Assembly: GCA_030682135.1 (NCBI GenBank)
Contig: JAUXQT010000073.1
Location: 1-53,141, forward strand
Length of the DNA stretch: 53,141 bases
Origin: Nitrospirota bacterium
GTDB lineage: Bacteria > Nitrospirota > Nitrospiria > Nitrospirales > Nitrospiraceae
Reading direction: 5' to 3'
Positions 1 to 53,141 of the stretch are shown here, in pieces. Below the pieces are notes generated by a model, which did not search any database, was not told where the DNA came from, and was given only the letters and a program-made list of their open reading frames with translations. Both the position numbers and the translations under genes were made by a program. The stretch's first letter is position 1, and every line of letters begins with the position of its first letter.

Positions 1-198
1 ACACCAGGTAAACGACGAATCGTAACGGTACTGGTCGTGATAGACCCGCTCCCAGGACCGATCCGGATAGTCCCCTAACGGGTTCCCGACTTCGATGACC
101 GGCTGGAGCGCGGTCAACGCCAGGACTTTGTCCGCCACCGCGACGGCGGCGACCGTCCCCACGGAGACTTTTAAGAACTGCCGACGTGACAAAAACAT
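1..198 (-). CDS. nxrA: Nitrite oxidoreductase alpha subunit, N-terminal fragment
   Basis: Only the first 66 codons lie in the window; the gene runs off the left edge. The start is an ATG at 198-196 with AGGAGG at 212-207, eight bases upstream. The protein opens with MFLSRRQFLKVSVG, a twin-arginine (SRRxFLK) signal followed by an alanine/valine-rich stretch, so the subunit should be exported folded by the Tat system. The sequence after it (GNPLGDYPDRSWERVYHDQY, then YRYDSSFTWC) matches my memory of Nitrospira NxrA, the molybdopterin subunit that oxidises nitrite to nitrate on the periplasmic face and passes electrons to NxrB. The visible piece ends just before the region expected to bind the first Fe-S cluster. 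The assignment rests on recall of the family N-terminus, not on catalytic residues. Another exported type II DMSO-reductase-family oxidoreductase is the main alternative. Confidence 0.82.
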   Translation of the reverse strand, partial: MFLSRRQFLKVSVGTVAAVAVADKVLALTALQPVIEVGNPLGDYPDRSWERVYHDQYRYDSSFTWC

Positions 199-395
199 GG
201 GTAACACCTCCTAAGAGTTGAGGGCTTCAATAAGCCCACGCGACTTCACCGACGCACAGCGGAACGTTCAGACCACCCCCCTTCCTTCAGACAGAGCGAT
301 GCCAGAAAACAGAATAATCGAATAGTTTTCGAACGACGTTTCGGCCGAACTTATCGATTTATTATGAATACCTAGCATCATGGGCCTTCTAAGTT

Positions 396-412
396 CGCAA
401 TATTCGCACCAA
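396..412 (-). promoter_or_regulatory. Sigma54-like (-24/-12) promoter reading toward nxrA
   Basis: On the minus strand the sequence is TTGGTGCGAATATTGCG. It keeps the GG and GC doublets exactly ten bases apart and the TTGG and TTGC cores, as in the RpoN consensus TGGCACG-N4-TTGC. Two bases of the CACG block and the last base differ. The transcription start would fall near 385. I see no better sigma70 pair in the leader. Function is inferred from the motif only. Confidence 0.5.
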
Positions 413-600
413 CTAAAGGAAACCATACGTCCATGAATAATCAATGTAAGTAGCAGATATATATAATAAATATTGAAATTCTAAGGCCTTTTAAATTGCG
501 ACTGAATCTTCGCATGTGGGTACTCGCCGTACCACTTTCTCAAAAAAAAGCTGTGATATTAAAAAACTATCTATAAATCAATAGCTTGAGCCAGAACGTC

Positions 601-624
601 AAGTGCTACCTTTTGGTAGCACTT
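601..624. promoter_or_regulatory. Perfect 10-bp inverted repeat with 4-base centre
   Basis: The arms AAGTGCTACC (601-610) and GGTAGCACTT (615-624) are exact reverse complements around TTTT. No run of T follows on either strand, so it does not look like a rho-independent terminator. The TGCTACC-N4-GGTAGCA core resembles the two-fold sites bound by activators of sigma54 polymerase (compare the NtrC-type TGCACC-N5-GGTGCA). It lies about 230 bases upstream of the predicted nxrA start site. A role as an upstream activating sequence is an inference. Confidence 0.45.
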
Positions 625-681
625 CAGAGAGATTGTAACGAAGGTAACGGGGGGATGAATGATGTTTGTTGCTCCGGTCGC

Positions 682-710
682 TTGACAGTCTCGTTCCTAC
701 TCAGTAGAAT
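682..710 (+). promoter_or_regulatory. Sigma70 promoter for tRNA-Gly
   Basis: TTGACA (682-687) and TAGAAT (705-710) are separated by 17 bases, a near-consensus pair. The -10 box ends 27 bases before the first tRNA base, so the start site would lie about 20 bases upstream of the mature 5' end. Confidence 0.8.
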
Positions 711-737
711 CCCACCCCTTGCACCGACTGTGATTGG

Positions 738-812
738 GCGGGAATAGCTCAGTGGTAGAGCATCGCCTTGCCAAGGCGAGGGTCGCGAGTTCAAATCTCG
801 TTTCCCGCTCCA
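738..812 (+). tRNA. tRNA-Gly (GCC anticodon)
   Basis: The cloverleaf can be drawn by hand. The acceptor stem is GCGGGAA/TTCCCGC, the D-arm contains AGCTCAGTGGTAGAGC, and the anticodon stem TCGCC/GGCGA closes the loop TTGCCAA with anticodon GCC. The T-arm is GCGAG-TTCAAAT-CTCGT. The discriminator base is T and the 3' CCA (810-812) is encoded in the DNA. It is a single-gene unit with its own promoter. I see no integrase or duplicated 3' end nearby, so it does not mark an island junction in this window. Confidence 0.96.
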
Positions 813-1073
813 ATTTTCCGTCGGGCACGATTTAAATATTTCCTCAAAGATATTCCATCAAGAAAAGCTCGGTCCTCAAGGCCTCTTCATTTCCGTAATT
901 CTCTGACAGATCTACTCTCCGTCGAAAGTATTTATCAGCCTTCCGACACAGGTATCGCTTCGCTGTTTTACCGATGTATCGTGAGTCGTCGCAGAGGAGA
1001 GAGCGTGTACTGGTTCCACTGTCCTAGCTATGATTGATCAAAGCGGTGAAAATCAGTCTATTAGATTAAAACT

Positions 1074-3266
1074 TTAGTGGGTTGCACGCAGAAGAGATTG
1101 CAGGCGTCCTACTTGTTCGGCTGCGCGGGAAAGTTCCTTCGGCAGGAGAGGGACACGGCTAAATCGCCCCTGATGATAGAGGGCGGTCACATCCGCCACT
1201 ACGGGCCCGGCTGCCCCCCATTTCCGCTCCACCTGTCTTGCAAATTCAGCGGCAGTAACGGCTGGAAGCTTGGACAGGCCCTTCTTCTCCAACGTACGAA
1301 GCATGCGGGCGTAGAGCTGTACGATCGCATGCTGTGAGGGCGCAATCGAGAGATGCATACTGGCCCAGAGGCCTATCCTGTCCCGGAGCATAAGTAGGAG
1401 CAAGGCCAAGCCGACCACCACCACTCCCGTAATACACTCCAACACCCCCGGCTGGACGATTCGGGACATACGCGCCAGCCGCGTAAGTACATGGCCTATT
1501 GGGGCGCTTAACGCTGAAATCCAGCTACTCACTCTCTCACGCAATGCATCACTGCCTTCTCGAACTTCGTGAACAACTGCCAATTGATCTTTCCCGCTAT
1601 AACGAACGAACAAACGATCCCACTGTAATCGGAATGATTCCCCAAATCGTCGAATAGACTCCCATCGAGAGGTCCCGGCCGCTGCACTGACGCTGGGCGT
1701 GGGATCCATCGTGATCCAGCCTGATTGCGGGAAGTAGACCTCAACCCAGGCATGCGCGTCCCGCTGGCGCACAGTGAAATACCCTCCAAACTCGTTCCAT
1801 TCTGTGGCCAGGAATCCTGTCACCAGTCGCGCGGGAATCCCTATCGTGCGTAGCATCATGACCATCGCCGTTGCGTAATGCTCGCAGTATCCCGTCTTAC
1901 GTACGAATAGAAATTCATCGAGCGGATGATTCAATGTCGCCGTATCGGCCTCAAGGCTGTACCGATAGTTATCCAAAAGATGCTGCTGGATCGCGAGCGT
2001 TTGTCTAAATGGGGTCGAGACCTGCTGAACGACTCGATGCGCTAGGTCGGCAACCTGCTGTGATTCTACGGGAACTTGGAGGTAGCGGGAACGAATTGAG
2101 TCGGGATAGGCCAGAACCATCGCGGCCTGGTCGCCTGCGACGAGTTGCGGGACCTGAGAGGTGACGGAGTAGCGGGCACGAGAAGAAGGAGAGAGCGGCA
2201 AGTGGAGGCCACTCATGCCATCAATCTGTACGGCAAGAAAATCGCCGCTCACAAGTTCCGCGAATGGAGCGGCAAACAAGACCGGAGTATCGAGCGTTTC
2301 CAGCAGAATATCTTGGCGGATCGGCACGGACAAACTGTCCGGGAGACGGCTGCCAGCTGGACGAGCAAGGAACACCCCCTCCGCCACGAGGCTCAATGAA
2401 CGGCGACGGGTTCCGCTGTGGCTCCACGATCGTCCATTGTATTGATCGTAGGCGAGGCCGCGCAAATGGAGGCGATCTTTCGCAACAGTCGGTTGGTCGG
2501 GTAATTCAACCCGCATGACGATCTGAGGATCCTGTTTGACAGACCCAATCGTCCCCAGATCAACCCGATCGGAAAATCCCGTCGTCCGTAGCGCTTCTCC
2601 ATGTGTTTTTTGTAGTACGCCGGCCCCGATACGAGGAATCACAAAAAAGATGGCAAGTGTCAGACCAACCGTCATGACGGCGATTCCGTTCGTCAACCAA
2701 AAGAAACGCTGAGTGATCCTGCCCAGAAATGTTGCGTGACCGGCCGCCATGCTCGTGGGTGTGATGACGGCAGAGGCTTCGGTTGTTTCCTGGGTCAAGT
2801 GATACAGCAAGAGTGTCCAAACCGCCCCGAGCAGGTACAGCAGAAAAATCGGCAGATACCACGCATCGGTTGTAAGTGCGGCGGAGGCCAGGATTGCCAT
2901 GAGGCTGATAGCATAGAGATGCCGATAATCGCACCGCTGCTGAAGGGTGAGCAACTTGATGCCCAGTAACATGACCAAGAAATGGATGCCAGCCGGGAGA
3001 AGATCTTGTGATACCGCCGTGAGATCGATCAGAAATATGACAAAGGCGCCAATCAACAGAACGTTCCAAATGGTTGGGGAGACGGTCACCTGTGCCATCG
3101 CCCGCCGAACGAGAGCAATTCCTCCCGCATCACACAACGTGACGATGAGGATGATTGCCGTCGGAATGGCGATCCAGAAGGGAACACTTTGCGCAAACAC
3201 CAGTCCGCTAAACGCAATGATGGCGAGGAGGATGGAACTGATCTTAAAGGCTTGATCAAAAGGCAT
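1074..3266 (-). CDS. TgpA-type transmembrane transglutaminase-like protein
   Basis: This 730-residue inner-membrane protein has several hydrophobic segments in its first ~215 residues (a DUF3488-type region), a large extracytoplasmic transglutaminase-like domain, one further membrane helix at about 610-635, and a short cytoplasmic tail (DUF4129-like). The catalytic triad of the cysteine-protease-like fold is visible: Cys461 in KTGYCEHYATA, His505 in RDAHAWVEV and Asp521 in WITMDPTP. Proteins of this layout, such as Pseudomonas TgpA, are usually encoded next to a DUF58 protein and a MoxR ATPase, exactly as here. The start overlaps the end of the DUF58 gene by 11 bases, indicating translational coupling. 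The substrate is unknown; TgpA has been linked to viability and envelope function. It is the last gene of the moxR operon. Confidence 0.88.
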   Translation of the reverse strand: MPFDQAFKISSILLAIIAFSGLVFAQSVPFWIAIPTAIILIVTLCDAGGIALVRRAMAQVTVSPTIWNVLLIGAFVIFLIDLTAVSQDLLPAGIHFLVMLLGIKLLTLQQRCDYRHLYAISLMAILASAALTTDAWYLPIFLLYLLGAVWTLLLYHLTQETTEASAVITPTSMAAGHATFLGRITQRFFWLTNGIAVMTVGLTLAIFFVIPRIGAGVLQKTHGEALRTTGFSDRVDLGTIGSVKQDPQIVMRVELPDQPTVAKDRLHLRGLAYDQYNGRSWSHSGTRRRSLSLVAEGVFLARPAGSRLPDSLSVPIRQDILLETLDTPVLFAAPFAELVSGDFLAVQIDGMSGLHLPLSPSSRARYSVTSQVPQLVAGDQAAMVLAYPDSIRSRYLQVPVESQQVADLAHRVVQQVSTPFRQTLAIQQHLLDNYRYSLEADTATLNHPLDEFLFVRKTGYCEHYATAMVMMLRTIGIPARLVTGFLATEWNEFGGYFTVRQRDAHAWVEVYFPQSGWITMDPTPSVSAAAGTSRWESIRRFGESFRLQWDRLFVRYSGKDQLAVVHEVREGSDALRERVSSWISALSAPIGHVLTRLARMSRIVQPGVLECITGVVVVGLALLLLMLRDRIGLWASMHLSIAPSQHAIVQLYARMLRTLEKKGLSKLPAVTAAEFARQVERKWGAAGPVVADVTALYHQGRFSRVPLLPKELSRAAEQVGRLQSLLRATH

Positions 3267-4401
3267 GGGTTAACTCTTCGAGTTGCGCCGCGTGGAGCAC
3301 TCGATCGGCCTGTATCGCGCTTGTAGATGCCGCCTGCTCCGACCAGGGGACGACCGCCACCGTGTAACCTCGATCGGTTTCGTGGGGGAGCGATAGGTAT
3401 TCGCCTCCGTGGTTGATCTCATTGGTCTCAGGTGGATGCCGTTCGCAAAGCGCCAATAGGCGTAGCATCGCAAAGAGATGGGCAGATCCCGACCCGAGCC
3501 CCGAGTCCTCCCTCCCAACGATCAGCCGCACCGGGTACGTCCGTTCGGTCAGTTGCCAGAGGAGCGATGCGACGAAGGTTACGCTTCGTTCGAATAACGG
3601 TTCGCTTTCGTCTGGAGCCACGATGGAAAGAACGATCAGGATGCGGCGCTGATCTTCCTCTTCGGTTTCCCGCACGATGAGCTGGGATGTGCGGGCCGTC
3701 GTCATCCAATGAATGGATCGCGAGTCATCGCCCGGCTGATAGAGGCGTAAATTGTAAAGTTGGGTCCCATGTCCTCGCCGTGAGAGAGACTCGCCTTGTC
3801 CTTCGCTGACCAATTCGTCCATGAATCGCAGGGCAAGTGGCTTGATGGGAGGACTGACAAGCAGGTGCGCTTCCGTGGCGTAAAACCCTTTCTTGAGAAA
3901 TAACCCAAATGGAAATAGCGTCTGCGCCCGGATGCCTTCAAACCGAATCCAACCTCGTTTTGTCGCGAGCAGGGGATAGGACAGGAGTATCGAGCTCTGT
4001 GCGGGGAGGAGGTGAATGGCAAGCCCTCGGTCGACATCCTGGCCTTCGACAACATCGAGCACACGCAGGGAAAAGCTGGGCAGGTGCCGATGCCGGTTGC
4101 TGACTGAGAGCGTGAGAGTGGTCGGCTCATTGGCCATGATGAGATCTGGCACATGCCGTCGGATTTCCAATCGGCGAAGACAATGCTCGGAGAGCAGTCC
4201 GGATATCACGATGAGGCTGAGCATCATCGCCAGCAGTAAATAGAATAGATTGTTGCCAGTGTTAATGGCAGCGAGCCCGATCCCGAACGTAAACAGAAGA
4301 AACCTGGTCCCTTCTGGCGTAAGGCGAATCGACCGCCGACGGGACAGACCTCGCAGGGACGAAAAGACCGAGGAGGCGTGGAGATTCAGGACTACCCGCA
4401 T
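3256..4401 (-). CDS. DUF58 (von Willebrand A-like) membrane protein
   Basis: The 381-residue protein has two hydrophobic N-terminal segments (about residues 30-65), a beta-rich middle and the diagnostic DUF58 motif GDDSRSIHWMTTARTSQLIV, which lies on a vWA-like fold. I take the ATG at 4401-4399 as the start, because AGG lies four bases before it. A TTG one codon earlier is also possible. DUF58 proteins are generally partners or targets of MoxR AAA ATPases, whose gene lies directly upstream. The 153-base gap to moxR is filled by a palindromic element. The next gene, the TgpA-like transglutaminase, overlaps this one by 11 bases. Function is presumed to be assembly or remodelling of an envelope complex. 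Confidence 0.86.
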   Translation of the reverse strand: MRVVLNLHASSVFSSLRGLSRRRSIRLTPEGTRFLLFTFGIGLAAINTGNNLFYLLLAMMLSLIVISGLLSEHCLRRLEIRRHVPDLIMANEPTTLTLSVSNRHRHLPSFSLRVLDVVEGQDVDRGLAIHLLPAQSSILLSYPLLATKRGWIRFEGIRAQTLFPFGLFLKKGFYATEAHLLVSPPIKPLALRFMDELVSEGQGESLSRRGHGTQLYNLRLYQPGDDSRSIHWMTTARTSQLIVRETEEEDQRRILIVLSIVAPDESEPLFERSVTFVASLLWQLTERTYPVRLIVGREDSGLGSGSAHLFAMLRLLALCERHPPETNEINHGGEYLSLPHETDRGYTVAVVPWSEQAASTSAIQADRVLHAAQLEELTHAF

Positions 4402-4430
4402 CAAGCCTATACCTCATCCAGTTGGCAAAC

Positions 4431-4557
4431 AGCAGGATGCTCAAAAGGCCGTCCAGCAAGGCCGCAGCGAGTGAAGGCCCGAGGCGTACCCTCGTGGTAC
4501 GTTGAGGACCTGAACGATGCGAGAACGAGGCTGGCGGGCTTTTTCAGCGTCCTGCTA
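4431..4557. repeat. 127-bp imperfect palindromic intergenic element
   Basis: The two ends are inverted copies. The left end starts AGCAGGATGCTCAAAAGGCC; the right end, read on the minus strand, starts AGCAGGACGCTGAAAAAGCC. At the centre CGTACC (4485-4490) and GGTACG (4496-4501) form a tight hairpin, so the whole element can fold on itself. It fills the gap between moxR and the DUF58 gene, and its right end overlaps the moxR stop codon. From memory, very similar palindromes are scattered between genes in Nitrospira genomes. That fits a REP/MITE-like repeat that can also act as an RNA hairpin within the operon transcript. I saw only one copy in this window. Confidence 0.75.
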
Positions 4558-5496
4558 GACGGGGACGGAAACGGTCTCAACGATATCGAGGACCATGCGT
4601 TCGGCCTGCTCAAAGCTCTGGGTCCGCATCCCATGGGTCCGATTCAGCATGACACGGTGGGATAACACGATCGGCGCCAGCTCCTTGATGTCGTCGGGAA
4701 GGCAATAGTCGCGTCCCCGGACAACCGCCAATGCCTTGGCAGCCTTGCTCAACGCGAGCGCGCCACGGGTACTTACGCCCAGAGAAAGAAGTTCACTCTG
4801 ACGGGTTGCTTGCACAATCGCGAGCAAATAGTCAGTCAAGCTCTCTTCCATATGCACCCGATCGACGCGGGCCTGTAATGCCAATACTTCGTGAGCCGTC
4901 AACACTGCTTCCAATGCTTCAGCCGGATGCAATGAATGTGGCCGGTCGAGCACCTTCCGCTCTTCCTCAAGCGAAGGGTATCCAATAGAGAGGCGCATCA
5001 GAAATCTGTCAAGCTGAGATTCCGGAAGGGGAAATGTCCCATGATATTCGGCAGGGTTCTGCGTCGCGATGACCATAAAGGGCTGCTCAAGCGGATGGGT
5101 CTGATTATCGACGGAAATCTGTGCCTCGCTCATCGCTTCCAGAAGACTGCTCTGAGTCTTCGGCGTGGTGCGATTGATCTCATCGGCCAGTACAACATTG
5201 GCAAAAATTGGACCCGGTATGAACTCAAACCCCTGTTTTTGCCGATTGAACATGGAGACCCCGACGATGTCGGAGGGCAAGAGATCGCTGGTAAATTGAA
5301 TGCGCTTGAACGAACAGTCAAGTGACCTGGCCAAACTATGCGCCAACGTGGTCTTACCGACCCCGGGCACATCTTCGAGCAGCAGATGGCCACGAGCCAG
5401 AAGGCAGACCACCGCCATTTCAATCACGTGGGTCTTCCCCTTGATGACCAGCTCAATATTGTCCTGGATCGCCCGGATGGTGTGAACTGAACTCAT
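4555..5496 (-). CDS. MoxR-family AAA+ ATPase
   Basis: The 313-residue protein is a complete MoxR-type AAA+ ATPase. Walker A is GVGKTT in LEDVPGVGKTTLAHSLA, Walker B is VVLADEINR, and the sensor-1 region is MVIATQNPAEYHG followed by FPLPESQLDRFLMR. MoxR ATPases act as chaperones that insert metal centres or remodel vWA-domain partners; the partner here is probably the DUF58 protein encoded next. A sigma70 promoter lies 56-84 bases upstream. The 3' end overlaps a palindromic repeat, so the last codons and the stop are part of that element. No Shine-Dalgarno sequence is obvious before the ATG. Confidence 0.93.
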   Translation of the reverse strand: MSSVHTIRAIQDNIELVIKGKTHVIEMAVVCLLARGHLLLEDVPGVGKTTLAHSLARSLDCSFKRIQFTSDLLPSDIVGVSMFNRQKQGFEFIPGPIFANVVLADEINRTTPKTQSSLLEAMSEAQISVDNQTHPLEQPFMVIATQNPAEYHGTFPLPESQLDRFLMRLSIGYPSLEEERKVLDRPHSLHPAEALEAVLTAHEVLALQARVDRVHMEESLTDYLLAIVQATRQSELLSLGVSTRGALALSKAAKALAVVRGRDYCLPDDIKELAPIVLSHRVMLNRTHGMRTQSFEQAERMVLDIVETVSVPV

Positions 5497-5551
5497 GTTG
5501 AGATTAGTGGTCCTGGTGGTTCAAACGTGCAGAGTGGTCTGACACGATCGA

Positions 5552-5580
5552 AGTCTAACAAAGGGTCTGGAGACGGTCAA
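5552..5580 (-). promoter_or_regulatory. Sigma70 promoter of the moxR operon
   Basis: On the minus strand TTGACC (5580-5575) and TAGACT (5557-5552) are 17 bases apart. Transcription would begin near 5545, about 50 bases before the moxR start codon. It is the best sigma70 pair in the 166-base gap. Confidence 0.6.
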
Positions 5581-5662
5581 TTTTCACGTGAGTTTTTGCA
5601 TCGACCGGTCTAGAGACGTTGATGTGTAATGATTTGCGGAGGCAGGCTGCTCTTGTACCGGT

Positions 5663-6976
5663 CTATTCTGGCGCGAGGATTAACATCCAAGGAGGGGTCT
5701 CCTCGACCATGTCGGAAAACCGTCTGGCGGTACTACTAGAAGGGATTCCTGGAAAGACGGCTCCGCGGCGAATCTGAACGGAGCGGAATCGATAGGTCGG
5801 GCCCTGCATCGGGAGAAGAGGGAGCACGCGTGGAATCTCTCTGCGTAACGGGCTGCAATCTGACAGGTTCAGGGTCTCGCCTTGCGCAAGGCTCGAGAGC
5901 CGCCCGAAGATTTCGCCGAAAATCGTCGGGAGATTCGCTGCTGTGAACGGCTGATTGTTCGGTCGATAGCAGGCCTCGTCGAGAAGTTGTGCGAGGATTT
6001 CCCAGAAGACCTGGGTATCCACGGCTCCAAGGACACATAAAAGGCCTCGGCGCGCCAACAAGTCGAGCAGAGCCAGGGGGCCTCGAATCTCAAACTTCCA
6101 AGGCGGAAAGAGCAGTGCACGGTCCCCATGCTGAACCTCCAGAGCCTGTTCGCCTGCATATTGGGTCTTCCGGAATGTGCCTTTGGTTCGATGGAGCTCT
6201 TGCGTGATGATCTGATCGGATAATCTGGTCGGTTCGTAGGCAAATGTGGGGGTCGCGGGAGCCCAACAGGTTGCGATGGTATAGCGCGGCGCGAGCTTCC
6301 CAGCTTGATCTAGGCTACTCAAATCGAACATGTCGTGGTTTCCGAAGAATTGAAACGAGAGCCCGTTCCGGGACCGCAGGCCGTTGAGTCGCTCCCGTTC
6401 CGGATGGAGCGGGCCACCCAGCTGTGACCCTGGCTGAAGCCGATCAAGTGCATGGAGAATCAACTCACGCTGTCGCTGTTGAAGGGGAACCACATATTGC
6501 TCGACCAGTTCAGTGGCAAACGTGAGGTCGCCAGCGCCCACATCGAGGAGGGACGCCACATCCGCATTGAGCAACAAGTCAAAGGGATTTTCGTGGGAAT
6601 GCGCGAATGCCTCAATTTCTTCGCTCCGCAGGGAGCTCATTGGCCATTGGGACGTCGGACCTTCAACAACACCGAGCCATACACACAAAGCCCGCACGGC
6701 TTTTGTCGGGGGTAGGCCCGTGAGTTCTTTGAGTCTGGGACCTGGAAGATCCTGAATCCGTGCGGCTTCCGCATTTCCCAGCGCCACGGTTATGGCGTCG
6801 CGGATGGTGGCAGACAGATCGGCACGATGGGCTTCCTCAATCAACCGTTTCAACGTCGCCGTGAGCCGGCTCGCTTCAACAAGTTTGCGTGAGGCTTCCC
6901 ACTCCTTCTCTCGTTCCTGCAAGAGCTGTGTGACCTGTGAACGGAAGTCTGCAAGGACCTGTGCGGTGGAATTCAT
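5663..6976 (-). CDS. Unknown 437-residue protein with a methyltransferase-like motif
   Basis: I do not recognise this family. The first ~75 residues are charged and probably helical (QLLQEREKEWEASRKLVE). From residue 143 the sequence SLLDVGAGDLTFATELVEQY looks like the glycine-rich S-adenosylmethionine-binding loop of class I methyltransferases (LDVGAGD at 144-150). The remainder includes FQFFGNHDMFDLSSL and DRALLFPPWKFEIRGPLALL. A second-half methyltransferase motif such as NPPY or DPPY is not obvious. There is no signal peptide or membrane segment, so it should be cytoplasmic. It lies upstream of moxR on the same strand and is divergent from the ChaN-like gene, with 136 bases between. Codon use matches its neighbours, so it is probably a native lineage protein. 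Function is unknown; SAM binding is a guess. Confidence 0.7.
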   Translation of the reverse strand: MNSTAQVLADFRSQVTQLLQEREKEWEASRKLVEASRLTATLKRLIEEAHRADLSATIRDAITVALGNAEAARIQDLPGPRLKELTGLPPTKAVRALCVWLGVVEGPTSQWPMSSLRSEEIEAFAHSHENPFDLLLNADVASLLDVGAGDLTFATELVEQYVVPLQQRQRELILHALDRLQPGSQLGGPLHPERERLNGLRSRNGLSFQFFGNHDMFDLSSLDQAGKLAPRYTIATCWAPATPTFAYEPTRLSDQIITQELHRTKGTFRKTQYAGEQALEVQHGDRALLFPPWKFEIRGPLALLDLLARRGLLCVLGAVDTQVFWEILAQLLDEACYRPNNQPFTAANLPTIFGEIFGRLSSLAQGETLNLSDCSPLRREIPRVLPLLPMQGPTYRFRSVQIRRGAVFPGIPSSSTARRFSDMVEETPPWMLILAPE

Positions 6977-7112
6977 GAATCGATTGGTGGAGATTCGTGT
7001 TGGTAGATCAGTCGATGTTCAGCCGGCGAATGTCTGTCAGCATAACGACCTGGGCCACGAGCGTCAAGGATCACGTCTTGCCGCATCGCGAGACCTATGT
7101 TAGGTAGAGATC

Positions 7113-8138
7113 ATGCGTAACACTGCTGGACCGTTCGCAAGGCCCGCGATCTTTGCTATGTGCCAGCTGTTATGGGTTGTTGGAGCCTTGTGGGGCTCCG
7201 TAGCCTGCACGAGTGGAGGCGGAGCGGTATCTTCAATCTCCTCGCAGGATAGCCAACGTACCCCGTTCCAGGAATGGCAGATCATCGATACAGCGACGGG
7301 TCTATCGGTTTCTCTCGCCCAGTGGACCTCGCTGTTGCTGCAGCAGGACATCATCTATCTGGGCGAGGAGCATCACAATCGATTTCACATTGATGCAGCA
7401 ATAACGCTGCTCCGGAGGTTGAAGGCGGAGGGGCGCACACCGGTCCTGGCCATGGAAATGTTCGGCTGGGACGGCCAAGCAGCATTGGATCAGTATCTTT
7501 CCGGTTCCGAACCGACCAGACAGGCATTCCTCGAGGCTGTCAGATGGAGGCAAAACTGGGGCGGTTCTTACGAAGACTATGAACCGCTGGTCCTGTTGGC
7601 AAAGGAGCAACATTGGACGGTTCGGGCCATGAATCCCCCAAAGGCCTTAGTCCGAAGCGTCGCCCAACAGGGATTGGCTCAGGCACAATCTGATCCGGTC
7701 ATGACGGAATGGGGCATGAAGGACGAAGCCATCGTCGATGATCCGGTCTACCGAGCCCGCATACTCGAACAACTCCAGGCCTGTCATGGCGGCGGGAATG
7801 ATAGTCTCTATCAGACAATGTATGAAGCCTCCATGGTCCGAGACGAAGGAATGGCCAAGACCTTGGTCAATCGCCTCAACCGGATTCGCTCAGGAGCTGA
7901 TCTGATGGCCGGGCCGCTGGTGAGCTATACCGGCGGAGGACATATTCAGTATAACCTTCCAGTTCCGAAACGAGTGGTCCGTCGCCTGTCTGATCCAGTC
8001 CGCCAAGTGAGCATCTACATGACGTCGTTTGAGGTGGGGCGTATCGAGGAACTACAAGAGATGATCCGTGAAAAGATTGCGGATTATCTCTGGCTGACTC
8101 CGGTCAGTAGCCAGGGGCCGCCCCGCCGATGCCGATAG
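7113..8138 (+). CDS. ChaN-type haem-binding-family lipoprotein
   Basis: The 341-residue protein has a hydrophobic leader ending in GSVAC (Cys32), a slightly atypical lipobox, so it is probably a lipoprotein. The mature part matches the Cofac_haem_bdg/ChaN family (PF04187): IIYLGEEHHNRFHIDAAITL near the start with its histidine cluster, then LAMEMFGWDGQ, RWRQNWGGSYEDYEPLV and a later GGGHIQYNLPVP. The family includes Campylobacter ChaN, an outer-membrane lipoprotein that binds haem and is linked to iron acquisition. Whether this protein binds haem cannot be read from the sequence. It is divergent from the unknown 437-residue gene and followed after 72 bases by a CDGSH Fe-S protein gene, a possible iron theme. 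The start is ATG at 7113, after a GGTAGAG ribosome site. Confidence 0.85.
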   Translation: MRNTAGPFARPAIFAMCQLLWVVGALWGSVACTSGGGAVSSISSQDSQRTPFQEWQIIDTATGLSVSLAQWTSLLLQQDIIYLGEEHHNRFHIDAAITLLRRLKAEGRTPVLAMEMFGWDGQAALDQYLSGSEPTRQAFLEAVRWRQNWGGSYEDYEPLVLLAKEQHWTVRAMNPPKALVRSVAQQGLAQAQSDPVMTEWGMKDEAIVDDPVYRARILEQLQACHGGGNDSLYQTMYEASMVRDEGMAKTLVNRLNRIRSGADLMAGPLVSYTGGGHIQYNLPVPKRVVRRLSDPVRQVSIYMTSFEVGRIEELQEMIREKIADYLWLTPVSSQGPPRRCR

Positions 8139-8210
8139 AAACTCGAATCGTGAGCGGCACCGACCACTTCAGGGTGATCGCCTCTTACATGTATCTATAA
8201 AGGAGAAGTG

Positions 8211-8450
8211 ATGTCTGACAAGCCTGTGATTGCCCAGCGAACTCCCTGCACGTTAGAGGTTGGTCCTGGAACCATCTATTGGTGTCGATGTGGTCGTTCA
8301 AAGACACAACCGTTTTGCGATGGATCCCATACGGGGACTGAATTCTCACCGATGGAAGTCCATTTCGAAGAAAAAAAACGAGTCTCACTCTGTGGCTGTA
8401 AGCACACAAAGAAGCCGCCTTTCTGCGACGGCTCCCACTCGAAGATCTAA
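8211..8450 (+). CDS. Double CDGSH iron-sulfur protein
   Basis: This 79-residue protein carries two CDGSH-type 2Fe-2S motifs: CRCGRSKTQPFCDGSH and CGCKHTKKPPFCDGSH. Each has the three-Cys, one-His ligand set of the mitoNEET/Miner family, so it should bind two clusters, like the bacterial and mitochondrial type-3 (Miner2-like) proteins. It has no membrane anchor and should be soluble and cytoplasmic. CDGSH proteins take part in Fe-S cluster transfer or redox sensing; the precise role here is unknown. I start at ATG 8211 because AGGAG sits five bases before it; a GTG one codon earlier would be too close to that site. It lies downstream of the ChaN-like gene, possibly in the same transcript. Confidence 0.93.
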   Translation: MSDKPVIAQRTPCTLEVGPGTIYWCRCGRSKTQPFCDGSHTGTEFSPMEVHFEEKKRVSLCGCKHTKKPPFCDGSHSKI

Positions 8451-8565
8451 CGGGCCGCATTCCGACCGGCGCAAAGCAGCGCCATCGGATTTCGGGAAAT
8501 GACTCGTTGATGGCTCCGGGAGGATCTCGAGGCCTCATGATTGCCGGTAAAAAATAGACGAACTC

Positions 8566-8594
8566 TTGACAGTTTAATCGAGCCGTCTCAGACT
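8566..8594 (+). promoter_or_regulatory. Sigma70-like promoter for the SWIM protein gene
   Basis: A perfect TTGACA (8566-8571) is followed after 17 bases by CAGACT (8589-8594), a weak -10. The expected start near 8601 leaves about 25 bases before the TTG start at 8626. Confidence 0.5.
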
Positions 8595-8625
8595 ACGCGG
8601 GAACATCAGTTGGAGTCGTTCGCGA

Positions 8626-9552
8626 TTGGGAACACAGCGCATGCGAAATAAGATCCCCTGCTCTGCTGAGCGGTTAAGCCTCCTGGACCCTCCCATGATC
8701 CAGGCAGTGGTGGATCGCAATGCCTTTCACATCGGCAGCCAATACCTCTCCGAGAATCGCGTTCGGATTGTCGAGGCCGATGATGCGCAGATTTCGTCCG
8801 CCGTCATTGGAAATTCCGGCCTCTACGAACAGACGATCCGTCTCAAGGAGGGGCATCTCATCTCAAAGTGCAGTTGCTCACTACCCGAAGAGCCCATGTG
8901 CCGCCATTGCATCGCGGTTCTGCTGGAGTATCATCGGTGGGCGCAGCCAAGGAACGGTCAACAAAAGAAAACGAAACCATCGGCAGCTCCGCAGCCGGCA
9001 CAGGCTCCTCCGACTAACAATGGTGCGTCTACACCAACACCAACAGCTGCCGCAACGACGACGGACTTCAAGCTGGGGGAGGTGATGGCCTTCATCGAAT
9101 GGCTACAGCCCACGATCAAGGCGTTGGAACGAGGCCAACCATTGCCTGATTCACCGAAGCTCGGTGGCGAACTAGCTCCCTGGACTCTAGCCATTCGCAA
9201 TTTGGAAGAGCGCCGCAGGGAGAGCGAAGACGTGCGGATCAACCTGGAATCCGACATGCGGGACCGAGAGGCCTATGTCGGACGCTTGACGCAACAGCTG
9301 CAAGCCTCGATGGAAGAGATCAAGGCCACCCAAGCCAGCGCTCAAAGCCTGCAACAAGAACTTACCGCTTGCAAAGAGATGCTGGCGAAGGTTTCCGAGG
9401 TCGCGTCCGAGGTCGGGAGTTACGACAGTCAACTGAAGTCTCTGGCCGGTGAGGTCTTATCAAAAGGGTCACAGCTCGACAAGTTGGCCAATTCATTCAG
9501 GGAAGTTTCCACGGCATTAAAAGCGCTGACCAAGCCCTCCGGCACCTCCTAA
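8626..9552 (+). CDS. SWIM zinc-finger protein with C-terminal coiled coil
   Basis: The 308-residue protein has an N-terminal SWIM zinc finger: Cys82, Cys84, Cys92 and His94 in KCSCSLPEEPMCRHC (CxC...CxH). A low-complexity Pro/Ala/Thr linker follows (about 105-145). Then come a helical segment and a long C-terminal coiled coil (about 190-300; ESDMRDREAYVGRLTQQLQA and onward). SWIM domains bind DNA or proteins in Swi2/Snf2 ATPases, MuDR transposases and MEK kinases; here no ATPase is attached. I use the TTG at 8626, which has GGAG ten bases upstream. ATG 8641 would give a protein five residues shorter and has no clear ribosome site. It is monocistronic. Function is unknown. Confidence 0.8.
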   Translation: MGTQRMRNKIPCSAERLSLLDPPMIQAVVDRNAFHIGSQYLSENRVRIVEADDAQISSAVIGNSGLYEQTIRLKEGHLISKCSCSLPEEPMCRHCIAVLLEYHRWAQPRNGQQKKTKPSAAPQPAQAPPTNNGASTPTPTAAATTTDFKLGEVMAFIEWLQPTIKALERGQPLPDSPKLGGELAPWTLAIRNLEERRRESEDVRINLESDMRDREAYVGRLTQQLQASMEEIKATQASAQSLQQELTACKEMLAKVSEVASEVGSYDSQLKSLAGEVLSKGSQLDKLANSFREVSTALKALTKPSGTS

Positions 9553-9603
9553 CCCATACCGCTTCGCACCCTCTCCGACTCTCTACCCTCGCAACCAAAA
9601 CCA

Positions 9604-9633
9604 TTGCGATTGGCCAGCCGATTTCAGTATAAT
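9604..9633 (+). promoter_or_regulatory. Sigma70 promoter for the small membrane protein
   Basis: A perfect TATAAT (9628-9633) is preceded, with 18-base spacing, by TTGCGA (9604-9609). Transcription would start near 9640, about 35 bases before the start codon. Confidence 0.65.
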
Positions 9634-9674
9634 GCGGCCCTTGTTCGTCTAATTGATGAAGGGAGGGTCGAGTG

Positions 9675-9866
9675 ATGAAAAAGATCGGCGCAGAGGTTCT
9701 CGCAGCGGCTAGCATGGTCCTGCTGACTGGTGTCACCTATGTTCTGGCGAATGAACCGCATGGTGAGGGGGCACCGGACTATAGCGGGGTGACCAGTATC
9801 TATTACACATTGATCGGGCTGATCCTCGCCTATGGCTTCTACGACTCCTTCCTCAAGAAGTCCTAG
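9675..9866 (+). CDS. Small membrane protein of unknown function (63 residues)
   Basis: The peptide begins MKKIGAEVLAAASMVLLTGV, a lysine start followed by a hydrophobic segment that could be a signal peptide (cleavage possible after VLANE) or a membrane helix. A polar loop EPHGEGAPDYSG follows, then a second hydrophobic helix (about 43-58, SIYYTLIGLILAYGFYDSF) and a KKS tail. GGGAGGG lies seven bases before ATG 9675, so I prefer that over the GTG one codon upstream. The gene has its own consensus -10 promoter and a strong terminator, so it is a separate, probably well-expressed unit. The second helix resembles single-helix accessory subunits of membrane complexes, but I cannot assign it to one. 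Confidence 0.8.
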   Translation: MKKIGAEVLAAASMVLLTGVTYVLANEPHGEGAPDYSGVTSIYYTLIGLILAYGFYDSFLKKS

Positions 9867-9889
9867 CCATATACAGATCAATTGAGTTC

Positions 9890-9930
9890 GGTCCCTGCCC
9901 AATGTCATTTGTATTGGGCAGGGACCTTTT
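9890..9930 (+). terminator. Rho-independent terminator
   Basis: Perfect 14-bp arms (9890-9903 and 9913-9926, GGTCCCTGCCCAAT and its complement) enclose a nine-base loop and are followed by TTTT (9927-9930). It ends the small membrane protein gene. On the other strand there is no T run. Confidence 0.92.
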
Positions 9931-9960
9931 CTCCCCTTACCTTCCACGTATGAACCCTAC

Positions 9961-10728
9961 TCACCGGTTCCGCTGGAGCAATGGCTCAAGCGCTGGGAAG
10001 ATATTTTCAACAATTACGCGATAGCCTTCTCCCGTCGGATGAATACCGTCCGATTGATTGAGCAAGGAGGAGCCTGCCACACCATCGAGAAAGAATGGAA
10101 TCATCGTGAGGTGATATTGATTCGCCAGTGCGCGATAGAGCGCCTCGAACCCTGCGGTGTACTCCATGCCATAATTGGGAGGGAGTTTCATTCCGGCTAA
10201 CACAACAGTGACCGACGACTGTTGAAGTTGCTGAATGATCCGCTCAAGGTTGCTCTTCGTCTCTTGAAGACTGAGGCCACGAAGCCCGTCATTGGCGCCT
10301 AACTCTACAATGACAATCGAGGGTTTGCTGTTCAGAACCCAGGTTACCCTCCTCAGTCCACCGGCCGTCGTCTCACCGCTGACTCCCGCATTGACGACCC
10401 GATAGGAATACCCAACCACGTCGAGCTTCTGCTGTAGCTGAGCGGGATAAGATTCATGCTGTGTCACACCGAAACCGGCCGTCAGGCTGTTGCCGAAGGC
10501 GACAATTCTTGGCCGTTCGGCAGAGACTTGGGCCTTCGGCCGACCAGGCTGTGCCGTGACATCGGTTCCCAGTTGTTGCCCAACACCTTCGCGAGGAGCA
10601 TTTGAAATGGGAGGAGAGGGCGTATTGGCACGGTCACAGCCGTAGAGAACGATGAAGGAAAGGCAGAATAATAGTTTTGTGAGGAGCCATAAGTGACGCA
10701 TATTTTTTGAGTATAATATAGGCTTCAC
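9961..10728 (-). CDS. SGNH/GDSL esterase, TesA-like lipoprotein
   Basis: The four SGNH blocks are present: catalytic Ser in AFGNSLTAGFG, Gly in NAGVSGETT, Asn in ELGANDGLRG, and the Asp-His pair in DGIHPTGEGY. ELGANDGLRG and PPNYGMEY closely resemble E. coli TesA (acyl-CoA thioesterase I / lysophospholipase L1), so hydrolysis of acyl esters or thioesters in the periplasm is likely. A hydrophobic leader ends in VLYGC, which suggests a lipoprotein, unlike soluble TesA. The start is uncertain. ATG 10728 gives 255 residues. The ATG at 10701 (MRHLWLL) gives 246, fits a signal peptide better and lies just downstream of a TATACT-like -10; neither has a clear ribosome site. It is divergent from the ybbA/ybbP-type transporter, as tesA is in E. 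coli. Confidence 0.88.
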   Translation of the reverse strand: MKPILYSKNMRHLWLLTKLLFCLSFIVLYGCDRANTPSPPISNAPREGVGQQLGTDVTAQPGRPKAQVSAERPRIVAFGNSLTAGFGVTQHESYPAQLQQKLDVVGYSYRVVNAGVSGETTAGGLRRVTWVLNSKPSIVIVELGANDGLRGLSLQETKSNLERIIQQLQQSSVTVVLAGMKLPPNYGMEYTAGFEALYRALANQYHLTMIPFFLDGVAGSSLLNQSDGIHPTGEGYRVIVENIFPALEPLLQRNR

Positions 10729-10757
10729 ATAGACGATACGGTAGGAGCCTGACGAAC

Positions 10758-11462
10758 ATGATCATACTCGATCACCTCACGATGCGCCTGGCCGGCGGCG
10801 GTCGTCAGATCACGATCCTCGACGACATCACCGTCGCAATCCCTGACAAGCAACGCGTGGCCATCGTCGGTCCATCGGGAAGCGGCAAGTCCACTTTGCT
10901 GGGCCTCATCGCAGGGCTGGACCAGCCAACGTCCGGATCCATCACGATAGACGGAGTCGAGATCTCTACAATGCGAGAGAACGCCCTGGCACGATATCGC
11001 CGCGATCACATCGGCTATATCTTCCAATCTTTTCACCTCATTCCCACCCTCACGGCCTTGGAAAATGTCCTGGTGCCATTAGAGTTGGCCGGAATACGTG
11101 GAGCGCAGGCTCGTGCCACGGACCTGTTAGGTGCTGTCGGTCTTGCAAGTCGTTTGTCCCATTATCCCGTCCAACTGTCGGGAGGCGAACAGCAGCGAGT
11201 GGCTGTGGCCAGAGCGTTCGCCTGTCGCCCACCGATTCTGTTAGCGGACGAGCCAACCGGCAACTTGGATTCGGCCACAGGGCAACATATCATGAGTCTG
11301 CTCCTGTCGCTCCATCGCGATTTCGGCACCACCCTCGTCCTCGTCACGCATGATCGTTCCATGGCCTCCTCCATGGAACGAATCATTGCGTTGCGCGACG
11401 GTCGCATCGAATCCGATAGCCTCAATGACTCAGAGCCTTCGGTCGCAGAGTCACCACGGTGA
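10758..11462 (+). CDS. ybbA: ABC transporter ATPase, YbbA/LolD family
   Basis: The 234-residue protein is a complete ABC ATPase. Walker A is GPSGSGKST (38-46), the Q-loop sits in GYIFQSFHLIPTLTALENVL, the signature is LSGGEQQRVAVARAF, and Walker B is ILLADEPTGNLDS. The signature and Q-loop style are those of the MacB/LolD/FtsE group that works with FtsX-type permeases. The stop overlaps the GTG start of the permease gene (GTGA), so the two are translationally coupled. Together with the divergent tesA-like gene this reproduces the E. coli tesA-ybbA-ybbP locus, whose transporter is poorly characterised. The substrate is unknown; a lipid or lysophospholipid link is plausible given the esterase. 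An AGGAG lies about ten bases before ATG 10758. Confidence 0.93.
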   Translation: MIILDHLTMRLAGGGRQITILDDITVAIPDKQRVAIVGPSGSGKSTLLGLIAGLDQPTSGSITIDGVEISTMRENALARYRRDHIGYIFQSFHLIPTLTALENVLVPLELAGIRGAQARATDLLGAVGLASRLSHYPVQLSGGEQQRVAVARAFACRPPILLADEPTGNLDSATGQHIMSLLLSLHRDFGTTLVLVTHDRSMASSMERIIALRDGRIESDSLNDSEPSVAESPR

Positions 11463-14125
11463 ACCCCTTCATCTTCAGCATGGCCTGGCGGGAAACCAGA
11501 GGCGCCTGGCGCCACTTTCTCTATTTCTTCGCTTGCATTGCGATCGGCGTCGGGGCCTTGGTCGGGGTATCGCTGTTTGGCATGAACGTGGATCGTGCCG
11601 TCACGAAAGAAGCGCGCGGCCTATTAGGTGGCGATCTCGAAATTCGCCTGACACATCCCCTGAGTCTTGCCGGGCAAACGGTGCTGGACTCTCTGGGCGA
11701 ACGAAACATGGTCTTCACCCATGTGAGTGAACTCATCGCGATGGCTGCGCGCACCACTCAATCGCCCTCCGGCTCCCAATCGACTCAGATCATCGAACTC
11801 AAAGCCATCGAATCGGCCTATCCCCTCTACGGAGCGATCCGGCTCGACCCGGCGCAATCGCTCGATGGCCTGCTCCATCCGGATGAACATCGCTGTGGCG
11901 GACATGCCTGCTTTGGAGCCGTGGTACAGGAGTCGCTGCTGATCCGGATGGGCCTCGCCGTGGGAGACCATTTCAAAGTTGGCCACGAGGTGTTTTTAAT
12001 TACCGGCATCGTCCGGACCGAGCCGGATCGAATGGCCAATGCATTCAGCCTAGGCCCGCGAGTGATGATTGCCCAGGAGGGGCTTCGGGCAGCGGAACTG
12101 ATCAAGCCGGGGAGCCGAGTCCGAGAGCGGTATCTCCTGAAGATACCGCCCGGCATACCGCTGGAGCCGCTCCTCACTGAACTGCGTGGCCGGCTGGCGA
12201 CAGATTCCGTACGCATATCCAGCTATCGCGCGGCCCAGCCACAGTTGAAACAATTTCTCGACCAGCTCTCCCGTTACCTCGGGCTAATTGGTCTCACGGC
12301 GCTATTCATCGGCGGACTGGGGGTCGGGACCTCGATTCACGCGTTTTTGCGCGACAAACAGCGAACGATCGCGATCTTGAAAGCGCTTGGCGCCGATTCG
12401 ACCATGGTCGTCTCGACCTATGTGGCGCAAACGATCATCTTAGGTTCAGTGGGGAGCTTCGCGGGAATCCTCTTGGGGATCGGGCTTCAACGGATACTCC
12501 CTCCCCTTATGGCCGGTCTCTTTTCGTCCGACCTTCTCGAGCAATTGGGCGTCTCCTCAGAGCTGTCATGGTCCTCGATGGGGCCCTTGATGAAAGGGGC
12601 CACACTGGGATTGTTGTCGACACTACTATTTACCCTCTGGCCTCTCCTGAAGACTCGTGACATTCACCCTGGTGCAATCTTTCGGCACGATGCTGAGCAG
12701 GCGACGGTCGAGCAGCAGACAGCTCCTGCACGATGGTGGGTAAGATGGGGACTGACCGACCGCGTAAATGTTGGCACGGCCTCAGGAATCATTCTCGGGC
12801 TCTGCGCGCTTTCGGTATGGCAAGCAGGCTCATGGTCGATCGGGTTCCTGTTTCTCGGAGCATTGTCTGTCGCCATCCTCCTCCTCTTCGTCTGCGCGCA
12901 AATGTTCGTACGACTGCTGGGCTGGATGCCATTGCCACGCGTCTTGAGCCTTCGTTATGCCGTCGGCAATATCGTGCGGCCAGGAGGGCAGGCAGCGGGT
13001 ATCATGGTCGCCATCGGTATCGGAGCCATGATGATTGTTACGGTGACGTTGGTGGAGCAGGCGTTGCTGCACCAAGTGCAGGAGAGTCGACCGGCGGATG
13101 CCCCGACCTTCTTCTTTATCGATATTCAACCCGATCAGGCACAGGAGTTCGTATCGCTGGTACAACGCCAGATCGGAGGGGCGATTCCTGAACTGACGCC
13201 ACTGGTACGCTCACGCCTCCATGCGATCAATGGGCAGGTCGTCACCGCAGAAGAGAGCCTTCAGAAGGACGAGAAGCGATCGGAGGGGAAAGAGGAGCGG
13301 GGGAAACAATGGTATCTCACCAGGGAATATGTATTGACCTTTCTCGAACAGCTTCCGAAAGATAATCGGCTCGTCAAAGGGGAATGGTGGAAACCTGGGC
13401 AGGTCTTCTCCGCCCCTCACGTCTCAGTAGAAGAAGACGCCGCCATGCACTTGGGTCTCGAAATCGGCTCACTCGTGGAACTCGATATTCAGGGGACTAC
13501 CCTGTCGGCGGAAGTGAGCAGTATCCGGAAAGTCGAGTGGGGGAATTTCTCGACGAACTTCTACATGATCTTTTCCCCGGGAGCGCTCGAAGGGGCGCCG
13601 TTTACCTATGTGGCGACCGTGCGAGTCTCGCCGGATCAAGAAGTGTCGCTGCAACAGGCCGTCGTCGCATTATTTCCCAACGTCAGCGCGATTCATATCG
13701 GCGACGTGCTCAACAGTTTTGCGCGAGTGCTCGATCGCCTTTCGCTGGCGATCAGGGCTGTCGCATTATTTTGCGTCGTGGCCGGTTGGTTGGTCATGGC
13801 GGCGGCGCTCGCCGCAACACGCTATCGGCGCCTCTATGAATCGGTGATCCTGAAAGCGCTCGGCGCCACTCGCGGCCTGATAGGGCGGGCGTTTGCCATC
13901 GAGTATGTCTTGTTAGGCACGGTGGCCGGATTCATCGGCCTGTCGCTCGGGACAGTCTTGTCATGGGCGGTGTTGCGATATCTGTTCGATCTCCCCTGGA
14001 GCCTGCATCCACGGGTGCTTGGCATCGGCCTCTTCCTGACCATGTTATTGACGCTGGTCGTAGGGTTTGCCAGCACCTATCGGATTCTAGGCCAGCGGCC
14101 GCTCGCCGTACTTCGACACGAGTAA
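11459..14125 (+). CDS. ybbP: FtsX-like ABC permease, YbbP family
   Basis: The 888-residue inner-membrane protein has the long YbbP layout: an N-terminal helix (WRHFLYFFACIAIGVGALVG), a large periplasmic MacB-like domain, and FtsX-type helices from about 275. After a middle helix pair comes a second periplasmic domain and a final FtsX module (about 760-880), containing YESVILKALGATRGLIGRAF and ending PLAVLRHE. The motif ILKALGAD in the first module and LKALGATR in the second mark the duplicated coupling regions. It works with the ATPase encoded just upstream, with which it overlaps by four bases. The start is GTG. Proteins of this type couple ATP hydrolysis to extraction or movement of lipophilic substrates at the outer face of the inner membrane; the substrate is not known. 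Confidence 0.92.
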   Translation: MNPFIFSMAWRETRGAWRHFLYFFACIAIGVGALVGVSLFGMNVDRAVTKEARGLLGGDLEIRLTHPLSLAGQTVLDSLGERNMVFTHVSELIAMAARTTQSPSGSQSTQIIELKAIESAYPLYGAIRLDPAQSLDGLLHPDEHRCGGHACFGAVVQESLLIRMGLAVGDHFKVGHEVFLITGIVRTEPDRMANAFSLGPRVMIAQEGLRAAELIKPGSRVRERYLLKIPPGIPLEPLLTELRGRLATDSVRISSYRAAQPQLKQFLDQLSRYLGLIGLTALFIGGLGVGTSIHAFLRDKQRTIAILKALGADSTMVVSTYVAQTIILGSVGSFAGILLGIGLQRILPPLMAGLFSSDLLEQLGVSSELSWSSMGPLMKGATLGLLSTLLFTLWPLLKTRDIHPGAIFRHDAEQATVEQQTAPARWWVRWGLTDRVNVGTASGIILGLCALSVWQAGSWSIGFLFLGALSVAILLLFVCAQMFVRLLGWMPLPRVLSLRYAVGNIVRPGGQAAGIMVAIGIGAMMIVTVTLVEQALLHQVQESRPADAPTFFFIDIQPDQAQEFVSLVQRQIGGAIPELTPLVRSRLHAINGQVVTAEESLQKDEKRSEGKEERGKQWYLTREYVLTFLEQLPKDNRLVKGEWWKPGQVFSAPHVSVEEDAAMHLGLEIGSLVELDIQGTTLSAEVSSIRKVEWGNFSTNFYMIFSPGALEGAPFTYVATVRVSPDQEVSLQQAVVALFPNVSAIHIGDVLNSFARVLDRLSLAIRAVALFCVVAGWLVMAAALAATRYRRLYESVILKALGATRGLIGRAFAIEYVLLGTVAGFIGLSLGTVLSWAVLRYLFDLPWSLHPRVLGIGLFLTMLLTLVVGFASTYRILGQRPLAVLRHE

Positions 14126-14217
14126 GGTGCAGCCAAGAGCAGGTCCCTGTTGTTCATGCACGCGTAGCTCAAACCATCGAACCAGTTGGCTCGTGAATGA
14201 AGAAAACGGGCCGGCCA

Positions 14218-14712
14218 TCAGACCGCGTAATCCGGCAGACGCAGATCGAGAATACGGCGAATACGGCGTTCCTCTGAATGGAGAAATCCTGAAAACCTGA
14301 GACCGACGCCGTCGGTAAAGCGGGCCCGCACGATCGCCTCGTCGATCATGATGGGAAGATCGTATTCACCGGACTGAAGCTCCAGCATCACGTGGCATCC
14401 CATCGGAAGTCGTTGGTTCGTTCTGATACGGCATCCTCGCAGAGACAGATTCACCGTAGTCCCTTCAACCACGACCCGTTGGGTCGGATCGTGAACGGGC
14501 CGAACCTGGGCCGGATACTGAACAGGGACACGCTCATAGTTTCGACGAGGATTCGATGTGAGTTTGCCGAGGAAGGAGGTAAAGCGATGGGCACAGAGCT
14601 GACAGCGAAAGGGATAGATGGTCAAGGTGCCAAGGAGTCGCTCTGCGACTCCTAATCGAGGGGCCAATTTTGTTTTCGCGGTGCCGCACTTCGGACAGTT
14701 CGCAGTGCGCAT
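14218..14712 (-). CDS. PilZ domain protein with N-terminal zinc ribbon
   Basis: The 164-residue protein has two parts. Residues 1-45 contain CPKC (Cys6, Cys9) and CQLC (Cys37, Cys40), a likely zinc ribbon. Residues ~55-160 form a PilZ domain with the c-di-GMP-binding arginine motif RRNYER (56-61) and the NLSLRG motif (88-93), in place of the usual D/NxSxxG. Both motifs look intact, so c-di-GMP binding is expected. The output is unknown; a zinc ribbon could mediate protein or nucleic-acid contacts. It is convergent with ybbP, 92 bases away, and stands alone upstream of the M1 peptidase on the same strand. Confidence 0.88.
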   Translation of the reverse strand: MRTANCPKCGTAKTKLAPRLGVAERLLGTLTIYPFRCQLCAHRFTSFLGKLTSNPRRNYERVPVQYPAQVRPVHDPTQRVVVEGTTVNLSLRGCRIRTNQRLPMGCHVMLELQSGEYDLPIMIDEAIVRARFTDGVGLRFSGFLHSEERRIRRILDLRLPDYAV

Positions 14713-14914
14713 GGTCAGTCAGCGCTCCCGTGATTCGCCGTTGAGAGACGATGGTAGTCCGTTTAATTGAGGAGACAGTGTACCGACACCTTCTACCACG
14801 CAACAAGCCCTCATTCAGGGGGGGGGAGTGAGATGAAGGTAGGCCAGCCTATATCCTGTCAACCCTACTGCGAAGGGTGACAGCCGTCACGGCTTCCCCC
14901 TGTTCCCTCTCCTT

Positions 14915-17512
14915 TTACGATCGTTCATCAACGGCTTTGAGATACTGCCGTAGCACGGCCCCATCCCGTTTCCGCACGTTTACCGTAATCCGTAGCTGCT
15001 CCAGGTACTGTTCCAAGGTTTTCCCACCAAGATCGATCTTCCGAGAGGCAAAGAACTCTCTCACATCTCGTTCGAGTGTTGGGGTAGCGAGGCTGACAAT
15101 CCCTCCACACATGCGACGCAGACCTTGCTTGGGGAATAACTGGTCCATCTTCTCCCAGTTCGCTTTCACAAAGTCCCAGGCCAATTCTCTGCCATACACG
15201 TTGCCCAAGATGGCACTGACGAGAAATGGCGCGTCTTGTGTGCGAATTTCTCCGCTAATAGTGCGGGAGAGTGTGCGTTCAAGCAACACCGGAGACTGGA
15301 ATGCCGCGAGCGAGAAGAGATAGCGCCGTTCTTCCTGGGGTGTAGAGGCGCTCAGAAAACATGCGTTAAATTCGTCGTACCTGGCTGCATCGCCTCTATG
15401 TGCAAGGATCGCCACGAGCGCTGGCACAACATTAGGATCGACCGCTGCCGCATCCTGCCTGTACGCCACATACAGCTCTGCTGCGCAGCCTTGGATCGCG
15501 GCATCGTTACCAAGTTTTCCTAGCGCTCCTAGCAACTCACCCCGTAATTGCTTCGTCCCTTCACTCTCGCCGCTCCGAGGGGCCCACCCCAAATCCGCTA
15601 CGGCGGGACCGAGGCGTGCACGAACAAAATCTTCCAGGGCTGGCCGATCCTCCACTGCAATGACCTTGTTGAGGAATGAAAAGGAGTCTACCAAGACAGC
15701 CCAGACATTTTTGTCCCGCTCCGCCGTGAAACGAGCCGTCAGGTCCAGATATTCCGTGAGGGGCATGAGACCTGCGACGGTTGTGGCCCAGGCGTCGTTG
15801 ATCAGATTGAACCGCTCGGTAGCGGCAAGCTGATCGATGCCACCGTTCAAAAGACGACTGAGCAGGTCCGGCGCATAGCGCACTCGATAGAATCCATGGC
15901 CCCCCTCATTCAGCAGCACAGATTCCCAGTCTTTCGGGAGGGGAATGGTCGTGTCTTTCTCCGTCAGGAGCATGCGGGTAGTACGGCTCTTACCGCCGAC
16001 GGCGATGCGCAGCTGGAGGGGAATCTGCCATGTCTGTTTCTGTGATGGCCCGGACTCGGCTTCGCTCAGATAACTGAACCGCTGTTGGGTGATGGTCAGT
16101 TCGGACGACGGGCTCACGTGGGCGGTCACGAGCGGAAACCCTGGCTGAAAGATCCATCCGTTCATGAGTTCCGGCACCGGCTGTTTGGCGATCTTCCCCA
16201 GCGAAACCCAGAGATCGCTCGTGTCCGCATTGCCATAGGCATGTGCGTGCAAGTAATCCCGAACTCCGTCACGGAAGACCGTCGGACCGATATGCTGCTC
16301 CAGCATGCGCAGAACCGACGCGCCCTTTTCATAGGTCAACACGTCGAACATCGCGTCGGCATCCTTGGGCGCCTGCACCGGATATTCGATCGGTCTGGTG
16401 CTGCGCAGGCCATCGACAGAAAACGCCGCCGAGCGCGAGACGCCGAAACTGTCCCATCGTTTCCATTCCGGCTTCCAGGCATCCACGGCCAACATTTCCA
16501 TAAACGTGGCGAAGGCTTCATTCAACCAGAGGCCATTCCACCAGGACATGGTGACCAAGTCTCCGAACCACATATGCGCGTTTTCATGTGCCACTACATC
16601 GGCCACGCGCTCCAGTTCGCTATGCGTGGCGCTCTGTCGATCGACCAGTAAGGCCGTTTCACGATAGGTGATAGCCCCCAAGTTTTCCATAGCACCTGAA
16701 GCAAAGTCAGGAATGGCGAGCAGATCCAACTTGTCCCCGGGATAAGGGATTCCATAATATTGTTCAAAAAATGACAGCGACGCTGCCGCTATGTCTTGGC
16801 CAAATCGCGCAAGATGCCCCTTGCCGGGAACGGCCCAGAGGCGAAGCGGGGTCTGGCCGACCATGGTCGGTTCGGTCGGCTCGATCTTCCCTACGATAAA
16901 GGCAACCAGATACGTCGACATTTTCATGGTGTCGGCAAACCGCACCATCTTCTTCCCGCCCTCACGCGTTTCAGATGTAATCGTGCTGTTGGAAACAGCC
17001 GTCAAGGTTGGGTCGATGACCAACGTGGTCGCAAAGACAGCTTTGAAATCCGGTTCATCCCAACAGGGAAAGGCTCGGCGAGCATCAGTGGCCTCGAACT
17101 GTGTCGCCGCCATATTGTGTGTCGCCCCATTCTCGTCTTTGTAGGTGCTGCGATAGAAGCCACGGAGCTTGTCGTTGAGGGTGCCTGAGAAATGAATGGT
17201 CAGTCTCCAGCTACCCGGCGAGAGAGGCTCGGCAAACGTGAGATGGCAGCGTTGGAGCGTGGCATCCAAAGCAATCGTCGCCTCACTCGCTGAACCGGAC
17301 TCTCCGTCAATCTTCGCCGAAGCGATGTCCAGGTCGATGGCATTCAGGACGATGTCAGAGGTAGACTGATCGATCGCGACGGTGATGATTTCTTGACCGG
17401 TAAAACTCGCGGCCGTCAGGTCTGGCTCCAATCTCAAATCGTATCGAGTCGGGACCACATGCCTGGGAAGCCGGTAGGGATCAAGCACGCCTGGAGAAGA
17501 GGCCTGGTTCAT
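14915..17512 (-). CDS. M1 family zinc aminopeptidase
   Basis: From ATG 17512 the protein has 865 residues, a usual length for M1 aminopeptidases of the puromycin-sensitive/ERAP-like branch. The exopeptidase motif GAMEN is at 273-277. The zinc site HENAH is at 309-313, with the third ligand Glu332 in WLNEAF exactly 18 residues after it. The C-terminal half is the helical ERAP1-like domain. There is no signal peptide, so it should act in the cytoplasm, releasing N-terminal amino acids from peptides. I choose ATG 17512 because AAGGTG lies seven bases upstream; an ATG 27 bases further up lacks a clear ribosome site. It follows rpiA on the same strand and could be the last gene of the sugar-phosphate operon. 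Confidence 0.94.
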   Translation of the reverse strand: MNQASSPGVLDPYRLPRHVVPTRYDLRLEPDLTAASFTGQEIITVAIDQSTSDIVLNAIDLDIASAKIDGESGSASEATIALDATLQRCHLTFAEPLSPGSWRLTIHFSGTLNDKLRGFYRSTYKDENGATHNMAATQFEATDARRAFPCWDEPDFKAVFATTLVIDPTLTAVSNSTITSETREGGKKMVRFADTMKMSTYLVAFIVGKIEPTEPTMVGQTPLRLWAVPGKGHLARFGQDIAAASLSFFEQYYGIPYPGDKLDLLAIPDFASGAMENLGAITYRETALLVDRQSATHSELERVADVVAHENAHMWFGDLVTMSWWNGLWLNEAFATFMEMLAVDAWKPEWKRWDSFGVSRSAAFSVDGLRSTRPIEYPVQAPKDADAMFDVLTYEKGASVLRMLEQHIGPTVFRDGVRDYLHAHAYGNADTSDLWVSLGKIAKQPVPELMNGWIFQPGFPLVTAHVSPSSELTITQQRFSYLSEAESGPSQKQTWQIPLQLRIAVGGKSRTTRMLLTEKDTTIPLPKDWESVLLNEGGHGFYRVRYAPDLLSRLLNGGIDQLAATERFNLINDAWATTVAGLMPLTEYLDLTARFTAERDKNVWAVLVDSFSFLNKVIAVEDRPALEDFVRARLGPAVADLGWAPRSGESEGTKQLRGELLGALGKLGNDAAIQGCAAELYVAYRQDAAAVDPNVVPALVAILAHRGDAARYDEFNACFLSASTPQEERRYLFSLAAFQSPVLLERTLSRTISGEIRTQDAPFLVSAILGNVYGRELAWDFVKANWEKMDQLFPKQGLRRMCGGIVSLATPTLERDVREFFASRKIDLGGKTLEQYLEQLRITVNVRKRDGAVLRQYLKAVDERS

Positions 17513-17658
17513 CGTTTCACCTTTCGGTCGTTCGGTCATCGTATTCGCAAAGGGACTCTGAAGGCACGAGCTGAAGAATGGTGCGAGTGGAAGAGCCAGG
17601 ATGAATCGAACATCTGCGGTGAGGTGCTATACAGTATGCCGTCTGCTGAGCGGCTCGG

Positions 17659-18354
17659 TCATGTCCTCGTTGCAGGATATGTTTCGACTCCGTTGGCGGT
17701 GCCCACGATGAGCAGGTCTGTTCGCCCCACAAAAAGTCCGGTCTCAACAACGCCTGGAATGAGGTTTAAGACGATCTCCAGCTCTCGCGGATTGTCGATC
17801 CGAGGGAGATGGACATCCAGAATCACATGGCCTGCTTCCGTGTTGAAGGGCGCTCCGTCCCGTTCACGGAGTACCACCGGACTCTTCGTCAGGGCTTCGA
17901 TTTCTCGGGCCGTACTGCCCCAGCCGAAGGGGATCACCTCGATCGGAAGCGGGAATGATCCCCCCAGTACCGGCACTCGCTTGGTCTGATCGACTAGAAC
18001 GATGAACTGCTTGGCCGAAGCCGCCACGATCTTTTCTTTCAGGAGCGCGCCGCCGCCGCCCTTGATGAGATTGAAGGCGGGGTCGACCTGGTCCGCCCCG
18101 TCGATCGCCACATCGATCACCCAGGCATTATCGGCATCGATGAGCGTAATGCCCTGTTGCTTGGCGAGCATAGCCGTTTCCTTGGACGTGGGCACTCCGC
18201 GGAGTCTCATGCCGGAACGAACCTTGGCCCCCAGTGCGACGATCATATGTTTCGCCGTTGACCCGGTCCCGAGTCCCACAACCATCCCATCGCGAACATA
18301 CTCGACGGCTGTTAACGCAGCCGCCCGCTTCAGCGAATCGAGATCTGTGGCCAT
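17659..18354 (-). CDS. rpiA: Ribose-5-phosphate isomerase A
   Basis: The 231-residue protein interconverts ribose-5-phosphate and ribulose-5-phosphate in the non-oxidative pentose phosphate pathway and the Calvin-type network. The RpiA substrate loop is seen as GLGTGSTAKHMI. The catalytic region DGADQVDPAFNLIKGGGGAL contains the conserved DGAD and KGGGG with the catalytic Asp and Lys, followed by LKEKIVAAS. Length and motifs are complete. Its ATG overlaps the glk stop codon by one base (TAATG), so the two are coupled. In this organism, thought to fix carbon by the reductive TCA cycle, the enzyme mainly supplies ribose for nucleotides. Confidence 0.96.
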   Translation of the reverse strand: MATDLDSLKRAAALTAVEYVRDGMVVGLGTGSTAKHMIVALGAKVRSGMRLRGVPTSKETAMLAKQQGITLIDADNAWVIDVAIDGADQVDPAFNLIKGGGGALLKEKIVAASAKQFIVLVDQTKRVPVLGGSFPLPIEVIPFGWGSTAREIEALTKSPVVLRERDGAPFNTEAGHVILDVHLPRIDNPRELEIVLNLIPGVVETGLFVGRTDLLIVGTANGVETYPATRT

Positions 18355-19424
18355 TATGAAGTCTGCCGTGCGAGGTGGGCTGCAAATGCTGCGGCGCCGA
18401 GCAAAGCAGTATGTTGGTTCATCACGACTTTGACCGGGATTGAACTCATCAAACGTTTGTAGCGGCCCTTGTTGGTAAATGACTTCATAAACGTACCGTC
18501 CTTGAGTTTCGCGAGCAGCTTCGGTGCGATACCGCCACCTAGATAGACGCCGTTGAGCGACATGGCTTTCAGCGCAAGATTGCCGGCTTCGGCACCGTAG
18601 ATAGAGGCAAACAGATCGAGTGCCTGCTTGGCAATCTCCGCCTGGCCTTTGAGCCCGGCCTCTGCAATCACCGCCGCCGGATCACCAGCTTTGATTTGCT
18701 CTGAGAGCCAGGTGGGCTCATTCTTCCTGCTGTCACGAACATAGTCATAGATGGCATGCAAGCCTGGACCTGACAGCACCCGCTCGTAACTGACGTGCAT
18801 GTAATGACCGCGCAGATGATGCAAGAGTCCGATCTCGTTATCGTTATTTGGTGCAAAGTCCGAATGACCGCCTTCCGACGGCATCGGTTGATAGCGGAAG
18901 CCGTTCCAGAAGAGGATGGCTTCACCCAATCCGGTTCCCGCTGCAATCAGGGCAAGCGCCTGATTGTGCGGCGGGGGCGTTCCGGCATTCAACACTTCGA
19001 CTTCGTCCGCTCGGAGCAGCAAGATGCCGTGGGCCATGGCTTCGAGATCGTTGAGGAGCCGCACGTTCGGGATGTCGAACCGTTTCGCCAGCACTGCGCC
19101 ATCGACGACCCATGGGAGGTTGGTCGTTTGGCAATGGTTCTGAATGACGGGGCCGGCAATACCGAAACAGGCAGCCTCGATCGTCAGCGGTACCTCCGCT
19201 GGACGTTCCTCTTCGGGCTCAGCAGCGCTGTCCTTCTCGGCTTCGTATTCGTCGATCGGTGTCGGTGGTTTCGGCGGGACAAGAAATTCCGTGAGCATGT
19301 CCTCAAGGGAGGTGTAGTCGGCACTGTGAAACGACTCCAGTCGAACAGGGTCGACGCGATCCTTCTTCCAGTCGTAGAGCGCTAAGTGCGTTTTCGTGCC
19401 CCCAATATCACCGGCAACAATCAT
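18354..19424 (-). CDS. glk: Glucokinase (Glk family)
   Basis: The 356-residue protein has the ATP-phosphate motif GDIGGTKTHLALYD at its N-terminus, then NLPWVVDGAVL and LLNDLEAMAHGI with the catalytic Asp, the second phosphate/adenosine region ALIAAGTGLGEAIL, and SEGGHSDFAP with sugar-contacting residues. This is the Glk branch (PF02685), which phosphorylates glucose with ATP. An acidic insertion (about 52-75, EYEAEKDSAAEPEEERPAEV) is not usual for E. coli Glk. It lies between pgl and rpiA in the sugar-phosphate operon. A glucokinase in an autotrophic nitrite oxidiser suggests recycling of free glucose from glycogen or trehalose, an inference. Confidence 0.93.
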   Translation of the reverse strand: MIVAGDIGGTKTHLALYDWKKDRVDPVRLESFHSADYTSLEDMLTEFLVPPKPPTPIDEYEAEKDSAAEPEEERPAEVPLTIEAACFGIAGPVIQNHCQTTNLPWVVDGAVLAKRFDIPNVRLLNDLEAMAHGILLLRADEVEVLNAGTPPPHNQALALIAAGTGLGEAILFWNGFRYQPMPSEGGHSDFAPNNDNEIGLLHHLRGHYMHVSYERVLSGPGLHAIYDYVRDSRKNEPTWLSEQIKAGDPAAVIAEAGLKGQAEIAKQALDLFASIYGAEAGNLALKAMSLNGVYLGGGIAPKLLAKLKDGTFMKSFTNKGRYKRLMSSIPVKVVMNQHTALLGAAAFAAHLARQTS

Positions 19425-19448
19425 CGAGTCCTCATGTGAAATCGTCCG

Positions 19449-20207
19449 CTATCGATCCATCGGAAGCTCCGCGGCAGCCGCTTGATCGAGAAGCCAGACA
19501 AGGCGCCCGTCTTCTGGCCTGACCAACGCAGCCGGGAGCTGTCGTTCAGCCTCGGTCTTCGGATCGAGTATGGCTCTCACGACTCCGGCTTTGCCGGCTC
19601 CCGCGACGAGAAACAGTATCACACTCGCCCGGTTGATCACACCTAGGGTCATGGTTAATCTGGTCGGTGGATCTTTTGGAGATTGGGTGACTGCAATTGC
19701 ACATTGACGGTCCTGCACAGGTGGTGATCCGGGAAAGAGGGAAGCCGTATGGCCATCCTCTCCCAACCCTAAGAGGATAAGATCCAGGCGTGGCTGAGTC
19801 AGAGCTGTCGTCTTGGTGGCGCGCCTCAACTGCTGTTCATATTCAGAGGCCGCCGCCCGCGGGTCAGGTGATTCCCCTGCCATACGATAGACCTGTGAGG
19901 GCGCAATGTTCAGAGGAGTGAACAGCGCGTTGTTCGCAAGGGCGTAGTTACTCCGAGGGTCATCTGGAAGGACGCACCGTTCGTCGCTGAAGAAAAATGC
20001 GGTTCTGGACCAATCGAACCGCCCGGCGTAGGAAGGGGAGGTAAGTGCCCGGTACAGAACTTCCGGCGTCTTGCCGCCGGAGAGTGCGATGAGGAATTGT
20101 CCCTTCGCACGAATAGCCTCGTGACCCACCGCCTGCACAAGCTCTGCTGCTGCGACAGCCCAGGTGTGGATGTTCTGTGAGATGCGAATGTCGGGAACGG
20201 CGGGCAT
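19449..20207 (-). CDS. pgl: 6-phosphogluconolactonase
   Basis: The 252-residue protein matches the DevB/SolI lactonase family. It has LIALSGGKTPEVLYRAL, FFFSDERCVLPDDPRSNYA and LDLILLGLGEDGHTASLFPG, the last with the catalytic His. It hydrolyses 6-phosphogluconolactone to 6-phosphogluconate in the oxidative pentose phosphate pathway. I start at ATG 20207 (MPAVPDIRIS), immediately after the pgi stop. The frame stays open for another 66 codons upstream, but that stretch lies inside pgi and is arginine-rich out-of-frame sequence. Its partner genes zwf and gnd are not in the window. Confidence 0.94.
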   Translation of the reverse strand: MPAVPDIRISQNIHTWAVAAAELVQAVGHEAIRAKGQFLIALSGGKTPEVLYRALTSPSYAGRFDWSRTAFFFSDERCVLPDDPRSNYALANNALFTPLNIAPSQVYRMAGESPDPRAAASEYEQQLRRATKTTALTQPRLDLILLGLGEDGHTASLFPGSPPVQDRQCAIAVTQSPKDPPTRLTMTLGVINRASVILFLVAGAGKAGVVRAILDPKTEAERQLPAALVRPEDGRLVWLLDQAAAAELPMDR

Positions 20208-20208
20208 C

Positions 20209-21909
20209 CTAGTTCTTACGGGCGCGGACGGTTCCGGTACGGATCGTGGAGGAACGACCTGTTGGAGCATGAGGCGCAAGGGATTTCGTGAGCGCCTGTA
20301 TCGTGGCAATCGGGTTCTTGCCCAGAGGCAGGACGATGGCTTGTCGATCGTGCGCATGTAGAGCCTGTATGTCGCCGGCTGCCTGCGCGCGCGCGAGGGT
20401 GCCAAAGGTCACGGCTGCTCCCGGAATGGATATATCGGGACTCATCTGGTCCATGAGCTGCAGAAATACTCCGCTACTCGGGCCTCCTTTATGGAGCTGG
20501 CCTGTCGAATGGAGATAGCGCGGTCCATAACCGGCCGTCGTGGTCACATGGTGACGGGAGACGAGTATTCTCCGCAGCGAACGAATGGCCTGCTCCATCT
20601 TGAGGGAAGGAGTCGTATAGGCCAAGATCGCGACATAGACACCGGGACGGCATTGTCGCTTCAGCTGTACCGCTGCTTTCGCCGGAGTGACGGTGACCTG
20701 TTTCGGCAGCTTGCCGGTGGACTCGATGGTTTTCAGCACGCGGGCGGTGTTGTCTTTGCTTTCCTGGACGTTCGGTTGATCGAACGGGTGAATGCCCAAG
20801 AGATGGCCGGCGACGGCTGTGGCGACTTCCCACCGGAAAAACTCTGTCGCGAGGTCGTACCGGTCTTTGAGCGTGAAGGTCAGGACCGGATGTCCCTGTC
20901 GCGCGAGTTTGGCGACTTGGTGGTCGAGCGGCCGATTAAGATCGTTTTTGAGCCGGAGATACACAAAGAGTCGGTCGGTGCCATAGGCGGTCGGCGAAAC
21001 GATTGGTTCATGTGCGACGGGGATCAGGCCGGTTCCTTCCTTGCCCGTGCTTTCTGCGAGAAGCTGCTCCGCCCAGAGACCGAATGCCGAGATCTGGGGT
21101 GAGGTAATGAGTGTGACTTTATTTCGTCCCGCTTGGGCGAGTGCGGCCATCGTCGCGCCAAGGTCGGCGCCGGGGTTCTGTTCGAGCGGAGACTGCACAT
21201 GGCAGACTCGAGCCATCATCGCAGCGCGTGCCAGCAACTCTGCCACATCGATACCCATCAACGCCGCCGGGACTAATCCGAAATAGGACAGAACCGAGTA
21301 CCTCCCACCGATGTCCGGAGGGCTGGTGAAGATGCGCAAGAACTGATGCTCGGTTGCGAGCTTTTCTAACCCCGTGCCCGGATCGGTAATGGCGATAAAT
21401 TGTTTCCCGCCTTGATGGCCTGTGGTTTTCTTCACAAGATCCCAAAAGTGGGCGAAGAGGGACATAACCTCAATGGTTCCGCCGGACTTGCTCGCGAGGA
21501 TGAACAGACTTCGAGCAGGGTCGATCGCCTTCGTGACCTGTCCAACCCATCCCGGGACAGTGGAGTCGAGGACCCACAGGCGCGGGAAACCACGGCCTGA
21601 TCCAAACGACGCCCGCAGCACTTCCGGTCCCAAACTGCTGCCGCCCATTCCTAGCAGGACGACATCGCGGATGCCGCGATTCTTCACCGAGGTTGCGAAA
21701 ACCCGCAATTCCTCGGTTCGATCTTTCATCTCATCGATGACGGTCAGCCAACCGAGACGATTGGTGATGTCTGTAGGGTCTTGTTTCCACAGTCGATGGT
21801 CTCGCGCCCATAGTCGCTCGACCGCATGGCTGGCAGTGAGCCGTACCTGTGCCGCGGCAACCAGGGATAGCAGCTCCACGGAAAATGATCGATCAGTCTT
21901 AACCTTCAT
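20209..21909 (-). CDS. pgi: Glucose-6-phosphate isomerase
   Basis: The protein (566 residues from ATG 21909) has the two SIS-type sugar-isomerase lobes: VVLLGMGGSSLGPEVLRASF in the first, and FILASKSGGTIEVMSLFAHF with the phosphate-binding serines and threonine. Later come GGRYSVLSYFGLVPAALMGID and NPGADLGA, then GIHPFDQPNVQESK near the active-site histidine and lysine. It interconverts glucose-6-phosphate and fructose-6-phosphate. The sequence resembles the isomerase half of the fused transaldolase/isomerase proteins of some bacteria, but here it stands alone. I choose ATG 21909 because GGAAGGG lies a few bases upstream; ATG 21954 would add 15 residues without a ribosome site. pgl follows two bases after the stop. 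Confidence 0.94.
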   Translation of the reverse strand: MKVKTDRSFSVELLSLVAAAQVRLTASHAVERLWARDHRLWKQDPTDITNRLGWLTVIDEMKDRTEELRVFATSVKNRGIRDVVLLGMGGSSLGPEVLRASFGSGRGFPRLWVLDSTVPGWVGQVTKAIDPARSLFILASKSGGTIEVMSLFAHFWDLVKKTTGHQGGKQFIAITDPGTGLEKLATEHQFLRIFTSPPDIGGRYSVLSYFGLVPAALMGIDVAELLARAAMMARVCHVQSPLEQNPGADLGATMAALAQAGRNKVTLITSPQISAFGLWAEQLLAESTGKEGTGLIPVAHEPIVSPTAYGTDRLFVYLRLKNDLNRPLDHQVAKLARQGHPVLTFTLKDRYDLATEFFRWEVATAVAGHLLGIHPFDQPNVQESKDNTARVLKTIESTGKLPKQVTVTPAKAAVQLKRQCRPGVYVAILAYTTPSLKMEQAIRSLRRILVSRHHVTTTAGYGPRYLHSTGQLHKGGPSSGVFLQLMDQMSPDISIPGAAVTFGTLARAQAAGDIQALHAHDRQAIVLPLGKNPIATIQALTKSLAPHAPTGRSSTIRTGTVRARKN

Positions 21910-21968
21910 GACAACCCTTCCGTACATCTTAGATATCGGATGAGTGAAACACAAACATAAGACCTCAC

Positions 21969-22607
21969 CTATGGCGTGGATCGACGGATAAGAAAGGGCA
22001 TACCTTCTACGACCGTCCAGGCGAGAGATTGTGCATGCTCGTGAGACACCGTGAGGTCAAGGGAAGGGGGAGACAGAGTCGGGTCTCCCGTCCTCAGCAT
22101 ATTTCCCCATACGGTGAGCCTCCGCCACCATGCACGACCTCGCTGCATGGTCCATTGCCAGGGATCGCCTTCGGTATTCGAAAACACGAGGATCCTCAAC
22201 GAGGAAGAAAACAGCAGTGTATACGTTGTCGGCATATCCACAAGTGAGATGGGCTCCTGTTCAGCTCCGGCCGCGGGATCAATTTTTCGACGACTCACCG
22301 GAGGACGTTCGCGTAGACGGTATGAGGCCATCATTTGGTCGGGGTGTGAGGCCGACCAGCTTTCGATTGGAATGCGATGGAGTTCGACGCCCCGGCCCTT
22401 GATCAAGATTACGTTGGACGCGAGGTCAATGAACACATAGGTCTGTGGCCGGGCCGCAAGCTTGATCTCTTCTTCTAACACCCGGGTGGCTTCTTGGAGC
22501 GCGACGGGGTCGGTCATGCCTACTGTAGAAGTTACGTCTGGTTCAGCAGCCCAGCTTACCGACGTAAGGGGCAGGAAAATGGAGAGTACTGCGCAGAGAA
22601 AAATCAT
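21969..22607 (-). CDS. Secreted protein resembling a catalytically dead L,D-transpeptidase
   Basis: The 212-residue protein has a signal peptide (FLCAVLSIFLPLTSVSWAAE). Its early region, TYVFIDLASNVILIKGRGVE, lines up with YILVDTARNHLYIKRGDQVL of the functional L,D-transpeptidase encoded just upstream, so the two look like paralogues. The catalytic HG...HGCIR segment is absent and the C-terminal half has diverged (SWSASHPDQMMASYR, later WTMQRGRAWWRRL). I infer a degenerate YkuD-fold protein kept for binding or regulation rather than catalysis. It is the last of four envelope genes on this strand and is followed by pgi after 59 bases. Confidence 0.65.
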   Translation of the reverse strand: MIFLCAVLSIFLPLTSVSWAAEPDVTSTVGMTDPVALQEATRVLEEEIKLAARPQTYVFIDLASNVILIKGRGVELHRIPIESWSASHPDQMMASYRLRERPPVSRRKIDPAAGAEQEPISLVDMPTTYTLLFSSSLRILVFSNTEGDPWQWTMQRGRAWWRRLTVWGNMLRTGDPTLSPPSLDLTVSHEHAQSLAWTVVEGMPFLIRRSTP

Positions 22608-22634
22608 AAGGGGACTGCGCCAGTGCGAGGCCGG

Positions 22635-23267
22635 TTAAAATATCATGATCGGTGTGCCGACCTTGGCAAGCCGATACACACTTTTCAGATCGTCGTCGTT
22701 GAGTCGAATACAGCCATGCGTCACATTTTTTCCAAGGAGGCGGGTATAGAGCGTGCCATGGATAAAATAGCCCTTCCCGAATCCGAGTGCATATTCGCCG
22801 AGCACTCCGGATTCAAGGCGGTCGGCTTGACTCTTCGGGACTTCGAGCCCCTCTTCAATAAACGCCCAGTCCGGCTTCACCCAGACGGGATTCGTCAATC
22901 TGGATTGTACGGCAAATTCTCCCCGCGGAGTATCGAAGATCCACTGCCCTTTTGAATCACCGGGCTTATCGAGTATCGTGCCGCTTCCGGTAGAAGCCAC
23001 TGCATCCAGCAGCACCTGATCACCCCGTTTGATATAGAGGTGATTCCGAGCCGTATCGACAAGGATATAGGGTTGCGTCGGCATCAACTGAGTCAGTTGT
23101 TTAACGAGCGTCTTATAGCGCGCATGGAGTGTTTGAGATCCAGCGCGATCGACCGGGGCGGGTTGATCGGTTACCGCATCCGACAGCGGCAGGCCACTGC
23201 TCTGCACCAGGGTGACGAGGAAGAGGCTCATCACGACATACCACAGAGACAGGAGGACGCGCTTCAT
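22635..23267 (-). CDS. L,D-transpeptidase (YkuD domain), periplasmic
   Basis: The 210-residue protein has an N-terminal hydrophobic leader (LLSLWYVVMSLFLVTLVQSS), a short helical linker and a full YkuD domain. The catalytic motif is complete: His170 in YFIHG, and His184 and Cys186 in THGCIRLN. Such enzymes form 3-3 peptidoglycan crosslinks or attach proteins to diaminopimelate. It lies between a YafK-like lipoprotein gene and the degenerate paralogue gene, with gaps of 9 and 27 bases, so the three are co-transcribed. The CIRLND and VGTPIMIF ending is typical. Confidence 0.93.
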   Translation of the reverse strand: MKRVLLSLWYVVMSLFLVTLVQSSGLPLSDAVTDQPAPVDRAGSQTLHARYKTLVKQLTQLMPTQPYILVDTARNHLYIKRGDQVLLDAVASTGSGTILDKPGDSKGQWIFDTPRGEFAVQSRLTNPVWVKPDWAFIEEGLEVPKSQADRLESGVLGEYALGFGKGYFIHGTLYTRLLGKNVTHGCIRLNDDDLKSVYRLAKVGTPIMIF

Positions 23268-23276
23268 GTATCCGCC

Positions 23277-24425
23277 TCAGGTTTCTTTTCTTTGCACACC
23301 GAGCATCTCTAAGGTTTGTGCAATAGAATTCTGCTCGTGCAAGGCGCCGACGATGGTCACCGGCGTTCCCTTCTCGACCCGATCAAAGAGGAGGATCATT
23401 TGCGGATTGTCGAGCATGACGCACCCCAGAGTTTGGGCCATCAATTCGTTCTCGACTCCGTGGATTTCAATTTGCCCCCCGATCGCTCGCGATGCCGGGA
23501 TCTGTCCCGTCTTCCGTTCGAGCCGGTAACGGCGTCGATCCTCTTCGTTGGGATAGTCGAGCACCAAGGCGCGATAAAACTGAGTCTGCCCCTGTCCGCG
23601 CTTACTGCTGACCCGATACCGGCCTTCCGGGGTGGCGCCGTCGCCCTGGTATCGTTTCTCTCGAATGCCATTAAATCCAAGGCGGACGGGGTAGGATGCG
23701 ATTTTTTGCCCGTTTCTGTAGAGGGTCAAGACTCGATCGGCCTTGCTCACCACAATAGCCGAGGTTCGATGGATGCGTGACCAGGTGATGGTGTCTTTGG
23801 CCATCTGCTGCCAGCCAATGATTTGATCTCGATTGGCATATCGCCCCAATTCATGACTCAACAAGACCGCTTGCATCGCCAAATTCTGCGCAGCCCGGTC
23901 CGCTGCGTCGAGGGAGCGATCGTATTGCCCTTGCTCATAGAAAGCGTGAGCCTGTTTCATGAGCAGATCGGTTTCTACTGGTTTTTGTCCCAGGACGAGC
24001 CGACTATCGATGCCGCTGACCTGCAGGGTCATCATCCGAGACCGGCCCTCAACCTGAGCAATCTTGCTTTCAGCTGAATGACGCAATGTTTCGCGCTCTT
24101 TTGTGAGGCGCGTAACCGTGTGGGCCCCTTCTTCTTGTAACCGACGAAGAGCGATTTCTAAATCATTGGGCTCCCAAGGCCAGCGAACCAGATCTTCGTC
24201 GGCCTGAACCCGGCTTTTGAGCGCCATCCATTGATGTGCAAACTGAGCATAGTCGTTCGGCGAAAACTCAGCCGCCCGCAGCTGCATTAAGTCTCGATCA
24301 ATATTTTCGACCGCCTCGATCGCGTCTTGGGGCACGGCCTCTACGCAGCCGGGAAGCGAACCGGCTAATGCCAGTGCTCCCCACCCCAAGACGATCGATG
24401 TTATTCGCAGACCGTAACCAGGCAT
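23277..24425 (-). CDS. YkuD-domain lipoprotein with variant TLGC active site
   Basis: The 382-residue protein begins with a lipoprotein signal ending in LPGC (Cys27). A helical region follows (about 30-220) with tetratricopeptide-like spacing near 150-190 (AHAFYEQGQYDRSLDAADRA). The C-terminal YkuD domain starts near 222 (AIVVSKADRVLTLYRNGQ). His322 in IEIHG and Cys335 in QTLGCVMLDN are present, but the residue two before the Cys is Leu333, not the usual His. A T-x-G-C-x-x-L variant is also seen, as I recall, in the YafK/DpaA branch, where E. coli DpaA detaches Braun lipoprotein from peptidoglycan. Hydrolase or transpeptidase activity is therefore plausible but unproven. It sits directly upstream of the canonical enzyme. 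Confidence 0.85.
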   Translation of the reverse strand: MPGYGLRITSIVLGWGALALAGSLPGCVEAVPQDAIEAVENIDRDLMQLRAAEFSPNDYAQFAHQWMALKSRVQADEDLVRWPWEPNDLEIALRRLQEEGAHTVTRLTKERETLRHSAESKIAQVEGRSRMMTLQVSGIDSRLVLGQKPVETDLLMKQAHAFYEQGQYDRSLDAADRAAQNLAMQAVLLSHELGRYANRDQIIGWQQMAKDTITWSRIHRTSAIVVSKADRVLTLYRNGQKIASYPVRLGFNGIREKRYQGDGATPEGRYRVSSKRGQGQTQFYRALVLDYPNEEDRRRYRLERKTGQIPASRAIGGQIEIHGVENELMAQTLGCVMLDNPQMILLFDRVEKGTPVTIVGALHEQNSIAQTLEMLGVQRKET

Positions 24426-24439
24426 ATGACCAGTCTAAC

Positions 24440-25057
24440 TTATTTCTTCTTCGCCGCAGAGGGCTTTCCTTTTCCAATCTTGGCAAGCGCCGCCTCGATT
24501 TCGTGCGAGACAGCCTGACTCTTCTCGTGAATGGCAACCGCCTTCGTTTGTGCGACCGGATAGTCTGCGGTGTCGATGGCCATTTGCACCTGATTGAGGG
24601 ATGCCTTCAGAGCCTCAGCATCGGCCTTGATTGATTCCAATGCAGCGCGGTCTTTTCCCGTAGGCGCTTTGGCAACTAACGCGAGTGTGGCCGCGACGGC
24701 CTCTTGGGCGACTTGTTGCGCTTGAAGTGCAGCGGCTTTGGCTTCGTCCTTCTTCTTCGTCGCCTCCGCTTTGAGTCGTTCCGCATCGCTTTTCGCTGCC
24801 ACGGCAAGCTGCTCGACTTTGCCATAGTCGCGGAATATTGCGAGTTTGCCGTCTTGATCGCTTACTTCTTTCTTAAGCGCGGCGAGTGAGCCTTGAACTT
24901 TGGCATATTCGTCTGCGACATAGGTTGAGGCGCCGCTCTGTTGCGCCTCTGACACGGCTTTTTCTGCTGCCGCGATCTGTTCCGTCGGCGGCTTCGCACA
25001 GGCCGTGAGCATCAGAAGGGCGCACAGGACTGGTACCATCGTGGATCGTGAATTCAT
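24440..25057 (-). CDS. DUF4398-like lipoprotein
   Basis: The 205-residue protein has a clear lipoprotein signal (VPVLCALLMLTAC, Cys20) followed by a nearly all-helical, Ala/Lys/Glu-rich body. Its opening, IAAAEKAVSEAQQSGASTYV, and repeated AKxEAxxKKDEAKAAA pattern fit the DUF4398 family. It ends in a basic tail, GKGKPSAAKKK, that could bind peptidoglycan or lipid head groups. The ATG at 25057 is preceded by GAGGAGG at good spacing; an upstream ATG 78 bases earlier has no lipobox context. It is the first gene of the envelope cluster, 14 bases before the YkuD lipoprotein gene, and probably acts with it in the periplasm. Confidence 0.85.
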   Translation of the reverse strand: MNSRSTMVPVLCALLMLTACAKPPTEQIAAAEKAVSEAQQSGASTYVADEYAKVQGSLAALKKEVSDQDGKLAIFRDYGKVEQLAVAAKSDAERLKAEATKKKDEAKAAALQAQQVAQEAVAATLALVAKAPTGKDRAALESIKADAEALKASLNQVQMAIDTADYPVAQTKAVAIHEKSQAVSHEIEAALAKIGKGKPSAAKKK

Positions 25058-25402
25058 GGTTTTTCTCCTCCTCAAGGTGCCGACCAATAGCCAGCGTTTA
25101 TGTGATGTTCGATTGCGGTCAATGCATCTTTGCATACAAGATGCTGAGAACCTTATTGAATTCGCAAGGGTAATGCCACTGAAGTCAAGAAGAGAGATGT
25201 TGAAAAACTCTTCCCTTACAATGACTTGGATATAACATGGTTATATATTTGCCAAATCATGGGGCGATCTAGCCCGTACTTCAACAAAAGTGCCTCAATT
25301 AAAATGTGTCCGTTTCTGATGAGCAAGGAGTTTGACAGGGTACAACCCCATCTCTATAATGTCCCGTTCATCTGTGAGTCTTCTTAGGCAAGGAGTGATC
25401 GC
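25058..25402. other. Divergent intergenic region before rpmH
   Basis: This 345-base region separates the minus-strand envelope cluster from rpmH. It contains the consensus rpmH promoter at its right side. I looked for DnaA boxes (TTATCCACA and close variants) and a 13-mer AT unwinding region because rpmH often lies beside dnaA and oriC, and saw neither. No clear promoter toward the lipoprotein gene stands out. Confidence 0.6.
25332..25360 (+). promoter_or_regulatory. Consensus sigma70 promoter of rpmH
   Basis: TTGACA (25332-25337) and TATAAT (25355-25360) are both perfect and 17 bases apart, the strongest promoter in the window. The start would be near 25367, with a 36-base leader before rpmH. 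Confidence 0.93.
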
Positions 25403-25540
25403 ATGTCATTTACATCAGCGCAGCCATCGAACCTCAAGAGAAAGCGTGAGCATGGATTCCGTAAGCGGATGAGTACAAAAAATGGCCGGAGGGTCATTGC
25501 TCGTCGTCGCGCGAAGGGTCGAGCCCGCTTAACCGTATAG
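25403..25540 (+). CDS. rpmH: Ribosomal protein L34
   Basis: This 45-residue gene is easily missed. The protein is very basic and carries the L34 core: [20 protein letters not shown] followed by [15 protein letters not shown]. The N-terminus ([10 protein letters not shown]) differs from the common MKRTYQPS but keeps the QPS. The ribosome site is AAGGAG, and a perfect consensus promoter lies just upstream. It heads the block rpmH-rnpA-yidD-yidC, the standard bacterial order. L34 is a large-subunit protein of the 50S ribosome. Confidence 0.97.
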
Positions 25541-25708
25541 GTTGACCAGAGCTCCCGTTCGGCTTTGCGAGGAATCTTGCCCCTCGGTACGTGTCCCAAC
25601 ACTGACGTTCCCGCTACAGGATGACGGTAGGCGGTCATGATCGAGTCCGGAGATCTGGTCTCGAAAGGGAATTCTTGTGCACCGTGGCCTTCTCCCAGGA
25701 TGATCGTG

Positions 25709-26071
25709 ATGTTACAGGGTGGAGGTGACAGGGCTCTATTCCTGAAACGCAGCCGCGACATCGAGTATGCCAAGAAGAACGGTCGTCGGATTTCGACTGC
25801 CTTCTTTAACATGATGATTTGCCCGACCGACTTCAGCGGGAGTCGTGTCGGCATTGTGGTGGGGAAGCGATTCGGGGGAGCCGTGAGCCGGAATCGGGTC
25901 AAACGCCTGTTTCGAGAACTCACGCGCCACGTGCAAGGCCAATTGCTTCAAGGGCAATCCCTTGTGGTCTTCCCAAAGCGGGATTCGATTGTGCAGCCAT
26001 TTGCTGTCTTGAAAGAAGCATGGCTGTTGACACTCCAACGCCAACGGCTGCTGCGGACCCATGAAAACTAG
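25709..26071 (+). CDS. rnpA: Ribonuclease P protein component
   Basis: From ATG 25709 the protein has 120 residues, the usual RnpA size. It shows [20 protein letters not shown] at the start and the signature [13 protein letters not shown] of the RNR motif that contacts the RNase P RNA. It assists RNase P RNA in cutting tRNA 5' leaders. The frame is open further upstream, with possible starts at 25637 and 25700. I prefer 25709 because AGGA lies eight bases before it and the length fits the family. It overlaps yidD by 11 bases. Confidence 0.93.
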
Positions 26072-26282
26072 TGTGCGCCAGTGTTGCCTGACTCTGCTAG
26101 CTGGTTACCGCTATTGGGTTTCGCCGTTCCTGGGGCCTGCCTGCCGCTTCGATCCAACCTGTTCTGAATATGCAACTACGGCGATCGGTCGATACGGAGT
26201 GCTCCGTGGCCTCAAGCTTGCGATTTGCCGTCTGCTGAAGTGCCACCCGTTTCATCCCGGAGGAATGGATCCTGTGAAGTAA
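26061..26282 (+). CDS. yidD: Membrane protein insertion efficiency factor YidD
   Basis: The 73-residue protein has the family core [20 protein letters not shown] followed by SEYATTAI, then the ending [15 protein letters not shown]. The three cysteines and the amphipathic start are typical. YidD sits at the inner membrane and aids insertion of proteins through YidC. Its start lies inside the end of rnpA (11-base overlap), the classical arrangement, and yidC follows after 37 bases. Confidence 0.96.
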
Positions 26283-26319
26283 CAGGGTCTTGATCGTTCA
26301 CATCGGATACTAATTGGTC

Positions 26320-28017
26320 ATGGAAAAACGCGTTGTCATCTTTCTCGTCCTATCGTTAGCGATCATCTTGGGGTACGATCTGCTTCTCAAGCAGATGGGA
26401 TGGCTCCCTGAGCCGCCTGCTATACAGAACTCTTCCGCTCGAGGCTCCTCGTCCTCCATCGAGACAGAATCAACTCCCACGACGGGACAGGACAACACCT
26501 CGATCGACCTGAACGTCCCACCCCAAGTAGATCGCAAGCCTGGCGCTACTTCATCAGATGCGGCGCTTGCGACATCAGAACAGACGGTCACGGTGGAAAC
26601 GGATCTGGTCCGAGTCGGTCTATCCAATCGTGGTGGCGTCATTCGGAGCTGGGAACTGAAGCGATACCATACCGCAGCGCCTGAGGAGAAGCCGGTACAA
26701 CTCGTGTATCAAACGGGGAAGTTCAGAGGCCCTCTCTCCATTACTGTTGCGAACGCGGACATTGAAAAGACGATTCGAGAAGGCCTCTATTCCATCGAAA
26801 AGGATTTCACCCTTCTTGATTCCTCACATCCCGTCGGGCATGTCACGATGCAGTTTCACGACCCCGTCACTCATCTCGGCGTAGAGAAAAAGCTGACCTT
26901 CCATCACGATAGCTACGTGGTGGATGTCTCGATTGCCCTGGATGGTGTGACTGAACCCTACGATGTGGGGTTGGGGACGAATTTTGGCATCGTGGAATGG
27001 GGGGAAGGCTTCATCGGTTTGATCGGGTCGGCTTCACTGGTTGACGACAAAGCTGAAAAAGAAACTCCGGATACGGAGCTTGAACGGAAAGGCTCAGTAC
27101 AGTGGGTCGCATTACAGGACAAGTACTTCCTTTCCGTATTGATGCCAAAACAGGCGACATCTGCCTTGGCCAAGAAGGAAGGCGACAAGGTTGTCTCAGC
27201 CGGCGTGCGGATGCCAGCGCCAAGCGCAGGATCCTCGATCGCGCTTCAGCTCTATGCGGGTCCCAAGGAATACGACACCCTTCGCTCATTGAACGTGGGC
27301 TTGGAAGATACCATCGATTTCGGATGGTTCATCTTCGGCAGTTGGACGGTTGTAAAGTCCGTCGCCAAACCGATCTTCTACGTGCTGCGATTCATCCATG
27401 ACTATACCTACAACTATGGGGTCACCATCATCCTGCTGACGATGGCGATTAAGTTGTTGTTTGTCCCGTTACAGTACAAGAGCTACAAGTCGATGAAAAT
27501 GATGCAGCTGATCCAACCCAAGGTCGCTGCCGTGCAGGAAAAATACAAAGACGACCGAGACCGACTGAATAAAGAATTGATCAAGCTCTATCGAGACCAG
27601 AAAGTAAATCCTGTCGGCGGCTGCCTGCCGATGGTGTTACAGATGCCCGTCTTCGTGGCGCTGTTTAACATCCTCTACATGACGATCGATCTGCGCCAAG
27701 CCCCTTTTGTCCTCTGGATTACCGATTTGTCGGTGCAGGATCCCTACTACGTGCTGCCGGTGATCATGGGAGCGACAATGGTCATTCAACAGAAGATTAC
27801 ACCCACCACGATGGATCCGACACAGGCGAAGATCATGTTGGTGCTTCCGGTGTTTATGACTTTTCTGTTCGTGAATTTTCCTGCCGGCCTTGTATTGTAT
27901 TGGCTGACAAACAACGTGCTGACCATCTCCCAGCAAGTATTCACGGATCGGTTTTTATTTCGCAATAAGACACTCATTACGACAGGCCCGGAGCTGAGCA
28001 GCGGGCCAAAGTCCTAA
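26320..28017 (+). CDS. yidC: Membrane protein insertase YidC (Oxa1 family)
   Basis: From ATG 26320 the protein has 565 residues, the size of Gram-negative YidC with a large periplasmic P1 domain. It begins with an uncleaved helix (VVIFLVLSLAIILGYDLLL), then a linker rich in Ser/Thr/Pro, the beta-sandwich P1 domain (about 85-340) and the insertase core. The core includes YNYGVTIILLTMAIKLLFVP with the conserved hydrophilic-groove region, a coiled hairpin (KVAAVQEKYKDDRDRLNKEL) and the late helices ending GLVLYWLTNNVLTISQQ. It inserts inner-membrane proteins alone or with SecYEG. A TTG two codons earlier is possible but unlikely. Confidence 0.96.
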   Translation: MEKRVVIFLVLSLAIILGYDLLLKQMGWLPEPPAIQNSSARGSSSSIETESTPTTGQDNTSIDLNVPPQVDRKPGATSSDAALATSEQTVTVETDLVRVGLSNRGGVIRSWELKRYHTAAPEEKPVQLVYQTGKFRGPLSITVANADIEKTIREGLYSIEKDFTLLDSSHPVGHVTMQFHDPVTHLGVEKKLTFHHDSYVVDVSIALDGVTEPYDVGLGTNFGIVEWGEGFIGLIGSASLVDDKAEKETPDTELERKGSVQWVALQDKYFLSVLMPKQATSALAKKEGDKVVSAGVRMPAPSAGSSIALQLYAGPKEYDTLRSLNVGLEDTIDFGWFIFGSWTVVKSVAKPIFYVLRFIHDYTYNYGVTIILLTMAIKLLFVPLQYKSYKSMKMMQLIQPKVAAVQEKYKDDRDRLNKELIKLYRDQKVNPVGGCLPMVLQMPVFVALFNILYMTIDLRQAPFVLWITDLSVQDPYYVLPVIMGATMVIQQKITPTTMDPTQAKIMLVLPVFMTFLFVNFPAGLVLYWLTNNVLTISQQVFTDRFLFRNKTLITTGPELSSGPKS

Positions 28018-28099
28018 CATAACAGCCTCCCCACGGACCGCGGCACAGGAGTGCACGACCAGCCGGCAGTGGGAGCGGTCACGCGGTGAAAGAGTCGCC

Positions 28100-29527
28100 A
28101 TGCAGGGAGGACTCGAAGATACCATCTGTGCCATTGCGACCCCCGCAGGAGAGGGCGGCATAGGGATCGTTCGCCTCAGTGGTCCTCAAGCCCTCGTCGT
28201 AGCGGCACGAATTGTCCGATTACGTTCCGGTCATCCCTTCTCATCGGTTTCCTCTCATACGCTTCATCTTGCCGATCTTGTGATTCCTGCAACGGTCGAA
28301 CGGAAAGAACTCAGACTCGGTCAGGTGCGGACGACCGCAACAGACCTCCTTGACGAAGCACTCGTAGTCTATATGAAGGCTCCGCGGTCCTTTACCGCAG
28401 AGGATGTCGTAGAAATCCAGTCTCATGGCGGTGCATTGGTGCTCGGGATGGTCTGCAAGGTCTGCGTAGAGTCCGGTGCAAGGATGGCGGAGCCGGGAGA
28501 ATTTACGAAGCGAGCTTTTCTCAACGGACGATTAGACCTCTCACAAGCAGAAGCGGTACTCGACACCATCAGGGCAACATCGACGGCCGGACTGAACATC
28601 GCTCAGCGCCATCTGCGCGGCGATCTTGCGCGTGAGGTGGAACAGACTCGGGCCTCTCTCTTGACAGTATTAGCCCATGTTGAGGCGGGAATCGATTTTG
28701 TGGGCGAAGACATTTCATTTCTTCAACGTGAGGAACTCCTGCGCATCGTCAGTGAGGCTTGTGCCGTAGCTCAGAAGCTGGAATCGACGGCGCAGGAAGG
28801 GCGGATCTTGCGGGAAGGGGCCTATGTCGTTATCCTTGGGCGCCCGAATGTCGGCAAGTCCAGTCTCTTAAACCGTCTCTTAAAGGAAGAGCGGGTGATT
28901 GTCACCGCCATTCCTGGCACAACGAGGGACGTGATTGAGGAATCTATCGATCTTGATGGAGTGATGATTCGTTTGGTTGATACGGCCGGCATGCGGGAAA
29001 CGGACGATGTCGTTGAGCGGGAAGGAATAAAACGTACGCGGACCGCACAAGATGAAGCGGATCTTTTGTTGGTCGTGCTGGATGGAACGGTGCCCCTTAC
29101 CAGCGAGGACCGAGAGTTATTGCATCTCGTCAGAGATCGTAAACATATCGTGGTGCTGAACAAGTCAGACCTAACCGATACTGTGGAGATGGACTCAGCG
29201 TTTGCAGACCATGTGACATACCGTATTTCGGCAAAAACCGGTTCTGGGATTGAGACGGTGAAGTCGGCCCTTCGTACTCAGCTCATATCGGGGGGCTTTG
29301 AATCAGCAGAGACCGCCACGGTCACGAACGTACGACATCGTGACGCATTACGCCGAGCGGTTGAATCCTTAGGCCAGGCTCTTGAGTCCGTGCAATCTGG
29401 GATGCCCGGGGAGCTGGTCTCGATCGATGTGCGTACCGCAGCCGACGCACTTGGGGAAATTACCGGCGCCATTACGACCGACGAGATTCTGGGTCAGATT
29501 TTTTCACAATTCTGCATTGGCAAGTAG
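28100..29527 (+). CDS. mnmE: tRNA modification GTPase MnmE
   Basis: The 475-residue protein has the N-terminal folate-binding domain ([20 protein letters not shown]), the helical domain, and an inserted Ras-like GTPase with P-loop [10 protein letters not shown]2/G3 elements ATAIP-type GTTRD and DTAGM, and NKSD. It ends in FCIGK with the catalytic Cys. With MnmG it forms the complex that makes 5-carboxymethylaminomethyl-uridine at wobble position 34 of certain tRNAs. Length and all motifs are normal. It is followed by mnmG after only seven bases, so the partners are co-expressed. Confidence 0.97.
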
Positions 29528-29534
29528 GAGCTGG

Positions 29535-31439
29535 GTGAACGTGGGACAGGTCGTTGACGTCATTGTAGTAGGGGGAGGCCATGCCGGCTGTGAAGCCGCC
29601 CTGGCTGCGGCGCGCATGGGTGCCCGAACCTTGCTGCTCACGATGGATCGCGACCGCATTGCCCAAATGTCGTGCAACCCTGCGATCGGGGGAATTGCCA
29701 AAGGACATCTGGTCAAGGAAATCGATGCACTGGGCGGAGAGATGGCGCGGAACACCGATCAAGCGGGTATACAATTCCGCTTCATCAATACGAGTAAAGG
29801 CCCGGCAGTGCGAGCCCTCCGCGTTCAATGCGACAAGAAACTCTATCGAGACGCCATGCAACGAACGCTCCGCCTGCAGGCAGGCCTGACGATCGCTGAA
29901 GGAACGGTCGATCGCTTGCTGACGCATGCCGGCTCCATTACAGGTGTGGTGACGGGTTGCGGCGATCACATTCTGGCAAAGGCTGTGGTCCTGACTTCAG
30001 GAACATTCCTTAAGGGTCTTATCCATATCGGCCTGAATCATTTCCCGGCAGGACGAGCTGGAGAAGCATCCGCCGAGCACCTGTCTGATTGTATGCGCGA
30101 CCTGGGATTCGAACTAGGCCGGCTCAAAACTGGCACGCCTCCTCGCTTAAACGGGGCGACCATCGACTTTTCCGTCATGGTGCCGCAGCCAGGGGATAAT
30201 CCTCCGCCCCCATTTTCATATCGGACCGACCGGATAGACAATCGACAGCTACCTTGTCATTTGACCCATACCAATCGCGCCACGCATGAGTTAATCCAGC
30301 AGAATCTGGACAGGTCGCCGCTTTACAGCGGAATTATTGAATCGATCGGACCGCGGTACTGTCCGTCGATTGAAGATAAAGTCGTACGCTTCGCAGATAA
30401 AGAACGGCATCAGATTTTTGTCGAACCGGAAGGATTGGATACGCCTGAGTTTTACCCCAATGGGATCTCCACGAGCCTGCCGGTTGATGTACAGGCTGCA
30501 ATACTGAAGACAATTCCTGGGTTAGAGCATGCCACCATGCTCAAACCTGGCTATGCGATCGAGTATGATTACTTTCCCCCACGACAATTGCACCCGACTC
30601 TAGAGACCAAAAATATCGCTGGCCTCTACCATGCGGGACAGATCAATGGGACATCCGGATATGAAGAAGCGGCCGCTCAGGGTCTGATGGCTGGAATCAA
30701 CGCCGTCTTGAAAATTCATGAGGAACCTCCGCTTGTACTAGACCGGTCGCAGGCCTATATCGGTGTATTAATTGATGATCTCATTACAAAAGATGCTCGC
30801 GAGCCCTATCGCATGTTTACCTCGCGGGCAGAATATCGTCTGTTACTGCGCCATGGGAATGCGGATCTTCGGTTAACGGACATTGGGCGGCAGGTCGGAT
30901 TGATTGGCGACGAAATCTACGCACGCTTTCAAGTAAAGCAGAAAGCCATCGAAGATGAACTCATACGTCTCGAAGAGTTTCGACCAAGGCTCACAGAAGC
31001 AGTTCGTGAGCGACTGACAATAGCCAGGATTGAAGAAATATCCGGGCCCTGCACCGCGGCTCAACTATTACGGCGCCAAGGAACAGATTACAAAACCCTA
31101 CTAGAGGCGCTTGAGATTGAATCGGTGCAAGACATTGAAACATATGAAGAAATAGAGCTGCAAATCAAGTACGCTGGTTATATCAAACGGCAACTCCAAC
31201 AGATCGGACGATTCAAAAAGCTTGAATCGAGGCCCATTCCGATAACATTCAGCTACGATGGAACGCCTGGTTTTTCACGAGAGGTCCGTGAAAAACTCAA
31301 TAAAGTTCGGCCTGCTTCCATCGGTCAAGCCTCACGAATTTCAGGTGTCACTCCAGCGGCGATTTCACTCCTCCTTGTGGCACTTGAAAAATACAGGGGC
31401 GAATCTAGCCAAACCAGTCTGCTACACATCTCATCCTAG
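29535..31439 (+). CDS. mnmG: tRNA uridine-5-carboxymethylaminomethyl(34) synthesis enzyme MnmG
   Basis: The 634-residue protein has the FAD-binding motif [21 protein letters not shown] at its N-terminus, then [30 protein letters not shown] and [17 protein letters not shown], all signatures of GidA/MnmG. It partners with MnmE in wobble-uridine modification. The start is ambiguous: GTG 29535 is four bases after AGGAG and GTG 29541 is ten bases after it. I list the first. The frame is open far upstream into mnmE but those codons are out of frame with mnmE and not coding. rsmG and the parS/parAB region follow. Confidence 0.95.
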
Positions 31440-31506
31440 ACGGCAAAACACAGAACCACTACCATCCGTTTCGGAATGTCTTGACCTCAGCGGTTGATTC
31501 ACGTAA

Positions 31507-32163
31507 TTGTTCCACGTGGAACATGAACAAGAATTGCTCGAACTCACGATTAATTCCGTACGGAAACTTGGGCTGACTATCGGGGAGAGCCACGCCAAAC
31601 AATTCATGATTTATCTCGCTCATCTCATGACATGGAATAAAACTATTAATCTCACCGCAATTACCGATCGCAAAGAAATCATCATCAAACACTTCATTGA
31701 CTCACTTGTTGCCCTTGTCGCAACAAACTTTCCACAAAATGGAGCTGTACTTGATGTGGGGTCCGGAGGAGGGTTTCCTGGCATTCCTCTTAAAATTCTA
31801 AGGCCTGACTTACGACTGGTCTTAATTGATCCAGTTCAGAAAAAATGCTCCTTTCTTAACTCAATGATCGGCCTATTAACGCTTCATAATGTGTCGACAT
31901 TTAATGGAACCATCGAACAGTACGCTAAGCGTCCGCTCGATCATGTTATCGATATGATCGTCGTAAGAGCATTGAAATTTCAAGATATTAGAGAGCATAT
32001 CCCCAAATTACTAAGCTTAAATGGGAAAGTGGTCTTATATCGAGCAGAGCCCGTCACACATCAAGAGTTAGATGGAAAATTTCATCTTGTGAGTGAAACA
32101 TCCCTAGACCTCCCGCAGAAGTCCGGGAAAAGAGTTATCTCAGTGATAGAAATAGCGCGTTGA
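31507..32163 (+). CDS. rsmG: 16S rRNA (guanine527-N7)-methyltransferase RsmG
   Basis: The protein (218 residues from TTG 31507) has the RsmG features: WNKTINLTAITDRKEIIIKH, the SAM-binding loop VLDVGSGGGFPGIPLKILRP, and DMIVVRALKF. It methylates G527 in the 16S rRNA 530 loop. The start is unclear. Candidates are TTG 31507, GTG 31516 and TTG 31534; none has a good ribosome site. The first two lie inside a parS site, so the encoded N-terminus MFHVEH would be a translation of that site. Family length is best matched by 31516 or 31534. The reading is more AT-rich than the flanking genes. Confidence 0.92.
   Translation: MFHVEHEQELLELTINSVRKLGLTIGESHAKQFMIYLAHLMTWNKTINLTAITDRKEIIIKHFIDSLVALVATNFPQNGAVLDVGSGGGFPGIPLKILRPDLRLVLIDPVQKKCSFLNSMIGLLTLHNVSTFNGTIEQYAKRPLDHVIDMIVVRALKFQDIREHIPKLLSLNGKVVLYRAEPVTHQELDGKFHLVSETSLDLPQKSGKRVISVIEIAR
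31508..31523. promoter_or_regulatory. parS: parS centromere-like site 1
   Basis: The perfect 16-bp palindrome TGTTCCACGTGGAACA differs by one symmetric base pair from the common bacterial parS TGTTTCACGTGAAACA. It lies at the 5' end of rsmG, overlapping its possible start codons, about 740 bases upstream of parA. ParB should bind and spread from it. Confidence 0.93.
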
Positions 32164-32188
32164 GTAATATAATCAATGGCATGTGAAA

Positions 32189-32204
32189 TGTTCCACGTGG
32201 AACA
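32189..32204. promoter_or_regulatory. parS: parS centromere-like site 2
   Basis: A second identical copy of TGTTCCACGTGGAACA lies between the rsmG stop and the parA start (42 bases before the ATG). ParB bound here could also affect transcription of parAB. The two sites are 681 bases apart, centre to centre. Confidence 0.93.
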
Positions 32205-32245
32205 TGATCGATGTATACGAGATCATGATTGGCTTACCCTGATAT

Positions 32246-33022
32246 ATGGCAAAAATTATAGCGATCGCAAATCAAAAGGGTGGTGTGGGGAAGACCACAA
32301 CGGCCGTAAACCTTGCCGCTGGCGTCGCACTCCTCGGTAAGCGGGTCTTACTTGTGGATATGGACCCACAAGGAAACGCCACCAGCGGGCTAGGGGTCGA
32401 CCCGCGATCTCTCCAAACAACTGTCTACAATTGTCTAATTAATTATGTGAAATTTCATGATGCGGTGCATGTCACAGAAGTGAACGGTTTGTCACTTTTG
32501 CCGGCAAATGCTGACTTGTCAGGCGCAGAAGTCGAACTGGTGAACGTTGAAGAACGTGAAAAAATTCTTCGAAGTTATCTGCGAGACGTTGAGCAACTAT
32601 TCGATGTCATCTTTCTAGACTGCCCACCGACATTGGGAATCCTGACCGTGAATGCACTGGTCGCGGCACGTAGTATTCTAGTCCCCGTTCAATGTGAGTA
32701 TTATGCCATGGAGGGGTTGAGCCGCTTGGTGGGTAACATCGAACGCGTTCGTCAGTCGTTCAACCCTGATCTGAAGCTGGAGGGGATCGTCTTGACAATG
32801 TTTGATGCGAGGAATACGTTGGCTCGCCAAGTCGTTGAGCAAGTTCGTGAGCATTTCAAAGATGCCGTCTATGGCACCGTGATTCCACGAAATGTGACAC
32901 TCGCCGAGGCTCCGAGTTACGGACGTCCGGCCATGTTATATAACGTTGCATCCGCAGGAGCCCAAGCCTATCTGTCTTTAGCCAAGGAGTTTGTGAGTCA
33001 TGGAGAAAAAAGCGCTGGGTAG
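32246..33022 (+). CDS. parA: Chromosome partitioning ATPase ParA (Soj)
   Basis: The 258-residue protein has the deviant Walker A KGGVGKTTTAVNLA, Walker A' DMDPQGNATSGLG, and Walker B VIFLDCPPTLGILTVNAL. It lacks an N-terminal HTH, so it is the chromosomal, Soj-like form. It binds nonspecific DNA as an ATP dimer and moves ParB-parS complexes. It overlaps parB by 23 bases and lies just after the second parS site. The ATG at 32246 is well placed by alignment to the family start MAKIIAIANQKGG. Confidence 0.97.
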   Translation: MAKIIAIANQKGGVGKTTTAVNLAAGVALLGKRVLLVDMDPQGNATSGLGVDPRSLQTTVYNCLINYVKFHDAVHVTEVNGLSLLPANADLSGAEVELVNVEEREKILRSYLRDVEQLFDVIFLDCPPTLGILTVNALVAARSILVPVQCEYYAMEGLSRLVGNIERVRQSFNPDLKLEGIVLTMFDARNTLARQVVEQVREHFKDAVYGTVIPRNVTLAEAPSYGRPAMLYNVASAGAQAYLSLAKEFVSHGEKSAG

Positions 33023-33848
33023 GGGGCTCGATGCACTATTGCCATCGGTCAAGGCTGCACCGATGCCTGAATCGGCAGAGGTTCAACGCCTACGCGTCGA
33101 TGCCATTGTGCCGAATCGATATCAGCCGAGACAAACGTTTGCACCTCATGAACTGGCAGAACTCACTGAATCCTTGAAGCAAAATGGATTACTGCAACCG
33201 ATTTTGGTACGCCGCAAAGGCGACGGAATCTATGAACTCATCTCTGGTGAACGACGATGGCGCGCAACGAAAGACGCGGGGCTAGAAACAATTCAAGCCG
33301 TCATTCGTAACTGCGGAGACGAAGAGTCCATTGTCCTTGCACTCGTAGAGAATCTTCAGCGAGCAGATCTCAATCCTATGGAAATGGCAAGAGCCTATCA
33401 TCGGATGATGAACGAATTTGGACTGACTCAGGACATAATTGCCCAACAAGTTGGCTGCGAAAGATCCTCGATCGCAAATGTCGCACGCCTGACCAATCTT
33501 CCTTTAGACATTCAGCAGCTGATTGAAACCAATCAGCTCTCCATGGGTCATGCCAAAGTGATTCTTGGTCTTCCTGGCCAGAGCGAACAGCTTCGGATCG
33601 CCCAGCTCGTAGTCGCGGGAAGCCTCTCGGTGAGAGAGACTGAAAAACTCGTAGAATCATCACCGGTTGCGAAAAAACGAGCGACAAAAGACTTACGCCG
33701 AACACCATGGTCCGATGTTGAAGAGCGTTTGCAAAAACGATTTGGGACAAAAGTCACGATTCAAAAAGGAAGGCGTGGCGGAAAAATTGTCATTCACTAC
33801 TTCTCTCCCCCTGAGCTCGACGGGATTCTTGAAACACTTCTAAATTAG
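33000..33848 (+). CDS. parB: Chromosome partitioning protein ParB (Spo0J)
   Basis: The 282-residue protein starts with the conserved ALGRGLDALLP, which stimulates ParA. It continues with the CTP-binding/clamp domain (NRYQPRQTF, ISGERRWRATKDAG, VENLQRADLNPMEMARAY), the HTH region (LTQDIIAQQVGCERSSIANV) and a C-terminal dimerisation domain. It binds the two parS sites next to its own operon and slides as a clamp. Its start overlaps parA by 23 bases. Two bactofilin genes follow after 154 bases. Confidence 0.97.
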   Translation: MEKKALGRGLDALLPSVKAAPMPESAEVQRLRVDAIVPNRYQPRQTFAPHELAELTESLKQNGLLQPILVRRKGDGIYELISGERRWRATKDAGLETIQAVIRNCGDEESIVLALVENLQRADLNPMEMARAYHRMMNEFGLTQDIIAQQVGCERSSIANVARLTNLPLDIQQLIETNQLSMGHAKVILGLPGQSEQLRIAQLVVAGSLSVRETEKLVESSPVAKKRATKDLRRTPWSDVEERLQKRFGTKVTIQKGRRGGKIVIHYFSPPELDGILETLLN

Positions 33849-34002
33849 TTCACCCGCTTTTCTCACTCGTAAACTCGCGAGAGCATGGGGCATATTTATT
33901 GCTCATGCTCAATGCGTGACTGCACCATTCCTTCATATCTACTTACCATACTGCGTCATCAGTCACGACGAAGTAATATGATGAACTCGAGGAGGCGTAC
34001 TC

Positions 34003-34497
34003 ATGTGGGGTCAGGAGAAACAGACAGAGACGAGCGCGGCCGAACCAGAGCGTGAAGAGACTGGCGATATTACCAATACCCTCGTGGCCGAAAATACGGA
34101 GGGCATTATTGCCTTCGTCGGAAAAGGCGTCGAGTTCAAAGGCACCATTTCGTATAGCGGAACCGTCAGAATAGACGGATATCTCGATGGGGAAATTCAC
34201 ACAGAGGGCATACTCTTGGTCGGTGAGGATGCCGTCATCCAGGCAAAAATCACGGCTGGAACTGTCGTGTGCAAAGGGAAAATCACCGGAAATATTGTGG
34301 CGAAAGAACGTGTGAAACTTCGCGCCCCGGCGGTGGTGAGTGGCAGCGTAAAGACGCCTGTCCTGTCAATGGAAGACGGCGTGTTATTCAATGGTGATCT
34401 CGAGATGGCTCACACCGTGCGCGAGCTCCCACGGGAAGCCCCCTTGCGTCCGGTTGGAGTCATCCCGCAACCAGACATCAAACGCATCAACGGTTAG
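34003..34497 (+). CDS. Bactofilin (first of two)
   Basis: The 164-residue protein has a disordered N-terminus (MWGQEKQTETSAAEPEREE) and a central bactofilin (DUF583) beta-helix of about 100 residues: KGVEFKGTISYSGTVRIDGY, then HTEGILLVGEDAVIQAKI and GTVVCKGKITGNIVAKERVKL. A proline-rich tail follows. Bactofilins polymerise without nucleotide into cytoskeletal filaments, often at the membrane or poles. GAGGAGG sits about eight bases before the ATG. Its position right after parAB recalls Myxococcus, where bactofilins BacNOP scaffold the ParABS system. Confidence 0.93.
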   Translation: MWGQEKQTETSAAEPEREETGDITNTLVAENTEGIIAFVGKGVEFKGTISYSGTVRIDGYLDGEIHTEGILLVGEDAVIQAKITAGTVVCKGKITGNIVAKERVKLRAPAVVSGSVKTPVLSMEDGVLFNGDLEMAHTVRELPREAPLRPVGVIPQPDIKRING

Positions 34498-34580
34498 ATC
34501 ATCAATTAATACGTAAGTATATTATTCGCATATAAACGCGACGAGATGTGCGCGCACAGAAAGAGCCGGAGGAGACCAGA

Positions 34581-35009
34581 ATGTGGGCGATGAAAGAGCG
34601 GAATCAGCAGTCGGAGCCAGACAGCGAGAATTTCACACTCCTCGGTAAAGGAGTGGACTTTAAGGGGATCGTCAGTTTTGATGGCACCGTACGTGTAGAT
34701 GGACGCGTCGAAGGAGAAATCCATACAACTGGGACGTTAATCGTCGGAGAGCATGCCGTGATCAAGGGCATCATATCGGTCGGCGTGCTCATGAATAGTG
34801 GCAAGATCAATGGGGTCATCACCGCCACTGAGAAAATCGAGATTCTCAAGCCCGGCACGCTCATCGGTGATATTCGAACCCCCGTCATTGCGATTCAAGA
34901 AGGCTCCCATTTCCATGGCATGTGCGATATGGGCGCTCATCATTGGAATGAAGAGCGTGCCGTTTCTGTCAGAACGCCTCACAGTCCTGCCACAGCCAAT
35001 GCACATTAG
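34581..35009 (+). CDS. Bactofilin (second of two)
   Basis: The 142-residue protein (from ATG 34581, after GGAGGAG) resembles the preceding bactofilin: KGVDFKGIVSFDGTVRVDGR, GEIHTTGTLIVGEHAVIKGI and GVLMNSGKINGVITATEKIE. It has a short N-terminal tail (MWAMKERNQQSEPD) and a histidine-containing C-terminal tail. The pair probably arose by tandem duplication and may co-polymerise. An upstream GTG at 34548 would add 11 residues but includes the ribosome site, so I reject it. An AT-rich 83-base gap with -10-like TATAAA separates the two genes. Confidence 0.93.
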   Translation: MWAMKERNQQSEPDSENFTLLGKGVDFKGIVSFDGTVRVDGRVEGEIHTTGTLIVGEHAVIKGIISVGVLMNSGKINGVITATEKIEILKPGTLIGDIRTPVIAIQEGSHFHGMCDMGAHHWNEERAVSVRTPHSPATANAH

Positions 35010-35065
35010 ACACAGTTCCCTCCCTCTAGCCCTTTCGCTCTCGACTTCAGTACAATAGCCGCATT

Positions 35066-36148
35066 ATGACTCGCCCTACAGTTCTTCTCGGTATGAGCGG
35101 TGGAGTGGACAGCTCCGTGGCGGCAGCGCTTCTGGTTCGCCAGGGCTACGACGTCCATGGCGTCACACTACAAGTCTGGGAACATGAAGACGACACCGTC
35201 GCGGCTTCCAAGAAATGGGAAGAGCGAGGCTGCTGTAAAGTCGGCATTGCCCGGTACGTCGCTCAGACATTGAAAATTCCACATGAAGTCGTCGATACCA
35301 AGCAGGCCTTTCGCACTGGGGTAATCGACGACTTTCTGGCCGGCTATCTCGACGGTACCACCCCGAATCCCTGCGTCCGTTGTAATGAGCGAGTCAAACT
35401 ACGAGGACTTATCGATCTTGCCGACGCACGCGGGATCAACTATGTCGCCACAGGCCACTATGTCCGCATCGACGAGTCCGAAGGGTTACCAACACTTCAG
35501 CGAGCGGCCGACCTCAAAAAAGATCAAAGCTATTTCCTCTATCGACTCCGCCAATCATGGCTCTCACGTCTGCTCTTTCCCGTAGGAGCCATGCAAAAAT
35601 CTGAGGTCTGGCAGGAGGCAGAGGCCCTGGGCCTTCCCGCGGATGAATTGAAAGAAAGTCAAGAAATCTGCTTTGTCAGTCACGGCGATTATCGAACCTT
35701 CATCGAGAAGGAAGCTCCGACAGCCAAAACGTCAGGATCATTCGTCGATGAGGCAGGTCAATATTTAGGTGATCACGACGGGATCGCCTTCTATACGCCC
35801 GGCCAACGACGAGGCCTCGGGATCGCGACCGGCCGCAGACTCTATGTCCAGCAAGTACAGCCTGCCACGAATACGGTCGTCCTTGGGACCGAAGAGTCTT
35901 TGCGTCGCAGCCAATGTACTATCGGAGATTTGAACCTCTTCGATCCATCATTACTCACAGGCACCTCAGAGGTAGCGGTGAAGGTGCGGTATGCCACTCC
36001 TGCCGGAGCCGCAACCATCCAATCACTATCGGAAGGCACCCTTCAAATAGATTTTCATGAGCCCCAACGGGCATTGAGCCCGGGGCAATCTGCCGTGTTC
36101 TATCGAAACGATCGGGTCCTCGGCGGTGGAATCATCCAATCAGTCTAG
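35066..36148 (+). CDS. mnmA: tRNA-specific 2-thiouridylase MnmA
   Basis: The 360-residue protein has the PP-loop GMSGGVDSSVAAALL, the first catalytic Cys region in TPNPCVRCNERVKL, the second in SQEICFVSHGDY, and the C-terminal beta-barrel (TPGQRRGLGIATGRRLYV). It thiolates U34 of tRNA-Glu, -Lys and -Gln, the same position modified by MnmE/MnmG encoded nearby. A -10-like TACAAT (35051-35056) lies 9 bases before the ATG and there is no ribosome site, so the message may be near-leaderless. atpH follows after 125 bases. Confidence 0.96.
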   Translation: MTRPTVLLGMSGGVDSSVAAALLVRQGYDVHGVTLQVWEHEDDTVAASKKWEERGCCKVGIARYVAQTLKIPHEVVDTKQAFRTGVIDDFLAGYLDGTTPNPCVRCNERVKLRGLIDLADARGINYVATGHYVRIDESEGLPTLQRAADLKKDQSYFLYRLRQSWLSRLLFPVGAMQKSEVWQEAEALGLPADELKESQEICFVSHGDYRTFIEKEAPTAKTSGSFVDEAGQYLGDHDGIAFYTPGQRRGLGIATGRRLYVQQVQPATNTVVLGTEESLRRSQCTIGDLNLFDPSLLTGTSEVAVKVRYATPAGAATIQSLSEGTLQIDFHEPQRALSPGQSAVFYRNDRVLGGGIIQSV

Positions 36149-36273
36149 TCTCATCACCAAATACGCTCGTATTGACAGCCCTCATCCGCCAATGCTAACT
36201 TGGCGCGCCTCTTTTCGTGCAGACGCACGAAGGCTTTCCTTTTGTCAAAAAGAAGAACGAACGGATCAGCATA

Positions 36274-36813
36274 GTGATCAAGACAGCAGTTGCCCGACGT
36301 TATGCACAGGCACTCTTCGAGCTCCTCGACGCATCCACCATTGAGTCCACCCGCGCAGCTTTAACGGGGTTAGGTGAGGCGATCAAAGAATCCGTCTCGT
36401 TGCGCCATGTCGTAGCCTCGCCGACATTTGGCGCAGAAGAAAAAATCGCGGTCCTCGCGGAGCTTGGCTCACGTCTCGGATGCCCTCCCGTCGGAAAAAC
36501 ATTTCTTGCGCAGCTCGTGAAAAAGAATCGTGTCGGCTTTATTCCGGAAATCGCCGAGGCTTTTGCGAAACTTGCCGATGCGTCAAAAGGCACCCAACAA
36601 ATTACCGTGTCCTCGGCGGCGGCTCTGCCCCCAGCCGAACAAGATCGAATCAGCACTCGCCTGCGCGAGATGCTCAAACGTCAGGTTGACGTGACCTTTC
36701 ACACGGATGCCCGCCATCTCGCCGGCGTTCAGATTCAACTCGGCAGCACGGTGGTCGATAGCACCGTCCGTGGGCGGTTACAAGCGATGCAGAGTTTGTT
36801 GACTAAGGAGTAG
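36274..36813 (+). CDS. atpH: ATP synthase delta subunit
   Basis: The 179-residue protein (from GTG 36274) has the OSCP/delta opening [19 protein letters not shown] and the C-terminal region ending [20 protein letters not shown], which is typical. It links F1 to the peripheral stalk. The frame is open 19 codons further upstream to 36217, but that extension is not family-like. It heads a complete F1 operon in the usual order (delta-alpha-gamma-beta-epsilon), with atpA two bases after its stop. The F0 genes atpB, atpE and atpF, normally just upstream, are absent here. Confidence 0.94.
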
Positions 36814-36815
36814 CC

Positions 36816-38333
36816 ATGCAGATCAAGGCAGATGAAATCAGTTCGATCATCAAAGAAAAAATCAAGGGCTTCGACAAGCAGGTCGACGTCAAAGAGACCG
36901 GCTCAGTCATCCAGGTCGGAGACGGAATCGCCAAGGTCTACGGTCTCGACGGTGCCATGGCCGGAGAAATGCTTGAATTCCCAGGCGGCCTCTACGGCAT
37001 TGCGCTCAACCTTGAAGAGGATAACGTCGGCGCCGTGCTAATGGGCGATGATGTCGGCGTGAAGGAAGGGGATCCAGTCAAACGGACCGGACGAATTGCT
37101 GAAGTTCCAGTCGGTGAAGCCCTGATCGGTCGTGTGGTCAACGCAATTGGCCAGCCCATCGACGGAAAAGGTCCGATCAACTCGACGCTGTCGTCCCGCA
37201 TCGAAGTGGTGGCTCCCGGCGTGAATACACGTCAGTCAGTGCGCGAGCCCTTGCAGACAGGCATCAAGGCCATCGACGCGATGATCCCCATCGGTCGTGG
37301 GCAGCGTGAACTGATCATCGGCGACCGGCAAACAGGCAAAACCGCCATTGCCGTCGATACGATCATCAATCAAAAAGGCCTCAACGTATTCTGCATCTAT
37401 GTCGCCATCGGGCAGAAGCGTTCCACCGTGGCACGCGTCGTTAAGACGCTCGAAGAGAACCACGCCATGGAATACACCATCGTCGTGGCAGCCACCGCGA
37501 GCGACGCAGCACCGATGCAGTACCTGGCGCCGTTCTCGGGAGCAGCCATCGGCGAATATTTCCGAGATAACGGCAAACATGCATTAATCGTCTACGACGA
37601 CCTCTCTAAACATGCTGTGGCCTATCGTCAATTGTCCCTGTTGCTCCGTCGGCCACCGGGCCGCGAAGCCTATCCTGGCGACGTGTTCTACCTCCACTCC
37701 AGACTCTTGGAGCGTGCAGCCAAACTCAGTGATAAACTCGGAGGGGGAAGCCTCACGGCCTTGCCCATTATTGAGACACAAGCCGGTGACGTGTCCGCCT
37801 ACATTCCAACCAACGTCATCTCGATCACCGATGGCCAGATCTATCTCGGAAGCGATCTGTTCTACTCCGGTATCCGTCCCGCAATTAACGTCGGTCTGTC
37901 CGTGTCCCGCGTCGGAGGTTCGGCCCAGATCAAGACCATGAAGCAAGTGGCCGGTACCCTTCGACTCGATTTGGCCCAGTACCGTGAAATGGCCGCCTTC
38001 TCTCAGTTCGGCAGCGAACTCGATAAAGCGACCCAGATGCAGCTCGCGCGCGGTGTGCGCATGGTCGAATTGCTGAAGCAGGGTCAATACAAGCCCATGC
38101 CAGTCGCCGACCAGGTACTCTCCATCTACGCCGGCGTCAACGGTTATTTGGACGATGTCGCGGTCGACAAGGTTCAGCAGTTCGAAGCTGACCTCCTGCA
38201 CTATGTGCAGCAGAATCATGCGGAGCTGAAAAAAGAAATCGCGAGCATCGGAAAAATCGATGACAAAGTCGGCGCCAGACTGAAAGAGATCATCTCGACC
38301 TTTAAACAGAAGATGGGATACGGCGCTAAGTAG
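36816..38333 (+). CDS. atpA: ATP synthase alpha subunit
   Basis: The 505-residue protein is a full-length F1 alpha subunit. It has the P-loop GDRQTGKT, the arginine-finger region with the signature [17 protein letters not shown], and the DELSEIL-like C-terminal helical domain in normal form. It provides non-catalytic nucleotide sites and the arginine finger for the beta subunits. It follows atpH after two bases and precedes atpG by 30. Confidence 0.98.
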
Positions 38334-38363
38334 CTGCTGGCAGATAGAGAAGAGATCTAGACC

Positions 38364-39242
38364 ATGCCGAGTTTACAGAGTCTGCGCCGTAAGATTGCGG
38401 CGTTTAAGAATACGCAAAAGATTACCAAGGCCATGAAGATGGTGGCCGCGGCGAAGCTGAAACGTTCGCAGGATCGCATCCTGGCGGCGCGTCCCTATGC
38501 GCTGAAGATGAGGGCTGTGGTCAGCAACTTGAGCCAGCGCGTCAATCGATCCTCCCATCCCCTGCTGCAAAAACGTGAAGGTAAGAAGGTTGAAGTACTG
38601 GTCATCACGAGTGACCGCGGATTGTGCGGCGGTTTCAACGGTAATATTGCGAGAAAGACTTCCGAGTTCGTACGGGAATGTGAAGCCCGCGGCCTGCAAG
38701 TGAGCTTGAGCATTGTCGGACGCAAGGGCCGCGACTATTTCCGGCGTCGTACCTGGCCCATCCGGCAGGAATGGACCGGCATCTTCGACAAGCTCACCTT
38801 CGAGCATGCCATCGACATTGGCGGCGACCTCACCGACCACTTCGTCAAGGGCACGTTCGACGAACTCTACATCGTCTACAACGAATTTAAATCTGCTATT
38901 CAACAACGCGTGATCGTGGAAAAGTTATTCCCGGTCGATACCGCAGCCGAATTTGGGACAGCACAAGCGGAAGGCACGACCGGCGGCAGCTATTTTTACG
39001 AGCCCGATGAGGCCGAACTGTTGAACGTCTTTATTCCGAAACATTTTCAGATACAAACGTTTCGTATCCTCTTGGAATCTGCCGCGGCGGAGCATGGCGC
39101 CCGTATGGCGGCGATGGACGGTGCGACTCGGAACGCAGGCCAGTTGATCAAAAAAGTGACCTTGCATTACAACAAGACCCGTCAGACCGCCATTACCAAA
39201 GAATTGATGGATATCGTCGGCGGTGCCGAAGCGCTGAAATAG
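38364..39242 (+). CDS. atpG: ATP synthase gamma subunit
   Basis: The 292-residue protein forms the rotating central stalk. The N-terminal helix (SLQSLRRKIAAFKNTQKITK) and C-terminal helix (ARMAAMDGATRNAGQLIKKV, then LHYNKTRQTAITKELMDIVG) form the conserved coiled coil, and VITSDRGLCGGFNGNI is the family signature between them. Length and motifs are ordinary. A long open frame on the opposite strand is only its shadow. Confidence 0.97.
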   Translation: MPSLQSLRRKIAAFKNTQKITKAMKMVAAAKLKRSQDRILAARPYALKMRAVVSNLSQRVNRSSHPLLQKREGKKVEVLVITSDRGLCGGFNGNIARKTSEFVRECEARGLQVSLSIVGRKGRDYFRRRTWPIRQEWTGIFDKLTFEHAIDIGGDLTDHFVKGTFDELYIVYNEFKSAIQQRVIVEKLFPVDTAAEFGTAQAEGTTGGSYFYEPDEAELLNVFIPKHFQIQTFRILLESAAAEHGARMAAMDGATRNAGQLIKKVTLHYNKTRQTAITKELMDIVGGAEALK

Positions 39243-39266
39243 TCCGCCACGTTGAAGAAGGAGTGA

Positions 39267-40712
<1,446 letters not shown>

Positions 40713-40804
40713 GCGCAGGCGAATCGAGCGCCCTCGTTGGACGCGCGCAGTAGAGGACGCATCGATCCTCCCGCTTTTTGAGTGGAAGTAAGGGAATAGG
40801 GAAC

Positions 40805-41224
40805 ATGGCAGGGAAGATACTATTAGAAGTGGTAACACCGGAGAAGTTGCTCTTGAGCCAGCAGGTGGATGAGGTTATCGCACCGGGTTCAGAGGGCGAA
40901 TTCGGCGTATTGCCGGGCCATTGCCATTTTCTTTCGACCTTACGCATCGGTGAGCTTCGTTATCGAGTCGGGGACCAGACCACACATATGGCGATTCTTT
41001 GGGGTTACGCAGAAGTCACACCGACCAAAGTCACCATCATGGCCGAAATCGCCGAGAAGGCAGAAGACATTGACGTCGAGCGGGCTCAGGCGGCATTCGT
41101 GAAGGCCGAACAACGGCTCAAGGCCGGCGGGCTGCCATCGGAAGTAAAAGAAGCAGAAATCAGTCTCGAAAAAGCCCGACTCCGTAAAAAGATCGCCGAC
41201 CGTGCCCGCAAGGCTCACGTTTAA
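40805..41224 (+). CDS. atpC: ATP synthase epsilon subunit
   Basis: The 139-residue protein (ATG 40805 after AGGGAA) has the N-terminal beta-sandwich opening KILLEVVTPEKLLLSQQVDE and GSEGEFGVLPGHCHFLSTL, then a two-helix C-terminal domain (about 85-135) that can act as an inhibitory arm. It completes the F1 operon, 92 bases after atpD. An upstream in-frame start at 40778 would add nine unconserved residues. Confidence 0.96.
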   Translation: MAGKILLEVVTPEKLLLSQQVDEVIAPGSEGEFGVLPGHCHFLSTLRIGELRYRVGDQTTHMAILWGYAEVTPTKVTIMAEIAEKAEDIDVERAQAAFVKAEQRLKAGGLPSEVKEAEISLEKARLRKKIADRARKAHV

Positions 41225-41360
41225 GTCACCGCTCCACATCGTTCAGACTCGCTCCTTTCCCACGCCTCTTGGAGCAACCAGTCAGTACGCCTCCAGATTG
41301 CAATTTCGCCTCGCGCTACAGTAGCGTGGCCTGAACCTACTGGTGAGGTCGATTCGTCCA

Positions 41361-42326
41361 ATGGTGACAGAATTTGTCGTAACGGCCGGTGAGCAACCCA
41401 AACGATTGGATGTCTTCCTGGTCAATCGTGAGCCGAATTTATCGCGATCGGCCCTGCAGCGATTAATCGGCCAAGGGCGGGTGCGGATCAACGGCCAGGT
41501 CGTCAAACCAAGCCAGAAGATCAAGCCGGGCGACAACATCGCATTCGACATTCCAAAAGCAGAGCCTCTGGAACTCAAAGGTGAGGCAATCCCTCTGGAA
41601 ATCCTCTACGAGGACGATGTCCTATTACTCCTGAATAAGCCTTCCGGACTCGTCGTCCATCCGGCGCCTGGACATTGGGCAGGTACATTGGTGAATGCCC
41701 TCCTCCACCACTTTCAAACCTCCGGCGGTACGGTCTCGACAATCGGTGGGAAAGAGAGGCCCGGTCTGGTCCATCGCCTGGACAAAGATACCTCTGGGGT
41801 AATGGTCATCGCCAAGACAGACATGGCTCATCGCGCCCTTTCCGCTCAATTCAAACTACATACGATCACACGGGTGTATGAAGCACTGATCACAGGCATA
41901 CCGAAAAAAGGACATGGGTTGATCGAATTGGCCATCGGTCGGGATAAGAAGGAGCGGAAAAAATTCTCCGCCCACACGGCGAGACCCAAAGAGTCCGTGA
42001 CGGAATACAAGGTGGACCACAGATTCGGCAAACTGGCCGCCCATGTACTCTTGTACCCGCGCACAGGCAGGACCCACCAACTGCGTGTTCATCTTACCTC
42101 TCTAGGCCATCCGATACTGGGAGATCAGACCTATGGGGGGAAGAAAGTCTGTGAGGTCGAAGGCGTTGAAATCCCCCGAGTGATGTTGCATGCAAGAACC
42201 CTGGGATTCCGGCATCCCTCTACAGGAGAATTCCACGAATACACAATGCCTTTTCCCACCGATATGGAGCAAGTGGTGCAGGCACTCGATGCCCTCACGC
42301 CTCCTCCGGGCGCCAAGAAATCTTGA
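41361..42326 (+). CDS. RluD-family 23S rRNA pseudouridine synthase
   Basis: The 321-residue protein has an N-terminal S4 RNA-binding domain (KRLDVFLVNREPNLSRSALQ, RINGQVVKPSQKIKPGD) and an RluA/RluD-type catalytic domain. The motif VHRLDKDTSGVMVIAK contains the catalytic Asp, with YPRTGRTHQLRVHLTSLGHP downstream. Such enzymes make pseudouridines in helix 69 of 23S rRNA; the exact target is inferred from family. I use ATG 41361; a GTG at 41343 would add six residues. No strong ribosome site precedes either. Confidence 0.92.
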   Translation: MVTEFVVTAGEQPKRLDVFLVNREPNLSRSALQRLIGQGRVRINGQVVKPSQKIKPGDNIAFDIPKAEPLELKGEAIPLEILYEDDVLLLLNKPSGLVVHPAPGHWAGTLVNALLHHFQTSGGTVSTIGGKERPGLVHRLDKDTSGVMVIAKTDMAHRALSAQFKLHTITRVYEALITGIPKKGHGLIELAIGRDKKERKKFSAHTARPKESVTEYKVDHRFGKLAAHVLLYPRTGRTHQLRVHLTSLGHPILGDQTYGGKKVCEVEGVEIPRVMLHARTLGFRHPSTGEFHEYTMPFPTDMEQVVQALDALTPPPGAKKS

Positions 42327-42374
42327 CAGGCCTCTCAACTTGGCGTAATCAATGCCCCCGCGAAGGATGATGTC

Positions 42375-42797
42375 ATGCAAACAGCCGATGTGCTCGACGC
42401 AATAGGTGGACTGGTGGCTCAGTTGAAAGTCTATGCCGCCAAGCTGCCACCGATTGTCCATTTGTCGGCCGTGCCGACCGGTGTCAAACCAAAGTTTGAG
42501 GCCATTGAGGAATATGAAGAGATCGTCTCTCGCTTCCGTAACCAGAGCTCTGGAACTGCCTATAAAGGCTTGAACGATTTATTCGTAGAATCGCTGGAGG
42601 CCTTCGAAGTCGGCCGATTACTCGGCTCCGTCCAACCGCTCTTGACGGTGCTCGACCATCTCGAGCGGATGCAACGAGATAAAGAAATCGAGATTGGACG
42701 GATCGATGAAAAGCGAACCGGCGAATATCGCGCGGTGCTGAACAAGATTCTTCCTGGCAACAAGCCTGAATTAGACGGCGCAGGGCGAGGAATGTGA
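42375..42797 (+). CDS. Helical protein of unknown function (140 residues)
   Basis: I do not recognise the family. The sequence is predicted mostly helical, with an N-terminal DAIGGLVAQLKVYAAKLPPI, a middle GTAYKGLNDLFVESLEAFEV and a charged amphipathic segment LLTVLDHLERMQRDKEIEIG near the end. There is no signal peptide, membrane segment or Cys motif, so it is likely a small cytoplasmic protein. It lies 48 bases after the pseudouridine synthase on the same strand and could share its transcript. Codon use is like that of the neighbours. Confidence 0.72.
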   Translation: MQTADVLDAIGGLVAQLKVYAAKLPPIVHLSAVPTGVKPKFEAIEEYEEIVSRFRNQSSGTAYKGLNDLFVESLEAFEVGRLLGSVQPLLTVLDHLERMQRDKEIEIGRIDEKRTGEYRAVLNKILPGNKPELDGAGRGM

Positions 42798-42799
42798 TA

Positions 42800-42875
42800 A
42801 GAGTCCTGAGATGTACGTGCTGAGTCCTGAGTTTATCCGAAACTCAAAACTCTATGCTCAGGGCTCGCAAAGCGA
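42800..42875. repeat. Short direct repeats and hairpin after the helical gene
   Basis: The decamer GAGTCCTGAG occurs at 42801-42810 and 42822-42831. A small hairpin GAGTTT/AAACTC (42829-42845) and a distal CTCAG add weak secondary structure. There is no T run. It is simple, low-complexity spacer between convergent genes. Confidence 0.35.
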
Positions 42876-43055
42876 TCAATGGCCCATTTTGGGGCCAGCC
42901 GCATTGGCACCCTGCGAAACGAGGGAGAAGCGAACGCTCGACCCGCAGTGTGGACATTTGGCACGAACAGTTGCCTCATCGAGGAGTTCATATTGATCTT
43001 CTGTCAGCCACATCAGTTGAGCGCACTTGGGGCAGCTACGGACTTGCGTTGTCAT
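42876..43055 (-). CDS. Small zinc-ribbon protein (59 residues)
   Basis: The peptide MTTQVRSCPKCAQLMWLTED continues to KCPHCGSSVRF. The two CxxC pairs (Cys8/Cys11 and Cys34/Cys37), 22 residues apart, form a typical zinc ribbon. GAGGAAC lies before the ATG at 43055. It is divergent from the GNAT gene (62-base gap) and convergent with the helical gene. Such tiny ribbons may bind nucleic acid or a partner protein; function is unknown. Confidence 0.78.
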   Translation of the reverse strand: MTTQVRSCPKCAQLMWLTEDQYELLDEATVRAKCPHCGSSVRFSLVSQGANAAGPKMGH

Positions 43056-43117
43056 GATGTTCCTCGTACACTCCGCGTGATTTTTAAAGCTCTCTCTGGG
43101 AGATAATCTAGTACAAG

Positions 43118-43549
43118 ATGCCCCCAACCCTCAAGCCCGCCATCACCTTCGCCGAGAAGAAAGACCTCGACCCCGCCAAGCTCGTCCGCCTCTACCAGCA
43201 AGCACCCTGGGCTAAAGGACGGACTCTTGCAGACGTGCGTGAGATGTTGCGCCACACCGATGTCGCGGTGACAGCCTGGGAAGGTGAGGTCCTGATCGGA
43301 TTCGGGAGGGTTTTAACAGATTATGTCTACCGGGCAACTATTTGGGACGTGATCGTCGATAAGGCCTATCAAGGACAGAGCATCGGAACCGAGGTCGTCA
43401 AGCGCATTTTGAACCATCCCCGCCTGAAGAAGGTGGAGCTCTTCTGGCTCTGCACCCGTATGCCAGGCTTTTACGAAAAGCTTGGGTTTAGCTCAAAAGA
43501 ACAGACCGGCATGGTCTGGAGCCGGTCAAAACAAGACAAAGCTGACTAG
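43118..43549 (+). CDS. GNAT family N-acetyltransferase
   Basis: The 143-residue protein fits the GNAT fold: a beta strand VAVTAWEGEVLIGFGRVLTD, then the acetyl-CoA pyrophosphate loop AYQGQSIGTEVVKRIL (Q-x-x-S-I-G form), and a late FYEKLGFSSKEQTGM strand that often closes the domain. The substrate is unknown. It starts with ATG 43118 and stands alone, divergent from the zinc-ribbon gene. Confidence 0.88.
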   Translation: MPPTLKPAITFAEKKDLDPAKLVRLYQQAPWAKGRTLADVREMLRHTDVAVTAWEGEVLIGFGRVLTDYVYRATIWDVIVDKAYQGQSIGTEVVKRILNHPRLKKVELFWLCTRMPGFYEKLGFSSKEQTGMVWSRSKQDKAD

Positions 43550-43660
43550 CGCATGTCTTGCCAATCAAGGTCTTCTGTCTCTCTCCTTCAACAGCGGTGA
43601 CGTGGAATCCCCTGAGTCTGGAGATCCCACGTCTCGTCATCTGCCAGAAATACGCGCTCG

Positions 43661-44293
43661 CTAAAAGAACAATTTAGCACCGAAGAGAAAGCCGAACGAC
43701 GAGGCATTCCAATCGTTATTGCGGGTACCGTTCACCGTCGCATGTCCGTCGTTCCGCTTATAGGCCATTTCGGTGTTCAGTGCGAACTGTTTCGTCAGCA
43801 TATAGTCCGCGCCCCAGCCAAGCCGCCAGGCGAAGGTATTGCTGGGAGAGATACGCGTCGAACTGTTTTCACCGAAACTATTCACATTCACCCCGAAGCT
43901 CATATTGGCATAGGGGCTGATCGGCCCAAACCGCACCGGTCGAACTTCGACGGTCGGGAGTACCGACACTGTGTCTTGATGGCCCAAGTCCCTAAAAGGA
44001 CGCTCTTGATCCACGCCATGTCGTTCCCACTCTAGCACCATCCCGACCAAGAGCCAGGTATTGAGACTATACAACCCCTGGAAGTTCACCAAGGAGCCCA
44101 CGTCTGTTGAGCTATTAGCAGTTAACGATTGGGTCAAGGGCGCAAAGCCTGCCCGCATACCAAGCACGAATTTTCCTGGTTCTATGCCGCCCTGCTCCAT
44201 CTTCCACTCTTCCGCCATGGCTTGGCTGCCAAAGACGAACACACTTGTCAGCAGGACCCCCAGCAAACCAACACGAGCCAAATTGAGACCCAT
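43661..44293 (-). CDS. Outer-membrane beta-barrel protein
   Basis: The 210-residue protein has a signal peptide (MGLNLARVGLLGVLLTSVFV, cleavage likely after AMA). The rest alternates polar and hydrophobic residues with frequent aromatic strand ends. It closes with SFGFLFGAKLFF, a terminal Phe typical of barrels inserted by the Bam complex. The size suggests eight strands, like OmpW or OmpA-type domains. The ATG at 44293 has GGAGGG eight bases upstream; an ATG 48 bases earlier precedes the ribosome site and is unlikely. Function is unknown. Confidence 0.82.
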   Translation of the reverse strand: MGLNLARVGLLGVLLTSVFVFGSQAMAEEWKMEQGGIEPGKFVLGMRAGFAPLTQSLTANSSTDVGSLVNFQGLYSLNTWLLVGMVLEWERHGVDQERPFRDLGHQDTVSVLPTVEVRPVRFGPISPYANMSFGVNVNSFGENSSTRISPSNTFAWRLGWGADYMLTKQFALNTEMAYKRNDGHATVNGTRNNDWNASSFGFLFGAKLFF

Positions 44294-44589
44294 ATTTATA
44301 AACCCTCCGTGGTGTAATGATGTAAATAGGCAACGGGACACAGTCGCGCGAAATGGCAGTGCAAGATTGGCACCTCTATGCCCCTTGAGAGGCGAATGTT
44401 GCCTGAAAAGACGAATCTAGTCTGATCAATATTGATCGGTTTCGCAGAAGTAAGGTGGAAACCGCAACATTCTATGTTGAGATCGCGTGAGTCCTTGCAC
44501 TGACTATTCGATCTAACGATTGTGGAGAAATGAATCATGAATGACACAGTCACTGTACGCATGGCCCTACAGTCAGGTGCCGCGACTGA
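44294..44589. other. Intergenic region between the barrel gene and znuB
   Basis: These 296 bases lie upstream of the barrel gene and downstream of znuB (both minus strand). They contain a 14-bp perfect palindrome GATCAATATTGATC (44424-44437), a possible operator for the barrel gene, about 130 bases before its start. An 18-codon frame at 44537-44593 is too short to support. No terminator with a T run is visible after znuB. Confidence 0.5.
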
Positions 44590-45420
44590 CTAGTGCGCGT
44601 GGGCCGGTGCTACATGTTTTATTCTCTTCGGAGAGAAAAGCACCGAGATGAAAAAAACAGTGGTGGCGAGAAGAACAATCGCAGGGCCTGACGGCACATC
44701 CCAGGTGGCAGAGATCACCACCCCAGCAACGGCTGTCGTGACACCGATGACGATGGAATAGAGGGTGAGTGTCCTGAGGCTGGAGGTCAGTTGATAGGCA
44801 GTAGAAGCAGGGATCAGAATCATGGCAAAGACCAGAATGGCACCAACCGTTTTCAGCGAGACGACAACGGTCAGGGCGACCAGGGTGAGAAGAAGAAAAA
44901 ATATCCGTCGCGCTGGAACCCCGGAGGCTTCGGCCATTTCCTGATCGAACGCAATAAAATACAGTTCCTTCGAGAACAGCACGATGAGGCCGAGCACAAG
45001 AACACTCAACCCGCCGATGATGCGCAGCTCTTCAGTGGTGACCGAGAGTACACTCCCGAAGAGATAGCCATACACTTCCGCATTGTAGGTCTTCATCAAG
45101 CCGATGAAAAGAATGGCTAAGGCCATTGTCGTGGTGTAGAGAATACCGATCGACACGTCCAGTTTCATCCGGCCTTTTTCTTCAACCCAGCCCGTGATCC
45201 AGACCGTGGCAAGACCAAAAATAATCGCCAGCACCAGCGGCGGCCAGCCCATGAGATACCCCAGCGCCACACCGGCAAACGCCGCATGCGCCGTCCCTGC
45301 CCCAACAAACGCGAGTCCTCGTAGGACAACGAACACGCCGACAACAGAGCAGAGCCCTCCGACCATCGCGGCGGCGAGCAGAGACCGTTGCATGAAGTCG
45401 TACGTGAAAAGCTCGATCAT
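44590..45420 (-). CDS. znuB: Metal ABC transporter permease, ZnuB/MntB family
   Basis: The 276-residue protein is an ABC-3 family permease with about eight membrane helices. It starts FTYDFMQRSLLAAAMVGGLC and shows the family signature GAGTAHAAFAGVALGYLMGW and the late GAILVFAMILIPASTAYQLT. It carries Zn2+, Mn2+ or Fe2+ inward. It ends APAHAH. The gene follows the ATPase gene by 12 bases. Which metal cannot be told from this sequence alone; zinc is assumed by the company of a ZnuA-type protein. Confidence 0.92.
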   Translation of the reverse strand: MIELFTYDFMQRSLLAAAMVGGLCSVVGVFVVLRGLAFVGAGTAHAAFAGVALGYLMGWPPLVLAIIFGLATVWITGWVEEKGRMKLDVSIGILYTTTMALAILFIGLMKTYNAEVYGYLFGSVLSVTTEELRIIGGLSVLVLGLIVLFSKELYFIAFDQEMAEASGVPARRIFFLLLTLVALTVVVSLKTVGAILVFAMILIPASTAYQLTSSLRTLTLYSIVIGVTTAVAGVVISATWDVPSGPAIVLLATTVFFISVLFSPKRIKHVAPAHAH

Positions 45421-45432
45421 GGTGCCGCCTGG

Positions 45433-46224
45433 TCAATGATGATGGTGATAGTCCTCGACGATGATGAGGTCTTTGTCTGTAATCACCAGGTCCTTCCCGT
45501 AAACCTGGCTGAGGATCTCCGGTTTCAACACATCGGCAGGAGGCCCCGCGGCGTAAAGGCGGGTTTTCAAGAGTACGAGCCGGTCTACTCGCGAGCGGAT
45601 CATATTGATGTCATGAGTGATCAGCACAATCGTCAGCCTCAGCTCGTCGTGCAGGTGCTCGACGAGTTCAATCACATTATGCTGAGCGGTCATGTCCAGC
45701 CCGGTCGTCGGCTCGTCGAGCAGAAGGACTTTGGGCTGTTGAGCTAAGGCTCTTGCGATAAAGACCCGCTGCTGCTGACCGCCGGACAGGTGGCCGAGAG
45801 CCGTGTCTTTGTGCTTGTCCATTTCGACATGGGACAGTGCCTCCATGGCGATCGCTCGATCGTTCGACCCTGGGCGCGTGAAGAGGCCCAAGGCTCCATA
45901 TCGACCCATCATGACCGTTTCAAGGACCGTCACTGGAAAGTTGCGATCGACGACGCCTTTTTGCGGAAGGTAACCGATCTTGGCTCTGTGATGGCAACGT
46001 AAGGCGTCGCAGGCACAGTCGAAGATATGGAGATGGCCCTCAACGGGAGCCATGAGGCCTAAAATGGCGCGGCAGAGTGTGGTTTTCCCGGATCCGTTCG
46101 GGCCGATGACGCCGACGAACTCGCCTGCATTGATGGAAAGCGAGATATCCTTGAGCGCGATGACGCCGGGAAATCCAAACGAGGCATGGTCAAACCGAAT
46201 GATAGGCTCGAGGGAGTCTGACAC
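45433..46224 (-). CDS. znuC: Metal ABC transporter ATPase, ZnuC family
   Basis: The 263-residue ABC ATPase has Walker A GPNGSGKTT, Q-loop IGYLPQKGVVDRNFPVTVLE, signature LSGGQQQRVFIARALAQQP and Walker B VLLLDEPTTGLD. Q-loop and spacing match ZnuC/MntA-type ATPases. The C-terminus is VEDYHHHH, a short natural His tail that could bind metal. It lies 46 bases downstream of the binding-protein gene, completing a znuA-znuC-znuB order. Confidence 0.93.
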   Translation of the reverse strand: MSDSLEPIIRFDHASFGFPGVIALKDISLSINAGEFVGVIGPNGSGKTTLCRAILGLMAPVEGHLHIFDCACDALRCHHRAKIGYLPQKGVVDRNFPVTVLETVMMGRYGALGLFTRPGSNDRAIAMEALSHVEMDKHKDTALGHLSGGQQQRVFIARALAQQPKVLLLDEPTTGLDMTAQHNVIELVEHLHDELRLTIVLITHDINMIRSRVDRLVLLKTRLYAAGPPADVLKPEILSQVYGKDLVITDKDLIIVEDYHHHH

Positions 46225-46270
46225 GGAACCAGGCGCTCCTTCCGGCGCAAAATGATGGCCCGTCGAGCCG

Positions 46271-47221
46271 TTACGGAGACTCTAGAGCGTTGGCCAATTG
46301 GAGCACATTATAGCGGAGCATGTCGAGGTAGGTCTCGGTCCCTGGCAGGCCTCCCGGTAACGTGGTCAACACGATGACTTTGGCCTTCGTTTCTTTTGCC
46401 AATAGATCTGGAAGTTTTTGACTGAGCTGGATCTCCGACACGATAACTTTGATCCGGTCTTTCTTGATCTTCCCGATCAAGGTCTGAAGCTGAAGGGCTG
46501 AGGGCTCTGAGCCGGATTGTATTTGAATCGTCGCAGCAACGTCAAAGCCAAACCGCCTCGCGAAGTATGGCCAGGCCGGATGATGCGCGACAAATCGACG
46601 ATCGGCCAGGCGTGCGATCCGCTCACTCAACTTCACCCGTAATTGGTCCAGTTTCCGAAGATACGAGGCCTGATTGGACCGAAACTCTGTCGCATGCGCG
46701 GGGTCTGACTGAATAAGCGCTTCCGTAATATGACGCATCATGGTCATCGCATTCTCAGGATCCATCCAGACATGAGGATTTCCCTGTTCGTCTTCTCCGC
46801 CAGCATGACCCGCTCCTTCGTGACTTGATTCGTCGCGGAGCAATGCGATGCCTTTGGACGTGGTGACGACGCGGAGCGAGGAGCTGCCGGCATTCTTGAC
46901 CAATGAGGAAACCCAGACTTCGAGGCCTAAACCCACCTCGAACAGCACCCGAGCCTTCCGAACGGCGACAAGATCGCTCGGTTTAGGGGAATAGGTATGT
47001 TCGTTCTCGTAGCCGCTCAGAAGGGATGTCACGCGGACATAGGGGCCACCGACTTGTTCGGCCAGGTCCTTCAAAACGGGAATGGTCACCACGATATTGA
47101 GAGGTTCAGTCGCCGGAACAGCAAGGACAGGAGGCGCCGTGAGCAGACCCTGACTGATGAGAATGGACAAAAATAGGAGCAGACGCCGCAAATTCAACAT
47201 GATGGGCGCGGACGGTAACAT
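46271..47221 (-). CDS. znuA: Metal-binding periplasmic protein, ZnuA/TroA family
   Basis: The 316-residue protein has a signal peptide (about 1-35) and the cluster A-I receptor fold: PLNIVVTIPVLKDLAEQVGG, GYENEHTYSPKPSDL with the first His ligand, NPHVWMDPENAMTMM with the second, VAHHPAWPYFARRFGF with the third, and a late Glu/Asp region. A modest His/Asp/Glu loop (HEGAGHAGGEDEQG) precedes the second ligand, as in many zinc binders. I use ATG 47221, preceded by AGGGA. It is the first gene of the importer operon, divergent from rplI. I see no obvious Zur box in the 225-base gap. Confidence 0.92.
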   Translation of the reverse strand: MLPSAPIMLNLRRLLLFLSILISQGLLTAPPVLAVPATEPLNIVVTIPVLKDLAEQVGGPYVRVTSLLSGYENEHTYSPKPSDLVAVRKARVLFEVGLGLEVWVSSLVKNAGSSSLRVVTTSKGIALLRDESSHEGAGHAGGEDEQGNPHVWMDPENAMTMMRHITEALIQSDPAHATEFRSNQASYLRKLDQLRVKLSERIARLADRRFVAHHPAWPYFARRFGFDVAATIQIQSGSEPSALQLQTLIGKIKKDRIKVIVSEIQLSQKLPDLLAKETKAKVIVLTTLPGGLPGTETYLDMLRYNVLQLANALESP

Positions 47222-47386
47222 TGGGTTCCCTGGTTGTCAACGGAATGTCTGGAGGGCTGCCCCACCCTGCGGAAGTACATGGGCCAAGAATACGACGTGC
47301 TATCCCATAGCATATTTGTCAGGAAGGAGTCTGAGAAACGCCTACTCTTCTTCTGGTGTTCCCTCGCCCTCAGGCCATATTGATAA

Positions 47387-47415
47387 TTGACTTTTTTCGC
47401 CCCCCCCAGTATGCT
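47387..47415 (+). promoter_or_regulatory. Sigma70 promoter of rplI with homopolymer spacer
   Basis: TTGACT (47387-47392) and TATGCT (47410-47415) are 17 bases apart. The spacer continues the last T of the -35 box as a T6 run and contains an eight-C run (47400-47407). Slippage in these runs would change promoter spacing. Confidence 0.6.
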
Positions 47416-47446
47416 CACTCCCTTTCCAACAGAAGGAGTTAGGGGC

Positions 47447-47920
47447 ATGAAAGTTATTCTACAAGAAACGATGGAAGGGGTCGGCCACCTCGGCGATCTC
47501 CTCGATGTCAAAGACGGATACGCACGGAACTTTCTACTTCCGCGCAAAAAAGCAGTACTAGCAGACAGCCGCAGCATCAAAGCGTTTGAACATATCAAGC
47601 GCGTGGCAGCCGAGCGGGCAAAGAAAGAAAAAGTCGAGATCGAAACCCATGCCAAGAGCATCTCAGCCGTATCCCTTACGGTGGAGACGAAGGTCGGCAA
47701 GGACGACAAGATGTTCGGATCGGTCACGGTCAAGGACATTGCAGAAGGATTGGCGGAAAAGGGATTCGTGGTGGATCGGCGCAAGATCCAGCTGGAGCAG
47801 CCGATTAAAGAACTCGGCACCTTCACTGTGCCGATCAAGCTCCCGCGAGATGTGACCGCAACGGTAGTCATCCACGTCGTGAAGAAACAGGAAGCCGAAT
47901 CGGCCCCTACCGAGGCCTAA
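47447..47920 (+). CDS. rplI: Ribosomal protein L9
   Basis: The 157-residue protein has the L9 N-terminal domain (MKVILQETMEGVGHLGDLLD, VKDGYARNFLLPRKKAV), the long connecting helix (SRSIKAFEHIKRVAAERAKK) and the C-terminal domain (DKMFGSVTVKDIAEGLAEKG), with a short acidic tail. It binds 23S rRNA at the base of the L1 stalk. The start ATG 47447 follows AAGGAG; an upstream in-frame ATG at 47387 lies within the promoter and is not used. glyA follows after 16 bases. Confidence 0.96.
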   Translation: MKVILQETMEGVGHLGDLLDVKDGYARNFLLPRKKAVLADSRSIKAFEHIKRVAAERAKKEKVEIETHAKSISAVSLTVETKVGKDDKMFGSVTVKDIAEGLAEKGFVVDRRKIQLEQPIKELGTFTVPIKLPRDVTATVVIHVVKKQEAESAPTEA

Positions 47921-47936
47921 GAGGGAATAGGTAGTC

Positions 47937-49199
47937 ATGAACGATGCGGTTGGTTCCTTAGACGCGCTCAAAGCCACAGACCCGGATGTCTATGCCGCGA
48001 TTGCCGCCGAGGAAGAGCGTCAGCGTAACAAGCTCCTTCTGATCGCCTCGGAGAATTTCGCCAGCCCCGCGGTCCTCGCCGCTCAGGGCTCCCTCATGAC
48101 GAATAAGTACGCCGAAGGGTATCCGGGTAAACGGTACTACGGCGGCTGTCAGCATGTGGACACCGTCGAATCTCTCGCGATCGAACGCTGCAAGCAGATT
48201 TTTGGCGCCGAGCATGTAAACGTGCAGCCCCACTCAGGGTCGCAGGCCAACATGGCAGCCTACCTGTCCGTACTGAAGGCAGGCGACACCATCCTGGGAA
48301 TGGACCTCGCGCAAGGCGGTCACCTCACGCACGGTAGCAAGGTCAATTTTTCAGGAATCCTGTTTCGCGCATTTTCCTACGGCGTGGACCGCGAGACCGA
48401 GACCATCAACTATGACGCAGTGCAAAAGCTGGCGGAAGAATGCCGGCCACGTATGCTTGTCGTAGGCGCCAGTGCCTATGCTCGGACCCTGGACTTCCCA
48501 CGATTCCAACAGATCGCCAAATCGGTCGGTGCCTATTTGATGGTCGACATCGCCCACATCGCCGGCCTGATCGCTGCGGGACTCCACCCAAATCCTATCC
48601 CCTATGCCGACTTTGTCACGACGACGACCCACAAAACCCTGCGGGGACCCCGTGGTGGCGTGGTCATGTGCAAGGCCGAGCATGCAAAAGCAGTCGACAA
48701 ATTTATCTTCCCCGGAATGCAAGGCGGCCCCTTGATGCATGTGATCGCCGCCAAGGCCGTCGCGTTCAAGGAGGCCCTCTCGCCCTCGTTCACGCGGTAC
48801 CAGCAGCAGGTCATCGCCAATGCAAAAGTGCTGGCCCAAGGGCTCCTCGACCGGGGATATAAGATCGTGTCGGGCGGTACAGATACCCATCTCATGCTGG
48901 TGAATCTGTCCAACAAAGGCATTACCGGCAAAGAGGCGGATGCCGCATTGGACGCCGCCGGCATTATCGTGAACAAGAACGCTGTGCCCTACGACGAGAA
49001 ACCACCAGCCGTGGCCAGCGGCATTCGATTGGGAACTCCCATTGTCTCGACCAGAGGGATGCGGGAAACCGAGATGAAAGAGATTGTAGACTTGATCGAT
49101 CAGGTGCTGCAGCATCGGCAAGATCCCGCAATGCTCGAGAAAGTTCGCTCGCAGGCCAAAGCGCTCTGCAGCCGCTTTCCGATCTTCCACACCTACTAA
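47937..49199 (+). CDS. glyA: Serine hydroxymethyltransferase
   Basis: The 420-residue PLP enzyme has [20 protein letters not shown] and [20 protein letters not shown] near the start, the lysine motif [15 protein letters not shown] that holds PLP, and LPGMQGG-type [17 protein letters not shown]. It converts serine and tetrahydrofolate to glycine and methylene-tetrahydrofolate, feeding one-carbon metabolism. The C-terminal [13 protein letters not shown] is normal. It lies between rplI and nrdR, a common bacterial order. Confidence 0.98.
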
Positions 49200-49229
49200 G
49201 CCGCGTCAGACGGGGCAGGATCACCGCCT

Positions 49230-49694
49230 GTGAAATGTCCGTTCTGCGATGAACTCGAAGACAAAGTCGTCGATTCGCGTATGGCGAAGGAAGGCGAAGT
49301 CATTCGCCGTCGGCGCGAATGTCTCGGCTGCAAACGCCGCTACACGACCTACGAGCGTGTCGAAGAAATCCTACCCGTGGTGGTGAAAAAGGACGGTCGC
49401 CGTGAATCCTTTGACCGCAGTAAGATTCTTGCCGGCCTCAAGAAAGCCTGTGAAAAACGGCCCATCAGCACGGCCACCATCGAAATGGTGACGGACCGTA
49501 TTGAAAAACGCATTCAAGAGATGGGAGAGACAGAAATAGAAAGCCGGATCGTGGGCGAAGAGTTGATGAAAGAGCTGCATCAACTGGACCAAGTAGCCTA
49601 TGTTCGCTTTGCCTCTGTCTACCGTGAGTTTAAAGACATTGACCAGTTCATGGACGAGCTGAGAACGTTGGCTCAGCAACGCCGCGACCGGTGA
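49230..49694 (+). CDS. nrdR: Transcriptional repressor NrdR
   Basis: The 154-residue protein begins with the zinc ribbon [20 protein letters not shown], with its second CxxC pair in [13 protein letters not shown]. An ATP-cone domain follows ([20 protein letters not shown]). NrdR represses ribonucleotide reductase genes in response to dATP/ATP by binding NrdR boxes. The start is GTG 49230, 30 bases after glyA. I did not see a pair of NrdR boxes in this window. Confidence 0.97.
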
Positions 49695-49795
49695 GGGCCG
49701 CGGAACCCATCCTCTCCCCTCATCGTCCTCTCCCTGTCCTTCCCTGGTTCGCCAGTTAACAACATGGTGCGATTTCACAGCAAGCAGGTGTCAGC

Positions 49796-50905
49796 ATGCC
49801 GATAACCAAGGCCAAGGTTCCCAAGCGACCGCGCAAGATACATGCGCCAACCGGCACACATGTTGCGATCATCGGCGCAGGTCGTGGCGGCACAGCACTG
49901 ATTGAAATCTTTGCAACAGATCCATTAGTGCAGGTCGTCGGCGTGGCTGAAGTCCAGAAAAATGCACCAGGTATCGCACTGGCGAAACGGCTCGGAATCC
50001 CTGTGACCCGCGATTACCGGAAGCTTCTGGATCTTGAACGTGTGGATCTCATCATTGACGTATCCGGCAATGCCAAAGTCTGGCAGTTACTCCAAGATTT
50101 TCACCGCATGGGTGTGACGATCATCGGCGGGGCCAGCGCGAAATTCATGTGGGAACTCATTGAGGCTCGTATTCGTGCCACGGCCGAAATCGAGAAGACC
50201 TTAAATAAATACCAATCGCTCTATCGCCTCTACGTCAAGGAAACGGGTGTCGCGGTGACGGAGGAGCGAACGCGCATTGCCTGCGAAATGCACGACGGTC
50301 TTGTGCAGAGTTTGGCCGGCGTCAACTTTAAGCTGGATCTGAGCCAGCAACTGATTCGAAAAGACCCGAAAGCCAGTCTGGCTACCTTGCGCGAAAGCAA
50401 AGCTCAGTTGAAACTGGCCATCCAGGAGGCGCGGCAAGTCATCTTTAATCTTCGGCCTCTCCACTACGATAAGATGGAGCTGCTCCCCGCCCTCACCAAC
50501 TACCTCACTTCGTACGAAACCCAGTATCACATCAAGACGCAATTCCGCGTATCCGGCGATGAGCAGATCTTGTTTCCGCGCACTAAAATCTTCCTCTTTC
50601 GTATTGTGCAAGAAGCCCTCAGCAACGTCGAGAGACATGCGAAAGCGACTCGAGTCACCGTAGAATTAGACATCGACCCTGAACGGCTCCGTGTCACGAT
50701 CGGGGACAACGGCGTAGGATTCGACATGGACACGGTGCTACGTGATCCCGATAAATGGGATCATTTCGGGATTCGAGGCATTCTGGAACGGGCTCGCCTG
50801 GTAGGAGGCGAGGGCAAGATTGATTCAAAGAAAGGGCGTGGGACGACGATCGTCGTCGATGTCCCGCTGATGAAAAAGGAGACGACAGCGCATGGAGAAG
50901 ATTAA
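49796..50905 (+). CDS. NarL-type histidine kinase with N-terminal nucleotide-binding domain
   Basis: The 369-residue protein joins three parts. Residues ~20-125 are a Rossmann-type domain: HVAIIGAGRGGTALIEIF (GAGRGG at 27-32), a second strand VVGVAEVQKNAPGIALAKRL, then LERVDLIIDVSGNAKVWQLL, like the N-terminal NAD(P) domain of dehydrogenases. Residues ~155-220 form a HisKA_3 dimerisation/phosphoacceptor helix with His166 in CEMHDGLVQSLAG. Residues ~260-358 are the ATPase, with N box QEALSNVERHAKA, G1 DNGVGFD and G2 FGIRGILERARLVGG. There is no membrane segment, so it is a cytoplasmic sensor. A redox (NAD(H)) or nucleotide ligand is a reasonable inference from the fold. It overlaps its response regulator by 14 bases, so they are partners. 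Confidence 0.9.
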   Translation: MPITKAKVPKRPRKIHAPTGTHVAIIGAGRGGTALIEIFATDPLVQVVGVAEVQKNAPGIALAKRLGIPVTRDYRKLLDLERVDLIIDVSGNAKVWQLLQDFHRMGVTIIGGASAKFMWELIEARIRATAEIEKTLNKYQSLYRLYVKETGVAVTEERTRIACEMHDGLVQSLAGVNFKLDLSQQLIRKDPKASLATLRESKAQLKLAIQEARQVIFNLRPLHYDKMELLPALTNYLTSYETQYHIKTQFRVSGDEQILFPRTKIFLFRIVQEALSNVERHAKATRVTVELDIDPERLRVTIGDNGVGFDMDTVLRDPDKWDHFGIRGILERARLVGGEGKIDSKKGRGTTIVVDVPLMKKETTAHGED

Positions 50906-51563
50906 AGTACTTATCGCAGATGATCATCGGGTCGTGCGTGAAGGACTTGCCGCAATCCTCAAGACGAAAGACGATATCCTAATCGTGGGAGAAGCCCAGG
51001 ATGGCATGGAAGCCGTCGAAAAGGTGAAGACGTTGGTACCCGACGTGGTACTCATGGACGTCAGCATGCCCAGAATGGGCGGGGTCGAAGCGACCAGACA
51101 GATTAAGCGTGAATTCCCTCACATCGGCATCGTGGCCCTGACCATGTATGACGAGCAACAATACATCTTTGATTTGGTACGAGCCGGGGCCACCGGATAT
51201 CTCCTAAAAGATTCTGAGTCCTCTCAGATCGTCGCCGCGATACGCGCGATCTACAAAGGCGAATCCCTCATCCACCCCTCGGTCGCAAGCAAGATCTTGG
51301 CTGAATTCTCTTTGATGTCCCAGAAAAAGGGCAAAAAGCCAGGGTGGGTCGAGCACGATCTGACAGAGCGAGAGATCACAGTCCTCCGGTTGGTTGCTGA
51401 CGGCAAGACCAACAAGGAAATCGCCAATAATTTAGATCTGAGCGAAAAGACAGTAAAGAACCATGTCCGGAATATTTTTCACAAGCTCCAAGTCTACGAT
51501 CGCACACAAGCCGCCATCCTGGCCATTCGGAAAGGCCTCATCGAATTGGACCCACGACCATAG
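50892..51563 (+). CDS. NarL/LuxR-family response regulator
   Basis: The 223-residue protein has a receiver domain with acidic pair Asp10/Asp11, phosphoacceptor Asp56 (VVLMDVSMPRMGG), Thr84 and Lys106. The C-terminal LuxR-type HTH includes LTEREITVLRLVADGKTNKE, then IANNLDLSEKTVKNHVRNIF. It is the partner of the Rossmann-domain kinase, with which it overlaps by 14 bases. Targets are not known. The sigma54 promoter of lpxC lies 276 bases after its stop, but NarL-type regulators lack the AAA domain needed to activate sigma54, so it is probably not the direct activator. Confidence 0.95.
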   Translation: MEKIKVLIADDHRVVREGLAAILKTKDDILIVGEAQDGMEAVEKVKTLVPDVVLMDVSMPRMGGVEATRQIKREFPHIGIVALTMYDEQQYIFDLVRAGATGYLLKDSESSQIVAAIRAIYKGESLIHPSVASKILAEFSLMSQKKGKKPGWVEHDLTEREITVLRLVADGKTNKEIANNLDLSEKTVKNHVRNIFHKLQVYDRTQAAILAIRKGLIELDPRP

Positions 51564-51886
51564 CTACTATGACCACTACAGGAAGCCTTCCTGCGAGACA
51601 AGAAGTTTTCAGATCTTCCTAAAGCAGCCAATTATCACCGGTTGACTCAGCCCCCAACAGATCTTGAGCCTTTGCTACCGACCACAGCGATCGCCGTCAA
51701 AGCACTGCAACTGTGCTCCCTGCATTCCATGAAAAGTCACAGGTGTAATATTTATACAACGTCACTCACAGCAAGGGATGTGCCTATTTTTACGTTTAAT
51801 TTCAGTGCATTACCGTTGTTTAACCTCAATGAAAATCTCTGGCACACGAGTTGCTGATACCATCTGTGTAATTATTGAGGTGACCT
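51564..51886. other. Intergenic region upstream of lpxC
   Basis: These 323 bases contain no supported gene. They hold the lpxC sigma54 promoter near the right end and, at 51701-51717, a 5-bp inverted repeat AGCAC-N7-GTGCT centred about 157 bases before the predicted start, a possible activator site. No clear terminator follows the response regulator. Confidence 0.55.
51839..51855 (+). promoter_or_regulatory. Sigma54 promoter of lpxC
   Basis: CTGGCACACGAGTTGCT matches the RpoN consensus YTGGCACG-N4-TTGCW at every position but one: the GG and GC are ten bases apart and only the base after CAC differs. Transcription would start near 51866, leaving about 20 bases and a GAGGTGACCT ribosome site before the GTG start of lpxC. 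Confidence 0.78.
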
Positions 51887-52822
51887 GTGAGAGTACAGCA
51901 GACGTTGGCAAATGCGGTGAGCTGTTCAGGGGTTGGGCTCCATTCGGGACTGCCCGTAACTCTTACACTCAGACCTGCTCCTGCGGATACCGGTGTGGTA
52001 TTCGTAAACCGGAGCGGCAAAGGCGGAGCCTCTCTTGCTGCCTCCGTTGAGCATTTGGTGGCAACGGAACTCTGCACGGCGATCAGCGGGAATGGCTTTC
52101 AAGTCAAGACGATCGAACACATTCTGGCAGCATTAACCGGACTCGACATCGATAACGTATACGTCGAGGTTGATGCCGCCGAAGCCCCCGTCATGGACGG
52201 AAGTGCAGGCCACTTCGTTCGCCTCATTCGCTCAGCCGGCATTGCTCCGCAGAGCCAACGGCAACCCTATCTGAAAATTACACGGCCTCTTGAGGTCGTA
52301 GATGGAAATCGACGGGTTCGCATCGAACCGTCTTCGACCACGAAAATCACCTATTCTATTCACTACAATCATCCGTTGATCCAGACGCAGACCTACGCCT
52401 ATGAGCACTCAGTCCATGCCTTCGAACGAGAGATCGCGGACGCCAGGACATTCGGCTTCATGCAGGAAGTGGAAGCTCTCTGGGCCCGTGGACTTGGGAA
52501 GGGTGGCAGTCTGGACAATACGATCATCCTTTCTCAGGACGGTATCCTCAATGAATCAGGCCTGCGATTTACGAATGAATTCGTCCGTCACAAGATTCTG
52601 GACCTGATCGGAGATTTTTCATTACTCGGCGTACCCTTTATCGGACATGTGATCGCGGAACGCTCCGGGCATGCGATACATACGCGCCTTGTTCAACAGA
52701 TCCTGAACCATTCGGACAGCTGGGTATTGCTCAACGCTGAGGAACCAGTTGCCGCGTCTGAGCCTCGCTCGGCCATGGCTGTACCACGATTTGCATCGCT
52801 GGTGGCACTCCAGGCCTCCTAA
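51887..52822 (+). CDS. lpxC: UDP-3-O-acyl-N-acetylglucosamine deacetylase
   Basis: The 311-residue zinc hydrolase catalyses the committed step of lipid A synthesis. It begins QQTLANAVSCSGVGLHSGLP, has IEHILAALTGLDIDNVYVEV with a zinc His, and FVRHKILDLIGDFSLLGVPF with the His/Asp pair. The late HAIHTRLVQQIL is also typical. The GTG start follows GAGGTG. It confirms a Gram-negative outer membrane with lipopolysaccharide, and it has a sigma54-type promoter. Confidence 0.97.
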   Translation: MRVQQTLANAVSCSGVGLHSGLPVTLTLRPAPADTGVVFVNRSGKGGASLAASVEHLVATELCTAISGNGFQVKTIEHILAALTGLDIDNVYVEVDAAEAPVMDGSAGHFVRLIRSAGIAPQSQRQPYLKITRPLEVVDGNRRVRIEPSSTTKITYSIHYNHPLIQTQTYAYEHSVHAFEREIADARTFGFMQEVEALWARGLGKGGSLDNTIILSQDGILNESGLRFTNEFVRHKILDLIGDFSLLGVPFIGHVIAERSGHAIHTRLVQQILNHSDSWVLLNAEEPVAASEPRSAMAVPRFASLVALQAS

Positions 52823-52855
52823 CTCCTATCCTTTTCTAGGGGATTCTAGTCGCGG

Positions 52856-52942
52856 TCTCGCCTCAACAGGCGAGATGATTCATAACGTGTGGTGAACGAT
52901 CAAGTGATTTAACGTCGGGAGCAAGTGGCCTTGCTCCCGACG
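52856..52942. repeat. Two hairpins between lpxC and the next genes
   Basis: The first has arms TCTCGCC and GGCGAGA (52856-52875, six-base loop). The second has perfect 13-bp arms at 52913-52925 (CGTCGGGAGCAAG) and 52930-52942, with loop TGGC. Neither is followed by a T run on either strand. Their position between convergent genes suggests transcription termination or RNA 3'-end protection, but a rho-independent terminator cannot be claimed. Confidence 0.5.
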
Positions 52943-52960
52943 CTAGAATCAAGGCGGGGA

Positions 52961-53048
52961 CTACGTCTTCTTCTTCTTTGCTGCTTTCTTCGTCGCCAAG
53001 ACTCTCCCCCCCCTTCGTGTCTTTTAAGGTCTAACTGGCCCAGTCGCA
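52961..53048 (-). other. Possible lysine-rich tail or gene remnant
   Basis: On the minus strand this reads RVLATKKAAKKKKT and a stop (TAG at 52963-52961), just after an eight-base G run (53013-53006 in minus direction). Only about 20 codons are open before a stop, and a TTG at 52999 would give a 12-residue peptide. The lysine/alanine tail looks like the end of a small basic nucleic-acid-binding protein. Slippage or an indel in the homopolymer might have cut it off from its beginning. I cannot show it is expressed. Confidence 0.2.
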
Positions 53049-53141
53049 CTACACTGCATGGATCAGGGCTTCTTCCAATGCCTCAAACGTATTCGGTCCC
53101 ACTTTCCTGAACCGCTTATCGCGCTTCAAAGACGTCGCGAC
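53049..53141 (-). CDS. C-terminal fragment of an unidentified gene
   Basis: The last 30 codons of a minus-strand gene are in the window, ending at TAG 53051-53049. The visible residues, KRDKRFRKVGPNTFEALEEA followed by LIHAV, are basic then helical. They are not enough for a family call. The rest lies beyond the right edge. Confidence 0.5.
   Translation of the reverse strand, partial: VATSLKRDKRFRKVGPNTFEALEEALIHAV

Follow-up and report, generated by a model that had tools for sequence, protein, structure and literature searches.

The minus-strand site at positions 396–412 is, with high confidence, the −24/−12 promoter of nxrA, and it would function in an enhancer module together with an AAA+ activator supplied in trans. 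The window, the whole stretch of 53,141 nucleotides analyzed here, begins inside nxrA, and only 66 codons of this gene are visible. The initial annotation had described a GG-N10-GC motif of the RpoN type on the minus strand, pointing at nxrA from about 200 bases away. Both descriptions hold. The minus-strand sequence from 412 to 396 (TTGGTGCGAATATTGCG) is an exact GG-N10-GC motif, with the GG at 410–409 (−25/−24) and the GC at 398–397 (−13/−12), and its center is located about 200 nucleotides upstream of the nxrA start codon (198–196). The site also fits the full RpoN consensus TGGYRCR-N4-TTGC, as both the TGG and the TTGC context are present. From the sequence comparisons, it appears to belong to a larger enhancer module, with the following elements.

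1–198, minus strand: 5′ end of nxrA, 66 codons with a Tat signal, truncated by the contig start.
199–385, minus strand: predicted 5′ untranslated leader of about 187 nucleotides, from geometry, if transcription starts 12 nucleotides past the −12 element.
207–212, minus strand: Shine-Dalgarno sequence AGGAGG, from sequence.
222–237, minus strand: leader hairpin GGGCTT-ATTG-AAGCCC, just 5′ of the Shine-Dalgarno sequence; the stem sequences vary among relatives.
396–412, minus strand: sigma-54 promoter TTGGTGCGAATATTGCG, from sequence, scans and leader comparison.
447–459, minus strand: proximal IHF-like position TATCTGCTACTTA, degenerate in the window copy; relatives have TTCAATNNNTTA.
516–535, no strand: second, proximal dyad GTGGGTACTCGCCGTACCAC with core GGTAC-N5-GTACC, kept in close relatives.
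576–588, plus strand: exact match to the IHF consensus WATCAANNNNTTR (AATCAATAGCTTG), a conserved site at about −180 relative to the GG.
601–624, no strand: distal activator-type perfect dyad AAGTGCTACC-TTTT-GGTAGCACTT, whose core is GCTAC-N6-GTAGC; it is located about 210 bp 5′ of the GG.
738–812, plus strand: divergent tRNA-Gly(GCC), the syntenic upstream neighbor.

Taken by itself, the window provides modest, suggestive evidence for a sigma-54 promoter. The bare GG-N10-GC motif is common, with 11 occurrences in 1.7 kb against 14 expected. The strict pattern TGGYRCG-N4-TTGC is found once in the 53-kb window (0.15 expected), and its 11 matches genome-wide, compared to 7 for the reversed control, are not a clear enrichment. 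The base following TTGC is a G in the window copy, while the RpoN consensus prefers A or T; this G is common to 32 of the 93 conserved sites described below. A transcript start elsewhere with a sigma70 box had been named as a finding that would speak against the site; the scan of minus-strand positions 190–740, from nxrA to the tRNA gene, gave no sigma70-type match. A NifA-type regulated promoter was ruled out, as the NifA site TGT-N10-ACA has no match in the 1.7 kb. Elsewhere in the window, a sigma70-like TTGACA-N17-TAGAAT (11/12; 682–710, plus strand) precedes the divergent tRNA-Gly(GCC), and a strong sigma-54 match, TGGCACACGAGTTGC (51840–51854, plus strand), is located 33 bp ahead of the listed lpxC start.

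The stronger evidence comes from other nxrA leaders, where conservation of the GG and GC positions had been proposed as a check. The nxrA starts were taken from 175 Nitrospiraceae genomes together with named records, and yielded 146 unique leaders, which fall into 126 clusters. GG-N8-TTGC is found on the sense strand between −300 and −90 in 93 of the 126 clusters, and this check was passed strongly. In the same clusters, other spacings give 2–13 matches and the antisense strand 2, and dinucleotide shuffles of the leaders give a mean of 7 and a maximum of 13. Positions that were not selected for also match the RpoN consensus, with a T before the GG in 80 of the 93 sites and a pyrimidine after it in 83. 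The density of sites peaks at 5.9 per kb between −200 and −100, compared to 1.3 between −300 and −200 and 0.1–0.6 in other stretches or antisense. The leaders share descent, and the counts are therefore not independent events, but the spacing and strand controls share the same relatedness. An alignment of 15 leaders from the same genus shows diverged DNA in which conservation is concentrated in blocks, namely the promoter, the two dyads and the IHF-like sites. These counts indicate that the site is conserved in nxrA leaders far beyond chance, in support of sigma-54 control of this gene, and make the case stronger than the initial annotation had put it.

In the remaining 33 clusters, GGCA-N6-TTGT is present in 13 and GGCA-N6-[CG]TGCA in 8; these are descriptive counts for variants that were defined after inspection of the leaders lacking TTGC. 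In a spacing test, TTGT was found 17 times at N8 and 3–8 times at other spacings. With the variants included, a sigma-54-type site is present in 114 of the 126 clusters, and 12 have no recognized site.

The distal dyad at 601–624 is a putative activator-binding site. In this genus, its core, GYTAC-N6-GTARC, begins 209–216 bp upstream of the GG. Forty-five clusters carry the distal dyad, and the elements around it are held at fixed positions: WATCAANNNNTTR is found in 19 of them (1.4 in shuffles) and TCAANNNNTTR in 27 (5.3 in shuffles). The proximal type of dyad, GNTAC-N5-GTANC, is found in 7 and at no other spacing. The two subunits of IHF are encoded in the genome, with the alpha subunit scoring above and the beta subunit slightly below the NCBIfam cut-off. 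The distal dyad occurs only twice in the 3.7-Mb genome, first in the nxrA leader and again in the terminal part of a pilus-type coding region. Two small genomes (G113 and G173) have it just once each, at nxrA. Other genomic copies of the dyad were rejected as members of a regulon, as the second match in the genome lies inside the end of that coding region; the matches inspected in relatives mostly fall within or close to coding regions, and the same gene does not recur among them.

The hairpin ahead of the Shine-Dalgarno sequence is found in 46 of the 126 leaders, compared to 11 in shuffles, and its stems (GGGCTT/AAGCCC, GGGCTG/CAGCCC and GGGCTC/GAGCCC) recur across promoter classes. Apart from the tRNA, no Rfam match was obtained for a structured RNA in the leader, and the folding energy of the leader is unremarkable (z of −0.8). 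A structured leader RNA was rejected, with the small hairpin alone being found.

The nxrA copies fall into several promoter classes. The window copy belongs to class A, which has the TTGC promoter and the GYTAC dyad and often adjoins tRNA-Gly. None of the 42 class A copies has an adjacent activator gene in the 5 kb upstream, or in as much of it as was available. Class B has the promoter CTGGCARC-N4-CTTGCT and an adjoining activator gene. Class C combines GGCAY-N5-TTGT with a GTCAG-N6-CTGAC dyad, and class D combines GGCAY...TGCA with a CCACGA-N4-TCGTGG dyad. All 19 copies with class C or D dyads have an adjoining activator gene (12 to 0 and 7 to 0, respectively). Another 23 TTGC clusters lack both a recognized dyad and an adjoining activator gene.

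The second nxrA copy of the same genome (on contig C32) is of class B, and genes for a response-regulator activator and a CHASE3 kinase lie upstream of it. The two copies are identical at 197 of the 198 coding bases in view and at 87 of the 88 nucleotides of leader that they share, and are unrelated further upstream. The promoters are thus unlike, while the gene has been kept alike. Positions 1–286 of the window correspond to 1–286 of the other contig (L025), with the same codon at the end of both contigs; the assembly was probably interrupted there by the nxr repeat.

The search for RpoN and for an activator gene nearby, also suggested by the initial annotation, succeeded in its first part only. 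A complete RpoN, with activator-interacting, core-binding and DNA-binding domains, is encoded in the genome, as are 21 clear sigma-54 activators (PF00158 matches), but no sigma-54 activator gene is located on the window contig. The activator of the window copy would therefore act in trans. Small class A genomes hold very few activators, and those that recur are orthologs of three activators of this genome: the AtoC-like L010, L011, and the NtrX-like L013. All three groups survive the phylogenetic profile, each being absent from one class A genome; a choice by profile alone was abandoned, as the groups fit equally and the recognition helix of each is nearly unchanged in a genome without class A, which leaves no unique answer.

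L011 is a 479-residue response regulator (L315:17325–18764) whose partner is a histidine kinase with a dCache sensor and PAS domains. The orthologous kinase-regulator pairs of N. moscoviensis and genome G001 are located in the nxrC-torD cluster, next to genes for an nxrC-type subunit, a TorD/NarJ-type chaperone and a ferredoxin-like protein. G001 is a class A genome with only three activator genes, the L011 ortholog among them. An L011 ortholog was not found in the class A genome G113, rated 99% complete, and one is present in G048, where no class A copy was seen. L011 is the best candidate for the activator of class A nxrA, a choice that is somewhat more apt to be wrong than right. The cluster NITMOv2_3614–3631 has been reported to be diagnostic of nitrite oxidizers and to contain a two-component system (PMC12342949). 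From its position and content, the cluster around the L011 ortholog in N. moscoviensis is presumably the same one. Two other sigma-54 activators of this genome, L007 and L012, appear to have GAF-like N-termini, with clustered cysteines (CADCYKAADC... in one and CDVCRNRD... in the other, for which the N-terminus was partly seen), and may be sensors of redox state or NO.

In the proposed mechanism, RNA polymerase with RpoN would use the −24/−12 site at nxrA. A hexameric AAA+ activator, for which L011 is the best candidate, would bind the distal dyad (601–624), aided by the proximal dyad (516–535). Bending by IHF at about −180 and −47 would help the activator to reach the polymerase across the loop, and the activator would then open the polymerase complex with ATP. 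Transcription would start near position 385, giving the leader of about 187 nucleotides. As a sigma-54 promoter and a putative distal activator site are conserved across the family, an ATP-driven activator very likely switches nxrA on. Nitrite or oxygen may be the signal.

It is highly improbable that nxrA is transcribed mainly from a nearer sigma70-type promoter, with the sigma-54 site being minor or vestigial. The leader is long, and nxr expression is high in cells growing on nitrite (PMC6606698), a level that a housekeeping promoter could reach as well. However, the scan of the minus strand gave no sigma70-type match, the sigma-54 block is kept amid diverged flanks, and elsewhere the site is swapped for other sigma-54 classes rather than lost. 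Even less credible, to the point of being nearly negligible, is a chance match or a motif shared just through recent common descent. The weak genome-wide excess of the strict pattern and the relatedness of the leaders would be compatible with it, but other spacings, with the same ancestry, reach only 2–13 of the 126 clusters and the antisense strand 2, and the flanks have diverged.

The distal dyad might instead be bound by a repressor or another regulator. Binding of an activator to the dyad is a prediction, and a genome that has no such dyad at nxrA also encodes all three candidate activators. On the other hand, a dyad about 210 bp upstream, with intervening IHF-type sites, is in the position of an enhancer, and each class has its own dyad, with two classes always having an adjoining activator gene. 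We consider a repressor or other regulator unlikely, and favor the sigma-54 promoter with a distal activator site.

Sigma-54 −24/−12 promoters with distal activator sites and IHF are known at nifH and glnA. The nxrA promoter shares with them the GG-N10-GC motif with TGG and TTGC, the upstream dyads, the IHF-type sites and RpoN. In comparison, the target here is the main energy enzyme of a chemolithoautotroph, and the dyad is GYTAC-N6-GTARC instead of the TGT-N10-ACA of NifA systems. The type of mechanism is therefore ordinary for sigma-54, whereas the target and the class structure are not.

Sigma-54 control of nxr has been proposed from neighboring regulator genes, not from promoters (PMC6606698, PMC7522533, citing Lucker 2010 and Koch 2015), and no regulator was found near nxrAB_1 of N. 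moscoviensis (PMC6606698). The window copy is of this nxrAB_1 type, without a nearby regulator, yet it has a sigma-54 promoter and a dedicated dyad. The class B copy of the same genome and nxrA_2, nxrA_3 and nxrA_5 of N. moscoviensis have the same sigma-54 type of promoter, but with an adjoining two-component activator and unlike promoter and dyad sequences (CTGGCAAC-N4-CTTGCT, or GGCAY-N5-TTGT with GTCAG-N6-CTGAC). The literature searched, which did not include Lucker 2010 and Koch 2015, gave no description of nxrA promoters or dyads. The present analysis adds the nxr promoter classes and dyads; sigma-54 control itself had been proposed earlier.

By coordinates in N. moscoviensis (G086, NZ_CP011801), nxrA_1 is of class A, nxrA_2 and nxrA_5 are of class C, and nxrA_3 is of class B, with the match of copies to loci resting on gene order and published locus numbers. 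The histidine kinases at the class C loci examined (L195:13679–15736 and L197:5585–7606) adjoin nxrA and carry a PilJ domain, which is related to the NarX-type sensor fold. These domains have a motif like the nitrate-binding helix of NarX, hinting at nitrate or nitrite sensing. The published RPKM values are 486 for nxrA_1, 179 for nxrA_2, 13,027 for nxrA_5 and 19 for nxrA_3 (PMC6606698). The promoter classes offer a promoter-level reason for this differential expression.

A broader model is possible, though rather speculative. Nitrospira cells would drive near-identical nxrA genes with several exchangeable sigma-54 enhancer cassettes, and every cassette would have a dyad and an activator of its own. 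For the ancestral copy, linked to tRNA-Gly, control would be exerted in trans by the dCache-PAS two-component activator of the nxrC-torD cluster, which would co-ordinate the enzyme subunits and sense a signal in the periplasm, for example nitrite.

No nitrite oxidizers are more widespread than Nitrospira, whose genomes mostly hold several nearly identical nxr copies with presumably different roles. The activator of the regulator-free copy is now narrowed to three genes, and the family-wide map of sigma-54 promoters and dyads gives a predicted, testable switch for each nxr copy.
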